NCBI RefSeq assembly: GCF_000599985.1
Contig: NZ_CP007445.1
Coordinates: forward strand, 496,001-560,000
DNA: 64,000 bases
Origin: Gilliamella apicola
Lineage (GTDB): Bacteria > Pseudomonadota > Gammaproteobacteria > Enterobacterales > Orbaceae
Direction: 5' to 3'
A program made the position numbers and the translations under genes. Under the pieces are notes generated by a model. That model searched no databases. It saw nothing but the letters and a program-made list of their open reading frames with translations, and was not told the DNA's origin. Positions 1-64,000 of this stretch are shown piece by piece (positions within the stretch are counted from its first letter, which is position 1; each line of letters opens with the position of its first letter).

Positions 1-46
1 AATTGCGCACTAATTTTTAGTCCTTTGTGATATTAAACAAATTTGA

Positions 47-274
<228 letters not shown>

Positions 275-341
275 TATTTATACTAAAAGTTTAAATTGAT
301 ATAACAAGTCAATTTTATCTATTTTTTATAAAAAACTTTTT

Positions 342-376
342 ACAAGCCGTACATATACATACGGCTTGTCGTTTTT
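342..376 (+). terminator. rpsU-dnaG intergenic terminator
   Basis: A perfect 10-bp stem, ACAAGCCGTA (342-351) with TACGGCTTGT (360-369), has an 8-base loop and a following T-run (372-376). It lies between rpsU and dnaG, where the E. coli operon carries its internal terminator that keeps primase expression low. By analogy it should uncouple abundant rpsU message from dnaG-rpoD; partial read-through is inferred. Confidence 0.88.
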
Positions 377-406
377 GCATATAGTGCCAATATCGGTTGA
401 ATTATC

Positions 407-2188
407 ATGAAAGGTCTTATTCCTCGCGATTTTATTTTGGACTTGATTGCTCGCGCAAGTATACTTGATGTGATCAGCAAACGTGTCAAAATGAAAAAAA
501 AGGGGAATAACTATTTTGGTTGTTGCCCTTTTCATGATGAAAAAACTGCCTCTTTTTCATTGAATGAAAAAAAACAGATCTATTATTGTTTTGGTTGTGG
601 GGCATCTGGTTCAGTTGTGAACTTTTTAATGCAATATGAACGTTTGTCTTTTCCTGAAGCCATTGAAGAATTAGCTAGTATGCAAGGAATTCAAGTTCCT
701 TATACGGATAATGATAATAACCAATTGGCTCAATCAAAACAGATTGAATCTCGAAATATTCGCCGTGATCTGTATACTTTAATGGCTAAAATAACCAATT
801 TTTACCAACAGCAATTAGCATTATCAACCTCGATTGATGCACATAAATATCTGGAACAACGTGGGCTAAATACAGAAATTATAGCTAGGTATAAAATTGG
901 TTACGCACCTAGTTCGAGCCAATTAACTTTTCAAAATATTGTAAAGACCAAAAACGAAGCAGAATTATATGATAAAGCAGGGATGTCAGTTAATAGTGAT
1001 AGAGGTAATCGATTCGATCGCTTTCGCGGGCGAATAATGTTCCCAATTCGTGATAGACAAGGTAATGTGATCGCCTTTGGTGGAAGAACTATCATTAATG
1101 ACTCGGCAAAATATTTAAACTCACCAGAAACGCCTATTTTTCATAAAGGTTTTCAGTTATATGGACTTTATGAAGCTTTAGAAACTAACCGCAATCCGAA
1201 ACAATTAATAATTGTAGAGGGTTATATGGATGTTGTATCTCTAGCTCAATATGGTATTGATTATGCGGTGGCAGCTCTGGGGACAGCAACATCAGAAGAA
1301 CATATTAAACTTCTGTTTAGAGCTACAGATTCTGTAATCTTTTGTTATGATGGAGATAATGCAGGAAGGAATGCTGCTTGGCGAGCACTAAATGTTTTAT
1401 TACCCTGCTTGATTGATGGTAAAGAGATAATATTTACCTTTTTACCTCAAGATGAAGATCCAGATAGTTTTGTACGTAAAGTCGGTAAAACTGGTTTTGA
1501 AGACTACTTGAAAACGGCACCAAACCTATCTAAATTTTTATTTGATGAATTATTAAAGCAAGTTGATTTGAAAACACCTGAAGGAAAAGCTAAATTAAGT
1601 TCATTGGCGCTTCCTTTACTTGAACAAATAAAAGCAAAAGCTTTCCGATTAAACTTATTACAACAACTTGGGCGTTATTTAGGATTACTTGATTTGTCTC
1701 AAATAGAACAATTAATGCAATCAAATCGCCAAAAATATGAAAGTAAGATTTCTAAAACTGTACCAATAGCACAAATGAAGTTAACAACAATGCGTATTTT
1801 GATTGGTTTATTGCTTCAATATCCTAATCTTGCGCAACTTGTGTCTGATATTAATGCTATTGGTCAAGTGAAGATGGCTGGTATTGATATTTTTATTGAA
1901 CTACTTGAATTATGTCAGCGCTATCCTAATATAACTACTGCACAAATATTAACAGAGTGTTTAGAAAGACCGTTTTATAAACAACTTAGTCGTTTAGCAA
2001 CTTGGGAGTTTCATTATCAAGATGATGATATAGAATCGATTTTTACACATACTTTAAAAGAGTTATATGATAATATACTCGCCCAAAGACAAGATGAACT
2101 AATCGCAAAAGAGAGAGTCTCTGGCTTAAATACCGCAGAGAAAAAAGAATTAGCGACATTAATACTTGTTTTATCAAAAAAAGACTAA
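407..2188 (+). CDS. dnaG: DNA primase
   Basis: Synthesises RNA primers for lagging-strand replication together with DnaB helicase. The 593-residue protein is close to the usual length (E. coli 581). The N-terminal CHC2 zinc domain has ligands C40, H43, C61 and C64 (CCPFHDEK and YCFGCG). The central TOPRIM core shows IVEGYMDV and ALGTATSEEH, followed by FCYDGDNAG. The C-terminal DnaB-interaction region is less conserved, as usual. The ATG has only a weak ribosome site, consistent with low primase synthesis. It is the second gene of the rpsU-dnaG-rpoD operon, 132 bases after rpsU with a terminator between, and 84 bases before rpoD. Confidence 0.98.
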   Translation: MKGLIPRDFILDLIARASILDVISKRVKMKKKGNNYFGCCPFHDEKTASFSLNEKKQIYYCFGCGASGSVVNFLMQYERLSFPEAIEELASMQGIQVPYTDNDNNQLAQSKQIESRNIRRDLYTLMAKITNFYQQQLALSTSIDAHKYLEQRGLNTEIIARYKIGYAPSSSQLTFQNIVKTKNEAELYDKAGMSVNSDRGNRFDRFRGRIMFPIRDRQGNVIAFGGRTIINDSAKYLNSPETPIFHKGFQLYGLYEALETNRNPKQLIIVEGYMDVVSLAQYGIDYAVAALGTATSEEHIKLLFRATDSVIFCYDGDNAGRNAAWRALNVLLPCLIDGKEIIFTFLPQDEDPDSFVRKVGKTGFEDYLKTAPNLSKFLFDELLKQVDLKTPEGKAKLSSLALPLLEQIKAKAFRLNLLQQLGRYLGLLDLSQIEQLMQSNRQKYESKISKTVPIAQMKLTTMRILIGLLLQYPNLAQLVSDINAIGQVKMAGIDIFIELLELCQRYPNITTAQILTECLERPFYKQLSRLATWEFHYQDDDIESIFTHTLKELYDNILAQRQDELIAKERVSGLNTAEKKELATLILVLSKKD

Positions 2189-2272
2189 ATATATAGGGTA
2201 TACGTAGATAACAGCTAATGTTCTACATATATAATATACACATGACCAAATAACTAAAAGTGGATACCTTTT

Positions 2273-4114
2273 ATGGAGCAAAATTCTCAATCACAGCTAA
2301 AACTCCTAATCATTCGTGGTAAGGAGCTAGGATACCTAACCTATGCTGATGTCAACGATCACTTGCCTGAAGAGATTATTGATTCAGATCAGATTGAAGA
2401 TATTATCCAAATGATTAATGATATGGGGATTCAAGTTCTTGAAGAAGCCCCTGATTCTGATGAGTTATTACTTTCAGATAATGTCCCTGATGAAGAAGCC
2501 GTTGAAGCAGCAACAGCATTAGTATTATCTAATGTTGAGTCAGAAATAGGTCGAACAACTGATCCTGTTCGTATGTATATGCGAGAAATGGGAGCAGTAG
2601 AGCTTTTAACTCGTGAAGGTGAAATTGACATTGCCAAACGTATTGAAGATGGCATTAATCAGGTTCAAACTTCAGTGTCTGAATACCCAGAAGCGATTAC
2701 TTATCTACTTGAGCAATATAACTTAGTTGAAACTGGACAAGTTCGGTTGTCTGATATAATTACTGGTTTTGTTGATCCAAATGCAGAGGAAGTAACCGAA
2801 GAATTGCCTGAAGATTTAGAGGACAGTGAAGCCGAGATCGAAATCGACGATAGTGACGATGAAAATGAAGATGAGGATGGGGATTCATCTGCTGATGAAG
2901 ATGTTTCGATTGATCCTGAAGTAGCTAGGGCAAAATTTGCTGAATTACAAGAACAGCACAATAAAACTTCTGAAGCTATTAAAAAATATGGACGAGGCCA
3001 CAAAAAAGCACAAAAAGAGATCGAAAATTTATCAGAGATTTTCAAACAATTTCGTTTAGTCGCTAAACAATTCGATATACTTGTCAACAATATGAGAAGT
3101 ATGATGGATCGCGTAAGAGCACATGAACGTGTGATTATGAAGATCTGCGTTGAACAATGTAAGATGCCGAAAAAACAATTTATGAATTATTTCACTGGAA
3201 ATGAAAATAACATGGATTGGTATAATAAAGCATTAACTTCGAAAAGCGCTTTTGCGGTTAATTTAAAAGATTTCGAGGAGCAAATTGCTGCACAAGTTAA
3301 TTTGTTGCAACAAATTGAAACGGAAACTAATCTTTCTATTGAGCAAATTAAAGATATTAATCGTCGTATGTCTATTGGTGAAGCAAAAGCACGACGCGCT
3401 AAGAAAGAAATGGTTGAAGCAAACTTACGTTTAGTTATTTCTATAGCAAAAAAATACACTAACCGTGGATTACAGTTCTTAGATCTAATTCAAGAAGGTA
3501 ATATCGGTCTGATGAAAGCTGTAGATAAGTTTGAATACCGTCGAGGTTATAAATTCTCAACTTATGCAACTTGGTGGATTAGACAAGCCATCACACGTTC
3601 AATTGCCGACCAAGCAAGAACAATTCGTATTCCAGTACATATGATTGAGACGATTAATAAGTTAAATCGTATTTCACGCCAAATGTTACAAGAAATTGGT
3701 CGCGAACCGACACCAGAAGAATTATCTGAACGTATGCAAATGCCAGAAGATAAAATTCGCAAAGTGTTGAAGATTGCTAAAGAACCAATCTCAATGGAAA
3801 CGCCAGTTGGTGATGATGAAGATTCACATTTAGGTGACTTTATTGAAGATACCGCATTAGAGCAACCATTAGATGCAGCAACATCTGAAAGCTTGCGTAG
3901 TGCAACACGTGATATCTTATCTGGTTTAACACCACGCGAAGCAAAAGTATTACGTATGCGATTTGGTATTGATATGAATACTGATCATACGCTTGAAGAA
4001 GTAGGTAAACAATTTGATGTGACACGTGAACGTATTCGTCAAATTGAAGCTAAAGCATTACGTAAATTACGTCATCCAAGTCGTTCGGATGTTCTTCGTA
4101 GCTTCTTAGAATAA
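2273..4114 (+). CDS. rpoD: RNA polymerase sigma-70 factor
   Basis: Housekeeping sigma factor that directs RNA polymerase to -10/-35 promoters. The 613 residues match the E. coli length. Visible parts: region 1.1 (about 1-80), region 1.2 ([11 protein letters not shown]), a long non-conserved region with a very acidic stretch (about residues 165-215), region 2 ([31 protein letters not shown] and the -10-reading [13 protein letters not shown]), region 3 ([11 protein letters not shown]) and the region 4 helix-turn-helix ([18 protein letters not shown]). The C-terminus RSFLE is typical. It is the last gene of the macromolecular synthesis operon and is followed directly by a terminator. Small antisense frames within it are shadows of the acidic repeats. 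Confidence 0.99.
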
Positions 4115-4135
4115 GTCTTCTTACCTTTAAACTAT

Positions 4136-4161
4136 ATCGCCACTATTGTGGCGATTTTTTT
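4136..4161 (+). terminator. rpoD terminator
   Basis: Perfect 8-bp stem ATCGCCAC (4136-4143) with GTGGCGAT (4148-4155), loop TATT, and a T-tract from 4156. It starts 21 bases after the rpoD stop and ends the operon. Confidence 0.93.
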
Positions 4162-4181
4162 AGCAAAAAAGATTGGTAACT

Positions 4182-5153
4182 ATGAATATACTCCAACGTT
4201 TGAAGATCGATCCATTCTTATTGACTTTAATTTGTGTTGTTATTACTGCAAGTATTTTACCTTGTAAGGGACAAACTAAAATATTCTTTGAGCACCTTAC
4301 AACTTTTGCCATTGGATTGTTATTTTTTATGCATGGCGCTAAACTTTCTTTTCAATCCATTATTATTGGCATAAAAAATTGGCGATTACATTTGTTAATA
4401 TTTGCAACGACCTTTGTGGTTTTTCCTATCTTAGGCGTCATGATGCAATTTTTAGTGCCAACTTTTTTATCACAAGAATTTTATTTAGGCTTTGTGTATC
4501 TTTGTGTTTTACCAGCAACAGTACAATCAGCTATAGCGTTTACTTCGATAGCAAGAGGTAATGTCGCGGCTGCAATTTGTAGTGCTTCAGCATCGACATT
4601 ATTGGGTGTTTTTATTACTCCTATTTTAGTTGGGTTATTAATGAATACTCAAGCTGTTGCTTCAATGAATATATTCGATGCAATTACCTCAATAATGTTA
4701 AAATTGATGTTACCTTTTATTATTGGTCATTTATCGCGTCGCTTTATAATCAAATGGATAGAAAAATACAAAAATATCATTTCTAAAACTGATCGTTTAT
4801 CAATTTTATTAGTGGTTTATGTCGCTTTCAGTGATGCAGTTATTAATGGCATTTGGGCACAAGTTGGCCTTTTATCGTTATTAAACATAATATTTTTTTC
4901 AATTGTATTATTAGTTATTGTCTTATTGATCACGACCTATAGTGCAAGACTATTTGGTTTTAGCAAAGAAGATGAAATTACAATCGTATTTTGTGGTTCA
5001 AAAAAAAGTTTAGCTAGTGGTATTCCCATGGCCGGTGTTATTTTTCCAATGTCGATTATGGGAATTATGATTTTACCTTTAATGATCTTTCATCAGATTC
5101 AATTAATGATCTGTGCTTTTTTAGCTGCCCGATATGCTAAACGAAAAATGTAA
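4182..5153 (+). CDS. Bile acid:sodium symporter-like carrier (YfeH type)
   Basis: Integral membrane carrier of the SBF-like family (PF13593 type; E. coli YfeH is the comparison), 323 residues with about ten hydrophobic segments. Family-like stretches include FFMHGAKLSF after the second segment, FVYLCVLPATVQSA, and FCGSKKSLASGIPMA near the C-terminal core, the last corresponding to the sodium-binding crossover region of the fold. The substrate is unknown; family membership does not prove bile acid transport. I start it at the ATG at 4182 rather than the in-frame TTG at 4173, because the TTG offers only three extra residues and no better ribosome site. It stands alone between the rpoD terminator and the phosphate transporter. 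Confidence 0.8.
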   Translation: MNILQRLKIDPFLLTLICVVITASILPCKGQTKIFFEHLTTFAIGLLFFMHGAKLSFQSIIIGIKNWRLHLLIFATTFVVFPILGVMMQFLVPTFLSQEFYLGFVYLCVLPATVQSAIAFTSIARGNVAAAICSASASTLLGVFITPILVGLLMNTQAVASMNIFDAITSIMLKLMLPFIIGHLSRRFIIKWIEKYKNIISKTDRLSILLVVYVAFSDAVINGIWAQVGLLSLLNIIFFSIVLLVIVLLITTYSARLFGFSKEDEITIVFCGSKKSLASGIPMAGVIFPMSIMGIMILPLMIFHQIQLMICAFLAARYAKRKM

Positions 5154-5222
5154 AAATTGTTTTGCTCATTATCCTATTCTAAAGGATAATAGTACCGTTA
5201 ATTAACAACAGAAAGATCTATT

Positions 5223-6737
5223 ATGTTTCATCTATTTTCTGATTTAGAATTTTCAACTATTGTATTATTAGTCTTTGCATTGTTATTTGTGCTTTTTTAC
5301 GAGGCTATAAATGGATTTCATGATACAGCCAATGCTGTTGCAACGGTTATTTATACCAGAGCATTGAAAGAGCAACTTGCCGTTTTTATGGCAGGAGTGT
5401 TTAATTTCTTCGGTGTGTTGCTTGGTGGCCTCAGTGTTGCTTATGCGATTGTGCACTTATTACCAACCGATTTATTACTCAATGTAAGTTCTACACATGG
5501 GCTTGCAATGGTATTTTCTATTTTATTCGCAGCAATTATTTGGAATTTAGGAACTTGGTATGTTGGTATCCCAGCATCAAGTTCTCATACCTTAATTGGT
5601 TCAATTATTGGTGTAGCACTTGCTAATGCATTTATTATGGATACATCAATTATTGATGCACTTAATATTCCGAAGATGATTCAAATCTTTTTATCATTAA
5701 TTATTTCGCCAGTGATTGGTCTTATTATTGCTGGTTTAATGATTTTTTTACTACGTAAATATTGGACACGTAAAAGTCAAAGCAAAAAAAGTAGTAGAAA
5801 AAGAGAACGTATTTTCATGACACCAGAGCAACGTGAAAAACTCTATGGTAAGAAAAAGCCTCCATTTTGGATTCGCATAATGCTTATTATATCAGCAGCT
5901 GGTGTTAGCTTTTCACATGGCGCTAACGATGGTCAAAAAGGAATTGGTTTATTAATGTTAGTACTGATGGGCATTGCTCCGGCAGGTTTTATTGTTAATA
6001 TGAGTGCGTCAACTTATGATATAACCAATACCCGTAATGCTATCCATAATATTGAAGACTATTTTGTCACTCATAATCAAGATTTAACAACTGTAATTGG
6101 CTCTCAATCTACAGTTGACTCTAGTGCGCCTATCAGCGATTTAAATCAATATCATTGTGATTATTCGCGTTCTTTTATTACATTAAATATTGCTAATAAT
6201 CTATTTAATAAAATGAATGATTATGAATCTCTTACTGTTGAGCAACGTTCACAAGCTAGACGTATACTACTTTGCTTGTCCGATACTGTTTCACATGTTG
6301 CTAAACAACCAAATATTTCATCAGAAGATAAACAATATTTAAAATCGGTCAATAATGACTTACTTAAAACAATTGAATATGCACCTATCTGGATCATTAT
6401 TTCTGTTGCTTCAGCGCTTGCTATTGGTACTATGATTGGATGGCGTCGAGTTGCTGTTACCATTGGTGAAAAAATTGGTAAAAAAGGGATGACTTATGCT
6501 CAAGGTGTTTCGGCGCAAATTACTACAGCACTTTCAATTGGTATTGCTAGCTATACAGGTATGCCAGTATCAACTACTCAAGTCCTTTCGTCATCGGTGG
6601 CTGGAACAATGATTGTTGATGGTGGTGGTGTACAAAGCAAAACGATTAAAAATATTGCATTAACATGGATTTTGACATTGCCGATTTCAATTTTGTTATC
6701 TGGGTCACTTTTTTGGCTTGCTCAAAAATTAATTTAG
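5223..6737 (+). CDS. pitA: Low-affinity inorganic phosphate transporter (Pit family)
   Basis: Proton-coupled uptake of metal-phosphate across the inner membrane. The 504 residues are close to E. coli PitA (499). The two Pit signature repeats are visible: [20 protein letters not shown] near the N-terminus and [15 protein letters not shown] after the first cluster of membrane segments. A basic cytoplasmic linker ([18 protein letters not shown]) separates the halves, and a hydrophilic loop of about 120 residues precedes the last membrane block. The universal stress gene lies 65 bases downstream; pit and usp genes are also neighbours in enteric bacteria. Pit versus PitB cannot be distinguished from sequence alone. 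Confidence 0.9.
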
Positions 6738-6802
6738 TAGTAAAAAGAGAGTATAAATTTAAAATTTAACCTGAGCGTCAAAATAGAAAGGAGTAAAATA
6801 TC

Positions 6803-7255
6803 ATGGCTTATAAACATATATTAGTCGCAGTGGATTTATCACCTGAAAGTGAAGTTCTTGTCGAAAAGGCGGTCTCTATGGCAAGACCATATAATGCTCA
6901 AATCTCTTTGATCCACGTTGGTATTAACTATTCTGATCTATATACAGGGTTAGTTGATATTAATATGAATGATATGAAAGACAAAATCACAGAAGATGCG
7001 CACATTGCTTTGAATAAACTGGCTGATGATGCAGGATATCCTATTGCACACACACTTTCAGGAAATGGTGAATTTGGTCAAGTATTAATTGAAGCAATTC
7101 ACGAATATGGCGCTGATCTTGTTGTATGTGGCCATCATCAGGATTTTTGGAGTAAGTTAATGTCTTCTGCTCGTCAATTAATCAATAATACTCATATTGA
7201 TACACTGATTGTTCCATTGAAAGACGAAGAACCATCAGAAGAACCAGCTAAATGA
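6803..7255 (+). CDS. uspA: Universal stress protein A family
   Basis: Cytoplasmic universal stress protein, one Usp domain of 150 residues. It opens with [16 protein letters not shown], the Usp first strand with its conserved Asp, and continues with SLIHVG and DLVVCGHH(Q)[12 protein letters not shown]. The last element replaces the ATP-binding G-x2-G-x9-G-S/T motif with a UspA-type non-glycine version, so it is probably not an ATP-binder. The acidic tail [10 protein letters not shown] is unusual. An AAAGGAG ribosome site sits upstream. It lies after the phosphate transporter and before a strong terminator, so read-through from pitA is possible. Confidence 0.88.
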
Positions 7256-7269
7256 AATTTAAATATAAG

Positions 7270-7292
7270 CCCGCTTTATTAGCGGGTTTTTT
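7270..7292 (+). terminator. Terminator after uspA
   Basis: Stem CCCGCT (7270-7275) with AGCGGG (7281-7286), loop TTATT, followed by six T residues. It lies 14 bases after the uspA stop. Confidence 0.9.
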
Positions 7293-7444
7293 ATAAGAGT
7301 TATATTGCATTGTTGTCAAGAAGTTTCAGATTAACTATACGTTTAAGTATAATTATGTATTTACCACTTTTTGCATATTTATCATATCGATTATAAGAAT
7401 ATACTCATATCTATATTGTCTTTAAGCCTATAAGGAGTTTTACT

Positions 7445-8200
7445 ATGAATATTGCTTTAGTTACAGGCGCTTCCTCTGGATTTGGACAAGCTATTTGTTG
7501 CAAGTTAATAGCAGATGGCTATAAAGTTATTGGTGTCGCTAGACGAACAGATAAACTACAAAAGATATCTGATGAATTAGGTTCAAACTTCTTACCATTG
7601 TCTTTAGATGTAACAAAAAAAGATGCAGTAGAATCAATTTTGTTACAACTTCCTAAAGAGTTCCAACCAATTGATATTTTAATTAATAATGCAGGATTAG
7701 CTCTAGGATTAGAGCCAGCATACCAAGCAGACTATAATGATTGGGAAACTATGATTGAAACCAATATAATAGGCTTGGTACATTTAACTCATCAAATTTT
7801 ACCAGGAATGGTCGAACGTAATTTTGGATATATTATTAATCTTGGTTCAGTAGCTGGTAGTTATGCTTATAAAGGCGGTAATGTTTATGGCGCATCGAAA
7901 GCATTTGTTAAGCAGTTTAGTGCAAATTTACGAACAGATCTTTTAGGAAAAAAAATTAGAGTTACTAATATTGAGCCTGGTTTGTGTGGCGGTACAGAAT
8001 TTTCAAATGTTCGGTTTCATGGAAATAATGAACAAGCGGCAGAAGTATATAAAGGCGTAGATTATATCACACCCGAAGATATAGCAAATACCGTATCATG
8101 GTTAGTAAATACACCAACACACTTTAATGTTAACTCAATTGAGATAATGCCTGTTGCACAAGCTTCAGCCGGATTATCTGTTTGTAAGGATTTACAATAA
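7445..8200 (+). CDS. Short-chain dehydrogenase (YdfG-like 3-hydroxy acid dehydrogenase)
   Basis: Classical SDR oxidoreductase of 251 residues. The cofactor motif is TGASSGFG near residue 7, with an Arg pair (VARRTDKL) after strand 2 that favours NADP(H). DINNAG-type NNAG (ILINNAGLA), the catalytic Ser in LGSVAG and the Y-x3-K pair (YGASK) are present, and the tail motif IEPGLCGGTEFS is typical of YdfG. The E. coli relative oxidises 3-hydroxy acids such as allo-threonine and serine and reduces malonic semialdehyde; the same role is likely but inferred. ATG preceded by AAGGAG. It is monocistronic as far as seen. Confidence 0.88.
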   Translation: MNIALVTGASSGFGQAICCKLIADGYKVIGVARRTDKLQKISDELGSNFLPLSLDVTKKDAVESILLQLPKEFQPIDILINNAGLALGLEPAYQADYNDWETMIETNIIGLVHLTHQILPGMVERNFGYIINLGSVAGSYAYKGGNVYGASKAFVKQFSANLRTDLLGKKIRVTNIEPGLCGGTEFSNVRFHGNNEQAAEVYKGVDYITPEDIANTVSWLVNTPTHFNVNSIEIMPVAQASAGLSVCKDLQ

Positions 8201-8336
8201 TAAAATTATTTGGTATTAATTGGCATATACTATTTATTAAAAATAAAAAACTATGTTTAATAAACAAAATACACTTGCACTTCTGTTGATGGGTTGCTAT
8301 CCTTTCATCTTGTGATTTTGATTGAGGTTTATGGCA

Positions 8337-8666
8337 ATGACATTTTCTGAAGTAACGAAAACATTTGCGACAAGTTTGCCGGGTACGGATAGTTATGTAA
8401 AACTACGCAAGGCAATGAGAGCATTAATTCAAGAAGATCCGAAAAATGCATCGGTCTATTTTTTGATCTTTGGATTTGCCCGTACTTATGTCATGTTATA
8501 TGAAGATCAGGAAGTATCACCGCAATTTGCCGAAGACAATCAAAAATTAATGTTGTCGTATCTTAATATTCTTGATGAAGCTTTAAATAAACAAGATGCG
8601 CAAAGTATATATCAAGCTTTGAATAAAGTTGTTAATGAGTACGAAAACAGCAAAAAAGTTTTTTAA
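8337..8666 (+). CDS. Small helical protein of unknown function
   Basis: I do not recognise a family. The 109-residue product is probably cytoplasmic and largely helical, with charged heptad-like segments (LRKAMRALIQEDP, NILDEALNKQDAQSIYQALNKV) and one hydrophobic patch (VYFLIFGFARTYVMLY) too polar to be a clear membrane span. The frame is open from a TTG at 8322 with ATGs at 8331 and 8337. The GAGG at 8324-8327 is spaced correctly only for 8337, so I choose that start. A strong terminator with a GAAA loop follows at once, marking a real transcription unit just upstream of the threonine leader. Confidence 0.7.
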   Translation: MTFSEVTKTFATSLPGTDSYVKLRKAMRALIQEDPKNASVYFLIFGFARTYVMLYEDQEVSPQFAEDNQKLMLSYLNILDEALNKQDAQSIYQALNKVVNEYENSKKVF

Positions 8667-8670
8667 AATT

Positions 8671-8703
8671 ACAGCCTGACATGAAAATGTCGGGCTGTTT
8701 TGT
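8671..8703 (+). terminator. Terminator before the threonine operon
   Basis: Twelve-bp stem ACAGCCTGACAT (8671-8682) with ATGTCGGGCTGT (8687-8698), one T-G wobble, a GAAA tetraloop, and the tail TTTGTTT. It isolates the upstream small gene from thrL. Confidence 0.92.
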
Positions 8704-8737
8704 TTAGAGTTTAAGTAAAAAAGTTTTAGGAAAAATA

Positions 8738-8809
8738 ATGATTATTTCAATCCGTATGACAGGCATTATTGGCACCTTAGGTACTATTACGCGATCTAGG
8801 GCGGGTTGA
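8738..8809 (+). CDS. thrL: thr operon leader peptide
   Basis: A 23-codon frame, ATG at 8738 and TGA at 8807-8809, too short for routine gene finding. It is loaded with isoleucine (positions 2, 3, 5, 10, 11, 17) and threonine (8, 13, 16, 18) codons, as expected for a leader that senses charged tRNA-Ile and tRNA-Thr. An AGG (8728-8730) gives a modest ribosome site. Its stop codon overlaps the GGCGGGTT segment (8800-8807) that forms one side of the antiterminator. It is not closely similar in sequence to the E. coli leader; the assignment rests on codon content, position before thrA, and the alternative hairpins. Confidence 0.88.
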   Translation: MIISIRMTGIIGTLGTITRSRAG

Positions 8810-8858
8810 TTTTTCCCAAAAAATATAAAAAACCCGCCGCTAAAAGGCGGGTTTTTTT
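8800..8858 (+). promoter_or_regulatory. Threonine operon attenuator (antiterminator/terminator switch)
   Basis: Three segments can pair in two exclusive ways. Segment 2, GGCGGGTT (8800-8807), is perfectly complementary to segment 3, AACCCGCC (8831-8838). Segment 3 is equally complementary to segment 4, GGCGGGTT (8846-8853), which is followed by a T-run and forms the terminator. A ribosome stalled at the Ile/Thr codons leaves segment 2 free and lets 2:3 form, so transcription continues into thrA. A ribosome reaching the stop codon at 8807 covers segment 2 and the terminator forms. The pairing is seen directly; the regulation follows the established thr attenuation model. Confidence 0.9.
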
Positions 8859-9025
8859 ATTGTGTAATAAATATTTTTATTAAAATTTAACTATAGTTTG
8901 AAAATAAAATTATAACTAATGTTATAACACTAAAAGGTTTTCATAATACCTATCGATTTAAAAAAATCGAATAATTGTATTTTGAATCGTAATGGCATAA
9001 ATAAAAAAGATAAGTAAGGTGTGAT

Positions 9026-11482
9026 ATGAAAGTTTTAAAATTTGGAGGAACATCTGTTGCTAACGCAGAACGTTTTTTGCGAGTAGCAGATATAATTGAA
9101 AATAATGCTAAACAAGAACAAACAGCGACTGTTTTATCAGCACCTGCTAAAATCACTAATCATTTAGTTGCAATGGTTGAAAAAACAGTTGCCGGACAAG
9201 ATATCAAAAACAATATTTATGATGCGGAAAAAATTTTTGCTGATTTATTAGCTGGGCTTGCAAAAGAACAACCTAATTTTGCTTATGAAGAAATGAAAAG
9301 GTTTGCGTTAAATGAATTAAATCATATTAAGCAATTACTGGAAGGAATTCGCTTATTAGGCCAATGCCCAGATAGTATTAATGCATCAATTATTTGTCGT
9401 GGTGAAAAACTGTCAATTACTATTATGCAAGAGCTGCTTAAGGCGAAAGGACACACTATTACCGTAATTGATCCTGTCGCAATGCTTATTGCTGAAGGTA
9501 GCTACTTAGAATCTACGGTTGATATTCCTGAATCAACTCATCGAATTGCGCAGATGTGCATTCCACAGCAAAATATTATTTTAATGCCAGGATTTACAGC
9601 GGGTAATGACAAAGGTGAGTTGGTTGTACTTGGTCGTAATGGTTCTGATTATTCGGCTGCGGTTCTTGCAGCTTGTTTAAGAGCAAATAGCTGTGAAATT
9701 TGGACCGATGTTGATGGTGTTTACACTTGTGATCCTCGCACTGTCCCTGATGCCAAATTACTAAAAACTATGTCATATCAAGAAGCGATGGAACTTTCTT
9801 ATTTTGGTGCTAAAGTTCTTCATCCTAGAACCATTTTACCTATTGCACAGTTCCAAATTCCATGTTTAATAAAAAATACCAATAATCCTGATGCACCAGG
9901 AACACTTATTGGCGCCAATGTTGTTGATTCAACCACTCCAGTGAAAGGGATTACTAATTTAAATAATATGGCGATGATTAATGTTTCTGGTCCTGGTCTA
10001 AAAGGCATGGTTGGTATGTCGGCTCGGGTTTTTTCGGCGATGTCTTATGCAGGAATATCTGTTGTTCTTATTACACAATCATCGTCTGAATACAGTATCA
10101 GTTTTTGTGTGCCGCAATCTGAACTTTATCGTGCAGAAGAAGCTTTAAGTGATGAGTTCTTCTTAGAATTAAAAGATGGATTACTTGAACCGATTGAAAT
10201 TATTGAAAGACTGGCTATTATCTCAGTTGTGGGCGATGGCATGCGCACATTACGTGGATTATCAGCCAATTTCTTTACTGCATTAGCTAGAGCAAATATT
10301 AACATTGTCGCTATTGCACAAGGATCATCTGAACGTTCAATTTCAGTTGTGGTTGATAATGATGTTGCGGTAATGGGCGTAAGAGTTGCTCATCAAATGT
10401 TATTTGGAACAGATAAAATGCTTGATGTCTTTGTAATTGGTGTTGGTGGTGTTGGTGGTGCACTTGTCGATCAAATTGGCCGCCAACAAAAATGGCTTAA
10501 AAATAAACAGATTGATTTACGGGTATGCGGTTTATTTAATTCAAAACATAGCGTGCTTAATCGAGATGGTATTATTCTTGATAATTGGCGTGAACAAATC
10601 AAACAGAGTGAAATGAAATACACATTAGATAGTATTATTGAATTTGCCAAAAATAACCGACTGCTTAACCCAATTCTAGTCGATTGTACTTCAAGTAGCG
10701 AAGTATCCGACAAATATGCTGACTTTTTAGCTAATGGTTTCCATGTGGTTACTCCAAATAAAAAAGCAAATACCAGCTCTATGGCTTATTATTTACGCTT
10801 ACGCCAAGAAGCCGCAAAAAGTAAACGCAAATTCCTATATGATACTAATGTAGGTGCAGGCTTACCGGTAATTGAAAACTTACAAAATTTATTAAATGCG
10901 GGTGATGAGCTTATTAAATTTTCAGGGATATTATCTGGTTCACTTTCTTTCATTTTCGGTAAACTTGATGAAGGAATGTCATTGTCTGAAGCAACTAAAT
11001 TGGCTAAAGAGAAAGGTTTTACAGAGCCAGATCCTCGAGATGATTTATCTGGAACAGATGTTGCTAGAAAATTACTTATTTTAGCGCGAGAAGCGGGATT
11101 ACAGCTTGAACTCGATCAAATTAATGTTGAATCTGTTTTACCTGCTGAATATTCCCAAGGCAATATTGATGAGTTTATGACTAAATTACCGCAATTAGAT
11201 GCTGAATTTAAGGCAAAATCTGAACAAGCAGCCAAAAACGGAAAAGTATTACGATATGTTGGTAGTATCGAAAACAATCAATGTAGTGTTAAAATTGAAG
11301 CGGTTGATAGTGAAGACCCTTTATATAAAGTTAAGAATGGAGAAAATGCTTTAGCGTTTTATACCCGTTATTATCAGCCAATTCCATTAGTACTACGTGG
11401 TTATGGGGCGGGTAATGATGTGACTGCTGCGGGTGTTTTTGCTGATATTTTACGCACTACCTCAGGTAAAATCGGAGGTTAA
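9026..11482 (+). CDS. thrA: Bifunctional aspartokinase I / homoserine dehydrogenase I
   Basis: Catalyses the first and third steps from aspartate to threonine. The 818 residues match E. coli ThrA (820). The aspartokinase domain (about 1-290) starts [17 protein letters not shown] and contains [14 protein letters not shown]. Paired ACT regulatory domains (about 310-460) include [14 protein letters not shown] and [14 protein letters not shown] and confer threonine feedback inhibition. The dehydrogenase domain (about 465-818) opens with the NAD(P) motif [15 protein letters not shown] and contains [12 protein letters not shown] and [13 protein letters not shown]. It is followed by thrB with zero spacing, and expression should be set by the attenuator 170 bases upstream. 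Confidence 0.99.
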
Positions 11483-12421
11483 ATGAGTCATAAATCTTTA
11501 ACAGTATATGCACCGGCATCAATGGCAAATATCAGTGTTGGTTTTGATATTTTAGGTGCTGCCATTAATCCGATTAGTGGTGTGATGTTGGGTGATCTGA
11601 TCACAGTTGGAACTGCAACAGAATTTTCTCTTACTAGTAAAGGAATATTTGTTCAGAAGTTACCACGCGATCCTAAATACAATATTGTATATCAATGCTG
11701 GCAGCGTTTTTGTGAAGCGATGGGTAAAACGCTCCCAGTTAGAATGACACTTGAAAAAAATATGCCTATTGGTTCAGGATTAGGATCCAGTGCATGTTCG
11801 GTAGTAGGGGCATTGGTTGCTTTAAATGAATTTTTTGATAAGCCATTTAGCGAGTTTGAAATGCTTTCTATGATGGGAGAGCTTGAAGGTCGGATTTCTG
11901 GAAGCGTTCATTACGATAATGTTGCACCCTGTTATTTGGGAGGAATGCAACTTATCCTTGATGAAATGGGGATTATTAGTGAATCAATTCCACATTTTGA
12001 CAATTGGTATTGGGTGATGGCCTATCCAGGTATAAAGGTATCGACAGCTCAAGCGCGAGCTATTTTGCCTGCACAATATCAAAAAGCGGATTGCGTCGCC
12101 CATGGTCGATATGTTGGTGGTTTTATTCACGCTTGTTACACAAATCAACCAAAACTTGCTGCAACAATGCTGCACGATAATATTGCAGAACCTTATCGTA
12201 AACAACTATTACCTAACTTTGATGAAACGCAAAATCGGGTAAAACAACTTGGTGCTTTAGCTTCGGGTATTTCTGGATCAGGACCGACCATGTTTGTCAT
12301 TGCTGACAAACTTGAAACGGCGCAACAAATTGAATTGCTACTGAAAAATTGCTATTTACAAAATGAGGAAGGTTTTACGCATATTTGTAAGATAGATAAC
12401 CAAGGCGCAAGAGTTATATAA
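11483..12421 (+). CDS. thrB: Homoserine kinase
   Basis: Phosphorylates homoserine to O-phosphohomoserine; GHMP kinase of 312 residues (E. coli 310). The N-terminal [17 protein letters not shown] and the phosphate-binding [17 protein letters not shown] loop are clear, and the C-terminal [15 protein letters not shown] glycine motif completes the GHMP set. Its ATG follows the thrA stop immediately and uses GGAGG inside the end of thrA, indicating translational coupling. Confidence 0.99.
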
Positions 12422-12530
12422 CTCTATCTACTATATAAAGTATGAAAGTTTCCAGAGCGTTATCGATAGGTCAACAAATGACTAACAGATAAAGTAAACA
12501 ATATAAGCATAAAGATAATCGGAAAATATT

Positions 12531-13820
12531 ATGAAATTGTACAACTTAAAAGATCACACACAGCAAGTTAGCTTTGCACAAGCAGTACAACAAGGATTAG
12601 GAAGAGGACAGGGGCTATTTTTTCCTCAAGATTTACCAAAATTTTCGCTAAATGAAATTGAAGCATTATTAAAACTAGATTTTGTAAGCCGTAGCGCCAA
12701 GATTTTATCCGCTTTTATTGGCGATGAAATTGATGATACTGATATGCATAGATTGGTAAAAAATGCTTTTCAGTTTCCTGCTCCAGTCAAATCAGTGGAA
12801 AAAGATATAGGTTCATTAGAGTTATACCATGGTCCAACATTAGCCTTTAAAGATTTTGGTGGTCGCTTTATGGCTCAGGCTTTGGTGCAAGTTGCCGCTG
12901 ACAAACAAATTACGATTTTAACTGCGACATCCGGCGATACTGGAGCAGCGGTTGCTCATGCATTTTATCATTTACCGAATATTCGAGTCGTGATTTTATA
13001 TCCAGAAGGAAAAATTAGTCCATTACAAGAAAAGCTATTTTGTACGCTTGGCGATAATATTCATACTATTGCGATACAAAGTGATTTTGATGCTTGCCAA
13101 GCGTTAGTTAAAAAAGCATTTGATGATGAAGATTTAAAAACAGCCATTGGTTTAAATTCAGCTAATTCTATTAATATTAGTCGATTATTAGCACAAATTT
13201 GTTACTATTTTGAAGCTTTCGCCCAGTTAACCCCAGCACAACGTGAGCAATTAGTGATCTCAGTACCGAGTGGTAATTTTGGTGATTTAACAGCAGGTCT
13301 ACTTGCTAAAACAATGGGATTACCAATTAAACGTTTCATTGCTGCAACTAATGCCAATGATACAGTGCCGCGTTATTTAGAAACAGGTAAATGGGAACCT
13401 CATGCAACGGTAGCAACGCTATCTAATGCTATGGATGTTAGCCAACCTAATAATTGGCCTCGTATTGAAGAAATTTATAAACGAGAAGGGTGGGCACTTA
13501 AATCACTTGGTCATGCTGCGGTCTCTGATGAAATATCCAAACAGACTGTGCAGGAACTTGATAAAAAAGGTTATCTTTCCGAACCTCATGGTGCAATTGC
13601 TTACCGTGCACTACGTGAGCAGTTACAAGAAGGGGAATACGGATTATTTTTAGGTACTGCACATCCAGCTAAATTTAAAGAAGTGGTAGAAGACATTCTT
13701 GGTAAATCAATTCCTCTACCGAAAGCACTCGCTGAACGTGCGGATATGACATTACTTTCTCATTATATGCCAGATGATTTTGCCAAATTGCGTGATTTTT
13801 TAATTAAATTAGATTGGTAA
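12531..13820 (+). CDS. thrC: Threonine synthase
   Basis: PLP enzyme converting O-phosphohomoserine to threonine; 429 residues (E. coli 428). The N-terminal MKLYNLKDHTQQVSFAQAV resembles the enteric enzyme, the PLP lysine lies in GPTLAFKDFGG, and the phosphate-binding TATSGDTGAAVAHAF and SVPSGNFGDLTAG are present. It lies 109 bases after thrB as the last gene of the thr operon and is followed by a terminator. Confidence 0.99.
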   Translation: MKLYNLKDHTQQVSFAQAVQQGLGRGQGLFFPQDLPKFSLNEIEALLKLDFVSRSAKILSAFIGDEIDDTDMHRLVKNAFQFPAPVKSVEKDIGSLELYHGPTLAFKDFGGRFMAQALVQVAADKQITILTATSGDTGAAVAHAFYHLPNIRVVILYPEGKISPLQEKLFCTLGDNIHTIAIQSDFDACQALVKKAFDDEDLKTAIGLNSANSINISRLLAQICYYFEAFAQLTPAQREQLVISVPSGNFGDLTAGLLAKTMGLPIKRFIAATNANDTVPRYLETGKWEPHATVATLSNAMDVSQPNNWPRIEEIYKREGWALKSLGHAAVSDEISKQTVQELDKKGYLSEPHGAIAYRALREQLQEGEYGLFLGTAHPAKFKEVVEDILGKSIPLPKALAERADMTLLSHYMPDDFAKLRDFLIKLDW

Positions 13821-13828
13821 ATCTTTAT

Positions 13829-13858
13829 TTCCGTCGTTAGTTTGGCGACGGAATTTTT
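13829..13858 (+). terminator. thr operon terminator
   Basis: Stem TTCCGTCG (13829-13836) with CGACGGAA (13846-13853), a 9-base loop and a following T-run. It starts eight bases after the thrC stop. Confidence 0.92.
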
Positions 13859-14025
13859 GTTTTATTATTTTTATTAACCTAATCTATTGGATTATTGTTT
13901 ATTTTTTTTATAATTGGCGAGTCCTTAATCTCTTTCTAATGTTAATAAAGTAAATTTTTATTTTGATCATAGTTCAATAAGTTAAATAAGATGAAAACTG
14001 GAAATAGAAAAGCGATTTAATTGAT

Positions 14026-14478
14026 ATGTATGATAAAACAAAATTTAGTATGCTCAATATTGATGATTTTTTTAGTTCAGAACAATATCAAACTATTGAA
14101 GATTTCAGCTATGCTGATGTCCAAGGAATACTAAAAGGTGGTTATCAAATTGAATTTTTTTATATTTTAGATCATGTTGAGGTATTATCAATTCAAGAAG
14201 TTATGGATAACACTTTTTTAATTGATAAAGCTAATCAAATTTTAAGTTACCTTGGTTTTGATTTTAAGATTGGTCACCCGTTTGAGTTAACTGATGAATT
14301 TAACCATAATTATAGATTTAAAGATGGTAGTTATAATAAAGATTATATGCTTTATTATTACGATTTTGAAGACATGTTAATTGTTCTAGGTATTACTTGG
14401 GAAGGCATTTTGAAATCATTTGAAATGGTTACTAATGAAACAATTATCAATAATCGTCTGGAGATTTTTACTACCTAA
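14026..14478 (+). CDS. Unknown 150-residue protein, copy 1
   Basis: Not recognised. An acidic, aromatic-rich protein without signal peptide or membrane span, starting MYDKTKFSMLNIDDFF. Aromatic clusters (FFYILD, LYYYDFEDM) and the near-C-terminal GITWEGILKSFEMVTNE suggest a compact alpha/beta fold. It is a paralogue of the gene at 16767-17219. The two are identical over the central FLIDKANQ to RFKD block (about 37 residues) but differ in a patch at residues 17-27 and another around 100-110, with two single-codon indels. Small acidic proteins with conserved frames and variable patches are often immunity or binding proteins, but nothing here proves that. It is convergent with the EIIA remnant, with a shared hairpin between them. 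Confidence 0.6.
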   Translation: MYDKTKFSMLNIDDFFSSEQYQTIEDFSYADVQGILKGGYQIEFFYILDHVEVLSIQEVMDNTFLIDKANQILSYLGFDFKIGHPFELTDEFNHNYRFKDGSYNKDYMLYYYDFEDMLIVLGITWEGILKSFEMVTNETIINNRLEIFTT

Positions 14479-14553
14479 TATTCTTCATATAGTTTAAAAA
14501 ATAACTGTTTTAACCGATTTAATTGATCAATCGTCAATCAGATGGAGATAACC

Positions 14554-14586
14554 TCCCATGAGTTTACATTATTTCTTCTCATGGGA
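14554..14586. terminator. Bidirectional hairpin, repeat copy 1
   Basis: Stem TCCCATGAG (14554-14562) with CTCATGGGA (14578-14586) and a 15-base loop. It lies between the convergent unknown gene and EIIA remnant. There is no strong T-run on either side, so it may be a weak terminator or an mRNA-stabilising stem. Confidence 0.55.
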
Positions 14587-14594
14587 TGATTATA

Positions 14595-14828
14595 TTAGTT
14601 TCCTTGAAGGATTGTTAATAGTTCTTCTGGTTTTTTAACTGATTGAATTCGCTCTATTGTATTTTCAGCAATAACCGCTCGCGTTAATTGCCGTAAAATA
14701 TCTAAATGTTCATTATTTTTAGCTGCTATACCGACTACCACATAAGCAATATTGTTATCTTCATCCCATTTTATGCCTTGCGGATAATATATTACTTTCA
14801 AACCAGTTTCAATTACACTATTTCGTTT
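14595..14828 (-). pseudogene. C-terminal fragment of PTS EIIA (duplicated remnant)
   Basis: This encodes the last 77 residues of the fructose-family EIIA found intact at 17336-17773. Over about 250 bases I count a single base difference from the parent (the Asn in GINWDED becomes Lys). Homology stops abruptly at 14828, so residues 1-68, including the phosphorylated His64, are absent and no initiator or ribosome site is present. A product could not carry out phosphotransfer. It is a by-product of the segmental duplication. Confidence 0.9.
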
Positions 14829-15122
14829 CTCTTATTATGTAGCCTTAAAACTATAACTAAAAAACGTTATAACTATTATGCAGTTACAAATATTATAGCA
14901 TACTGGCAATAAAAGTAATGATATGAATAATAATGTATATATTCATTAATATAATGAAAGTTTTTTAATAAATTAATGAGGATTATTTCTTAATTCTAGT
15001 TATGTTTAAAATGAATAGAATTACAAATTTATTAATGTAACAATCATTCATTATTGAAACCTTGTTTTAATTGATATTTTCAGCTATTGTAGTGTTAATT
15101 GTGACATCATTAGGATAATTTT
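14829..15122. other. AT-rich gap upstream of nrdR
   Basis: No coding frame with plausible content. It begins at the duplication breakpoint and ends with the nrdR leader. Promoter-like AT-rich sequence is abundant, but I cannot single out a -10/-35 pair. Confidence 0.5.
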
Positions 15123-15575
15123 ATGCACTGTCCGTTTTGTAATGCTGATGATACCAAGGTGATTGATTCACGTCTTGTTGGTGAGGGTTTTCAAGTTCGT
15201 CGTCGTCGACAATGTGTAGAATGCAATGAACGTTTTACTACATTTGAAGTTGCTGAATTAATTATGCCTAATGTTATCAAAAGTAATAAAATTCGTGAGC
15301 CGTTTAATGAAGATAAATTACGTAATGGTATAAAACGCGCATTAGAAAAGCGCCCAGTTGGTCTGGATGCGATTGAAGACGCAATTACGCGTATAAAATC
15401 AAAAATTAGAGCAACGGGTGAACGTGAAATACCAGCTAAACTTATCGGTAATTATGTTATTGAGGAACTAAAAGATTTAGATAAAGTTGCTTATATCCGT
15501 TTTGCTTCAGTCTATTTTAGTTTCCATGATATTGAGCAGTTTAGTAACGAAATTGCCAAATTACAACAAAAATAA
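15123..15575 (+). CDS. nrdR: Transcriptional repressor NrdR
   Basis: Zinc-ribbon/ATP-cone repressor of ribonucleotide reductase operons; 150 residues (E. coli 149). The N-terminal zinc ribbon uses C3, C6, C31 and C34 (MHCPFC and QCVEC) with the basic VRRRRQ stretch between. The ATP-cone follows (about 49-139: [16 protein letters not shown] onward), which senses ATP/dATP. It sits nine bases before ribD, the conserved enteric pairing, and is enclosed by the two long direct repeats. Confidence 0.98.
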
Positions 15576-15584
15576 ATACGTAAT

Positions 15585-16694
15585 ATGATTAGTGATAAAG
15601 ATCAATTTTATATGCAGCAAGCAATTGAGCTTGCTAAACTTGGACGCTTTACTACTCCTCCCAATCCCAATGTCGGTTGTGTTATTGTTAAAGATGATCA
15701 TATAATCGGCGAAGGTTATCATCAAAAAGCCGGTGAGCCTCATGCAGAAGTTTATGCGCTAATAATGGCTGGCAATAAGGCACAAGGAGCAACAGCTTAT
15801 GTGACATTAGAACCATGTAGTCATTTTGGTCGAACTCCTCCCTGTGCTGATGCATTGATAAAAGCAGGTATAACTCGTATTGTTGTTGCTATGCAAGACC
15901 CTAATCCCAGTGTTGCGGGTAATGGTATTAAACGATTAAGAGACGCAGGAATTGAAGTTATTGTTGGTGTTTTATATGAACAAGCTGAAGCCATTAATAA
16001 AGGTTTTTTAAAATGTATGCGCACAGGCATACCTTATGTCCAACTTAAACTCGCTTCTTCGTTAGATGGTAAAATTGCTATGGCATCAGGTGAAAGTAAA
16101 TGGATTACTTCAAGTACAGCAAGACAAGATGTACAACAATATCGAGCTCAAGCTAGTTGTATTTTAAGTACCCGAGCAACGGTTCAAGCTGATAATGCAA
16201 GTTTAACGGTTAGATATAACGAATTATCTAATGAGATTAGAAAAATCTATCCTCCAGAAAATATTCGACAACCTGTTCGCGTTATCATAGACAGTCAAAA
16301 TCGATTAACAGGGAATGAAAATATCTTCAGTCAATTAGGTGAAACATGGATCGTGCGTAAACAAAATATCCCAATTATTAAACCCAATACCAAGTTAATT
16401 ATTGAATCTTCAGATCAAAATTACATAGATCTAGTCGAATTATTAAAGGAATTAGGTAAAAATCAGATCAATTCTGTTTGGGTTGAAGCGGGAGCACATC
16501 TTGCTGGTGCGTTGATTGAACAAGATTTAGTTGATGAACTCATTATTTATTATGCGCCTAAATTGCTAGGTCATAATGCAAAAGATTTATGTGTATTACC
16601 TAATCTTAAAAAATTATCCTTAGCACCTCAATTTCAATTTGAATCCGTAAAAGCAATAGGTGATGATTTAAGGATTATTTTAAAAAGAAAGTAA
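15585..16694 (+). CDS. ribD: Bifunctional riboflavin deaminase/reductase
   Basis: Second and third steps of riboflavin synthesis: deamination, then NADPH-dependent reduction, of the pyrimidine intermediate. The 369 residues match the family. The N-terminal CDA-like domain shows the zinc motifs HAEVYAL and PCSHFGRTPPCADAL. The C-terminal reductase domain begins near YVQLKLASSLDGKIAMASG and ends with LAPQFQFESV. It is co-transcribed with nrdR. In E. coli ribH and nusB follow; here the operon stops and the repeated segment begins exactly at the ribD stop codon. No FMN riboswitch is visible upstream. Confidence 0.98.
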   Translation: MISDKDQFYMQQAIELAKLGRFTTPPNPNVGCVIVKDDHIIGEGYHQKAGEPHAEVYALIMAGNKAQGATAYVTLEPCSHFGRTPPCADALIKAGITRIVVAMQDPNPSVAGNGIKRLRDAGIEVIVGVLYEQAEAINKGFLKCMRTGIPYVQLKLASSLDGKIAMASGESKWITSSTARQDVQQYRAQASCILSTRATVQADNASLTVRYNELSNEIRKIYPPENIRQPVRVIIDSQNRLTGNENIFSQLGETWIVRKQNIPIIKPNTKLIIESSDQNYIDLVELLKELGKNQINSVWVEAGAHLAGALIEQDLVDELIIYYAPKLLGHNAKDLCVLPNLKKLSLAPQFQFESVKAIGDDLRIILKRK

Positions 16695-16766
16695 ATTTTT
16701 ATCTTGATCATAGTTCAATAAGTTAAATAAGATGAAAACTAGAAATAGAAAAGCGATTTAATTGAT

Positions 16767-17219
16767 ATGTATGATAAAACAAAATTTAGTATGCTCAATA
16801 TTGATGATTTTTTTTGTTCAAATCAATATAACACTTTTAAAGAAGATTTTAGTTACGCTGATGTCCAAGGCATAGGAAAAGGTGGTTATCAAATTCTATT
16901 TTTTTATATTTTAGATCGCGTTGAGGCATTATCAATTCAAGATATTATGGATGACGCTTTTTTAATTGATAAAGCTAATCAAATTTTAAGTTACCTTGGT
17001 TTTGATTTTAAGATTGGTCACCCGTTTGAGTTAACTGATGAATTTAATCATAACTATAGATTTAAAGATAGGTTTATGGGAGATCAGATACGTTATTATT
17101 ATGATTTTGAAGGAGTGTTAATTGTTCTAGGCATTACTTGGGAAGGCATTTTGGAATCATTTGAAATGGTTACCAATGAAACAATTATCAATAATCGTCT
17201 GGAGTTTTTTACTACCTAA
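16767..17219 (+). CDS. Unknown 150-residue protein, copy 2
   Basis: Paralogue of the product at 14026-14478; function not recognised. It has the same start (MYDKTKFSMLNIDDFF), the same GHPFELTDEFNHNYRFKD block and the same GITWEGIL end. Relative to copy 1 there are about 25 substitutions, one extra codon near residue 24 and one fewer near residue 102. Where copy 1 has GSYNKDYML, this copy has RFMGDQIR. Both frames are intact, so both copies are likely under selection. It lies 72 bases after ribD and converges on the PTS EIIA gene. Confidence 0.62.
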   Translation: MYDKTKFSMLNIDDFFCSNQYNTFKEDFSYADVQGIGKGGYQILFFYILDRVEALSIQDIMDDAFLIDKANQILSYLGFDFKIGHPFELTDEFNHNYRFKDRFMGDQIRYYYDFEGVLIVLGITWEGILESFEMVTNETIINNRLEFFTT

Positions 17220-17294
17220 TATTCTTCATATAGTTTAAAAACTAACTGTATTAACCGATTTAATTGATCAATCGTCAATAAGATGGAGATAACC

Positions 17295-17327
17295 TCCCAT
17301 GAGTTCACATCATTTCTTCTCATGGGA
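17295..17327. terminator. Bidirectional hairpin, repeat copy 2
   Basis: Same stem as at 14554-14586: TCCCATGAG (17295-17303) with CTCATGGGA (17319-17327). It lies between the convergent unknown gene and the EIIA gene that ends the minus-strand sugar operon. Confidence 0.55.
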
Positions 17328-17335
17328 TGATTATA

Positions 17336-17773
17336 TTAGTTTCCTTGAAGGATTGTTAATAGTTCTTCTGGTTTTTTAACTGATTGAATTCGCTCTATTG
17401 TATTTTCAGCAATAACCGCTCGCGTTAATTGCCGTAAAATATCTAAATGTTCATTATTTTTAGCTGCTATACCGACTACCACATAAGCAATATTGTTATC
17501 TTCATCCCAATTTATGCCTTGCGGATAATATATTACTTTCAAACCAGTTTCAATTACACTATTTCGTTTGTCTGTAGTGCCATGTGGAATAGCAATACCG
17601 TTACCCAAAAATGTGGAAATTTGTGCATCACGGTCAAACATGGCTTGAGTATAGTCATCTTTGACTAAACCAGATTTAATCATGTTTGCTGCTACAGCTT
17701 GAATTGCCTCTGATTTAGAATAACATCCATTAATGATTGAAATATCATCGACTGTTAGTTTTAAATTGCTCAT
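17336..17773 (-). CDS. PTS fructose-family EIIA component
   Basis: Cytoplasmic phosphocarrier that passes phosphate from HPr to the EIIB domain of the neighbouring EIIBC. The 145 residues form one EIIA-Fru/Mtl domain. The phosphorylated histidine is His64 in NGIAIPHGTTD, and the downstream YVVVGIAAKNNEHLDILRQL matches the conserved second half. It is the last gene of the minus-strand operon aldolase, kinase, EIIBC, EIIA, 45 bases after EIIBC, with AAGGAAAT as ribosome site. Its 3' half was duplicated to 14595-14828. Specificity follows the EIIBC partner, probably fructose or tagatose. Confidence 0.92.
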   Translation of the reverse strand: MSNLKLTVDDISIINGCYSKSEAIQAVAANMIKSGLVKDDYTQAMFDRDAQISTFLGNGIAIPHGTTDKRNSVIETGLKVIYYPQGINWDEDNNIAYVVVGIAAKNNEHLDILRQLTRAVIAENTIERIQSVKKPEELLTILQGN

Positions 17774-17818
17774 TTTATTTCCTTATTAATTTAGATAAAT
17801 ATCATATTAAATGGTTAG

Positions 17819-19234
17819 TTATTTATGTACTTTAGTCGCTAATTGTCGGTTTTGATGAATACGCAATAAACCTAACAATATTGCTCCAACTAATGCGCCA
17901 GTAAAAATACAACCGACCCATAAAAATGGTTTATTGACTAATGGAAGTACTAAGAAACCACCATGAGGTGCAGGTACTTGTATTTGACTAATAAATGTTA
18001 GTACCGATGCGATAGCTGAAGATAACATCATAATAGGAATTACGCGTAGTGGATCTTTTGCCGCGAATGGAATGGCTCCTTCGGTGATATGAGTTGCTCC
18101 TAAAATATAATTTACTATACCTGCGGCACGTTCTTCTTCAGTAAAAGCCTTACCTCGAAAAATAGTAGTGGAAAAAGCGATAACAAAAGGAGGAACAATA
18201 CAAGCAGCCGAAACACCTGCCATAAAGTAGAAATTACCCTCACCCAATAACATCGTACCTGTTACATAGGCAGCTTTATTCACAGGCCCACCAAAGTCAA
18301 ATGAACACATTGCCCCAATAACCATACCAAGTAAAACAGGATTAGCAGATTGTAATGACTCAAGAAATGATTTCATTGCATTGTTAATACCTGCTATTGG
18401 TCCACCAAGTAAGAACATACCTGCCCCAATTACAAATACACCAATTAATGGCATAATAAATATGGATTTAAGGCCTTCAAATGAACGAGGCAGTCTATCA
18501 AGTAATTTTTTGACAAAAAGCATCAAGTAACCAGCAGCAAAGCCAGCTATAATACCGCCTAAGAATCCTGCGCCAGTGACATTGGCAATTAATCCGCCAA
18601 CAAACCCAGCAACCATCGCTGGCCTTCCGCCTATTGAGTAAGCAATAAAACCAGTAAAGATTGGCACCATTATGCCAAATGCTTGTCCACCTATTTTCAT
18701 CAATAACGCTGCAAATTCATTGTATTGAGTATTATTAGGATCGGCAGAATAGATTCCCCATAAAAATGATAAAGCAATCAAGACACCACCAGCTACCACA
18801 AAAGGCAACATGTTTGATACACCACTCATTAAATGTTTATAAATTTGGCGTCCAATTGACTCTTTTCCTACGACTTGATTTGATGATGTTGTGTTAGTAG
18901 TACTATTGTGCGTCCCTTTACGAATGGGAATCGTTCCAGAAGTAATTTGTTCAATTAATGTTACAGCTTTATGAATACCATCTTTAACGGGAACTTCAAT
19001 AACAGGTAATCCATTAAATCGGTCGGGATTGACGTCTTTATCTGCTGCGATAATCACGCCAATCGCATTTGCAATCTCAGCATCAGTAATAGCATTATCA
19101 ACACCTCCTGCACCATTTGTTTCAACTTTTATTTCTATTCCTGCTTTTTGGGCTGCGGTTTTCAAAGCTTCTTCTGCCATATAAGTATGGGCAATGCCTG
19201 TTGGGCATCCTGTAACGGCTAATATTTTTTTCAT
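17819..19234 (-). CDS. PTS fructose-family EIIBC permease
   Basis: Membrane permease that imports and phosphorylates a ketose, usually at C1. The 471 residues are arranged B-C. The EIIB domain (about 1-100) has active Cys10 in VTGCPTGIAHTYMAEEA. After a Thr/Ser/Asn-rich linker the EIIC domain (about 125-465) has eight or more hydrophobic segments, with GGRPAMVAGFVGGLIAN, SFDFGGPVNKAAY and GATHITEGAIPFA typical of fructose EIIC. Compared with E. coli FruA it lacks the duplicated EIIB' domain. Located 13 bases after the kinase gene, it is in an operon with a tagatose-bisphosphate-type aldolase, so D-tagatose is a plausible substrate; fructose cannot be excluded. Confidence 0.9.
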   Translation of the reverse strand: MKKILAVTGCPTGIAHTYMAEEALKTAAQKAGIEIKVETNGAGGVDNAITDAEIANAIGVIIAADKDVNPDRFNGLPVIEVPVKDGIHKAVTLIEQITSGTIPIRKGTHNSTTNTTSSNQVVGKESIGRQIYKHLMSGVSNMLPFVVAGGVLIALSFLWGIYSADPNNTQYNEFAALLMKIGGQAFGIMVPIFTGFIAYSIGGRPAMVAGFVGGLIANVTGAGFLGGIIAGFAAGYLMLFVKKLLDRLPRSFEGLKSIFIMPLIGVFVIGAGMFLLGGPIAGINNAMKSFLESLQSANPVLLGMVIGAMCSFDFGGPVNKAAYVTGTMLLGEGNFYFMAGVSAACIVPPFVIAFSTTIFRGKAFTEEERAAGIVNYILGATHITEGAIPFAAKDPLRVIPIMMLSSAIASVLTFISQIQVPAPHGGFLVLPLVNKPFLWVGCIFTGALVGAILLGLLRIHQNRQLATKVHK

Positions 19235-19246
19235 AACATTCCCCTT

Positions 19247-20167
19247 TTATCTAATTTTGGTTACTGTTAGTTTGTCCATATAGGAGCTGATTTTATCTAG
19301 TAAACCTAAGCCATCTGATTCAGCAACATTAGCTCCTGTTGCTGAGGCCTTTTTTATTGCATTCTCAATATTTTCTTGTTCTGGTAGCCATTCGCTTAAA
19401 AAAGCTGCCAGTGATGCATCACCCGCACAAGCAGAGCTAATCAGTTTGATTGTAATGGCATCACAAAACCAAATGTGCTGTCCATTTGAAAAATAGAGAC
19501 CTTTAGATCCCATTGTTAATAAAATATTTTGCGCGCCAAATGAATGCACTGTTTCTAAAGCAGTTATGACTTGTTCAATTGTTTGGGTTTTCAATCCAAA
19601 AATATCATTCAATTCATCATCATTTGGTTTAATTAACAGAGGGCGATAAGTGAGTAATTGTTTTAATTTTGGATGGCTGATATCCAAAATAACTTGTATA
19701 TTTTGTTTATGGCATAACTCGATGATAGATTGATAATAATCAGATTCAATATTATTTGGTAAACTACCACTAATGACCAAGTAACTATTTTTTTCAAGAT
19801 TACTGATAATATTTAGCATTTCTGCCTTTTTATTATCTGGAACAAAAGGCCCTTTACCAACTAATTTATATTCCTTCTGTCCATCGTTAATAAAAATATT
19901 AATCCGAGTAATATCGTCAATAAAGCAAGGCATTGTTTGAATTTGCATCTTAGTTAATTCTTCAACGATATATTTACCGGTAAATCCTCCAAAAAATCCT
20001 AATGCACATGTCGGTTTGTTAAATTTATGCAATACTATTGAAACGTTAACTGCTTTGCCATTTGGACTGTATTCAGTATGTGATGTACGATTGACAGAAT
20101 ATGGAATTAACCCTTGGCAATGTATATTCATGTCAATTGCAGTATTAAGTGTTAATGTATAGATCAT
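19247..20167 (-). CDS. 1-phosphosugar 6-kinase (FruK/LacC family)
   Basis: PfkB-superfamily kinase, 306 residues, expected to convert a 1-phosphoketose from the PTS to the 1,6-bisphosphate. FruK-like features are the opening YTLTLNTAIDMNI, NGKAVNVSIVL, and LGFFGGFTGKYIVEEL. The anion-hole motif, normally GAGD, reads CAGD in SSACAGDASLAAFL; the catalytic Asp is kept, so activity is likely. Neighbouring aldolase (11 bases upstream) and EIIBC indicate the substrate is tagatose-1-phosphate or fructose-1-phosphate. Tagatose-1-phosphate kinases are known from PTS-linked tagatose pathways in Klebsiella oxytoca and Bacillus licheniformis. Confidence 0.85.
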   Translation of the reverse strand: MIYTLTLNTAIDMNIHCQGLIPYSVNRTSHTEYSPNGKAVNVSIVLHKFNKPTCALGFFGGFTGKYIVEELTKMQIQTMPCFIDDITRINIFINDGQKEYKLVGKGPFVPDNKKAEMLNIISNLEKNSYLVISGSLPNNIESDYYQSIIELCHKQNIQVILDISHPKLKQLLTYRPLLIKPNDDELNDIFGLKTQTIEQVITALETVHSFGAQNILLTMGSKGLYFSNGQHIWFCDAITIKLISSACAGDASLAAFLSEWLPEQENIENAIKKASATGANVAESDGLGLLDKISSYMDKLTVTKIR

Positions 20168-20178
20168 TATATTGGCCT

Positions 20179-21127
<949 letters not shown>

Positions 21128-21140
21128 CTAGTGCTAATCG

Positions 21141-21156
21141 CGTGAGGAAGATCACA
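21141..21156. promoter_or_regulatory. CRP-like site of the sugar cluster
   Basis: CGTGA (21141-21145), six bases, TCACA (21152-21156). One mismatch from the TGTGA-N6-TCACA consensus. It lies about 110 bases upstream of the aldolase start and 45 bases from the operator-like inverted repeat, a normal arrangement for a catabolite-activated sugar operon. Confidence 0.72.
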
Positions 21157-21194
21157 AAAATGAATTTTGATATTCGAAACATAATAAATTTGTT

Positions 21195-21213
21195 GCCAAA
21201 ATTTAATTTTGGC
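21195..21213. promoter_or_regulatory. 19-base perfect palindrome in the divergent promoter region
   Basis: GCCAAAATT (21195-21203), central T, AATTTTGGC (21205-21213). No T-run follows, so it is not an evident terminator. It lies 160 bases before the regulator start and may be an operator for that gene or the binding site of another regulator. Confidence 0.5.
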
Positions 21214-21374
21214 GGTTAACTATCTGTTACCTAAATTAGGTTGTTAGAATAGTATGATTGCTCTTAAATCTTTTAAAGAATTAGCTAATTATTAGATCAA
21301 TTAATATTGACCACTAGTATGATAAATTTTATTATCTTTGTTTTTATAATTATCAGTTATATAGGAAGTAAAAT

Positions 21375-22199
21375 TTGGCCAGAGCGTCTTCAGCCCTATT
21401 AAAACGTCGACTAGATATTGTCGAAATCGTACGCAAACAGGGTGAAGTAAAAGTGGATGAGTTATCTGACATGCTTCGAGTTTCGAATGTTACTATTCGA
21501 CAAGATTTAACTTATTTGGAACAACAAGGATATCTAAAACGTTCTTTTGGTGGAGCGATTTATATATCACCTGAAAATTTGATTAATCACACAACTATTG
21601 ATCCCCCTAATTGTACTAATATAGGTATAGATGGAGGTGAAATAGATTTAGTAAAAAATTGTCTAAATTATATTAATGATGGCGATACTCTTTTTTTAAG
21701 TCATGGTAATTTAATTCGAAAACTTATTCCTTTTTTGCATAACAAAAAGTCATTAAGATTGATTATGAATGATATTAATAATGCTCAGTTAGTTAAAGAA
21801 TTTTCTGATGCAGAAGTTATTCTTGTCGGGGGCGTTTTACAAAATGGGAATATTCTTCAAAATAATAATACAATTACTTCTATCCTTAACCAATTTCATA
21901 TTTCGCATTTCATTTTTGAATTAGCAGCTATTAATAATAATCATTTAATTATTGAAAATAGTGAACAGCAAAATACTTATAAACAGATATTTAAAAATGC
22001 TGATCATACCATCGGTGTTTTACCTCAACGATTTTTATTTACAGATAATTATAGTATTGGAAAATTAATACATATGGATGTTGTAATATTATCCAAAGCA
22101 GCTGTTACTGAATATCATCAACAATTATTAGATTCAGATTTTAAACAACGCGCTATTAACAAATACTGCATAACTTATCATAATTCAAAGGTAACTTAG
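21375..22199 (+). CDS. DeoR-family transcriptional regulator (AgaR/GatR type)
   Basis: Sugar-phosphate-responsive repressor, 274 residues. The N-terminal DeoR helix-turn-helix (about residues 13-65) shows RRLDIVEIVRKQGEVKVDEL, VSNVTIRQDLTYLEQQGYLKR and FGGAIY. The C-terminal effector domain is diverged but keeps VILVGGVLQNG. It begins with TTG at 21375, preceded by AGGAAG (21363-21368); no better ATG exists before the helix-turn-helix. It is transcribed divergently from the aldolase operon and followed one base later by a sugar kinase, so it is the natural candidate for the repeats at 21068-21127. Confidence 0.87.
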   Translation: MARASSALLKRRLDIVEIVRKQGEVKVDELSDMLRVSNVTIRQDLTYLEQQGYLKRSFGGAIYISPENLINHTTIDPPNCTNIGIDGGEIDLVKNCLNYINDGDTLFLSHGNLIRKLIPFLHNKKSLRLIMNDINNAQLVKEFSDAEVILVGGVLQNGNILQNNNTITSILNQFHISHFIFELAAINNNHLIIENSEQQNTYKQIFKNADHTIGVLPQRFLFTDNYSIGKLIHMDVVILSKAAVTEYHQQLLDSDFKQRAINKYCITYHNSKVT

Positions 22200-22200
22200 T

Positions 22201-23166
22201 ATGCAATTTAAAATTTGTACTATTGGAGAATTGCTCGTTGAGTTTTTAGCAAAAAAGCAAAATCAACGTTTTGATCAAACAGGTGAATTTATTGGACCTT
22301 TCCCAAGTGGCGCACCAGCAATATTTGCCGATCAAGTAGCTAAATTAGGTTTTCCTGTCGTTTTTTTTAGCTGTATAGGTAAAGATCCTTTTGGTAATAT
22401 GTGTATTAAGCGACTTAAGCAAGATGGAGTTATTATTGATGGTATTACAACTCACAATAAAGCTAATACTGGTAGTGCTTTTGTAACTTATAAAGGTTCA
22501 AATGATAGAGACTTTATTTTCAATATTCCTAATAGTGCATGTGGTTTACTCTCGTTCAATCATATCAATGAAAACTTATTAAAAGACTGTAATCATTTGC
22601 ATGTTATGGGGTCATCATTATATTCTTTTCGTGCAATTGATGCGATGCGTAAAGCACTTGATATCATAAAAAGCAAGGGTGGTACAATTTCATTCGACCC
22701 TAATTTGCGTAAAGAGATGTTTAATATTCAAGAGATGGAACAATCTTTTGACTATATTATGGAATACACTGATATATTTTTACCAAGTGAGAGCGAGGTT
22801 AGTTATTTTGCTAATAGTAACGGTGAAAGTGAAGAGCAAACAATGTTTGCATTATTCAATAAAGGTATTAAACACATCGTAGTAAAAAAAGGTAGCAAAG
22901 GTGCTAATTATTATGGTCGCGATGATAAAAATAATTTATTAACATTACATGTTGACGGTTTTATTACAACACAGGTTGATCCAACTGGAGCGGGAGATTG
23001 TTTTGGTGCAACTTTTATTAGTTTGATGTTGGCAGGTTATTCGATTGAGCAGGCATTGCAATATGCTAATGCAAGTGGTGCATTAGCTGTATCGAAAACA
23101 GGTCCTATGGAAGGAACTTCTACACTTGCTGAATTAAAACAATTTATAGCTCAGTATAAGCAATAA
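22201..23166 (+). CDS. PfkB-family sugar kinase, tagatose-kinase-like
   Basis: Cytoplasmic carbohydrate kinase, 321 residues. The N-terminal TIGELLVEFLA and GPFPSGAPAIFADQVAKLG resemble proteins annotated as tagatose kinase rather than ribokinase or KdgK. SFDPNLRKEMF and the anion-hole motif DPTGAGDCFGATF with catalytic Asp are intact. It would give a second, non-PTS entry by phosphorylating free ketose at C6, whose product the FruK-like kinase and GatY could then use. It overlaps the regulator operon (start one base after the regulator stop). The substrate is inferred. Confidence 0.8.
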   Translation: MQFKICTIGELLVEFLAKKQNQRFDQTGEFIGPFPSGAPAIFADQVAKLGFPVVFFSCIGKDPFGNMCIKRLKQDGVIIDGITTHNKANTGSAFVTYKGSNDRDFIFNIPNSACGLLSFNHINENLLKDCNHLHVMGSSLYSFRAIDAMRKALDIIKSKGGTISFDPNLRKEMFNIQEMEQSFDYIMEYTDIFLPSESEVSYFANSNGESEEQTMFALFNKGIKHIVVKKGSKGANYYGRDDKNNLLTLHVDGFITTQVDPTGAGDCFGATFISLMLAGYSIEQALQYANASGALAVSKTGPMEGTSTLAELKQFIAQYKQ

Positions 23167-23213
23167 ATAATAGTATTGTATTATTATTCAAAAAGAAATT
23201 TAGGCAAAAAAAA

Positions 23214-23236
23214 TCCCAATAACAAAGTTATTGGGA
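23214..23236 (-). terminator. Terminator hairpin, minus strand
   Basis: Perfect 10-bp stem TCCCAATAAC (23214-23223) with GTTATTGGGA (23227-23236) and loop AAA. The A-run before 23214 gives a T-run on the minus strand, so it best ends minus-strand transcription from hemW, although 180 bases beyond its stop. The sequence between 23237 and 23416 shows nothing further. Confidence 0.75.
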
Positions 23237-23416
23237 AAACATAAGGAATAGGAAAACAATGAAATAAATGCATTGTCGGATGTTAGTATGCACTTTTTTT
23301 CCAAAAAAGTATGTAAAAATAACTAAATTATTAATTAAATGGTTAGTATTTATATTGTTAAATAAATGTAAACCAAAAAAGTCTTTCTAATAACTTTAAA
23401 TTTATTAGATAATTAT

Positions 23417-24550
23417 TCATAAAAATATTTCTAATAACGAATTTAAAAATAGTTTACCTCGTTCAGTTATTTGCCAACCCTGTTCACTTTCAGTTAAATA
23501 ATTCTGTTCAATAGCAAAATTAATTTGTCTGTTTACAACCTGTAGTGGCAAAAAAGTGCGTTGCTCAAATTCGTGTTTAGGCACAATTTCAAATAACCGA
23601 AAACGATTCATAAAAAATTCAAATGGTAATTCTTCTTTTGCAACAATATAAGATCTATCTAAATAACGTCCTTCTAAATAACCTCTAGGATGACGTGTTT
23701 TTATTGTACGAATAATTTCTCCATTCGATCGCGTAATTTTGCCATGAGCTCCACAACCAATACCTAAATAATCACCGAAACGCCAATAATTTAAATTATG
23801 TTGACATTGAAAATCTGGTTTAGCATAAGCTGAAGTTTCATATTGTTGGTATCCATGGTCTGTTAATAATTGGTGCCCTTGTTGATAAATTTCCCATAGA
23901 TTATCGTCATCTGGTAATACTGGTGGTTTAGAACCGAATAATGTATTGGGCTCTATCGTTAATTGATACCAAGATAAATGTGGCGGTGCAATCTCAATTG
24001 CTTGTTTTAAATCATATAAAGCATCATCAATACTTTGATTAGGTAAACCGTGCATTAAATCTAAATTAAAGCTACGTAAATTTAGGTTATGAGCAAGCGT
24101 TCCTGCATTTATAGCTTCCTCTGGATTATGTATACGCCCTAAGTTTTTAAGTTTATTGGTTTGAAAACTTTGAACACCAATTGAAATTCGATTAATTCCT
24201 GCTTGTTGATAACCATTAAATCTATCCACATCAACAGAATTGGGGTTAGCTTCAATTGTGATTTCTGCATCCTTGTTTATCGGAATTATTTGGTTAACCT
24301 TTGTCAAAAGTTTAGCAATTAGTTCAGCAGAAAACAGACTTGGTGTACCACCGCCAATGAAAATTGAGTGAACTGAACGATCTGAGCACATAACAACATC
24401 TTGTTGCAGATCTTTAATCAAATTATCGATATATGCCTCATAATCAGGGATTTTTTTCACAGTATGAGAATTAAAATCACAATAAGGACATTTATGCACA
24501 CACCAAGGCATATGAATATATAGGCTTATTGGGATTTTATACTGAAACAT
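23417..24550 (-). CDS. hemW: Radical SAM heme chaperone HemW
   Basis: Radical SAM protein that binds and transfers heme; long misannotated as oxygen-independent coproporphyrinogen oxidase. The 377 residues match HemW. The iron-sulphur ligands are C17, C21 and C24 (PWCVHKCPYCDF), without the extra Cys of true HemN. Also seen are FIGGGTPSLF, EANPNSVD, ISIGVQSF and LDLMHGLPNQS. I choose the ATG at 24550, six bases from AGGAA, over the ATG at 24556 that abuts it. It is divergent from yeaD. In E. coli it follows rdgB, absent here. Confidence 0.93.
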   Translation of the reverse strand: MFQYKIPISLYIHMPWCVHKCPYCDFNSHTVKKIPDYEAYIDNLIKDLQQDVVMCSDRSVHSIFIGGGTPSLFSAELIAKLLTKVNQIIPINKDAEITIEANPNSVDVDRFNGYQQAGINRISIGVQSFQTNKLKNLGRIHNPEEAINAGTLAHNLNLRSFNLDLMHGLPNQSIDDALYDLKQAIEIAPPHLSWYQLTIEPNTLFGSKPPVLPDDDNLWEIYQQGHQLLTDHGYQQYETSAYAKPDFQCQHNLNYWRFGDYLGIGCGAHGKITRSNGEIIRTIKTRHPRGYLEGRYLDRSYIVAKEELPFEFFMNRFRLFEIVPKHEFEQRTFLPLQVVNRQINFAIEQNYLTESEQGWQITERGKLFLNSLLEIFL

Positions 24551-24714
24551 ATACATTTCCTGAAACTTTTTGACAAATAATAAATAATGATTTAATGAGT
24601 GCGGGGGTATATTACTCTAATTAACTAAAAAAAGCTTATTTACGTTATATCGTTTTTATAATGCGCTCAAAAAGCGTAAAATCAACACCAGTATTTAAAT
24701 TAATTTTTTAGACA

Positions 24715-24729
24715 TTGATCGTCGATCAA
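24715..24729. promoter_or_regulatory. 15-base palindrome upstream of yeaD
   Basis: TTGATCG (24715-24721), central T, CGATCAA (24723-24729): perfect dyad 20 bases before the yeaD start, between divergent genes. Its position over the leader suggests an operator; the protein is unknown. Confidence 0.5.
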
Positions 24730-24748
24730 GTTAAATATAGGAGTCAAT

Positions 24749-25621
24749 ATGAATATTTATAAACAAATTTTAGCTAGTACTACAGAATCAAAATTATTAA
24801 GCTCTTCTGTAAAACAGACAAAATTTGGTGAATTACCTATTTTAGTTATTCAACATAAAAGTTGCTGTGCTGCTATTAGCTTGCAAGGTGCACATTTATT
24901 ATTCTGGCAACCTTCAACTGAGCAGACGCCTGTAATTTGGTTAAGTAAACAATCAAAATTTGAAAAAGGTATCGCAATTCGTGGTGGTGTACCGATTTGT
25001 TGGCCTTGGTTTGGGCCTTTAGGAACACCTTCTCATGGTTTTGCTCGCATTGTTGAATGGACTTTAGACTCATGTAACGAAGATGATGACGGTGTCGATC
25101 TTGTTTTGGTACTCTCTAATAATCAACAAACAAAACCTTATTTTGATAAAACTTTTAATGTGTCTTTAAAGATTCATTTAGGTAAAACTTGTGAAGTGGA
25201 TTTGAGCTGTTCAGGCGACTTTGAAGCAACCAGTGCACTGCATACTTATTTTGGCATTGACAATATTAGTCATGTTGTTGTTAGTGGATTAGGTGATACT
25301 TATCAAGACCGACTTACTGTTGAAAATAAACCAGTTACCGTTGGTCAAATGACGTTTAATCAAGAAGTTGATCGTATTTATACAAATGCCAATACTGAAA
25401 TAACTATTAGTGATAATGTTCGAACTATTAAGCTTACCACTACTAATGCAAGTGATGTTGTTACTTGGAATCCATGGATAGATAAAGCTAAAGCAATGGC
25501 TGATTTTGGTGATGATGAATATCAATCTATGGTTTGCGTTGAAGCAGGGCGCATCAATAAACCGTTAAAATTGTCACTAAATGAACAATCGACTTATGGA
25601 TTCAAGATAGAATTGATTTAA
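24749..25621 (+). CDS. yeaD: D-hexose-6-phosphate mutarotase (YeaD-like)
   Basis: Aldose-1-epimerase-superfamily enzyme interconverting anomers of glucose-6-phosphate and related esters; 290 residues (E. coli YeaD 294). Conserved stretches are AAISLQGAHLLFWQP, IAIRGGVPICWPWFGP, SHGFARIVEW, LHTYFGIDNI and TWNPWIDKAKAMADFGDDEY. ATG with ATAGGAG upstream. Its product feeds the Zwf-Pgl branch encoded downstream, which gives the neighbourhood a glucose-6-phosphate theme. Confidence 0.92.
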   Translation: MNIYKQILASTTESKLLSSSVKQTKFGELPILVIQHKSCCAAISLQGAHLLFWQPSTEQTPVIWLSKQSKFEKGIAIRGGVPICWPWFGPLGTPSHGFARIVEWTLDSCNEDDDGVDLVLVLSNNQQTKPYFDKTFNVSLKIHLGKTCEVDLSCSGDFEATSALHTYFGIDNISHVVVSGLGDTYQDRLTVENKPVTVGQMTFNQEVDRIYTNANTEITISDNVRTIKLTTTNASDVVTWNPWIDKAKAMADFGDDEYQSMVCVEAGRINKPLKLSLNEQSTYGFKIELI

Positions 25622-25742
25622 TTATTTTTTGATTATAGTTGAACACGCAATCAATATGATACAAAGTCGATAGTATTATTTGATTGCGTTTAATTGGATT
25701 AAACTTTATAATCGCTAGCGCTTTTTAAAGCACATATTTTAT

Positions 25743-25779
25743 AACCAACTACTGGGTCGCCTGTAATTGGTTTTTATTT
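25743..25779 (+). promoter_or_regulatory. Hairpin in the rplY leader
   Basis: AACCAACTAC (25743-25752) pairs with GTAATTGGTT (25763-25772) with one mismatch, loop of 10, followed by an interrupted T-run. It ends about 30 bases before rplY. L25 is known to repress its own mRNA in enteric bacteria through leader structure, so this may be the regulatory element; a terminator of the upstream unit is the alternative. Confidence 0.5.
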
Positions 25780-25802
25780 TAAAATACTTAAGAGAAATAA
25801 AA

Positions 25803-26087
25803 ATGTTTAAATTTAAAGCAGAAGTTAGAAAAGAGCATGGTAAGGGTGCGAGCCGCCGCCTGCGTCACGCTGGTCAATTCCCAGCTATTATTTATGGTGG
25901 AACTGAACCTGCAATCTCTGTTGTGCTTGATCACAACCAAATCTTTAATATCCAAGAAAAACCAGAATTTTATTCTGAAGTTTTAACCATTGAAGTTGAC
26001 GGTAAAGCAGTTAAAGCGAAAGTGCAAGCGGTACAACGTCATCCATTCAAGCCAAAACTAGTCCATATGGATTTTGTACGCGTATAA
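25803..26087 (+). CDS. rplY: 50S ribosomal protein L25
   Basis: 5S-rRNA-binding ribosomal protein, short form without the CTC extension; 94 residues, identical in length to E. coli L25. It starts [21 protein letters not shown] and ends [12 protein letters not shown]. The frame extends upstream to 25767, but the conserved N-terminus and an AAGAGA ribosome site fix the ATG at 25803. It is a single-gene unit bounded by a leader hairpin and a terminator. Confidence 0.98.
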
Positions 26088-26128
26088 TCATATTTTAATT
26101 GGATATTATCCAATCAGAGATTTAAGAT

Positions 26129-26158
26129 AAAGGTCACCTATATGGTGACCTTTTATTT
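26129..26158 (+). terminator. rplY terminator
   Basis: Stem AAAGGTCACC (26129-26138) with GGTGACCTTT (26144-26153), loop TATAT, then TTATTTT. Confidence 0.92.
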
Positions 26159-26269
26159 TAGAAAAAATAAGGCAAATGCCTATTATTATGATTTACCCCA
26201 TTAACTAGGTATACATAGGTAATACAACAGAATAGAATAAATCATATTCTACTATCTTAGGAGAAAACC

Positions 26270-27730
26270 ATGTCTGATATCCCAGCTTGCGATTTAGTTA
26301 TTTTCGGTGCTAAAGGGGATTTGACAAGACGCAAATTATTACCGTCTTTATATCAATTAGAAAAATATGGAAAATTGCCAAAGCAGACCAAAATTTTAGG
26401 TGTTGGGCGTGCGGATTGGGATCATGCTGCTTATGTTGAAGTTGCAAAAGATGCATTAACCACCTTTATGTCGGAACCATTAGATGAAAATATTTGGCAA
26501 AGATTTAGCCAACGACTTAATTTCCATAAATTGGATGTTAATAATCTTTCAGGTTTTAATGTACTTAAAAATGAACTTGATCAATCTCGACCAACTATTT
26601 TTTATTTTGCGATGCATCCAGGTGCTTTTGGTACTATTTGTCGTGGTTTAGCTGAAGCTGGATTAAATCAAGATCAGAATAGAATCGTCATGGAAAAACC
26701 TTTGGGTACTGATTTGCAATCATCGCGTGAAATCAATGATTCTGTGGCAAAATATTTTAATGAATCACAAGTGTATCGTATTGACCACTATTTAGGTAAA
26801 GAATCAGTTCTAAATCTATTGGCATTACGTTTTGCTAATCCACTGTTTGCCTCATTTTGGGATAGAAATTCAATCGATCATGTAGAAATTACGGTAGCCG
26901 AACAAGTTGGCATTGAAGGTAGATGGGGATATTTTGATAAAGCTGGTCAAATGCGTGATATGGTGCAAAATCATTTATTACAAATTTTAACTATGATTGC
27001 TATGTCGCCTCCAGCTAACCTAGAAGATAATAGTTTACGTAATGAAAAAATAGCAATACTTAATGCACTTAGACCAATAAATAAAACAAATGTTCGTGAG
27101 AAAGTTGTACGGGGGCAATATACTGCAGGATTTGTAAATGGTATTAATGTTCCTGGTTATTTAGAAGAAGATGGAGCAAATAAAGAGAGTAATACCGAAA
27201 CATTTGTAGCTATTCGTGTTGATATTGATAACTGGCGTTGGGCGGGTGTACCTTTTTATTTGCGAACAGGCAAACGCTTACCAAGTAAATGCTCTGAAGT
27301 TGTCGTTTATTTTAAACCAATACCGCTTAATTTATTTAATGAATCTTATCCAGAGTTACCACAAAATAAATTAACTATTCGGTTGCAACCGGATGAAGGA
27401 ATGGATATTGAAATTTTAAATAAAGTGCCTGGGTTAGATAGTACACATACTTTACAAACGACTAAGCTTGATCTCAGTTTTAATGAAACTTTTCATCAAC
27501 ATCGTGCTGATGCTTATGAACGATTATTACTTGAGGTTATGCGTGGAAGACAAGCACTATTTGTTCATCGCGATGAAGTCGAAGCTGCTTGGAAATGGGT
27601 TGATTCGATTATTAGCGCTTGGGAATCAGACAAAGAGTCTCCAAAAACTTATCAGGCAGGTACATGGGGTCCGGTTGCATCGGTTGCCCTAATCACTAAA
27701 GATGGGTATTCATGGCATGAATTTGAATAA
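26270..27730 (+). CDS. zwf: Glucose-6-phosphate 1-dehydrogenase
   Basis: First enzyme of the oxidative pentose phosphate pathway; 486 residues (E. coli 491). The cofactor fingerprint is VIFGAKGDLTRRKLLPSLY, the substrate motif RIDHYLGKE contains the conserved His and Lys, and EKPLGTD is present. AGGAG precedes the ATG. It is followed by pgl 13 bases later, so the two first steps are co-expressed. Confidence 0.98.
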   Translation: MSDIPACDLVIFGAKGDLTRRKLLPSLYQLEKYGKLPKQTKILGVGRADWDHAAYVEVAKDALTTFMSEPLDENIWQRFSQRLNFHKLDVNNLSGFNVLKNELDQSRPTIFYFAMHPGAFGTICRGLAEAGLNQDQNRIVMEKPLGTDLQSSREINDSVAKYFNESQVYRIDHYLGKESVLNLLALRFANPLFASFWDRNSIDHVEITVAEQVGIEGRWGYFDKAGQMRDMVQNHLLQILTMIAMSPPANLEDNSLRNEKIAILNALRPINKTNVREKVVRGQYTAGFVNGINVPGYLEEDGANKESNTETFVAIRVDIDNWRWAGVPFYLRTGKRLPSKCSEVVVYFKPIPLNLFNESYPELPQNKLTIRLQPDEGMDIEILNKVPGLDSTHTLQTTKLDLSFNETFHQHRADAYERLLLEVMRGRQALFVHRDEVEAAWKWVDSIISAWESDKESPKTYQAGTWGPVASVALITKDGYSWHEFE

Positions 27731-27743
27731 AGGAAAATTAAAT

Positions 27744-28442
27744 ATGTTTACGTTAAACAAATATGAAAATAGTCAGTTGTTAATTGAAGATTTAACCTCA
27801 CATATTGTTAATGCTTTAAAACAAGCAATAGAAAAAAAAGGTCATGCTTCTATTGCTGTTTCTGGAGGTAAAACGCCTATTCCATTATTTACCTTACTTA
27901 GTCAACAAAATCTTGAATGGAATCGAGTTTTTATTACGTTAGTTGATGATAGATGGGTCGATGATACTGATGATGCTAGTAATGAAAAATTAGTCATAAC
28001 ATACTTGTTACAAAATAAAGCAAAGTTAGCTAATTTTATAGGATTAAAAAATAGTTATGATAATCCATTTGATGGCGCTGAACTTACTGACGAAATTTTA
28101 GATAAAGTTCCAATGCCATTGGATGTAGTAATTTTAGGTATGGGAGAAGACGGTCATACAGCTTCATTATTCCCTGGTGCAGCTAATTTGCAAGCGGGCT
28201 TAGATATGAAATCAGGTCGTAAGGTTGTTGGTATGACTCCATTAACAGCTCCCCTTGATCGTATCACTCTGACTTTACCAACTATTTTGAATAGTACGAA
28301 TATCTATTTGCATTTAGTTGGACAAAGCAAAATGGCTGTGTTAGAGCAAGCAGAAAATGGCAATGACGTTAATCAAATGCCAATTCGAGCTATTCTGCAT
28401 CAAAACAAAGTTAAAGTAACTGGATTTTGGTCAGCATCCTAA
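27744..28442 (+). CDS. pgl: 6-phosphogluconolactonase
   Basis: Hydrolyses 6-phosphogluconolactone, the Zwf product; 232 residues, the usual length for this SOL/DevB-type enzyme. Motifs ASIAVSGGKTPIPLF, LVDDRWVDDTDDASNE, ILGMGEDGHTASLFPG and MTPLTAPLDRITLTLP are present. An upstream frame overlaps zwf from 27702, but AAAGGA (27730-27734) and the family N-terminus support the ATG at 27744. No gnd gene follows in the window. Confidence 0.96.
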   Translation: MFTLNKYENSQLLIEDLTSHIVNALKQAIEKKGHASIAVSGGKTPIPLFTLLSQQNLEWNRVFITLVDDRWVDDTDDASNEKLVITYLLQNKAKLANFIGLKNSYDNPFDGAELTDEILDKVPMPLDVVILGMGEDGHTASLFPGAANLQAGLDMKSGRKVVGMTPLTAPLDRITLTLPTILNSTNIYLHLVGQSKMAVLEQAENGNDVNQMPIRAILHQNKVKVTGFWSAS

Positions 28443-28450
28443 ATTGTATA

Positions 28451-28482
28451 AATTAGCCGGCAAATGTCGGCTAATTATTTTT
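28451..28482 (+). terminator. zwf-pgl terminator
   Basis: Stem AATTAGCCG (28451-28459) with CGGCTAATT (28468-28476), 8-base loop, followed by ATTTTT. Confidence 0.9.
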
Positions 28483-28755
28483 AAATAAATTAAATTTTTG
28501 TAAAATTTTGTTGATTCCTTTTGTTGCTAAATCAAATACCTCTACTCATTTAAGCCCATATCATTAATAGATTTGTGTGATTTTTTATATTCAGATGTAG
28601 CATTATCATTCAAGTATTATTTTTAACACTTTGTTATTATTTAAAATAATAACGTTAGTAATTTTTTATTTATTTATATTAAAAATAAAATCGAACGATT
28701 TTGTTAAACAATCAGAAATTAATTAATTAAATGCCTATTAATTTTGTAACTTTTG
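28483..28755. other. Non-coding region upstream of the mraZ operator
   Basis: Very AT-rich stretch with no convincing frame. It probably contains the main dcw promoter region, but I cannot pick a single -10/-35 pair with confidence. Confidence 0.45.
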
Positions 28756-28780
28756 TGGTAAAAAGTGGGGTTAAGTGGCA
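28756..28780 (+). promoter_or_regulatory. MraZ operator repeats
   Basis: Three direct TGG repeats with an exact 10-base period: TGGTA (28756-28760), TGGGG (28766-28770), TGGCA (28776-28780). MraZ is known to bind tandem TGGGN repeats spaced by five bases upstream of its own gene. The position, 77 bases before mraZ, fits autoregulation of the dcw cluster. Confidence 0.82.
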
Positions 28781-28856
28781 AGAAAGTCATAATTATTTAA
28801 ATGATTGATTTTTAATGATTAAAAAATAATAAAAATTTATAACTAACGGTGCTTTT

Positions 28857-29303
28857 ATGTTCAGTGGTGCAACTTCAGTCACTTTAGATAGTAAAGGGCG
28901 AATGGCTATTCCTACTCGCTACCGTGAGTTTTTGTCTGAAGGTATGGTGTGTACTATTGGATTATATCATTCTTGTCTTACTCTTTACTCCATGTCTGAA
29001 TGGAAAAGAATTGAGCAACAACTTTCGACACTCTCCTCTGTGGTTGAGGCTGAACGTAGAGTTAAAAGATTATTATTAGGTTATGCAATTGAATGTCCAA
29101 TGGATAACTCAGGTAGAATTTTGTTACCACCAACGTTACGAGCATATGCCAAATTAGATAAACATATTATGTTTGTTGGACAGTCTAATAAATTCGAGAT
29201 TTGGGATGAAGTAATATGGCATCAACAGATTAGTGATGATATCGCAGCATTATCATCCGATATTGCAAATTTATCTGATAATTTGAAAAGCTTAACTATT
29301 TAA
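28857..29303 (+). CDS. mraZ: Transcriptional regulator MraZ
   Basis: AbrB-fold DNA-binding regulator of the division and cell-wall cluster; 148 residues (E. coli 152). The two MraZ repeats are visible: [17 protein letters not shown] (residues 6-22) and [19 protein letters not shown] (about 78-96). First gene of the dcw cluster, 17 bases before rsmH; it should bind the repeats just upstream. Confidence 0.97.
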
Positions 29304-29320
29304 CAAAGAGTAAAAAATTA

Positions 29321-30259
29321 ATGAACTATCAACATACAACAGTTTTATTAAATGAAGCTGTAACAGCATTAAATATAAAAAAAAACGGCATTTATGTTGA
29401 TGGAACTTTCGGTCGAGGTGGGCATTCTCGTCTGATTCTTGAACAACTGGGAGAGCAAGGCAAGTTAATTGCTATAGATCGTGACGCGTTAGCCCAACAA
29501 GCCGCGACCGAAATAAAGGACCCTCGATTTACGTTTATTCGTGGAGAATTTTCAAATGTTTATCAATATATTGATAGTTTGGGGTTAATTGGTAAAGTTG
29601 ATGGTTTTTTATTAGATCTTGGTGTCTCATCACCGCAATTAGATGATCCACAAAGAGGATTTTCTTTTATGCGTGATGGTCCTCTTGATATGCGAATGAA
29701 CAGCTATAAAGGTCTGACTGCAAGTGAGTGGTTATTAAATAGTAATGAAACCGATATTGCTTGGGTGTTAAAAACATTTGGTGAAGAAAAGTTTGCTAAA
29801 CGTATTGCTCGCGCGATAGTTGAACAAAATAGAGTTGCACCAATAACTCGAACATTAGAATTGGCGAATTTAATTGAACAAGCTACGCCTAAAAAAGATA
29901 AATACAAACACCCTGCAACCCGGAGTTTTCAAGCTATTCGTATTTATATCAATAGTGAATTGGAAGAAGTTGAACAGGCATTAAAAAGTAGTTTATCAAT
30001 ACTAGCTGATCAAGGTAGATTGGCAATAATTAGTTTTCATTCTTTAGAAGATAGAATAGTTAAACAATTTATTAGTAAAAATAGCAAAGGACCAGAACTT
30101 CCAGCTGGATTACCACTAACAGAAAAACAAATTAAACAATATGGTGGGGCTAAATTAAAAACACTTGGTAAAGTTAAACCAAGTGCTGATGAGATTAACC
30201 ACAACCCTCGTTCACGAAGTGCAATATTAAGGGTAGCTGAAAGGAAAAATGAATCGTAA
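29321..30259 (+). CDS. rsmH: 16S rRNA m4C1402 methyltransferase
   Basis: SAM-dependent N4-methyltransferase (formerly MraW), 312 residues. It starts [16 protein letters not shown]; the SAM-binding [14 protein letters not shown] and catalytic-region [18 protein letters not shown] are typical, with [13 protein letters not shown] and [14 protein letters not shown] near the C-terminus. Its end overlaps ftsL by 11 bases. Confidence 0.98.
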
Positions 30260-30626
30260 TCAACGTAATGATTTTGATAACTTATATGCAGAAATTGATA
30301 ACCAAAAACGGCCAAGAAATAGTCTATTTGGTCTAATTATTGGTGATCTGATTGAAAATCAAAAATTTTCGTTACTATTACTGATTCTTATAATCTTATC
30401 GGCGGGGGCTATATTAATCACAACTCAGCAGATACGTAAACAGCTATTTGAACGTGAACAACTTTTATTAGAACAGGATGTCTTAGAAAGCGAATGGCGT
30501 AATTTAGTCATTGAAGAAAATGTACTTGCAGATCCAAAACGTGTTGAATATAGAGCAAAAAATCAATTAGGTATGTCTTATGTGACACCAAAAAATGAAA
30601 CCGTTATTGTGATAAAGAGTAAATAA
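30249..30626 (+). CDS. ftsL: Cell division protein FtsL
   Basis: Bitopic divisome protein of the FtsQ-FtsB-FtsL complex; 125 residues. A short cytoplasmic N-terminus is followed by one membrane segment (about residues 38-57: [20 protein letters not shown]) and a periplasmic coiled coil ([21 protein letters not shown]). Sequence is poorly conserved, but position between rsmH and ftsI and the topology are diagnostic. The stop overlaps the ftsI start. Confidence 0.95.
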
Positions 30627-32404
30627 TGAAACCTGTTAAAAAAAATAATAAAGATAAATCTAAAAAGGTTTTAAAGACAACTAAAGTAAATAAACTGAAT
30701 AATAAAAAACAGTTTTTTACACCTAATCGTTTTTATGTTGTATATGGTTTTATCATCTTTGCTATTGTTTGTTTGGTTATTCGAATGGCAATTTTGCAAA
30801 TAATTGAACCTGATAAACTTATTGCAGAAGGCAATAAACGGTCAATTCGACATCAAGAAATGGATGCACCAAGGGCTATGATTACCGATCGTAATGGACG
30901 AGCATTAGCCGTAAGTGTACCAATGTTTGATGTTTGGGCAGATCCAAAAATTGTTGTACAAAAAGGTGGTGTAAAAGCTGATGATATAAGGTGGCAAGGG
31001 TTAGCAAAAACTCTTAATATTCCGATGTCAACGCTTGAGCAAAAATTGAGTAATCCGTCTATGCGTTTTGTTTATTTATCTAAACAAATAACGCCGACAA
31101 TTTCAAATTATTTAAAACAATTAAAATTGCCGGGGATTTCGTTTGCAAAAACTTCAAAACGTTACTATCCGGCAGCAGAGAATATTGCTCAGCTTATTGG
31201 TTTAACTGATATTGATGAAAATGGTACGGAAAAAGGTGCTGAAGGCATCGAGAAAAGTTTTAACAAATGGTTAACGGGCGAATCAGGGCAGAGAATTATT
31301 AGACGAGACCGAGTTGGGCGCGTCATTGAAGAAATAGAACGAACAGAAAGTGAAGCAGCAGAAGATTTAATATTAAGCATCGATGAACGATTACAGTCTT
31401 TAGTTTATAGCGAGCTGAGTCAGGCTGTTACATTTAATAAAGCCGATAGCGGTACTGCTGTTTTAATTGATATAGATACGGGTGAGATTTTAGCGATGGC
31501 AACTAGCCCATCTTATAATCCTAATAATCGCTCATCAATAGACTATAATTTGATACGTAACCGTGCTGTAACGGATGCATTTGAACCTGGTTCTACAGTA
31601 AAACCTTTAGTTGTGATGGCGGCGTTAGAAAAGAAAATCGCAGATTTAAATACCGTAATTGATACAAGACCTTTTTTAGTAAATCGTTACGAGATTAAAG
31701 ATGTGTCATATCAAAAGTCATTGAATTTAGCAGGTATTTTGGAAAAATCGAGTAATGTTGGTGTAAGTAAATTGGCCTTGCAAATGCAATCAGGAGAACT
31801 TGTTGAGTATTATAGTCGTTTCGGCTTAGGACAACCAACAGGACTTGGATTAGGTGGGGAAGTTAATGGATCAATAGCTGCAGATAGAACCAGAAAGTGG
31901 GCTGATATTGAAAGAGCAACATTCGCATTCGGATATGGATTAAGTGTGACGCCGCTACAACTAGCAAGAGCTTATGCAACTATTGGTAGTTATGGAATTT
32001 ATCGACCAGTTTCTATTTTAAAAGTTAATGAACCTATTGAAGGTCAGCGAGTTGTACCAGAAAAAATAGCGAAAATAGTTGTTCAATTAATGGAAGCTGT
32101 AGCTGTTTCAGGTGGTGGAGCAAAAGCATCTGTTCCTGGTTATAGTGTCGGAGTTAAAACCGGTACTGCTAAAAAATTATCAAGTGGGCGCTATGTCAAT
32201 CAATATTTGGCATACACAGCAGGGATTGCGCCAGCAACAAGACCAAAATATTCGTTGGTCGTAATTATTGATAATCCGAAAGCTGGTCAATATTACGGAG
32301 GTTCTGTTTCTGCTCCAGTTTTTAGCCGCATTATGGGTGGAGTACTTAGAACCATGAATGTTAAACCAGATCGACAAGTTGACGGTCAAACGATTATTTA
32401 TTAA
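30626..32404 (+). CDS. ftsI: Peptidoglycan transpeptidase FtsI (PBP3)
   Basis: Septal class B penicillin-binding protein; 592 residues (E. coli 588). Very basic cytoplasmic N-terminus, one membrane anchor (about 37-58), a pedestal domain starting near RQEMDAPRAMITDRNG, then the transpeptidase domain with the active Ser in EPGSTVKPL (S-x2-K), SSNVG (S-x-N) and KTGTAKK (KTG). Partner of FtsW encoded in the same cluster. Overlaps ftsL by one base. Confidence 0.98.
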   Translation: MKPVKKNNKDKSKKVLKTTKVNKLNNKKQFFTPNRFYVVYGFIIFAIVCLVIRMAILQIIEPDKLIAEGNKRSIRHQEMDAPRAMITDRNGRALAVSVPMFDVWADPKIVVQKGGVKADDIRWQGLAKTLNIPMSTLEQKLSNPSMRFVYLSKQITPTISNYLKQLKLPGISFAKTSKRYYPAAENIAQLIGLTDIDENGTEKGAEGIEKSFNKWLTGESGQRIIRRDRVGRVIEEIERTESEAAEDLILSIDERLQSLVYSELSQAVTFNKADSGTAVLIDIDTGEILAMATSPSYNPNNRSSIDYNLIRNRAVTDAFEPGSTVKPLVVMAALEKKIADLNTVIDTRPFLVNRYEIKDVSYQKSLNLAGILEKSSNVGVSKLALQMQSGELVEYYSRFGLGQPTGLGLGGEVNGSIAADRTRKWADIERATFAFGYGLSVTPLQLARAYATIGSYGIYRPVSILKVNEPIEGQRVVPEKIAKIVVQLMEAVAVSGGGAKASVPGYSVGVKTGTAKKLSSGRYVNQYLAYTAGIAPATRPKYSLVVIIDNPKAGQYYGGSVSAPVFSRIMGGVLRTMNVKPDRQVDGQTIIY

Positions 32405-32417
32405 TAGGTGGTAAATG

Positions 32418-33968
32418 ATGGCTACAAGCACATTTAAAACATTATTTAAATTATTAGGAGGGGATCAAACTCTAAAATTAAAAGATTTCCCACTTGATAA
32501 TTTGCGAATTGATAGTCGCAAAGTGAAAGAAAATGATGCATTTGTTGCTATTAAAGGTTCCTCAGTTGATGGGCGAAAATTTATTCCTGAAGCTATTTCA
32601 GCGGGTGCTGTTGTTATTTTAATTGAAACTCATAGAAAATTGAATGATTTAAAAATTGATTATTTGAAAAAAGATAATCAATCAGTTATACCACAGATCA
32701 ATGTTTTTCAGCTTTCACAACGTTTATCTGAAATTGCAAATGATTTTTATCACTCTCCATCAAAAAAATTATCGGTTATTGGCGTAACTGGTACGAATGG
32801 AAAAACTACAATTACGCAACTTATTGCTCAATGTACAACTTTACTGAATGATAAAACAGCTATTTTAGGTACTATTGGAAACGGAATCTATAATCATCTA
32901 GAACCTTCAATTAATACAACGGCATCAGCTATTGATGTCCAATCATTGTTAGCTGATTTTGTGAAAAAGAATGTTAAAGTTGTGGCGATGGAGATCTCAT
33001 CTCATGGACTTGCGATGAATCGAGTAAAAGGCTTGAATTGTGCAGCAACAGTATTTACTAATTTAAGTCGTGATCATCTTGATTACCATAAAACTATGAG
33101 TAAATATGCTAAAGCAAAATGGTCATTATTTAATCCTGATGAAAAAGAAAAACACGTTTCAAACTCAGGTAAGTCAATCATTAACTATGATGACAAATAT
33201 GGTAAACGTTGGATTGAGAAACTTTCACAAGTGACAGCTGTGTCCTGTCAGCCTAAATTTTTAAGACGATTAAAAGCATTAAATACTCCTTATGTTGGCG
33301 TATCTATGATTGAATATCATGATAAAGGTGCCAAAATTCATATGGAGTCTACTTGGGGTAATGCCATTATCAATAGCCGATTATTAGGTGAATTTAATGT
33401 ATCTAACATATTGTTAGCTATAGCAACATTATTAACGCTTGATTATCCATTTTTTGCTGTAATTAATATGGCATCTTTTCTTAAACCAATTTGTGGACGA
33501 ATGGAAGTCATACATTCAAACAATAATCCAACAGTCATTGTTGATTATGCCCATACTCCTGATGCATTACAAAAAGCGTTACAAGCAAGTCGAATTCATT
33601 GTAAAGGATCTTTATGGGTAATTTTTGGTTGTGGTGGAGATAGAGATACAGGTAAAAGACCTTTAATGGCTGAAATAGCTGAGCAATTTGCTGACAAAGT
33701 AGTATTAACTAATGATAATCCTCGTACAGAAGATGAAATGAATATTATTCATGATATACAGCAAGGTTTCCATAATAATAAAGAGATACAAGTGATCACT
33801 GATAGAGCACAAGCTATTACACAAACACTTGCACAAGCAAAGCCAAATGATGTGATATTAATTGCAGGAAAAGGCCATGAAGATTATCAAATTATTGGTA
33901 AAACAAAATATCACTATTCAGATCAGGAAACAGTAAAACAGCTTTTAGGAATTGAGAGTCAATTATGA
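32418..33968 (+). CDS. murE: UDP-MurNAc-L-Ala-D-Glu:meso-DAP ligase
   Basis: Adds meso-diaminopimelate to the murein precursor; 516 residues. ATP-binding VTGTNGKTTITQLI, the Mur ligase central EISSHGLAMNRV with NLSRDHLDYH, and the DNPRTEDE motif that specifies meso-DAP rather than lysine are present. Two ATGs lie in tandem (32415 and 32418); AGGTGG at 32406-32411 is better spaced for the second. The sequence is somewhat diverged in the middle domain. Its end overlaps murF by four bases. Confidence 0.97.
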   Translation: MATSTFKTLFKLLGGDQTLKLKDFPLDNLRIDSRKVKENDAFVAIKGSSVDGRKFIPEAISAGAVVILIETHRKLNDLKIDYLKKDNQSVIPQINVFQLSQRLSEIANDFYHSPSKKLSVIGVTGTNGKTTITQLIAQCTTLLNDKTAILGTIGNGIYNHLEPSINTTASAIDVQSLLADFVKKNVKVVAMEISSHGLAMNRVKGLNCAATVFTNLSRDHLDYHKTMSKYAKAKWSLFNPDEKEKHVSNSGKSIINYDDKYGKRWIEKLSQVTAVSCQPKFLRRLKALNTPYVGVSMIEYHDKGAKIHMESTWGNAIINSRLLGEFNVSNILLAIATLLTLDYPFFAVINMASFLKPICGRMEVIHSNNNPTVIVDYAHTPDALQKALQASRIHCKGSLWVIFGCGGDRDTGKRPLMAEIAEQFADKVVLTNDNPRTEDEMNIIHDIQQGFHNNKEIQVITDRAQAITQTLAQAKPNDVILIAGKGHEDYQIIGKTKYHYSDQETVKQLLGIESQL

Positions 33969-35320
33969 TCCCGTTAAGTATTGAAAAAATTAAGCAAGTG
34001 ATAAATGGAAAATCTTATCATATTGATAATGAAAATTGGGTAGTTGAAGCTATTAGTACCGATTCGCGAAAAATTCCTAATAAATCACTATTTATAGCGC
34101 TTATTGGTGATAATTTTGATGGGCATGAATTTGCCGAGCAAGCGATAAAAAATGGCGCTATAGTGGTGATTGTTAATCATAAAATTGAACATGAAATACC
34201 ACAAATTATTGTAAGCGATACTCATCAGGCTTTGGGTAAAATAGCTGCATTGATTCGTCAACAAAGTAAAGCAAAAATTGTAGCGCTTACTGGTTCTTCG
34301 GGTAAGACATCAGTTAAAGAAATGACCGCTTCGATTTTACAAAATTGCGGACAAACACTTTATACACAAGGTAATTTTAATAATGATATTGGTGTACCAT
34401 TAACGCTATTTCGTTTAACACCACAAGATGAGTTTGCTGTAATAGAATTGGGCGCTAATCATATCGGTGAAATTGCCTATACAACCAATATTGTTAAACC
34501 TCAAAGTGCTTTAATTAATAATATTTCTGAGGCGCATCTTGAAGGTTTTGGTTCATTTGAAGGTGTGGCAATAGCTAAAGGTGAAATTTTTCAAGGGTTA
34601 CCCAAAGATGGTATTGCAATAATTAATTTAGATAGTTGCAGTGATAAATGGTTTTCTCAATTAGCAAATAAAACTGTCTGGACTTTTTCATTGAATAATT
34701 CGTCGGCAGACTTTTATGCTAGCAATATTCATATTTCAGAACAAACTCGATTTATTTTGCATTCTCCTCATGGCGAATGTGAAATTATATTGCCATTAAT
34801 TGGGCTGCATAATGTTTCAAATGCTATTGCAGCTTCAGCTTTAGCTATTTCGGTAGGCGCTAATTTTCAACAAGTTGTTCAGGGTTTATCTACTTTAAAA
34901 CCTGTGAAGGGTCGATTATTCCCAATAAAATTAAATGGAACCCAATTAATTTTAGATGATACTTATAATGCCAATGTTGGTTCAATGTCTGCTGCTATTA
35001 AAGTTTTAGCAAATCAACAAGGGTATCGAGTGTTAGTTGTTGGTGATATGGCTGAACTTGGATATGAGGCAGAAAAATATCATCAAAAAATAGGTGAAAT
35101 AGCTAAACAAGAGCAAATTGATTGTGTAGTAAGTGTTGGTAAACTCAGTCAAACTATTAGTAAGTTTAGTGGCGTAGGTCACCATTTTAGTAATAAACAA
35201 GATGCAGTTAGCTATTTGATAACTTTACTTCGTCAGTATCCAAAATTAACTATGCTTGTTAAAGGTTCGCGTAGTGCAAAAATGGAAGAACTCATCGAAA
35301 AAATACAAATTGAACAATAG
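33965..35320 (+). CDS. murF: UDP-MurNAc-tripeptide:D-Ala-D-Ala ligase
   Basis: Completes the pentapeptide precursor; 451 residues (E. coli 452). The P-loop ALTGSSGKTSVKEM and the sequence QGNFNNDIGVPLTLFRL, with ELGANHIGEI and LDDTYNANVGSM, are signature MurF features. ATGA overlap with murE, then mraY 18 bases downstream. Confidence 0.98.
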   Translation: MIPLSIEKIKQVINGKSYHIDNENWVVEAISTDSRKIPNKSLFIALIGDNFDGHEFAEQAIKNGAIVVIVNHKIEHEIPQIIVSDTHQALGKIAALIRQQSKAKIVALTGSSGKTSVKEMTASILQNCGQTLYTQGNFNNDIGVPLTLFRLTPQDEFAVIELGANHIGEIAYTTNIVKPQSALINNISEAHLEGFGSFEGVAIAKGEIFQGLPKDGIAIINLDSCSDKWFSQLANKTVWTFSLNNSSADFYASNIHISEQTRFILHSPHGECEIILPLIGLHNVSNAIAASALAISVGANFQQVVQGLSTLKPVKGRLFPIKLNGTQLILDDTYNANVGSMSAAIKVLANQQGYRVLVVGDMAELGYEAEKYHQKIGEIAKQEQIDCVVSVGKLSQTISKFSGVGHHFSNKQDAVSYLITLLRQYPKLTMLVKGSRSAKMEELIEKIQIEQ

Positions 35321-35338
35321 TGAGTCGGGATAAAAATT

Positions 35339-36421
35339 ATGTTGGTTTTATTATCAGAATATTTGGTTAAATATTTTACATTTTTTAATGTTATCTCTTA
35401 TTTAACGGTAAGAGCTATTCTAGGTTTATTAACTTCATTAGCCATTTCGTTAATTATGGGACAAAAAGTCATTGATTGGTTGCAAAAATTACAAATCGGT
35501 CAAGTTATTCGTAATGATGGTCCAGAGTCTCATTTAAGTAAAAAAGGCACTCCAACTATGGGTGGCATTTTAATTTTGGCATCTATTACTTTATCGGTAT
35601 TTCTATGGGCTGATCTTCGTAATCCTTATGTTTGGGTAACACTATTTGTATTAATTGGCTATGGCTTAGTAGGCTTTGCTGATGATTATTTGAAAGTAAT
35701 TCGTAAAAATAGTGCAGGACTGATTGCAAGATGGAAATATTTTTGGCAATCGGCTATTGCTTTAGTTGTGGCGTTTGCCCTTTATGCTTATGGTAAAGAT
35801 ACCTCAGTCACAGTGCTCGTAGTGCCATTTTTTAAAGATGTCATGCCACAATTAGGTGTATGTTTTATTTTACTAACTTATTTTGTCATTGTAGGGGCAG
35901 GTAACGCGGTTAATTTAACTGATGGTCTTGACGGACTTGCAATTATGCCAACTGTTTTTGTGGCTGCTGGTTTTGCACTGGTTTCTTGGGCGACAGGTAA
36001 TGTCAATTTTGCGGCTTATCTACATATTCCATATATAAAATTTAGTGGTGAGTTAATGATTATCTGTACCGCTATTGTTGGAGCTGGACTAGGTTTCTTA
36101 TGGTTTAACACCTATCCTGCCATGGTATTTATGGGTGATGTTGGTTCATTAGCTTTAGGTGGGGTATTTGGTATTATCTCTGTGTTATTACGACAAGAGT
36201 TTTTATTACTGATAATGGGCGGTATTTTTGTTATTGAAACGTTATCGGTCATATTGCAAGTGGGTTCCTTTAAATTACGGGGAAAAAGAATATTTCGCAT
36301 GGCACCCATTCATCATCACTATGAATTAAAAGGTTGGCCAGAACCTCGAGTTATTGTGCGTTTTTGGATAATTTCACTAATGTTAGTTGTAATTGGTTTA
36401 TTAACTTTGAAATTACGCTAA
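35339..36421 (+). CDS. mraY: Phospho-MurNAc-pentapeptide transferase MraY
   Basis: Membrane enzyme forming lipid I on undecaprenyl phosphate; 360 residues, exactly the E. coli length, with ten hydrophobic segments. Catalytic and signature motifs: [19 protein letters not shown] (Asp pair), [26 protein letters not shown] and the [11 protein letters not shown] loop near the C-terminus. Confidence 0.99.
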
Positions 36422-36442
36422 TCAAAATATCAGGATTGAATC

Positions 36443-37777
36443 ATGGTTAACTATCAGGGCAAAAATGTTGTTATTATTGGATTAGGCATCACAGGTTTAT
36501 CTTGTGTTGACTATTTCCTTGCTCAAAATGTTATTCCCAAAGTTATTGATACGCGTCTAAAACCGCAAGGATTAGAACAATTAGATGAGCGTGTCGATTA
36601 TCATTTAGGGGAATTAAAAAATGATTGGTTATTAGCAGCTGATTTAATTATTGCCAGTCCTGGTATTGCTCTATCCACACCTGAATTGAAACAAGCATCT
36701 GATAAAGGTATTGAGATTATTGGCGATATTGAGCTATTTTGTCGTGAAGTGAATCTACAAAACAACAAAAAGATCGTTGCAATTACTGGTGCAAATGGAA
36801 AAACGACAGTAACGACTTTAGTCGGTGAAATTATAAAGTCTGCTGGTATTAAAGTAGGGGTTGGAGGTAATATTGGTCATCCGGCATTATCTTTATTGAA
36901 TCAAGATTGCGAAGTATATGTCCTTGAACTCTCAAGTTTCCAGTTAGAAACAACAAATAGTTTAAAAGCCACTGTAGCAACAATTTTAAATATATCCGAA
37001 GATCACATGGATCGTTATCCATTAGGTCTAATACAATATACAGCGGCTAAACAACGAATTTATAATAACGCTGAATATTGCATAATCAACCATGATGATC
37101 AATTAACCGTTCCATTATCTAAACATCATCATACTGTTTCATTTGGATTAAAAGAGGGTGATTACCATTTAGATGAGCAATGTGAACATTTAATTGATCA
37201 AAATCACCCTGTATTATTAACTAAAGATATGAAACTGACAGGTTGCCATAACTATCTTAATGCTTTGGCTGCATTAGCTATTGCTGATAAATTAAGTATA
37301 GATAGGCAATCTAGTTTAGCCACAATTATGACCTTTCAAGGTTTATCACATCGCTTTGAGTTAGTCTTAGAGCACAATGGTGTGAAATGGATTAATGATT
37401 CTAAAGCAACAAATGTTGGTAGTACAGAAGCCGCATTGAAAAGTGTTGTCTGTCATGGAAAATTATATTTGTTATTAGGTGGAGATGGCAAATCAGCTGA
37501 TTTTTCACCTTTAATTCCTTATTTACAAAATAAAAATCTTGAAATTTTCTGTTTTGGTCGAGACCGTAATTTACTTGCTAAATTAGCGCCCAACTTAACC
37601 ACCGTTACAGAAACAATGACAGAGGCTATGCAAATTATTGCTCAGAAAGTACTATCAAATGATGTAGTCTTACTTTCCCCAGCTTGCGCAAGTTTGGATC
37701 AGTTTAAAAATTATATTGAACGAGGAAATCAATTTGCCAATATAGCCAAACAATATATTCTAAGGAGTGAAAAATGA
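36443..37777 (+). CDS. murD: UDP-MurNAc-L-Ala:D-Glu ligase
   Basis: Adds D-glutamate to the precursor; 444 residues. N-terminal Rossmann motif [20 protein letters not shown]-binding [33 protein letters not shown] and [15 protein letters not shown] are all present. Ends with a four-base overlap with ftsW. Confidence 0.98.
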
Positions 37778-38925
37778 CACTTTTTGGGATAAGAAAACAA
37801 GTTAATCCAAATATACCATTTGATAATTCATTACTTTGGACAGTGATTAGTTTAATGGTATTTGGTTTGATAATGGTAACATCAGCATCAATGTCATTTA
37901 GTGAAAACGATCCTTTTTATTACACTCAGCGTGAACTGATTCAGATAACAATTTCATTGTTATTGATGATTATTACTTTATATATTCCTATGCAGCGCTG
38001 GCAACAATTTGCATCAGCATTATTAATTGTTGCCATTATAATGTTAATTGTAGTTTTAGGTATAGGAGCTTCAATTAATGGTGCTTCGAGGTGGATTCCA
38101 TTAGGGATATTTAATTTTCAACCAGCAGAGTTAGCTAAATTATCACTGTTTATTTTTTTAGCAGGGTACTTATCAAGAAAGTCAGATGAGGTTCAAAATC
38201 GATTTTGGGGATTTTTTAAACCTATGGTCGTAATGACGATTCTTTCTATTTTGTTACTCAAACAACCTGATTTAGGGACAGTTATTGTATTATTCATGGT
38301 AACAATCGGCATATTATTTATTGCTGGAGCTCAATTGTGGCAATTTATTGCTATTTTGTTAACAGGTGTAGGTGCTGTAATTTGTTTGATATTGTTCGAG
38401 GCTTATCGCTTAACTCGTTTACTAACTTTTCTTGATCCTTGGCAAGATGCTACAGGTTCAGGTTATCAGTTAGTTGCATCATTAATGGCAATCGGTAGTG
38501 GTGGCATCACGGGGCAAGGAATGGGCAATTCAATTCTTAAATTAGGCTATTTACCAGAATGTCATACGGACTTTATTTTTTCAATTATCTCGGAGGAATT
38601 TGGTTACGTTGGTGTAATTACTTTATTAACATTACTTTTCTTTTTGACATTTAAAGCATTGGCCATTGGGTACCGAGCGTTAAATGATGGTTCTTTGTTT
38701 TCAGGATATTTAGCTTGTGAAATAGGTATTTGGTTTGGTTTTCAAACATTCGTCAACATTGGTGTTACATCAGGTATGTTACCAACTAAAGGATTAACAT
38801 TACCATTTATTAGTTATGGTGGTTCAAGTCTTATTGTAATGAGTATTGCTGTAGCAATATTATTAAGAATTGATTTTGAATTTAGACAAAAACAGGCGCA
38901 AGCAAGAATAAGGATTATAAAATAA
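37774..38925 (+). CDS. ftsW: Peptidoglycan glycosyltransferase FtsW
   Basis: SEDS-family septal glycan polymerase working with FtsI; 383 residues with about ten membrane segments. Signature stretches are [45 protein letters not shown] and the family end signature [17 protein letters not shown]. Its stop overlaps the murG start by one base. Confidence 0.98.
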
Positions 38926-39977
38926 TGAAGAAATTATTAGTTATGGCAGGTGGTACAGGTGGCCATGTTTTTCCTGGTATTGCCGTTGCGCATTATTTGA
39001 TGAAACAAGGTTGGCAAGTGAAATGGTTAGGTACTGCAGATAGAATGGAAGCTCGTCTTGTACCTGAAAATGGTATTGATATTGATTTTATCGAGATTTC
39101 AGGACTACGTGGGAAAGGGGGAATGGCATTATTAAAAGCTCCCTATAAAATTTTAAAAGCAGTATTGCAAGCTAGAAAAATTTTAAAAACTTATTGTCCT
39201 GATGTTGTCCTAGGTATGGGCGGATATGTTTCTGGTCCAGGTGGTATAGCAGCTAAAACTCTTGGTATACCTGTGGTATTACATGAACAAAATGGTATAG
39301 CAGGTTTAACAAATAAATATCTTGCAAAAATTGCCACGAAAGTGTTACAAGCATTTCCAACGGCATTTCCTAAAGCTCAAGTAGTGGGCAATCCAGTACG
39401 AAGTGATTTGTTAACTATTGCTAAACCAGAGGAAAGATTTAAAGACCGAAATGGGCCTATTAGAGTATTGGTTATGGGAGGCAGTCAGGGAGCAAAAGTT
39501 ATTAATGACATAGTGCCTCAAGTGATAACGAAACTATCCGATAATTTTGTGGTATGGCATCAAACGGGCAAAGGTATGTTGAATTCAGTCATTCAATCTT
39601 ATCAAAACTGTGATATGACAAAGAATAAAGTTACTGAATTTATTTCTGATGTAGCTGAAGCTTACAGTTGGGCAGATATCGTAATTTGTCGAAGCGGAGC
39701 ACTAACTGTGAGTGAAATTGAGGTTGTAGGTATTGGTGCAATATTTATTCCATTTATGCATAAAGATCGCCAACAATATTGGAATGCAAAATCCTTAGCC
39801 GATGTTGGCGCAGCGCACATTATGGAACAACCAAATTTTAATGTTGAAGCGTTATCAAGTTTATTATTAAATTTTAATCGTGAAAAATTAATAGATATGG
39901 CCATTAAAGCAAAAAGTTTATCTATTATCGATTCTACAGAAAAAGTGGCTGAAACTATTTGTTCAGTGGTAAAATAA
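38925..39977 (+). CDS. murG: Lipid II-forming GlcNAc transferase MurG
   Basis: Peripheral GT28 enzyme transferring GlcNAc to lipid I; 350 residues. N-terminal glycine loop [54 protein letters not shown] and [10 protein letters not shown] are all present. Separated from murC by 149 bases, the largest gap inside the cluster, which contains a palindrome. Confidence 0.98.
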
Positions 39978-39984
39978 TGGCTTT

Positions 39985-40002
39985 TTACATAACGTTATGT
40001 AA
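39985..40002. promoter_or_regulatory. 18-base perfect palindrome between murG and murC
   Basis: TTACATAAC (39985-39993) followed directly by GTTATGTAA (39994-40002), eight bases after the murG stop. No T-run follows, and the uninterrupted dyad is more like a protein site than a terminator. It lies in the only wide gap of the dcw cluster, where an internal promoter for murC-ddlB-ftsQAZ would be expected. Confidence 0.6.
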
Positions 40003-40126
40003 TGGTTATTGATTAACTGATAGTGTGAGTCAAATGTTTTATTGAACTTAAAAATTAATATTATGATTTCAGTTTTCAACAAAGATTTGACGATAAATAC
40101 TAAATAAAATGATTAGGAGTTAAACT

Positions 40127-41575
40127 GTGAATACTAAGGAATTAGCTGAATTAAGAGCAATTATTCCCCAAATGAAACGCGTTAAGCATATCCATTTTGT
40201 TGGTATTGGTGGCGCAGGAATGGGAGGCATTGCTGAGGTTCTAGCTAATGAAGGGTACCAAATTAGTGGTTCAGACATTGCTGAAAATGCGGTTACTCAA
40301 CACTTAGAAACATTAGGTGCAAAAATTGTTATTGGGCATGCAGCTGAAAATGTGTGTAATTCAAGTGTTGTTGTTATCTCTTCAGCTATTTCGCAAGATA
40401 ACATTGAAGTAGTTGCAGCACGTGAAGCTCGTATACCTGTTATTCAAAGAGCAGAAATGTTAGCTGAATTGATGCGCTTTCGATATGGTATTGCAATTGC
40501 AGGTACTCATGGTAAAACCACCACAACGGCAATGGTGACAGCTATTTATGCTGAGGCAAAACTTGACCCCACTTTTGTTAATGGCGGTTTAGTTAAAGCT
40601 GCTGGAACACATGCTAGATTAGGTAGCAGTCGTTATTTTATTGCAGAAGCAGATGAGAGTGATGCCTCATTTCTTCATCTACAACCGATGGTATCTATAG
40701 TAACAAATATAGAGCCTGATCATATGGATACTTATAACGGTAGTGTTGAGAATCTTAAACAGACATTTATTTCTTTTTTACGTAACCTCCCGTTTTATGG
40801 TTTAGCTGTTATGTGTTATGACGATCCCATTAATCGTGAATTATTGCCAATTGTTGGACGCAAAATCATCACCTATGGATTCAATGAAGAGGCAGATGTC
40901 ATTATTAAAAATTATCGTCAGGAAAGAGGTATCAGCTATTACACCGTTTGCCGTCCTGACCATCAAGATTTACAAATTGAGTTAAATGCACCAGGAAAAC
41001 ATAATGCTCTAAATTCAGCAGCAGCTATCATTGCTGCAACGGAAGATGGTATTGATGATGAATCGATTGTAAAAGCATTAGCTAAATTTGCAGGTACTAG
41101 CCGACGCTTTGATTTATTAGGCATTTTCCCTAATTCAAATGGAGGCGATATTATGCTGGTTGATGATTATGGTCATCATCCAAGTGAAGTTAATGCAACA
41201 ATTCAAGCAGCAAGAAATGGTTGGCCTGATCGTAGATTGGTAATGTTGTTTCAACCACATCGGTATACACGTACTCGAGATTTATTTGATGATTTTGCAC
41301 AAGTATTATCACAAGTTGATGCGCTAGTTATGTTAGATGTCTATTCAGCAGGAGAACAACCAATTGCTGGTGCTGATAGTCGTTCCTTGTGTCGTACTAT
41401 TCGTAATCGAGGTAAAGTTGACCCAATTTATGTGTCTGATTTAAATTTATTACCGGAAATTATGCAAGAAATATTAAAAGGTGGTGATCTTTTATTGACA
41501 CAAGGTGCAGGTAGTGTTGGTCGGGTAGCTCGTCAGTTAGCCAATACTCAATTATTTACAAAAGAGGAATTATAA
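40127..41575 (+). CDS. murC: UDP-MurNAc:L-alanine ligase
   Basis: First amino-acid ligase of murein precursor synthesis; 482 residues. [19 protein letters not shown] binds the nucleotide sugar, [13 protein letters not shown] is the P-loop, and [22 protein letters not shown] and [11 protein letters not shown] are Mur ligase motifs. The start is GTG at 40127, with TAGGAG about eight bases upstream. Followed immediately by ddlB. Confidence 0.98.
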
Positions 41576-42484
41576 ATGGTTGATAAAGTTGCCATATTAT
41601 ATGGTGGTACCTCTGCAGAGCGAGAAGTATCGCTTAAATCAGGTAATGCGGTACTAAATGGTCTATTAGCAAATGGTATTGATGCGCATCTTGTTGATAC
41701 TAAAGAGCGCTCTATTACTAATTTAAAACAAGAAGGATACACAAAGGCTTTTGTTATTTTGCATGGGCGTGGTGGTGAAGATGGTATTGTTCAGGCAATA
41801 CTAACTTACCAAAATATTCCTTATACTGGTAGTGACGTATTGGCTTCAGCATTAACGATGGATAAATTAAAAACCAAATTAGTTTGGAAATCATTAGGTT
41901 TACCTGTTGCTGATTATGTAATGGTAGAAAAAACACAAACTTTTGATATTGATGCTATTGTTAAACAATTAGGCTTACCATTGTTTGTCAAACCAAGTCA
42001 TGAAGGTTCTAGTGTAGGTATGACTCGGGTTAATCAAGCATCAGAATTAAAAGCTGCCCTTGAGGTTGCTTTTAAATATGATAGTGTTGTGATGGTTGAA
42101 TCATTTTTAGCAGGTCCAGAATTTACAGTAGCAATAGTAGGAGATGAAGTTTTACCTTCAATTTACATTAAGCCATCTACCCAATTTTATGATTATGATG
42201 CAAAGTATTTATCAGACACAACTCAATACTTTTGCCCAAGTGGATTATCTGATGAAAAAGAACAAGAGATTCGTAAATTAGCTTTGGATGCTTATAAAGC
42301 TGTTGGTTGTAGAGGTTGGGGGCGAGTGGATATTATGTTTGATGATAATCAAAAACCATATTTACTTGAAGTTAATACTGCTCCAGGAATGACAGATCAT
42401 AGCTTAGTGCCAATGGCAGCTAAACAACACGGTTGGTCATTTAATCAACTAGTTAGCCAAATATTACAACTTGCAGCAGTTTAA
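41576..42484 (+). CDS. ddlB: D-alanine:D-alanine ligase B
   Basis: ATP-grasp ligase making D-Ala-D-Ala for MurF; 302 residues. N-terminal VAILYGGTSAEREVSLKSG, HGRGGEDG, FVKPSHEGSSVGMTRV, and C-terminal RVDIMFDD with EVNTAPGMTDHSLVPMAA mark the family. Starts on the base after the murC stop. Confidence 0.98.
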   Translation: MVDKVAILYGGTSAEREVSLKSGNAVLNGLLANGIDAHLVDTKERSITNLKQEGYTKAFVILHGRGGEDGIVQAILTYQNIPYTGSDVLASALTMDKLKTKLVWKSLGLPVADYVMVEKTQTFDIDAIVKQLGLPLFVKPSHEGSSVGMTRVNQASELKAALEVAFKYDSVVMVESFLAGPEFTVAIVGDEVLPSIYIKPSTQFYDYDAKYLSDTTQYFCPSGLSDEKEQEIRKLALDAYKAVGCRGWGRVDIMFDDNQKPYLLEVNTAPGMTDHSLVPMAAKQHGWSFNQLVSQILQLAAV

Positions 42485-42496
42485 CTGGCTAATTTT

Positions 42497-43327
42497 ATGA
42501 AACAAGTTAGACAAGCAGCACACAGAAAAGATGAAAATAGAAGAAAGCTGCTTATTTTTCGTAGTAAGGAACAATTAATAGGTTTTTTGTTCTTTATTAT
42601 GATTATTCTAATAAGTGCTTGGATTATAAAAAGTGTTAAAAACTGGATGGATGATCCCGAACAAATGGTATTGTCACAGTTAACGTTAAGTGGTGAGCAC
42701 ATTTTTACAACTGAAGATGATCTTCGGGAAGCAATTTTGGGATTAGGATTACCTAATACTTATGTTGGTCAAGATGTTGTTGATATTCAACAAGAAATAA
42801 TGAGATTTCCATGGGTTAAGAAAGCGAGCGTGCGAAAACAGTGGCCAGATAGGTTAATTGTCTACGTAGAAGACTATAAACCAGCATATTATTGGAATGA
42901 TCTGTTTTTTCTTGATGAAAAAGGAAATGTTTTTAGTGTGCCATCGGATCGTATTGCTGATTTAAAGTTATCAAGACTTTATGGTCCAGAGGGTAAAGCT
43001 AAATCTGTACTTGAAAATTATACTAAATTAGAAAATCTTTCTAAAAAATTAGCTAATAATCAGTTGGCATTGCAGATTAACGCTACAATATCTGATGAGA
43101 GAAATTCTTTACAACTGATGGTAATACGATGTATAGCTGGTATATGTGATGAAAATCAGGAAATAAAATTATTGTTGGGAAATAAAAACATTGAAGAACG
43201 TTATGAACAATTTATTAGATTGTTTCCTGAAATTCAGTCAAGAACACCGCTTGATGAAAGAATTACGGTCGCTGATTTACGTTATGAAAATGGTATTTCA
43301 GTACAAACAGAAAAAATAGCGCAGTAA
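42497..43327 (+). CDS. ftsQ: Cell division protein FtsQ
   Basis: Bitopic divisome protein of the FtsQBL complex; 276 residues. Basic cytoplasmic tail, one membrane segment (about 27-48), then the POTRA domain (LTLSGEHIFTTEDDLREAI, FPWVKKASVRKQWPDRLIVYVEDYKP) and the beta domain. Position between ddlB and ftsA is diagnostic. Confidence 0.97.
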   Translation: MKQVRQAAHRKDENRRKLLIFRSKEQLIGFLFFIMIILISAWIIKSVKNWMDDPEQMVLSQLTLSGEHIFTTEDDLREAILGLGLPNTYVGQDVVDIQQEIMRFPWVKKASVRKQWPDRLIVYVEDYKPAYYWNDLFFLDEKGNVFSVPSDRIADLKLSRLYGPEGKAKSVLENYTKLENLSKKLANNQLALQINATISDERNSLQLMVIRCIAGICDENQEIKLLLGNKNIEERYEQFIRLFPEIQSRTPLDERITVADLRYENGISVQTEKIAQ

Positions 43328-43348
43328 GGAATCAATAAAGGCTGAAAT

Positions 43349-44602
43349 ATGAAAGCAACAGAAAAAAAATTGGTTGTTGGATTAGAAGTTGGTACCTCTA
43401 AAGTACTTGCTCTTGTTGGTGAAGTTCTTCCCGATGGTATTATTAATATTATCGGCGTAGGTCATTGTCCATCAAAAGGTGTTGATAAAGGTGGTGTTAA
43501 CGATCTAGAGTCGGTAGTGAAATCAATCCAACGAGCAGTTGATCAAGCAGAGCTAATGGCCGACTGCCAGATATCTTCCGTTTATTTAAGCCTTTCAGGG
43601 AAACATATTCGTTGTCAAAATGAGATTGGTATGGTGCCAATAGCAGAAGAAGAAGTGACAACAGAAGATGTTGACAATGTGGTGCATACAGCAAAATCAG
43701 TTCGAATTTTAGATGAACACCGTATACTACATGTGATTGCCCAAGAATATTCTATTGATTTACAAGAAGGAATTAAAAATCCAATCGGTTTATCAGGTGT
43801 ACGAATGAAAGCAAAAGTACACTTAGTAACTTGTCATAACGATATGGCAAGAAATATTGTAAAAGCCGTTGAACGTTGTGGATTGAAAGTTGATCAACTT
43901 ATTTTTTCTGGTTTGGCTTCTAGCTATGCTGTATTGACTGACGACGAAAAAGAACTTGGTGTCTGTGTCATTGATATGGGCGGAGGTACAATGGATGTAA
44001 CTGTTTATACAGGTGGAGCATTACGACATTCCGTTGTTATACCTTATGCCGGAAATGTAGTTACTAGCGATATTGCTTATGCATTTGGTGCGCCGCCGAT
44101 GGATGCTGAAAATATTAAAATACGTTATGGATGTGCCGTAGGTTCGTTAATTGGTAAAGATGAAGTGATTGATGTGCCAAGTGTTGGTGGTAGACCGTCA
44201 CGTTCTTTGCAAAGACAAACGCTTGCTGATGTAATTGAACCTCGATATTCAGAGCTTCTTTCATTAGTACAAAATGAATTGCTTACTTTACAAGATGAAC
44301 TTAAAAAACAAAATGTTAAATACCAACTAGCAGCAGGGATTGTATTAACAGGTGGTGCAGCACAAATTAAAGGAATGGTTGAATGTGCCGAAAAAGTTTT
44401 TCAAAATCAAGTGCGTATAGGTCAGCCTTTAAATATTTCTGGTTTAACTGATTATGTACAAAAACCTTATTGCTCAACGGCAGTAGGGTTATTGCATTAT
44501 GGAAAACAAAGTTTATTAAATGATGATTCAAAAGATTGCGATAAATCATCATTAAAAGGGATAGCTAAACGTTTGACCGGTTGGTTTAAAAAAGAATTTT
44601 AG
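43349..44602 (+). CDS. ftsA: Cell division protein FtsA
   Basis: Actin-like membrane tether for FtsZ; 417 residues (E. coli 420). ATPase phosphate loops VVGLEVGTSKVLALVGE and CVIDMGGGTMDVTVYTGG, adenine-binding GIVLTGGAAQIKG, and the C-terminal amphipathic helix GIAKRLTGWFKKEF that binds membrane are visible. Confidence 0.98.
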   Translation: MKATEKKLVVGLEVGTSKVLALVGEVLPDGIINIIGVGHCPSKGVDKGGVNDLESVVKSIQRAVDQAELMADCQISSVYLSLSGKHIRCQNEIGMVPIAEEEVTTEDVDNVVHTAKSVRILDEHRILHVIAQEYSIDLQEGIKNPIGLSGVRMKAKVHLVTCHNDMARNIVKAVERCGLKVDQLIFSGLASSYAVLTDDEKELGVCVIDMGGGTMDVTVYTGGALRHSVVIPYAGNVVTSDIAYAFGAPPMDAENIKIRYGCAVGSLIGKDEVIDVPSVGGRPSRSLQRQTLADVIEPRYSELLSLVQNELLTLQDELKKQNVKYQLAAGIVLTGGAAQIKGMVECAEKVFQNQVRIGQPLNISGLTDYVQKPYCSTAVGLLHYGKQSLLNDDSKDCDKSSLKGIAKRLTGWFKKEF

Positions 44603-44683
44603 CTAATATATTACAAGAACTTCGTGGACATTACAGGCGGTTATCTGTACAATGTTCTTAGAGCGTAAATTTGGAGATAAGTT

Positions 44684-45826
44684 ATGTTTGAGCCTATGGT
44701 TGCAGATGATGAACCAGCAGCAGTCATTAAAGTTATTGGTGTAGGTGGTGGCGGCGGTAACGCTGTCGAACATATGATTGCTGAACATATCGAAGGTGTA
44801 GAGTTTTTTGCGGCAAATACAGATGCACAAGCATTGCGAAGAATCAAGGTAGGTCAAACTATCCAAATCGGTACCAATGTTACTAAGGGACTTGGTGCTG
44901 GAGCTAATCCTGAAGTGGGTAGAAACTCTGCTGAGGAAGATCGAGAAGTGATTCGTAGTGCTATTGAAGGTGCTGACATGGTGTTTATCGCAGCTGGAAT
45001 GGGTGGTGGCACAGGAACAGGTGCTGCGCCAGTGGTTGCCGAAATAGCTAAAGAGTTAGGTATTTTGACCGTAGCGGTTGTGACTAAGCCTTTCGGTTTT
45101 GAAGGGAAAAAGCGCATGGCTTTTGCTGAGCAAGGTATAGCTGAATTAGCAAAGCATGTTGATTCACTTATCACGATACCAAATGATAAGTTATTAAAAG
45201 TGTTAGGTCGTGGAGTTAAACTGCTTGATGCTTTTGCAGCAGCTAATGGTGTGTTAAAAGGTGCGGTACAAGGAATTGCTGAATTGATTACTAAACCTGG
45301 TCATATCAACGTTGACTTTGCTGACGTTAGGACTGTTATGTCTGAAATGGGATATGCTATGATGGGTTCAGGTTGTGCTAGTGGTGATAATCGTGCTGAA
45401 GAAGCAGCTGAAATGGCAATTTCTAGTCCATTACTTGAAGATATTGATTTATCGGGAGCACGTGGTGTCCTTGTCAATGTAACAGCAGGTTTAGATCTTG
45501 GATTAGAAGAGTTTGAAACAGTGGGTAGTACAGTTAGAGCTTTTGCTTCTGACAATGCAACTGTTGTAGTTGGTACAACTTTTGACCCAGACATGTCAGA
45601 TGAGATTAGAGTAACGGTTGTAGCGACGGGTATTGGTATGGACAAACGTCCCGAAGTAAAAATAACTAAACCACCAATGACCCAAAATCCATTATTTGGA
45701 CAAAGTGGTAATTTAGGACAACAAGAAGAAAGATTAGCTAAAGTTGTGAATGAACAAGGTATTTCTTCAATTGGCGACAATAAAATGTTAGATATTCCAG
45801 CTTTTATTCGTAAACAGGCGAATTAG
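44684..45826 (+). CDS. ftsZ: Cell division protein FtsZ
   Basis: Tubulin-like GTPase forming the Z ring; 380 residues. [15 protein letters not shown], the GTP signature [24 protein letters not shown] and the C-terminal peptide [12 protein letters not shown] that binds FtsA and ZipA are present. The linker before the tail is short (about 35 residues). AGGAGATAAG-type leader with GGAGATAAG upstream; the 81-base gap after ftsA may hold extra promoter activity. Confidence 0.99.
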
Positions 45827-45892
45827 TATTGAACTTAGTTGAGTTTTTATTGTCTAATATTGTAGTAAAACAAATAGAATAGTAGGTGCAAA

Positions 45893-46807
45893 GTGAAACA
45901 AAGAACATTAAAAAAGACAATACAAGCGACAGGTGTAGGTTTGCATACTGGCAAGAAAGTTACTTTGACCTTACGCCCAGCACCTGAAAACACAGGGATC
46001 ATTTATCGTCGTACTGATTTAAATCCGTATGTTGATTTCCCTGTTGATGCTAAATCTGTGCGTGATACTATGCTTTGTACATGCCTAGTGAATGAAGATA
46101 ATGTTCGCATTTCAACTGTTGAGCATATTAATTCAGCATTAGCAGGACTTGGTATTGATAATATTATTATTGAGGTTAATGCACCAGAGATTCCAATTAT
46201 GGATGGTAGTGCAAGTCCATTTGTTTATTTATTACTTGATGCAGGTATTACCGAGCAAAATGCATTAAAAAGATTTTTACGAGTTAAAGAAACAGTTCGA
46301 GTTGAAAACGGTGATAAATGGGCTGAATTAAGACCGCATAACGGTTTTAGATTGGATTTTACTATCGACTTCCATCATCCAGCTATTGATAGTAGCTCAC
46401 AGCGTTATCAATTAGATTTTTCTTCTGAATCTTTTATTCGTCAGATTAGTCGAGCTAGAACATTTGGGTTTATGCGTGATATTGAAGCGTTACAATCAAA
46501 AGGTTTGTGTTTAGGTGGTAGTTTAGATTGTGCTATTGTTGTTGATGATTACAAAGTACTTAATGAAGATGGTTTACGTTTTGAAGATGAGTTTGTTCGT
46601 CATAAAATGCTTGATACTATCGGTGATTTGTACATGAGCGGTCATAACATGATTGGTGAAGTTGTTTGTTATAAATCAGGTCATGCTTTAAATAACCAAT
46701 TATTACAAGCATTATTGGCAAAACAAGAAGCATGGGAATACGTGACATTTACTGAAGAGCAAAGCGTTCCACTTGCTTTAGGTACACAACAACTTGTTTT
46801 AGCATAA
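45893..46807 (+). CDS. lpxC: UDP-3-O-acyl-GlcNAc deacetylase LpxC
   Basis: Committed step of lipid A synthesis, a zinc enzyme; 304 residues (E. coli 305). Starts at GTG 45893 with [20 protein letters not shown]. Zinc and catalytic motifs [37 protein letters not shown] and GHALNN are intact. Confirms an outer membrane with lipid A. Last gene of the cluster; the secM-secA-mutT genes that follow in E. coli are absent here. Confidence 0.99.
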
Positions 46808-46838
46808 AACTCTAAATCAATATAATTTTAATCAATTG

Positions 46839-46873
46839 AACGCTTCCATTTAATGGAGGCGTTTTTATTTTCT
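46839..46873 (+). terminator. lpxC / dcw cluster terminator
   Basis: Stem AACGCTTCCATT (46839-46850) with AATGGAGGCGTT (46852-46863), one T-G wobble and the loop opening at the centre, followed by TTTATTTTC. Confidence 0.9.
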
Positions 46874-46890
46874 AAAAAAGAGATTTTTAT

Positions 46891-47484
46891 ATGAACGGTA
46901 GCCACTTTTTTGCTCATTTATCACGATTAAAATTAATAAATCGTTGGCCATTAATGCGTAATGTAAGAACTGAAAATGTATCTGAACATAGCTTACAAGT
47001 CGCTTTTATTGCGCATGCCTTAGGGATTATAAAAAACAAAAAATTTAATGGTAATGTTAATCCTGAACGAATTGCATTATTAGCTATGTATCATGATGTT
47101 TCTGAAGTGATAACAGGAGATTTACCAACGCCAACAAAATATTACAATCCACAAATTACGATTGAATATAAAAAGATTGAAAAAATAGCACAACATAAAC
47201 TTATTAATATGCTTCCTGAAGAGTTACGTGATGATTTTAAATTATTGATCGATGATGACTATTATGATGAAGCAGAAAAAAGTATAGTAAAACAAGCTGA
47301 TGCCTTATGTGCGTATTTAAAAACGATTGAGGAACTTAGTGCTGGTAATAATGAATTTAGATTAGCTGAACAGCGTTTAAAAAAGACCTTATCAGAACGT
47401 AATAGTCCTGAAATGGACTATTTTTTAGAAGTCTTTGTTCCAAGTTTCAAATTATCTTTAGATGAGATAACCATGGATAATTAG
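46891..47484 (+). CDS. yfbR: 5'-deoxynucleotidase YfbR
   Basis: HD-domain phosphohydrolase releasing deoxynucleosides from dNMPs; 197 residues (E. coli 199). Family stretches are [55 protein letters not shown] and the later [16 protein letters not shown]. Its ATG lies 18 bases past the lpxC terminator tail, so it probably has its own promoter or uses read-through. Confidence 0.95.
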
Positions 47485-47520
47485 TACCTTATTAGTATCT
47501 AAAAATTTATTATTGAAATC

Positions 47521-47566
47521 TATGATGCTCATAAACAATATATATGTAGCATCATATTTTTATTTT
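47521..47566 (+). terminator. yfbR terminator
   Basis: Stem TATGATGCT (47521-47529) with AGCATCATA (47548-47556), 18-base loop, then TTTTTATTTT. It stands between convergent yfbR and the autotransporter gene. Confidence 0.82.
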
Positions 47567-47572
47567 AAATTA

Positions 47573-50020
47573 TTAAAAACTTAATTTAGCAAGTGCAGTA
47601 ATATAATTTGAGTTTTTCTTGCTTTCGCCATAATATTGATAGTCAATATTAATATCAATCAGATTATAGCTATAGGTGAGTCCTAGTCCTAGATTGTATT
47701 GATTGTTGGAACGATTAGATGTATGAGAACTCATTTTTGATAATCCACTAACTCCATTGATAATGATATCACTATCAAACTCATTATGACTTAAATTTAC
47801 TATATATCCTGTTTTAGCTCTTAATGATATTTGATTATCCTGATCTTTGAAAATTGAATAATCAATTGTCATATCCATTGGTATTAAAAATGCCGAATTT
47901 GACGCTTTACCATATTTAACCAGATCAATTTTATTATAACTAGCATTATGTGAGCTGTTTTCAGTATAGAGGTAATTTAAACTAATACTCGGTATTAAAG
48001 TTAACTTTTCTTGGACTTGCCAATTATATCCAATAGTACTTCCAACATTCCAAGTATTACTGTGGAATTTTTCATTAATTGAATAATAATTATCGTAGGT
48101 ATCAAGGTGATTTTTTCCATAATTATAGCCAACATAAGCAGAAGTGGTAATGTTATTAGGAAAACGATAACCAGAATATAATTGGATTTGATAATTGTTT
48201 ATATCAGAATCATTTGAAGATGCTGCTTTATCTTTATATTTACCCGATGTATAACTAAATGTTGTGCCGACTAAAAAATTATCTATTATTTTTTTATCAT
48301 ATCCCACGATGAAACCATTAGAAGTATATCTGTAACCAGAAATACCTTGGTAATTATTTGCACTTTGATGATGATTAATTAAATTTATCCAGAGATTATC
48401 ATCCGTTCCTTTGTTATTTTGATCAAATTGTTCAATACGTTTATTTAATGTATTTCGAGTATAATTGAATGAACTCAGTGCAATTTCTGTTAAATGCAAC
48501 CCATGATTATTATTATATAATCCTGCTAAATTCTGATTGAAATATAATGGAGTATTTTTATTTTCAATAGCTAAATTTCCTCTTCCTATGGCAGCTAGAA
48601 TATCCCAATTTAAATCACCAGCTAAAGATTTATCAGAACTTACATTGCCGTTTGTGGATGTATTGTAAAGCGATTCATATGATACTTTTGCTAAATTTTG
48701 TGCAAAACCTTTGGCAATATTTTTAACTTTTGTTCCAACTTGCTCGTAGTAACGAGAAATTTGTCGTTCTGCTGCCAATTTTGAATGTTGTACATTACTA
48801 AAGTCGGTGACATTACTTGCATTAACAAATTTGAGCTCATTTCCAATTTTTTTAAAGTTTAGGTCACCATAAATATTCTGAATTAGCGCTTTAGTTTCGC
48901 CATCTTTAATATTAGAAATATTTAAGGAATTATTTGCAGATAATACGGTGGCATTTATTTCAGAGGAAATATATTTAAGACTGTTTTTTATAAAATCATC
49001 GGTTGCAGAGATCTTAGCGGAAGATAGAATATTAACATTATCTCCATGAATAGTATTATATTGTTTGGTATCTGATATACCAAAATTAATAGTTCCAGCA
49101 ATATTTAGATGAGAGGTATTATTATGTTGATCACTTATATATAACGAACCTTTAGATGATTCAATTGTGGCTGTTTTATCAATATTAAGTTGTCCATTAG
49201 ATGAAAGTTTAACAAAACCATCCCCTCTACTAGCAGTTAATATACCTTTATCAATAACATCAAAATTACCACCATGACTTAAATCAACAGTACCACCGCG
49301 CATAATGATCATTTTTCCAGTTTTACCTACTACAACAGAAGACCTTTGAATATCATTATTAGTTGTCTCTAATACTGTTTTAGCACCGATAATTTCTATA
49401 TCGCCACCTGTTATATTAAAACTACGTGTAATTAGTCTTGCTGGCGATGATGATGTTCCCGCTAAATGGTTATCACCACTATGGATATTTGTATCACCAT
49501 CTACTTTCACTGTTGTTTTTCCAGTAGTTGTTTGGCCAGTTCCCATGACATTACCAGATAAAATCATGAGTCCGCCTCTTTTTTTGTCCGCGCCTAATTC
49601 GACATTAATGTCCCCTGTTACATGCACATCTATATTATGATCAATAGGATCATATGGAAAATCAGTATGCAACCCTAAATAATCAGTAAAAAACTTTGTA
49701 TCGAATTTACCAATCCAAGTATCATTATAAATTTGAAAATTACCATTAACCGTCATATTAATATCACCGCTAGCAATCGAAGCTGGTTCTGTTGTGGTTT
49801 TTCCAGTAAAACCAAGATGAAATGATCCTTCACTATTAACGATTAAACTATCTGATGTTGTAATATTGATAGGTAGATTACTGCTGTTTGTGAGAAAATA
49901 GCGTTCATTGATCTGGTTGAAAGGCAACTTTATATCTGTTGATGCATCATAATTATATGCTTGAGCATAACTTGCGCCAAATACCGTTGTTATTAGAAAA
50001 GAAATAAGTTTGATTTTCAT
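47573..50020 (-). CDS. Autotransporter (type Va secretion) protein
   Basis: Outer-membrane autotransporter, 815 residues. Signal peptide of about 21 residues (cleavage after YAQA). The passenger (about 22-540) is rich in Gly, Asn, Thr and beta-strand repeats such as VTGDINVELGADKKRGG and GGDIEIIGAKTV, likely a short beta-helix; I see no protease triad or RGD. The C-terminal barrel (about 545-815: WINLINHHQSANNY onward) ends with LAKLSF, the terminal Phe recognised by BAM. The passenger's function (adhesion or other) is unknown. Codon use resembles the neighbours. It lies 124 bases after the response regulator gene on the same strand, so co-regulation with the malate system is possible but unproved. 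Confidence 0.9.
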   Translation of the reverse strand: MKIKLISFLITTVFGASYAQAYNYDASTDIKLPFNQINERYFLTNSSNLPINITTSDSLIVNSEGSFHLGFTGKTTTEPASIASGDINMTVNGNFQIYNDTWIGKFDTKFFTDYLGLHTDFPYDPIDHNIDVHVTGDINVELGADKKRGGLMILSGNVMGTGQTTTGKTTVKVDGDTNIHSGDNHLAGTSSSPARLITRSFNITGGDIEIIGAKTVLETTNNDIQRSSVVVGKTGKMIIMRGGTVDLSHGGNFDVIDKGILTASRGDGFVKLSSNGQLNIDKTATIESSKGSLYISDQHNNTSHLNIAGTINFGISDTKQYNTIHGDNVNILSSAKISATDDFIKNSLKYISSEINATVLSANNSLNISNIKDGETKALIQNIYGDLNFKKIGNELKFVNASNVTDFSNVQHSKLAAERQISRYYEQVGTKVKNIAKGFAQNLAKVSYESLYNTSTNGNVSSDKSLAGDLNWDILAAIGRGNLAIENKNTPLYFNQNLAGLYNNNHGLHLTEIALSSFNYTRNTLNKRIEQFDQNNKGTDDNLWINLINHHQSANNYQGISGYRYTSNGFIVGYDKKIIDNFLVGTTFSYTSGKYKDKAASSNDSDINNYQIQLYSGYRFPNNITTSAYVGYNYGKNHLDTYDNYYSINEKFHSNTWNVGSTIGYNWQVQEKLTLIPSISLNYLYTENSSHNASYNKIDLVKYGKASNSAFLIPMDMTIDYSIFKDQDNQISLRAKTGYIVNLSHNEFDSDIIINGVSGLSKMSSHTSNRSNNQYNLGLGLTYSYNLIDINIDYQYYGESKKNSNYITALAKLSF

Positions 50021-50144
50021 TGTTTTATTTAAAAATTATTATAAGGAAATAAAATAATAAACTATTGAGAATGATAATCAATAACTTTTAAGTTGTATGT
50101 ATATTGGCTTAACTCAATATCTGCTTATTTGATAGCAATAAAAA

Positions 50145-50816
50145 TTATTTTTGATAAATATAACGTTTTACAGGTCGACCAATTGATAAATAGGTTAAAT
50201 AACTCTCAAGTTCGCCTAGTTCCTCCAAATAATCAAGATATTTTTTTAAAGATATTCTTGATAAATTAATTAATTCAACAATTTCACTCATTGAAAATTC
50301 ATTGTTATAGCTAATAATTACCTCTCTAACCTTTTTTAGTGTTTGACTATCAATACCTTTGGGGAGATTTTTATAATGAATAGTTGGTTTTGCAAAAATA
50401 CGATCGTCTAGCTGGTTTTGATTAAGTATTTTTGATGATGATAATAAACGAATTCGTTCTTGGTATGAAATTAATGCAGTTCTTAATCGTTCAAAAGTGA
50501 AAGGTTTAACAATATAATCAATCACACCTAAGCGTAATGCTGTTTGGATATCGGCAGTATTACATGCAGCTGTAACCATAATTATATCAATTTTCGGATA
50601 ACTAATACGTATATGTTGTAAAAGTTCGAGCCCATTTAGTTTTGGCATAAAGACATCAAGTAAAATAAGATCAATATGGTTATCATGGATAAAATGTAAT
50701 GCCTGTTCTCCATTATTGACATTGGCAATTAAATTGAAACCAGAGATCATTTGTAAATACTTTTTGTTTAATTCGGCAACCATAGGATCATCTTCTACTA
50801 TTAAAACTTCAAGCAT
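50145..50816 (-). CDS. Response regulator, CitB/DcuR family
   Basis: Output partner of the adjacent kinase; 223 residues. The receiver domain (1-120) has the acidic pair D9-D10 (VEDDPMVAEL), phospho-acceptor Asp54 in LILLDVFMPK, and the conserved Lys in DYIVKPFTFERL. The C-terminal region (about 160-223) contains a helix-turn-helix of the CitB/DcuR type (MSEIVELINLSRISLKKYLDYLEELGEL). Its ATG overlaps the kinase gene by eight bases. Probable targets are the carboxylate carrier and malic enzyme genes upstream. Confidence 0.93.
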   Translation of the reverse strand: MLEVLIVEDDPMVAELNKKYLQMISGFNLIANVNNGEQALHFIHDNHIDLILLDVFMPKLNGLELLQHIRISYPKIDIIMVTAACNTADIQTALRLGVIDYIVKPFTFERLRTALISYQERIRLLSSSKILNQNQLDDRIFAKPTIHYKNLPKGIDSQTLKKVREVIISYNNEFSMSEIVELINLSRISLKKYLDYLEELGELESYLTYLSIGRPVKRYIYQK

Positions 50817-52446
50817 TAATTTCTTTCTCCTTATAGATCTCTTTTAAAGGCAATAATACTTTAAAACAGGCTCCTTTTTTATTATCTAAATCACATAATT
50901 GAATATGACCATTTAATTCATCTATGCTTGCTAAAACTAAGTAAAGCCCAATACCTCGATTATCCCCTTTAGTTGAATACCCTTTTTGAAAAATATATTG
51001 TGTATCTTCTTCTGAAATACCTTTACCATTATCAAAGATCTCTATTTGCAAGGTATTATTGGATATAATTAAATTTACATTTATCTGTTTCTCATCTAAA
51101 AATTGAACAGCATCTAAACCATTATCAATAAGATTCCCAAGGATTGTTATTAGACTATGGGTCACAGAGGTATTGGGAATAAGTTTTAATTCACCATCAA
51201 CATTTAAAGATAGGCAAACGCCTAATTCTCTTGCTCTGCTAAACTTACTATTTAAAAAACCAGCAATAATAGGATCTTTTATTGTTTGACTAATTACATT
51301 TGATTCAGCTTGTTTATTACCTATAATTTCTTCTAAGTAATCGATTAGTTCTTGCATATTATTGTTAAATGCTAAACCATAAATTACATGCAATTTATTG
51401 TTGAACTCATGAGATTGAGAACGTAATGCATCAGCATAACGATTTACTCCAGTAAGATTTTCAGCCAATTGTCGAACCTCAGTCATATCCCGAAATGAAG
51501 CAATGGCCCCAACTAATGATTCTTTTACAAACAAAGGTGTTCTATTGGTAAGAATTACGACACCATTGATATTTTGTTCACAATCATATTGAGCAACACC
51601 CGTCATCATGACTTCATATAATCGAGTATTGGGAATGATGTCGTCAATTTGTTGTCCAATGATATTTTCTTTACTATTACTAATACGTAATATGCGCCTT
51701 GCTTCATTATTAATTTGAGTTATAAAGCCTTGACGATTAACCACAACGATCCCTTCTTTAACTGTTCTGATGATTGCATTTCTCTCTTCAAAGAGCTGTG
51801 CCATTTCTAATGGCTCAAGTCCATATAGGATTTTTTTTATATTGCGGGATAGTAATGAGGCCAAAATGATGGCAATGACTAAGGATGCAACTAATGATAA
51901 CCAAATAGGTTGACTTGTTCTTGCTGCTAAATGGTCAATTTTCTTTAGAGTTTGACCAACTAGAACTCCGCCGATTTGCTGATGATGCTCATTAAAAATA
52001 GGACTAAATGCACGAACAGAATCACCTAATGTTCCTTTAGCAATTGATGTATAAGATTCACCTTTTAATGCTCTTTGTTCATCACCTCCAACAACGAATC
52101 GACCTATTTTATTTTTATCAGGATGAGAATAACGAACACCTTGCATATTGAAAATGACGACAAAATCAACTTGCGCCAACTTTCGGACTTGCTCAGTATT
52201 TGTTTGAATAAAATCTAAATTTTGTGTGGTTAGATTTTCTATTTTATCAATAAAATCTTTTGAATTTGAAATTATATTAGCTATATTTTCAACTTGTTGA
52301 CGCGAATGGGTTAAATACTCATCGTTTACAACATGGATAATATAAATATTTTGTGCAATAACTGAAAGTATGAATACTAAACAAATTAAGCTAATGAGTT
52401 TAACTTTTAGTGTTAATCGATTAAAGAGATACTTCATTTTTATCAT
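50809..52446 (-). CDS. Sensor histidine kinase, CitA/DcuS family
   Basis: Membrane sensor of C4-dicarboxylates or citrate; 545 residues. Two membrane segments (about 13-33 and 182-202) bracket a periplasmic Cache/PDC domain with RYSHPDKNKIGRF and GESYTSIAKGTLGDSVRAFSP, the carboxylate-binding style of DcuS/CitA/MalK. A cytoplasmic PAS domain (about 220-325) precedes the phospho-acceptor His in RSQSHEFNNKLHV. The ATPase domain shows N box NLIDNGLDAV, DNGKGIS and RGIGLYLV. Located 108 bases after the malic enzyme gene, so malate is the likeliest ligand; citrate or fumarate are alternatives. Confidence 0.93.
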   Translation of the reverse strand: MIKMKYLFNRLTLKVKLISLICLVFILSVIAQNIYIIHVVNDEYLTHSRQQVENIANIISNSKDFIDKIENLTTQNLDFIQTNTEQVRKLAQVDFVVIFNMQGVRYSHPDKNKIGRFVVGGDEQRALKGESYTSIAKGTLGDSVRAFSPIFNEHHQQIGGVLVGQTLKKIDHLAARTSQPIWLSLVASLVIAIILASLLSRNIKKILYGLEPLEMAQLFEERNAIIRTVKEGIVVVNRQGFITQINNEARRILRISNSKENIIGQQIDDIIPNTRLYEVMMTGVAQYDCEQNINGVVILTNRTPLFVKESLVGAIASFRDMTEVRQLAENLTGVNRYADALRSQSHEFNNKLHVIYGLAFNNNMQELIDYLEEIIGNKQAESNVISQTIKDPIIAGFLNSKFSRARELGVCLSLNVDGELKLIPNTSVTHSLITILGNLIDNGLDAVQFLDEKQINVNLIISNNTLQIEIFDNGKGISEEDTQYIFQKGYSTKGDNRGIGLYLVLASIDELNGHIQLCDLDNKKGACFKVLLPLKEIYKEKEINA

Positions 52447-52554
52447 TCAATTTATTAATACTAACATCATCGTCCTAACGTATTAAATACCTACTAACAA
52501 AAAAGATTATTAGTAGGTATATTGGAAATAAGTTAGATAATTTCAGAATGCTTA

Positions 52555-53712
52555 TTAATATTTAGCTGCATTTTTTACACTTTCTGCAACTATTTTTGCC
52601 ACATTTGGCTCAAAGGCATTTGGTAAAATACAATCAACTGATAATTTATCATTAGATACAATGCTTGCTAAACCTTTGGCTGCGGCTAATTGCATTTCTA
52701 ATGTAATATTTTTGGCTCTTGCATCTAAAGCTCCTCTAAAAATACCCGGAAATGCTAAAACATTATTGATTTGATTAGGATAATCACTACGCCCTGTACC
52801 AACAATATAAGCTCCAGCTGCTTTGGCTTCTTCTGGAAAAATTTCAGGTGTTGGGTTAGCCATTGCAAAAATAATTGATTTTTCAGCCATTGTAGACACC
52901 CATTCAGGTTTTAATACTCCTGGCGCTGACACACCAATAAATACATCTGCATTCTTTACTGCATCTTGTAAGGTTCCACGCTGTTTTGAACGATTAGTTC
53001 TTTTTGCCATTGCCATATGATGAGAAGGTAGAGAACTATCATCTTCAGATAAAATTCCTATTTTATCGACTACTTTTAGATCTGTTACCCCAGCAGCTAA
53101 TAGCATATCTGCAATAGCAATACCCGCCGCGCCCCCACCGTTTATTACCACTTTGGCTGATTCAAGTTTTTTATTTGCAACTTTCAGGGCATTATATAAT
53201 GCAGCTAAAACAACAATTGCGGTGCCATGTTGGTCATCATGAAAAACAGGAATATCTAAAATTTCTTGTAAACGTTTTTCAATTTCAAAACAGCGTGGAG
53301 CACTGATGTCTTCTAGATTAATACCACCAAAGGATGGTGCAAGCGCAGCAATATGTTTAACAAGCTCATCTGGATCTTGAGTGTTTAACGATAAAGGAAT
53401 TGCATCTACATTGGCAAATTTTTTAAATAATATCGCTTTACCTTCCATAACTGGAATAGCCGCTTCTGGTCCAATATTACCAAGTCCTAATACTGCAGAA
53501 CCATCGGTAATGACTGCCACTAAATTACGTTTACTTGTATATTCATAAACAGATTCGGGATGTTGAGCGATCTCTGTACAAACAGCTGCCACCCCAGGAG
53601 TATAAGCAACGCTAAGATCTGACATTGAATTAACGGGTACTTTTGATTTGATTTCAAATTTACCATGCATTTGTTTACTAATGGCTAAAGCTTTTTCTTG
53701 AACTGTTGTCAT
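52555..53712 (-). CDS. Malic enzyme (oxaloacetate-decarboxylating)
   Basis: Converts L-malate to pyruvate and CO2 with NAD(P). The 385 residues correspond to the short, single-domain bacterial form without the PTA-like extension of Mae[52 protein letters not shown] and the cofactor loop [18 protein letters not shown] are present, the last with GGGAAG where GAGAAG is commoner. ATG with AAGGAAT upstream. It lies 121 bases after the carrier gene; together they allow malate uptake and conversion to pyruvate. Confidence 0.94.
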
Positions 53713-53833
53713 GATTATTCCTTTCTGATTACACTTAAAAACTATTAAATTAATATCTAATATTTTTGTTATTTATATTGTATTAATTACTTTTAATGTC
53801 ATAGATCTTCATTACTTTTATAAAATTGTGCAA

Positions 53834-55129
53834 CTACATATGTAAGTATCTTAATAATGCTGTGGTACATATCACCATTAAAGCTCCTCCTAATCGTGTT
53901 GCTACTTGGGCAAATGGCATTAAGTTCATTCTATTTGCCGTTGACAGTATCGCTACATCACCTGTTCCACCCATACCACTTTGACATGATGAGATAATCG
54001 AAGCTTCAACAGGATACATTTTTAGGAAAAAACTACAGACAAAACCTGTCATTGACACGGTAAATACTACAGAAATAATGGTTATAAAATAAGGAATAGT
54101 TAAAACATTCACAACACTGCCTAAATCAATATATAGCAGACCTAAACCAGCCATTAAAGGGAAAGTAAAATTACCTGAGATAAATTTATACCATTGTTGA
54201 CTACCACGTTCGACACTTTCAGGTAATAAACGAAAATATTTAACAAATGCAGTAGCAATAATCATTAATACTGGACCAGGAAAATGGGTAATCTTTTCCA
54301 AAATCATACCAAATATGAACAATGTGGCTAAAATCATCACCGCCCCACTCATTGCTCTGGCGTCTAATGGAGTTTTATCTTCTTTTAAAGCATCTGTTAA
54401 TCCATCAAATTCAATTTTTACTAATTGGCCATGACCACTTAAATGAGGTTTTACTTCACCAATTCGACTCATTATGGCGGTAAAGGTAATTGCAAAAAAG
54501 TTACCTACTACTGTTGCAGGAATTAATGCACTTACAAATTTATCATAGTCTTGTTCAAGGATATTACTATAAGCGTTAGACAGTTGTAATACGCCTTCAC
54601 CAATTCCTCCTGCCATAACAGGTGAAACAGTATAGAAAAATGCATGTTCCCAAGTATCACCAAAAGCAACAGCAACACACACACCGACTAAAGCAGCTAA
54701 GCACATACCAAGTAACATCGGAATCATCATACGAATAAAGCCTTGTATCAAAATGACTCTATGCATACCTAAAATACTACCACACACTAAGCTTGCAATA
54801 TAAAAGAGTAAAAAATTAGAATCTTTCATTAACATTTTGGCTGCTGTTAAAGTATTTTCATCAAAAACACCGCAGTAAACTAGTAATGAGGGTACAATTA
54901 ACGATAAAATTGCTGGTGCCCCAAATTTTTTAAAAAATGGTATATTTTGACCTACTGTCCCTAAAAACCAACCTAATGGTAAAATAACAGCAAATCCCCC
55001 AATTAGTGTTTTTGGCAACATATCTAATTGGGCAGCAATAATCACAATAATTGAACAAATCGCAAAAATGGGTAAGGGTAGCGATCCTATGTAGATTTTA
55101 TTAATTTGGAAATCCTTCGTCATGCTCAT
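53834..55129 (-). CDS. 2-hydroxycarboxylate transporter (malate/citrate)
   Basis: Sodium- or proton-coupled carrier of the 2HCT family (CitS, MaeN, CimH, MleP); 431 residues with about eleven hydrophobic segments. The two re-entrant-loop signatures are visible as VMAGGIGEGVLQLS in the first half and CQSGMGGTGDVAILS in the second. The preference for malate is inferred from the malic enzyme next door; citrate or exchange with lactate is possible. First gene of the minus-strand carboxylate unit. Confidence 0.92.
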   Translation of the reverse strand: MSMTKDFQINKIYIGSLPLPIFAICSIIVIIAAQLDMLPKTLIGGFAVILPLGWFLGTVGQNIPFFKKFGAPAILSLIVPSLLVYCGVFDENTLTAAKMLMKDSNFLLFYIASLVCGSILGMHRVILIQGFIRMMIPMLLGMCLAALVGVCVAVAFGDTWEHAFFYTVSPVMAGGIGEGVLQLSNAYSNILEQDYDKFVSALIPATVVGNFFAITFTAIMSRIGEVKPHLSGHGQLVKIEFDGLTDALKEDKTPLDARAMSGAVMILATLFIFGMILEKITHFPGPVLMIIATAFVKYFRLLPESVERGSQQWYKFISGNFTFPLMAGLGLLYIDLGSVVNVLTIPYFITIISVVFTVSMTGFVCSFFLKMYPVEASIISSCQSGMGGTGDVAILSTANRMNLMPFAQVATRLGGALMVICTTALLRYLHM

Positions 55130-55288
55130 AACTCAACCTTTTTGTTGTTTAATTTGGCTTTGGAACCTTAAACAGTATAGTTGTTGATGAAAAATTCAGA
55201 AGAATACGAAAGTTATATAACTAATTATGTAATTAATGTAAGTCATTTAACTATTTTTAAAAACATTAAATTTTTAACTAATAGTCAA

Positions 55289-55540
55289 TCAGGAAAAACC
55301 GTATTTAAGTAAGCACTCTTGCGCTTGCTTATTTTGCAAAAAATCGATAAATAATTTTGCTACGATATTTGTTGGATTGAGTAGGGCTATACTATATTCA
55401 ATAGTAGGAAGAAGATGATTGGGTATATCAATAATCGTTAATTGGGAATTTTGTTGTATTACGGGAGCATAATTGGCATAACCGATAAAAACATCTATCG
55501 TATTATTTAATAGAAAGTATTGAATAAGAATAAAATACAA
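55289..55540 (-). pseudogene. C-terminal remnant of an ABC substrate-binding protein (ModA-like)
   Basis: The 83 open codons match only the end of molybdate-type periplasmic binding proteins: a DVFIGYANYAP strand, LPTIEYSIALL, and the typical finish AKLFIDFLQNKQAQECLLKYGF. There is no signal peptide or N-terminal lobe, and the frame upstream closes with a stop and loses similarity. The apparent start at 55540 is internal to the family. The assignment to ModA rather than another small-ligand binder is tentative. Confidence 0.65.
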
Positions 55541-55629
55541 AATTACTTTCTTAATAAAAAAGCGGTAATTAATACCACCTTGAATTTACTATAAATTAAT
55601 CAATTTATATGGACTTAATTTAAAATAAC

Positions 55630-55895
55630 CTATTTTTCTACTTTAGTCGTTGCATAAGGTCCATATAATATTCCATTTGCTTTTATTGGATTTTGTGCAA
55701 ATAATCGTGCCGTAGCAACTCCTGAAATTGCAATACTGTGATCTCTGACTGTATCGGTGATTTGTGTAATTGCAGCAGAAATTAAACTCGCAATTAGACT
55801 ATTGCTAGATTGTTTATTTTCTAAACTTGAAGCTGATGCAAAGTCCGTCTAGAGCTTTTTCAAAGCGAACATCGACTAGTTTTGTGTCTAATGTT
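55630..55895 (-). pseudogene. Decayed gene remnant
   Basis: Read on the minus strand, about 73 codons ending at the stop 55630-55632 are open. They contain coherent stretches such as SLISAAITQITDTVRDHS and GVATARLFAQNP, ending NGILYGPYATTKVEK. A stop near 55850 breaks the frame, and a different frame continues upstream (LDTKLVDVRFEKALDG), indicating a frameshift. The end resembles small Gram-negative lipoproteins or peripheral membrane proteins, but I cannot name a family. It lies downstream of the lipoprotein gene on the same strand. Confidence 0.5.
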
Positions 55896-56134
55896 TCCCG
55901 TGTGTCACTTTGAATAATTTAAAAAGAACTTTAATAAGGTGGATAGATTTAATGTTATCAAATTTACAATAGAAAGTTAGTATAGCTGACCTCAATAATA
56001 ATTATACTAACCATATATTGCATTGAATAGTTTTATTATATTAAAAAAAAACAGCTATATAATTAAATGAAATATACTCAAACGTATGCATAACCTCAAA
56101 CTTTTTGACAAAATTATTTTAAATTATGGCAATA

Positions 56135-56722
56135 TTATTGACGTACTAAACACTCTTGAATTTTATCAACATCTTTATTTAGAGCCTCAATAACAAGATC
56201 AGGGTGATCCCTTTCAATAGTTTTAATATTCTCAAATCCATCATTTATTGATGAGCCAGTATATTGCTGAGCTTGCTTAATATTACTAAATAGGTAATGA
56301 ATACCATTTTTATTACGAGTAGTGGTTAAAGTATAACTTACAAAATATTTTGAGTAATATTGATAATCTGTTACAGCATTAGCAACAACATTATTACCTT
56401 CAACAAGTTTTATTGTGTCGCCACCACTAACAGTAATTGATTGATGATTATTCATATTGTAATAAGACCACCAATGTGAACCATAGTAATTTTCATTAGT
56501 GAGTACTACAGGACTATTATCAAGTTCTTGTGCGATGCAGAGCGATAATGAAGAACGAAGTATGGTGATAGGTCTTGATGTACTATATTTCTTCAATATA
56601 TCTATGCCAGACGAGTTTTGACCAATTTCTACTCCTTCAGTTTGATAAATTGACATCATTTTTTGAGATGTACAGCCAGTTAGCAAAGCAAATATTGTAA
56701 AAATTCCAATTAACTTTTTCAT
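56135..56722 (-). CDS. Lipoprotein of unknown function
   Basis: 195 residues with an N-terminal lipoprotein signal: MKKLIGIFTIFALLTGC, lipobox LTGC and lipidated Cys17. Ser follows two residues later (CTS), which favours the outer membrane. The mature part has aromatic and polar stretches (YYGSHWWSYYNMNNHQ) and two further Cys that could pair. I recognise no family. ATG preceded by AAAAAGGGCAT. It is flanked by decayed remnants and a kinase-like gene, in a region of lower gene density. Confidence 0.78.
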   Translation of the reverse strand: MKKLIGIFTIFALLTGCTSQKMMSIYQTEGVEIGQNSSGIDILKKYSTSRPITILRSSLSLCIAQELDNSPVVLTNENYYGSHWWSYYNMNNHQSITVSGGDTIKLVEGNNVVANAVTDYQYYSKYFVSYTLTTTRNKNGIHYLFSNIKQAQQYTGSSINDGFENIKTIERDHPDLVIEALNKDVDKIQECLVRQ

Positions 56723-56871
56723 ATAATGCCCTTTTTAGAGTAAGCTAATTAATTCTAGCTGTTTACGTATTGATTTGCTAGTGTTTGCTAAAGGATTATG
56801 AATATTAATCAAAAATAGATTGTTTATTGATATTAATTCAACAAGGTATACTGTTAAAGTAAAAATTAGAT

Positions 56872-56896
56872 ATGAGAGAAATTAAAATTCTCTCAT
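56872..56896 (-). terminator. Terminator of the WaaY-like gene
   Basis: Perfect 9-bp stem ATGAGAGAA (56872-56880) with TTCTCTCAT (56888-56896), 7-base loop, eight bases past the stop of the minus-strand gene. A T-rich stretch (AATTTTT) lies a few bases further on that strand. Confidence 0.72.
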
Positions 56897-56904
56897 TCAT
56901 TTTG

Positions 56905-57609
56905 TTAAACCTCTTTACCTCGTAATTTGCGAGATAATTTTTTAAATCCGTGAGTAAATTTTTTAATTGCCATTGCCATAACGGGTACTTTAATTTTGAT
57001 ATTGAAACGTTCTTTTAACTCGATAGCATCATTGGCCTTAGTTAACCAAATAAAGCCTGAATTAGTCAAATCAATTGCTTTAATCTTTCCTTCTGGTGTT
57101 AAAATAAAATTACCACCATGTACATCATTCGAAACCAAATTATAACTATGTAACTTTTCAATACAATCTTTTACTTGATCGCCATATTTATTCATCTCTT
57201 CCCATTTCAAGGAACGACCTTCAACAAAATTGAATATCATATAGTGACGTTTGGTTTTTTTATCAAATGCGACCAAATAAAGCTCATAAGCGATGTCGCA
57301 CTTATCAAGTGAAATTTTTGCTAACTTATGAATTAAATTGAAATAAAAATCACCTGTAATTTTAGCAATAATTCGACGCTCTAAACGTTCTTCTACACCG
57401 CCATCAATTTTAAAAATAAATTTGCTTTGATTATGATTAATTAGATATGTATATCGTTCTAATTTATCACTGGGATCAAGTAACTCATGATGTCCTTCTT
57501 CAGCCAAAAACTGATCAAAAAGGTCTAAATAATTTATTTCATTATTTTCTACATAAGCGAACTTCATATCGCCGTGTTCAATTTCAATAATGTTTGCAAA
57601 GTTATTCAA
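56905..57609 (-). CDS. Lipopolysaccharide core kinase, WaaY/RfaY-like
   Basis: Eukaryotic-kinase-like protein of 234 residues, the size of WaaY, which phosphorylates heptose II of the LPS inner core. Kinase elements: FIFKIDGG with the likely ATP lysine, the catalytic loop SNDVHGGNFIL (Asp, His, Asn), and AIDLTNSGF in place of DFG. The very basic C-terminus (KKFTHGFKKLSRKLRGKEV) suits membrane association. No other core-LPS genes are adjacent, so the target sugar is inferred from family only. Confidence 0.75.
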   Translation of the reverse strand: MNNFANIIEIEHGDMKFAYVENNEINYLDLFDQFLAEEGHHELLDPSDKLERYTYLINHNQSKFIFKIDGGVEERLERRIIAKITGDFYFNLIHKLAKISLDKCDIAYELYLVAFDKKTKRHYMIFNFVEGRSLKWEEMNKYGDQVKDCIEKLHSYNLVSNDVHGGNFILTPEGKIKAIDLTNSGFIWLTKANDAIELKERFNIKIKVPVMAMAIKKFTHGFKKLSRKLRGKEV

Positions 57610-57820
57610 ATTTTAAGTCCCAAGATACATCAAAAAATTGGTTTATCTTAAACACTATCAAGCTTAAAGTAAATGAAACTGTCAATTTTTAAGAAGATAC
57701 GAATTAGGACAAACAATAGAGATCAATGAGTTATTTTCAATTCTACTCCTTAAAGTTAATAGAAAAGGATATATAAATTGACAAAATAAAGAACCAATTA
57801 TAAAAAGTCAGCTGATATCT
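57610..57820. other. Gap between WaaY-like gene and tandem repeat
   Basis: No coding frame of interest. It must contain the minus-strand promoter of the WaaY-like gene, but I cannot assign its elements. Confidence 0.4.
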
Positions 57821-57874
57821 AATCATCTAAATCATCTAAATCATCTAAATCATCTAAATCATCTAAATCTTCTA
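57821..57874. repeat. 9-base tandem repeat (six units)
   Basis: Five perfect AATCATCTA units (57821-57865) and one AATCTTCTA unit (57866-57874), without spacers. Not inside a recognised gene. The 9-base period would not shift a reading frame, but changes in unit number could alter spacing of regulatory sites. Confidence 0.93.
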
Positions 57875-58097
57875 AATGGAGATATGAGCCATTGATTTTT
57901 GCATAAACTTAAAAGTATTGGCTTTGTTAATGATTCGTAATAAATTTGTTTTTAATTTTTGTCAAAATTGATACTTTTCATTTGCAAAAAAAAGATATTT
58001 CTTCAACAATTCTATATTGTTATTTAGTTACAAATTATTTTTTATTAGATGGATAGCTAAATGCTATTCACGTTCTAAATATTATCAATTAACAATA

Positions 58098-58119
58098 AAA
58101 TGTGATTAAGTTAACATTT
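58098..58119 (+). promoter_or_regulatory. CRP-like site of the GntR operon
   Basis: AAATGTGA (58098-58105), six bases TTAAGT, TAACATTT (58112-58119). The left arm matches the CRP consensus fully and the right arm misses one base. It lies about 100 bases upstream of the regulator gene, just before the operator-like repeats. Confidence 0.82.
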
Positions 58120-58132
58120 TGTTTAAAAATAG

Positions 58133-58172
58133 GTTGTCCATAGTTGTACATAGTTGTCTATGGATGTATATT
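58133..58172 (+). promoter_or_regulatory. Candidate GntR operator
   Basis: Four similar 10-base units in tandem: GTTGTCCATA, GTTGTACATA, GTTGTCTATG, GATGTATATT (58133, 58143, 58153, 58163). Within them is a perfect 7-bp dyad, TCCATAG (58138-58144) with CTATGGA (58158-58164). The block ends 28 bases before the GntR gene, a natural autoregulatory site. Confidence 0.72.
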
Positions 58173-58200
58173 TAACTTAACCAATATTTTGGGGTAACCA

Positions 58201-58935
58201 ATGAATATAAACAAATTTTCTAGCACACCACTTTACGTACAAGTGAAAGAGTGGATAAGAAATCAGATATATCGTAATGATTTGAAAGCTGGAGATAGAA
58301 TTCCTTCAGAAAATGAGATTATGAGCATACTTTCTGTTAGTCGAGGCACAGTTAGAAAAGCGGTTGAATTATTGATTAATGAATCTGTTTTAGAACAAAT
58401 TCAAGGAAAAGGAACTTATGTAAAAGCTGAAAATATCTCTTATCAATTAGGCTATGGTTTACAGTCATTTGCAGAATCGTTAGAGATGCAACATGTTAAG
58501 TTCACTACCGAAGTTATTACTAAAAGAGTTGAAAGAGCAAACGAATATATTAGTGGAAAATTACAAGTTCCAGTTAATTCGAACATTTTTTATATGGAAA
58601 GGGTAAGAAGCGTTAATGGCGAAAAAATTATGTTTATAGAAAATAGAATCAATTTGTCTTTATGTCCAGAAATAGAGCATGTGGATTTTACAAAATATAG
58701 TTTATTTAGTGAATTAGAGCGGATTACTCATAAAAAGATAGATCACTCGGATTGTCGATATTCAGCTCGAGTGGTTGGAAAAGAACGGGCAGATATATTA
58801 AATATTAGTGATATATCTCCAGTTCTTCATTTAGAACAATTAGTTTACTTTGATGACGGCCAACCAATTGAATTTGGTAATGTATGGTTAAAGTCAAATG
58901 TTAACTACTTGGGGACAACACTTAGACGAAAGTAG
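58201..58935 (+). CDS. GntR-family regulator, HutC subfamily
   Basis: Repressor of 244 residues. The N-terminal winged helix (about 5-75) shows TPLYVQVKEWIRNQIYRNDL, KAGDRIPSENEIMSILSVSRGTVRKA and QGKGTYV. The C-terminal UTRA effector domain (about 90-240) has YMERVRSVNGEKIMFIENRI and a typical LEQLVYFDDGQPIEFGNVW. HutC-type UTRA domains usually bind a phosphosugar or similar small ligand. First gene of the plus-strand operon that follows; the aldolase starts nine bases later. Confidence 0.93.
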   Translation: MNINKFSSTPLYVQVKEWIRNQIYRNDLKAGDRIPSENEIMSILSVSRGTVRKAVELLINESVLEQIQGKGTYVKAENISYQLGYGLQSFAESLEMQHVKFTTEVITKRVERANEYISGKLQVPVNSNIFYMERVRSVNGEKIMFIENRINLSLCPEIEHVDFTKYSLFSELERITHKKIDHSDCRYSARVVGKERADILNISDISPVLHLEQLVYFDDGQPIEFGNVWLKSNVNYLGTTLRRK

Positions 58936-58944
58936 GAGTAAATT

Positions 58945-59793
58945 ATGGCATTAGTCAATGGGTATACTTTAATAGGTGAAGCTAAAAAACAGAAAACTTT
59001 AGCTGGTGCATTTAATACAACAAATTTGGAAACAACATTAGCCATATTAGATGCAATTGAGGAAAGTAATATTCCAAGTATGGTTCAAATAGCACCAACA
59101 AATATTGTGTTATCTGGTTACAAATATATTGTAGATATGGTGCGTAATCGAGCTAGTACGATGAAAACACCATTTTGTTTACATTTAGATCATGGAAAAA
59201 CTTTTGAGGATGTAAGGCAAGCCGTTGAAGCTGGATTTACCTCAATTATGATTGATGGTTCTCATTTACCTTTTGAAGAAAATATTCAATTGACGAAAAA
59301 AGTTGTCGACTTTTGTGGTGGATATAATATCCCTGTAGAAGCTGAATTAGGGGCTATTACTGGAAAAGAAGATGATGAGGTTAATGAAGCGGATCGTAAA
59401 ACAGATCCTAATCAAGTCCTTGAGTTCGTGAAAAGAACTGGCTGTGCAACACTTGCCGTATCAGTTGGTAATGTTCATGGATTTGAACAACAACCGAAAA
59501 TTGATTTTGATTTACTGGGTAAATTATCTGATATATCGCCAGTCTCACTAGTTATTCATGGAGGTTCAGGAATTGATGATCAAACTTTACAAAAAATTAG
59601 TCAATATAATGTAGTCAAACTTAATATTGGTGGTGATTTGCGTAGAGCTTATATTAGTTCAATTGGTAAACAATATGTTGCTAATAATAATGAATATAAT
59701 CTTATTAAGGTTCTACTTAAAGCAAAAGGTGATGTTCAGCAAGTAGTTTACAACAAAATATTATCTATGAATTTATTAAACATCCATCATTAA
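58945..59793 (+). CDS. Class II ketose-bisphosphate aldolase
   Basis: Zinc aldolase of the FbaA/GatY/KbaY superfamily, 282 residues. LAGAFNTTNLET, HLDHGKTFEDV with the Asp/His catalytic-metal pair, SIMIDGSHLPFEENI, EAELGAI, VGNVHG and VIHGGSGI are present. The late phosphate-binding motif, NVATEL in GatY or NIDTDLR in many FBPs, reads KLNIGGDLRRAY, so the substrate may differ. About half-similar by eye to the GatY of this window. Probably cleaves the bisphosphate or phosphate ester produced downstream of the neighbouring PTS. Confidence 0.88.
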   Translation: MALVNGYTLIGEAKKQKTLAGAFNTTNLETTLAILDAIEESNIPSMVQIAPTNIVLSGYKYIVDMVRNRASTMKTPFCLHLDHGKTFEDVRQAVEAGFTSIMIDGSHLPFEENIQLTKKVVDFCGGYNIPVEAELGAITGKEDDEVNEADRKTDPNQVLEFVKRTGCATLAVSVGNVHGFEQQPKIDFDLLGKLSDISPVSLVIHGGSGIDDQTLQKISQYNVVKLNIGGDLRRAYISSIGKQYVANNNEYNLIKVLLKAKGDVQQVVYNKILSMNLLNIHH

Positions 59794-59813
59794 AATAAAA
59801 ATAGGCGGTCATT

Positions 59814-60272
59814 ATGGAATTAGAACAATTGGATGACAATATTATATTTTTAAACAAAAATTTTTCAAGTCGAGAAGATATGTTTAAATCTATAAGTCAT
59901 GAATTATTAGATAACAATTATGTGACTGAGCAATATTTAGAAAAAGTTATTCAAAGGGAAAACGAACATCCTACTGGATTTAAGTTGAAAACACTAAATG
60001 TTGCTATGCCTCATGTAGACTGCGAATTTGTTAAAAAAGATGGCATGTTTGTTGTAACCAGTAAAGAAGGCATTATTTTTAAAAATGCAGAGACTGATGA
60101 GGATCTACCCGTCAATATTATATTTGGATTGTTACTTAAACAATCCGATACACATTTAACTTTTTTAATGAAATTAGCATCATCGTTCAGCAATGACATG
60201 ATTTTGCAAAAGATAGTTGAAAGTAATAACAAATTTGAAATTAAAAATATTTTAAAAGATATTTTGAAATAA
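59814..60272 (+). CDS. PTS EIIA component, galactitol type (GatA-like)
   Basis: Cytoplasmic phosphocarrier, 152 residues. The active histidine is His67 in NVAMPHVDCE, as in GatA-type EIIA proteins. It lies 20 bases after the aldolase and 11 before the EIIB gene, with a GGCGGTC-containing leader. Delivers phosphate to the EIIB partner encoded next. Confidence 0.88.
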   Translation: MELEQLDDNIIFLNKNFSSREDMFKSISHELLDNNYVTEQYLEKVIQRENEHPTGFKLKTLNVAMPHVDCEFVKKDGMFVVTSKEGIIFKNAETDEDLPVNIIFGLLLKQSDTHLTFLMKLASSFSNDMILQKIVESNNKFEIKNILKDILK

Positions 60273-60283
60273 GGAGCATCATT

Positions 60284-60571
60284 ATGAAAAAAAGAATTAT
60301 TTTTGCCTGTACTAGCGGTATTGCTACTTCAACTATTGCAACGGAAAAAGTCAAAAATTATTGTGCTGAACACGGAATTGAAGTCGAAAACATTCAGTCA
60401 GATGTGGCAACGGTTCAATCTCAAGATGGTATGGCTGACTTAATTATTGTGACTTCTAAAGTATCCTATAAGTTAGAAAAAACACCAATTATCAATGGAG
60501 TACCTTTAATCACTACAATAGGTGAAGAAGATGTCCTAGCCGAAATCGTTAGGATTTTGAAAGGGGATTGA
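60284..60571 (+). CDS. PTS EIIB component, galactitol type (GatB-like)
   Basis: 95-residue EIIB with the active Cys9 in IIFACTSGIATSTIATEKV, a P-loop like that of GatB. AAGGAGCATC precedes the ATG. It overlaps the EIIC gene by four bases (translation coupling). Confidence 0.92.
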   Translation: MKKRIIFACTSGIATSTIATEKVKNYCAEHGIEVENIQSDVATVQSQDGMADLIIVTSKVSYKLEKTPIINGVPLITTIGEEDVLAEIVRILKGD

Positions 60572-61920
60572 TTATGGCCGACAAACTACTGGAAGTTGTT
60601 CAATACATATTAGGCTTTGGTCCGACCGTCATGTTGCCTGTTGTAATCTTTATTATGGCACTTTGTTTAGGTGTAAAGATAGGTCGGGCAATTCGTTCAT
60701 CATTAACCATTGGTATGGGTTTTGTTGGTATTTTTGTTATCTTCGACCTATTGGGTACGAGCCTAGGTAGTGCGACTTCTGACTTAGTTGAACATGCAGG
60801 GATTCATTTACCAGTAATCGATTTGGGGTGGCCTCCATTGGCAGCAATTGCTTGGGCATCTCCGATTGCGCCTTTTGTAATACCAATGACCATTATTATT
60901 AATATTGTAATGTTAACCCTAAATTGGACTAAAACAGTTGATATTGATTTATGGAATTTTTGGCATTTTACCTTTGTTGGTGCATTAGTTTACAGCAGTA
61001 CGGGTAGTTTTATATATGGGTTAATTATAGCAGGCATAACTGCAGTAATAACCTTTATTCTAGCTGATTGGTGTGCCCCTATGATTCAAAAATATTTTGA
61101 ATTACCGGGTATATCATTACCGACACTTTCTTCTGTCATTTTCTTCCCTATCGGTGTATTAGGCAATCTAATATTAGATAAAATACCTGGGTTGCAAAAA
61201 TTACATGCTGATCCCGAAACTATTCAAAAAAGATTTGGTATATTTGGCGAACCGATGATGATTGGATTTGTGATAGGAGGGGCAATAGGAATTGCTGCAG
61301 GTTATGATGTTAAAGGTATTTTAAATTTAGCTATCAATCTTGGTGCTGTAATGTTAATTATGCCAAGAATGGTTAAATTATTAATGGAAGGATTATTGCC
61401 ACTGTCTGACGCAGTAAAACAATTTTTGAATAAAAAATTTCCTAACAGAAAAAACTTATACATCGGCTTGGATATTGCTGTTGCTGTTGGTCATCCGTCC
61501 GTACTTTCCACTGCATTATTATTAATTCCAGTCGGCTTGATTTTATCAATTATTTTACCTGGCAACCGACTATTACCATTAGGTGATTTAACAAATATTT
61601 GGGTGCCTATATCAATGGTGGTATTAGCTTGTCGTGGTAATATCGTCAGATCATTTATCATCGGTATACCTTGCTTAATTGCTAATCTTTATGTTGCTTC
61701 ATCTGTAGCACCAATTATTACCAATATTGCAAAAAGTATTAATTTTCCAGTAAAAACCGACGGTGAATTTTCAAGTCTATTAGATGGCGGTAATCCTTAT
61801 CGTTTTTGGGCAGTCAAAGTATTTGAAGGTAATTATATTGCTTTAGCTTTAATTCCAATAATATTCGTGACTTGTTTCATATTGTATCGCCATACAAAGA
61901 AATCCTGGGATATAGCCTAA
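60568..61920 (+). CDS. PTS EIIC permease, galactitol type (GatC-like)
   Basis: Membrane permease, 450 residues (E. coli GatC 451), with about ten hydrophobic segments. GatC-like features are the opening VVQYILGFGPTVMLPVVIF, LGVKIGRAIRSSLTIGMGFVG, the loop FGEPMMIGFVIGGAIG and the GHPSVLSTALLLIP segment. The substrate could be galactitol or another hexitol or pentitol; the accompanying kinase and lack of gatZ argue against assuming the classical galactitol pathway. Confidence 0.9.
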   Translation: MIMADKLLEVVQYILGFGPTVMLPVVIFIMALCLGVKIGRAIRSSLTIGMGFVGIFVIFDLLGTSLGSATSDLVEHAGIHLPVIDLGWPPLAAIAWASPIAPFVIPMTIIINIVMLTLNWTKTVDIDLWNFWHFTFVGALVYSSTGSFIYGLIIAGITAVITFILADWCAPMIQKYFELPGISLPTLSSVIFFPIGVLGNLILDKIPGLQKLHADPETIQKRFGIFGEPMMIGFVIGGAIGIAAGYDVKGILNLAINLGAVMLIMPRMVKLLMEGLLPLSDAVKQFLNKKFPNRKNLYIGLDIAVAVGHPSVLSTALLLIPVGLILSIILPGNRLLPLGDLTNIWVPISMVVLACRGNIVRSFIIGIPCLIANLYVASSVAPIITNIAKSINFPVKTDGEFSSLLDGGNPYRFWAVKVFEGNYIALALIPIIFVTCFILYRHTKKSWDIA

Positions 61921-61959
61921 AAAATAACATACACCCATATTATTAATAAATTTATTAAA

Positions 61960-61981
61960 TCAGATAAGCTAACTTATCTGA
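61960..61981 (+). other. Intercistronic stem-loop after EIIC
   Basis: Perfect 9-bp stem TCAGATAAG (61960-61968) with CTTATCTGA (61973-61981), CTAA loop, 40 bases past the EIIC stop. No T-run follows, so it may protect the 3' end of the PTS message, attenuate, or act as an operator for the downstream pair. Confidence 0.55.
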
Positions 61982-62109
61982 ATAAGGAAAGCTACAATTT
62001 TTTTAAAGATGAATTGTTTTAACTATATAAATAAATTAAATTTTTATTTTGGGTGTACATTTGATTTGCTTGAAAATGATAGACAAAAAGAGTAAATAAG
62101 GAGGTTGAT

Positions 62110-63618
62110 ATGTATTCAATTGGCGTTGATATTGGGACGACAAATTGTAAATTATGTGTTTTTGAATTGCCATCTTTAAAACTAGTAAATAGCTTTTCTT
62201 TTGTTACACCAAAAGTAATCACAAAATATGGTTCTGACTTTGATATTACATCATTATACAATCAATTAGAAAAAGGGATTATTGGGATAATAGAATCGCT
62301 TTCAGATCCTGAACAGGTTAAAAATATTGCTATTGCTAGTGTGGGTGAATCTGGTGTTCTTATCGATGAAAAAGGAGATGTTGTAGGTCCTGCTATCACA
62401 TGGTATGACACAAGGACAAAAAATAATCTCTCGGATATTAATACAGAATTTAGTGATGACGAACTTTATACCATTACAGGTATTCCTATTCATAGTAATT
62501 ATAGTTTAACTAAAATTTTATGGATAAAAGAAAACTGTGATATTAATCTCAATAAGGTTAAATGGTTATGCATAGCCGAATATATTGCATATAAATTAAC
62601 GGATGTTAAAAAAGCTGAACCTTCATTAGCATCAAGAACCTTGGTTTATGATTTAAAAAACCATTGTTGGTCAGAAAAAATTTCGTCAATTTTTAAAATT
62701 AATAACTTATTTTCTGATTTTGTTCAATCAGGTAAAAATATTGAAAAATTAAAGTCATCAATAGCAAGTAAACTTAATTGTAGTCAACCTATTTATGTAT
62801 CAATTGGTGGTCATGATCATATGTGTGGTTCTATAGCCGCTAGACTTAAATCAGGAGAAATACTTAATTCGACGGGCACTACTGAAGGATTGTTGCTTTT
62901 ACTTAAACAAGCTAATTTTGATAAAAGTTTTTTAGACAGTAATTTATCAAACGGTCAATATGTAATTGATGATTTATATACTCTTTATGCATCTCTTCCT
63001 TCGGCTGGATATAGTATTGAATGGTTTAAACGGACTTATTGTGTAAGTAATGAAGATTTTGATCTACTTATTGAATCACTATTTAATAAACTCTCCGATA
63101 TTAACTATATAAAGCAGAAGTTAAATATTTTCATTCCACATTTACGTGGTAGTGGCCCTCCGAAACGTAATATTGAATCTAAAGGTTTATGGTATGGTTT
63201 TGCTGAAAACAGCTCTTTACAAGACACATTGTTGGCGATTTTTCAGGGATTATGTTTTGAACTAAAAAATATACTTATAACTATTGAGAAACTAACTTCT
63301 ACTCATCATCCAATAATAAAAGTGATTGGTGCAGCTGCAAAAAATCCAGTTTGGTTGCAGCTAAAGGCCGATATTCTTGGAAGAGAAATCGTATCTTGTA
63401 ATATCAAAGAAGCTGTGTGTAAAGGGGCTGTTATGTTAGCTGGGTATCAAAATCATTATTTAGATAAAGATATTGATAATCAATTTGAAGATCAAATAGT
63501 CAGATATATGCCTAATCAACAAATAACGCAATATTATAACCAAGTATTTAATAACTATTATCAACCATTTTATGATTTAAAAACTCAATTAGAATTTTAT
63601 CGAAAAAAGGATAACTAA
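62110..63618 (+). CDS. FGGY-family carbohydrate kinase
   Basis: ATP-dependent sugar or polyol kinase, 502 residues. N-terminal phosphate loop SIGVDIGTTNCKLCVF, TWYDTRT, the metal-site GGHDHMCGS and C-terminal adenosine-site GAAAKNPVWLQLKAD define the family. By eye it is nearest to xylulokinase/YgcE-like members; the substrate is unknown. A strong AAGGAGG leads the ATG. It lies 189 bases after EIIC and one base before the dehydrogenase, so it may be transcribed with the PTS genes or from its own promoter. Confidence 0.88.
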   Translation: MYSIGVDIGTTNCKLCVFELPSLKLVNSFSFVTPKVITKYGSDFDITSLYNQLEKGIIGIIESLSDPEQVKNIAIASVGESGVLIDEKGDVVGPAITWYDTRTKNNLSDINTEFSDDELYTITGIPIHSNYSLTKILWIKENCDINLNKVKWLCIAEYIAYKLTDVKKAEPSLASRTLVYDLKNHCWSEKISSIFKINNLFSDFVQSGKNIEKLKSSIASKLNCSQPIYVSIGGHDHMCGSIAARLKSGEILNSTGTTEGLLLLLKQANFDKSFLDSNLSNGQYVIDDLYTLYASLPSAGYSIEWFKRTYCVSNEDFDLLIESLFNKLSDINYIKQKLNIFIPHLRGSGPPKRNIESKGLWYGFAENSSLQDTLLAIFQGLCFELKNILITIEKLTSTHHPIIKVIGAAAKNPVWLQLKADILGREIVSCNIKEAVCKGAVMLAGYQNHYLDKDIDNQFEDQIVRYMPNQQITQYYNQVFNNYYQPFYDLKTQLEFYRKKDN

Positions 63619-63619
63619 A

Positions 63620-64000
63620 ATGAAAGCGTCAGTGTGTTATAAGCAAAATGATTTAAGAACAGAAGATCTCCCTATTCCTGAAATTTCCGATAATGAAGTA
63701 TTAATAAAAATGCTTGCATGTGGTTTATGTGGTACTGATATTCAAAAAATTCGTGGTGATACAGTCAATAAACCTACAGTTTTAGGACATGAAGTTGTCG
63801 GTGAAATTGTCAAAAAAGGTAAAAATGTTAGCAAGTTTGAGATAGGGGATAGAGTAATCACTGCTATACATGTCCCTTGTTTTACTTGTCACTATTGTAA
63901 TAAAGGACACTATACGATTTGTGAACAATTTAGAACTAATAATATTGATCCGGGTGGGTTTGCTGAGTTTATTCGTATTCCTGAATTACATTTGAATCAT
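63620..64000 (+). CDS. Zinc-dependent alcohol/polyol dehydrogenase, 5' part
   Basis: MDR-superfamily dehydrogenase cut by the window end after 127 codons. Catalytic zinc ligands C37 (GLCGTD) and H57-E58 (LGHEVVGE) and the structural-zinc cysteines C87, C90, C93 and C101, with the usual spacing, are all present. Sorbitol, threonine and galactitol-1-phosphate (GatD) dehydrogenases share this start. With the neighbouring PTS and kinase, oxidation of a polyol or its phosphate is likely; the cofactor domain is outside the window. Confidence 0.9.
   Translation, partial: MKASVCYKQNDLRTEDLPIPEISDNEVLIKMLACGLCGTDIQKIRGDTVNKPTVLGHEVVGEIVKKGKNVSKFEIGDRVITAIHVPCFTCHYCNKGHYTICEQFRTNNIDPGGFAEFIRIPELHLNH

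Follow-up and report, generated by a model that had tools for sequence, protein, structure and literature searches.

A candidate orphan immunity gene of Gilliamella apicola present as two mosaic alleles, one of them gained by a recent insertion

It has already been described that immunity genes can be mosaics, as in EsaG, and that Gilliamella carries orphan immunity genes. In the type VII system of Staphylococcus aureus, conserved blocks of EsaG act as crossover points among tandem immunity paralogues; the genes are small, their conserved blocks lie between variable segments, recombination at these blocks produces mosaics, and multiple non-identical copies are found per genome, arranged in tandem behind their own toxin gene (PMC9484751). 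Immunity genes lacking their toxins have been reported in Gilliamella, where they were detected because they resemble genes adjacent to rhs toxins; exchange with Snodgrassella is reported for Rhs toxin domains, presumably together with their immunity genes (PMC8125069, PMC5727410). Immunity genes also accumulate in the T6SS of Vibrio cholerae (PMC5361080, PMC8189183), in diverse immunity gene arrays that reportedly arise at effector loci by effector-gene displacement (PMC5361080).

Here we analyse a 150-codon gene of G. apicola, called X, for which, by analogy, EsaG appears to be the closest precedent. The likeness is one of block pattern, X matching zero Pfam families: in X, too, conserved blocks alternate with variable segments and recombination occurs between them. 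Unlike EsaG, which recombines among paralogues behind a toxin gene, X is a solitary gene at a housekeeping site, is exchanged across species and has no known toxin partner. With the orphan Rhs immunity genes of the bee gut it shares the status of a toxin-less immunity-gene candidate in Gilliamella with a link to Snodgrassella, but at its site next to ribD X is not beside a toxin; and whereas the V. cholerae arrays grow at effector loci, in X the shuffling takes place inside one gene at a remote site. Among literature titles on Gilliamella immunity proteins, or on orphan immunity and recombination, none was on X. What sets X apart is that it lies by itself at a housekeeping locus, is reshuffled across species and has here gained a second allele through an insertion.

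The two copies of X and the origin of copy A

The window, that is, the whole stretch of 64,000 nucleotides analysed, covers positions 496001–560000 of a single-contig genome of 3,139,412 bases, and all coordinates below refer to it. Genome-wide, X is present as exactly two copies, XA and XB, both intact. Self-comparison of the window revealed a repeat pair, at about 13955–14828 and 16696–17569, in which each unit carries one 150-codon ORF, as the initial annotation had reported: XA (allele A, 14026–14478, identified from the ORF list and the repeat comparison) and XB (allele B, 16767–17219), both on the plus strand. Copy A comprises a duplicated 5' flank (13955–14025, plus strand; left junction at ~13944–13955), the gene, a 3' intergenic region (14479–14594, plus strand) with an inverted repeat, CCCATGAG/CTCATGGG, found by eye and at which the terminator scan made no call, and a dead 3' fragment of an EIIA gene (14595–14828, minus strand; right junction at ~14826–14832). 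It is followed by the rest of the native thrC–nrdR spacer (14829–15122, delimited by junction comparison with the near species G012), and by two plus-strand ORFs which, considering the ORF list and the order in relatives, we take to be nrdR (15123–15575) and ribD (15585–16694), the latter being the native upstream neighbour of X. The 5' flank of copy B (16696–16766, plus strand) begins right after the ribD stop, and downstream of XB lies the intact parent of the dead fragment (17336–17773, minus strand; ORF list and repeat comparison), presumably EIIA, as named in the first reading. A promoter scan was uninformative, returning 31 sites against 25.2 (sd 5.5) expected.

The divergence between the two copies was very uneven. 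The 5' flanks differ at 2 of 71 bases, the 3' intergenic regions at 5 of 116, and the dead EIIA fragment differs from its parent at 2 of 236; as one of these, 14829, is a junction base that belongs to the thrC–nrdR spacer, 1/235 is left. In gene X, by contrast, we counted 41 substitutions in 450 positions and two 3-nt indels, corresponding to 9.1%, or ~10.4% when gapped positions are counted (Fisher's test: p=3.5e-7 versus the dead EIIA fragment, p=2.4e-6 versus all duplicated non-gene DNA, 8/422), so that the nearly identical dead flank and diverged gene of the initial annotation were both confirmed. The clustering that it had described was also found: along the gene the differences number 0/48 in codons 1–16, 21/141 in 17–64, 2/99 in 65–97, 11/45 in 98–112 and 7/117 in 113–150, while a further, weaker variable patch is seen among alleles at codons 128–138. 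The 37-residue block that it had called identical (14215–14325 in XA, 16959–17069 in XB, both on the plus strand) is so in the proteins, whereas the DNA has two silent differences; according to the copy and allele alignments, it is a likely crossover zone.

In relatives, the usual order is thrABC–nrdR–ribD–X–EIIA–fruA with a single X. Full-length X lies directly behind ribD in 13 of the 17 Gilliamella genomes carrying it; in G033 the contig starts 48 bases ahead of X, with EIIA next, and X is found away from ribD in G002, G006 and G023. Remnants of X occur in five genomes (G005, G006, G019, G023 and G032), always just behind ribD. Since X is linked to ribD in the relatives and the remnants lie at the same place, copy B occupies the ancestral site. 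Copy A instead replaces ~195 bp of the thrC–nrdR spacer, which are retained in G012 (195) and in the MAG G034 (192); in G012, a single-copy relative, the spacer is undisturbed at the insertion point. The overlaps at the junctions of copy A, of only ~4 and ~7 bases, point to an illegitimate insertion. These comparisons showed that an X–EIIA' segment was recently inserted between thrC and nrdR as copy A, by which one cell gained two alleles. Another duplication of this region, joining fruA to thrC, is seen in G034 and, coming from a MAG, needs confirmation; copy A as a relic of such a tandem duplication was considered and rejected, as the spacer pieces around it fit an insertion and the junction of G034 differs.

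When judged against G012, G033 and G034, the dead EIIA fragment has zero private bases save the junction base, and at its single true difference from the parent it is the parent that has the private base. With a dead fragment lacking private changes, and hence a young insert, it is unlikely that the divergence of X built up in the insert: it was not acquired after duplication, and the idea of copies diverging after duplication, a premise of the first reading, is unneeded. On the other hand, the flank says little about the age of X, because it was recently copied.

Homologous recombination moves X between Gilliamella species

Tract comparisons showed that, over long stretches, each copy of X is nearly identical to the allele of another species. 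XA differs from G012 at 1 position over 13985–14411 (427 bp, plus strand) and then at 24 positions, one a gap, in 14412–14591, and the EIIA piece of copy A differs from that of G012 at 14/236. XB differs from G013 at 2 positions over 16718–17047 (330 bp, plus strand), with EIIA at 40/236, and from G034 at 1 position from 16954 to 17204. Both the 427-bp and the 330-bp stretches are read as shared recombination tracts. Even compared to the distant species G014, XA shows 7/336 differences in codons 1–112, with EIIA at 39/236.

To place these values, silent differences per silent site were calculated for the window genes, leaving out those with no ortholog in the fetched stretches (5, 7, 10 and 0 of 52 for G013, G014, G020 and G012, respectively). 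Against G013, XB scored 0.03 and XA 0.11, and the minimum of the 45 other genes was 0.33; the corresponding values were 0.18, 0.13 and 0.47 (43 other genes) against G014, and 0.16, 0.17 and 0.43 (40 other genes) against G020, the medians of the other genes in these three species being 0.58–0.59. Set against the one X that each of the other species has, XA and XB were thus the two lowest of the compared window genes in all three cases. Against the near species G012, XA was again the lowest (0.04), while XB (0.14) was ordinary, the median of the 50 others being 0.17. Since the silent divergence of X is the lowest of the compared genes, X is exchanged across species borders: homologous recombination moves X DNA between Gilliamella species, and the neighbouring genes hold species-level divergence. 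The next-lowest gene after X against both G013 and G020 was ribD, which suggests that some of the tracts extend into it. The import of variant alleles by recombination, as proposed in the initial annotation, was therefore borne out by the likeness of XA to G012 and G014 and of XB to G013 next to more diverged adjoining genes, and the uniform neutral divergence that it had set beforehand as the contrary outcome was contradicted.

The alleles themselves are mosaics. Eight DNA alleles gave 48 informative sites, of which 328 of 1128 pairs were incompatible, and in the PHI test the number of shuffles, out of 5000, that reached so low a value was zero for k=3, zero for k=5 and one for k=10. Among 39 protein alleles, 367/630 pairs were incompatible (PHI 0/5000); this set is what remained of 57 alignment rows after dropping 18 with <78% identity or <140 residues, 36 of its members being distinct in the regions compared, and gaps were counted as a state. 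The protein alleles are reshuffled sets of a few N- and C-terminal types: one type of codons 36–64 pairs with five types of codons 98–112, and in P0003 an XB-type N half is followed by the variable C segment of XA. We concluded that homologous recombination produced these mosaics, with the switch points seen in or beside the conserved blocks.

As for selection, XA and XB differ with a dS of 0.129 and a dN of 0.090. Codons 1–16 are invariant among the X alleles compared, and dN/dS pooled over 28 non-independent allele pairs, with three codon columns containing broken gaps, was 0.72 in codons 17–64, 0.12 in 65–97, 2.21 in 98–112, 0.29 in 113–127, 0.27 in 128–150 and 0.48 overall. The other window genes have median pN/pS of 0.06–0.14, although single genes reach 0.29–0.75 (the maximum, 0.75, against G013). 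These pooled pairwise counts, for which the non-independence of the pairs and recombination preclude a formal test, suggest diversifying selection on codons 98–112, so that this second proposal of the first reading is sustained as a suggestion, by the contrast with codons 65–97.

Distribution, family and neighbourhoods of X

Database searches with XA returned 42 relatives at E<=0.001, and 53 at E<=0.01 with an alignment query. Among 35 Gilliamella genomes, not all of them complete, one or more full-length copies of X occur in 17, remnants alone in 3, and X is missing from 15. X was absent from the other genera of the family (0/9 genomes) and, apart from the source genome, from a sample of the class (0/368), which may lack Snodgrassella; it was not found on plasmids. 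Two relatives belong to Snodgrassella alvi according to their database label, P0028 (full length, 86% identity) and P0051 (a 61-residue piece), with contamination being possible. The Pfam scan of all 57 members of the family gave a best E of 0.17, to an unrelated family; in NCBIfam XA reached 12.9 bits against a cut-off of 138 and XB had zero matches. On these searches, X appears to lie outside the immunity families described in Pfam and NCBIfam, where not every immunity family is catalogued. The best match among PDB sequences had an E of 0.61, and fold matches were weak. Both proteins are acidic (D+E 26 versus K+R 10 in XA, 25 versus 12 in XB), and by inspection the N-terminus looks cytoplasmic.

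The copies of X found away from ribD have a different surrounding. In G006 and G023, X lies at one common site, beside a 549-residue ORF that is presumably pgi. In G006 it adjoins a small-gene cluster that includes SUKH_5 and pentapeptide repeats, in a genome with no RHS-repeat match; the G023 cluster contains Imm-NTF2, an AHH nuclease domain and, after it, Imm11, as well as an RHS repeat and Imm22, at distances of up to ~15 kb from X. There are 7 SUKH matches in G006 and 6 in G023, one in each being ~4.4 kb from X, and several of the cluster genes match no family. G002 has a single Imm8 match, and X lies ~150 bp from it. At 1.24–1.28 Mb of its own sequence, the source genome carries an array of small genes and Rhs toxin ends; four small genes from the arrays of G006 and G023 show 84–90% identity to its members, the remaining ones having weak (31–60%) or no match there, and X is not a member of the source genome's array. 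The array relatives of X share 56–61% identity with XB and come from no more than two independent sites.

By inspection, no toxin gene lies beside X at the ribD site in 14 genomes. The three relatives in, or at the edge of, toxin–immunity clusters are none of them directly behind a toxin, and no cognate toxin could be assigned from the ribD-site neighbourhoods, the array loci or the source genome's Rhs array. The immunity-like character suggested in the initial annotation is thus upheld as far as the three relatives near immunity genes are concerned, whereas the linked toxin was not found.

A candidate orphan immunity protein and its alternatives

X is most likely an orphan immunity protein of Gilliamella, to which we assign a probability of about 0.6, because it is small and acidic, shows the EsaG-like alternation of blocks and has relatives away from ribD among immunity genes. 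As such, it would be a small acidic cytoplasmic protein binding and blocking one variant of a toxin, perhaps Rhs or of another polymorphic type, delivered by neighbouring bacteria, and two or three variable segments, open to exchange, would determine its specificity. The copy A insert may have come from a strain with allele A, or may later have been converted by one, and may have been retained since two alleles would cover two toxin variants. More tentatively, and with the odds somewhat against it, X might exemplify a single-locus, stand-alone form of allelic protection, cassette-like and fixed at one housekeeping position, in which two or three specificity segments would be exchanged independently of each other and whose allele pool would be common to Gilliamella species and reach Snodgrassella, a second allele being stacked by ectopic insertion in the source genome or by tandem duplication in G034.

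It is rather unlikely that X is just a weakly constrained accessory gene of the ordinary kind, whose mosaic would reflect a generally high recombination in Gilliamella. Recombination has been described in G. apicola, for 16S rRNA among others (PMC4161309), in 18 of 35 genomes X is either missing or decayed, and some other window genes also have a high pN/pS, as given above; however, the other window genes of the same species pairs are less exchanged, with the minima of silent divergence of 0.33, 0.47 and 0.43, and the alternation of strongly conserved and variable blocks in X does not fit either. Cross-species mosaic alleles and a patch with pooled dN/dS above 1 would suit any fast-changing opponent, hence also a gene for defence or a surface-related function, with phages or the host selecting its variants and recombination spreading them. 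We consider this unlikely, since X had no match in the PADLOC anti-phage library (four family members scanned) or in 50,697 phage records and none was confirmed in viral contigs, its N-terminus appears cytoplasmic, and its neighbours in the arrays are toxin–immunity genes.

Two further explanations place the divergence within the lineage. An old duplication in which X diverged in place, the flank being recently homogenised by gene conversion, was named in the initial annotation as a refutation of its proposal; it could account for the 1/235 of the EIIA fragment, and the separate duplication of G034 shows that the region does duplicate. Nevertheless, XA and XB would still have to become near-identical to alleles of two other species, and the G012 spacer is intact at the insertion point, making this very unlikely; it stands in part and in another form, as the flank was recently copied. 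The presence of two intact copies in one genome could also recall a plain duplication followed by divergence or neofunctionalisation of both, which is hardly credible, given that over long stretches each copy is nearer to other species than to its partner, and that the dead flank without private changes and the comparison of silent divergence contradict it.

If the orphan immunity reading is true, X, which fills a gap of 53 database proteins without a Pfam family, would be a natural set of recombinant alleles, whose segments could be paired with toxin variants. With bee-gut strains, which can be mixed freely, one could then test directly where in an immunity protein specificity resides and how it passes between the species of a gut community.

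Surroundings of X in other Gilliamella genomes

In several species the EIIA/fruA genes adjoining X, the 150-codon gene, were found to be absent, broken or replaced (loci L044 of G020, L045 of G013, L050 of G016 and L037 of G015), and X itself was intact in these genomes despite the loss or change of its neighbours. The related MAG G034 carries its own, separate duplication of the X region (L036:1-2400), with a junction near base 970 of L036, where the end of X, EIIA and a piece of fruA are fused to a thrC fragment; the contig starts within the first X copy.

X-family proteins and Rhs toxin ends

Two X-family proteins, one full length with 86% identity (P0028) and one a 61-residue piece (P0051), are labelled in the database as Snodgrassella alvi, a betaproteobacterium that shares the bee gut with Gilliamella. 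In the genome of the window, distant from X, orphan Rhs toxin ends are arrayed over roughly 30-40 kb (G000:C1:1238001-1278000; loci L107 and L108), many of them followed by a small, immunity-type gene.

Low silent divergence at 58201-60272

For three adjacent genes at 58201-60272 of the window, silent divergence from G013 was rather low, at 0.39-0.50, and two of the three were also low against the near species G012 (0.05-0.06); perhaps this segment, too, was exchanged, or its codons are strongly constrained.
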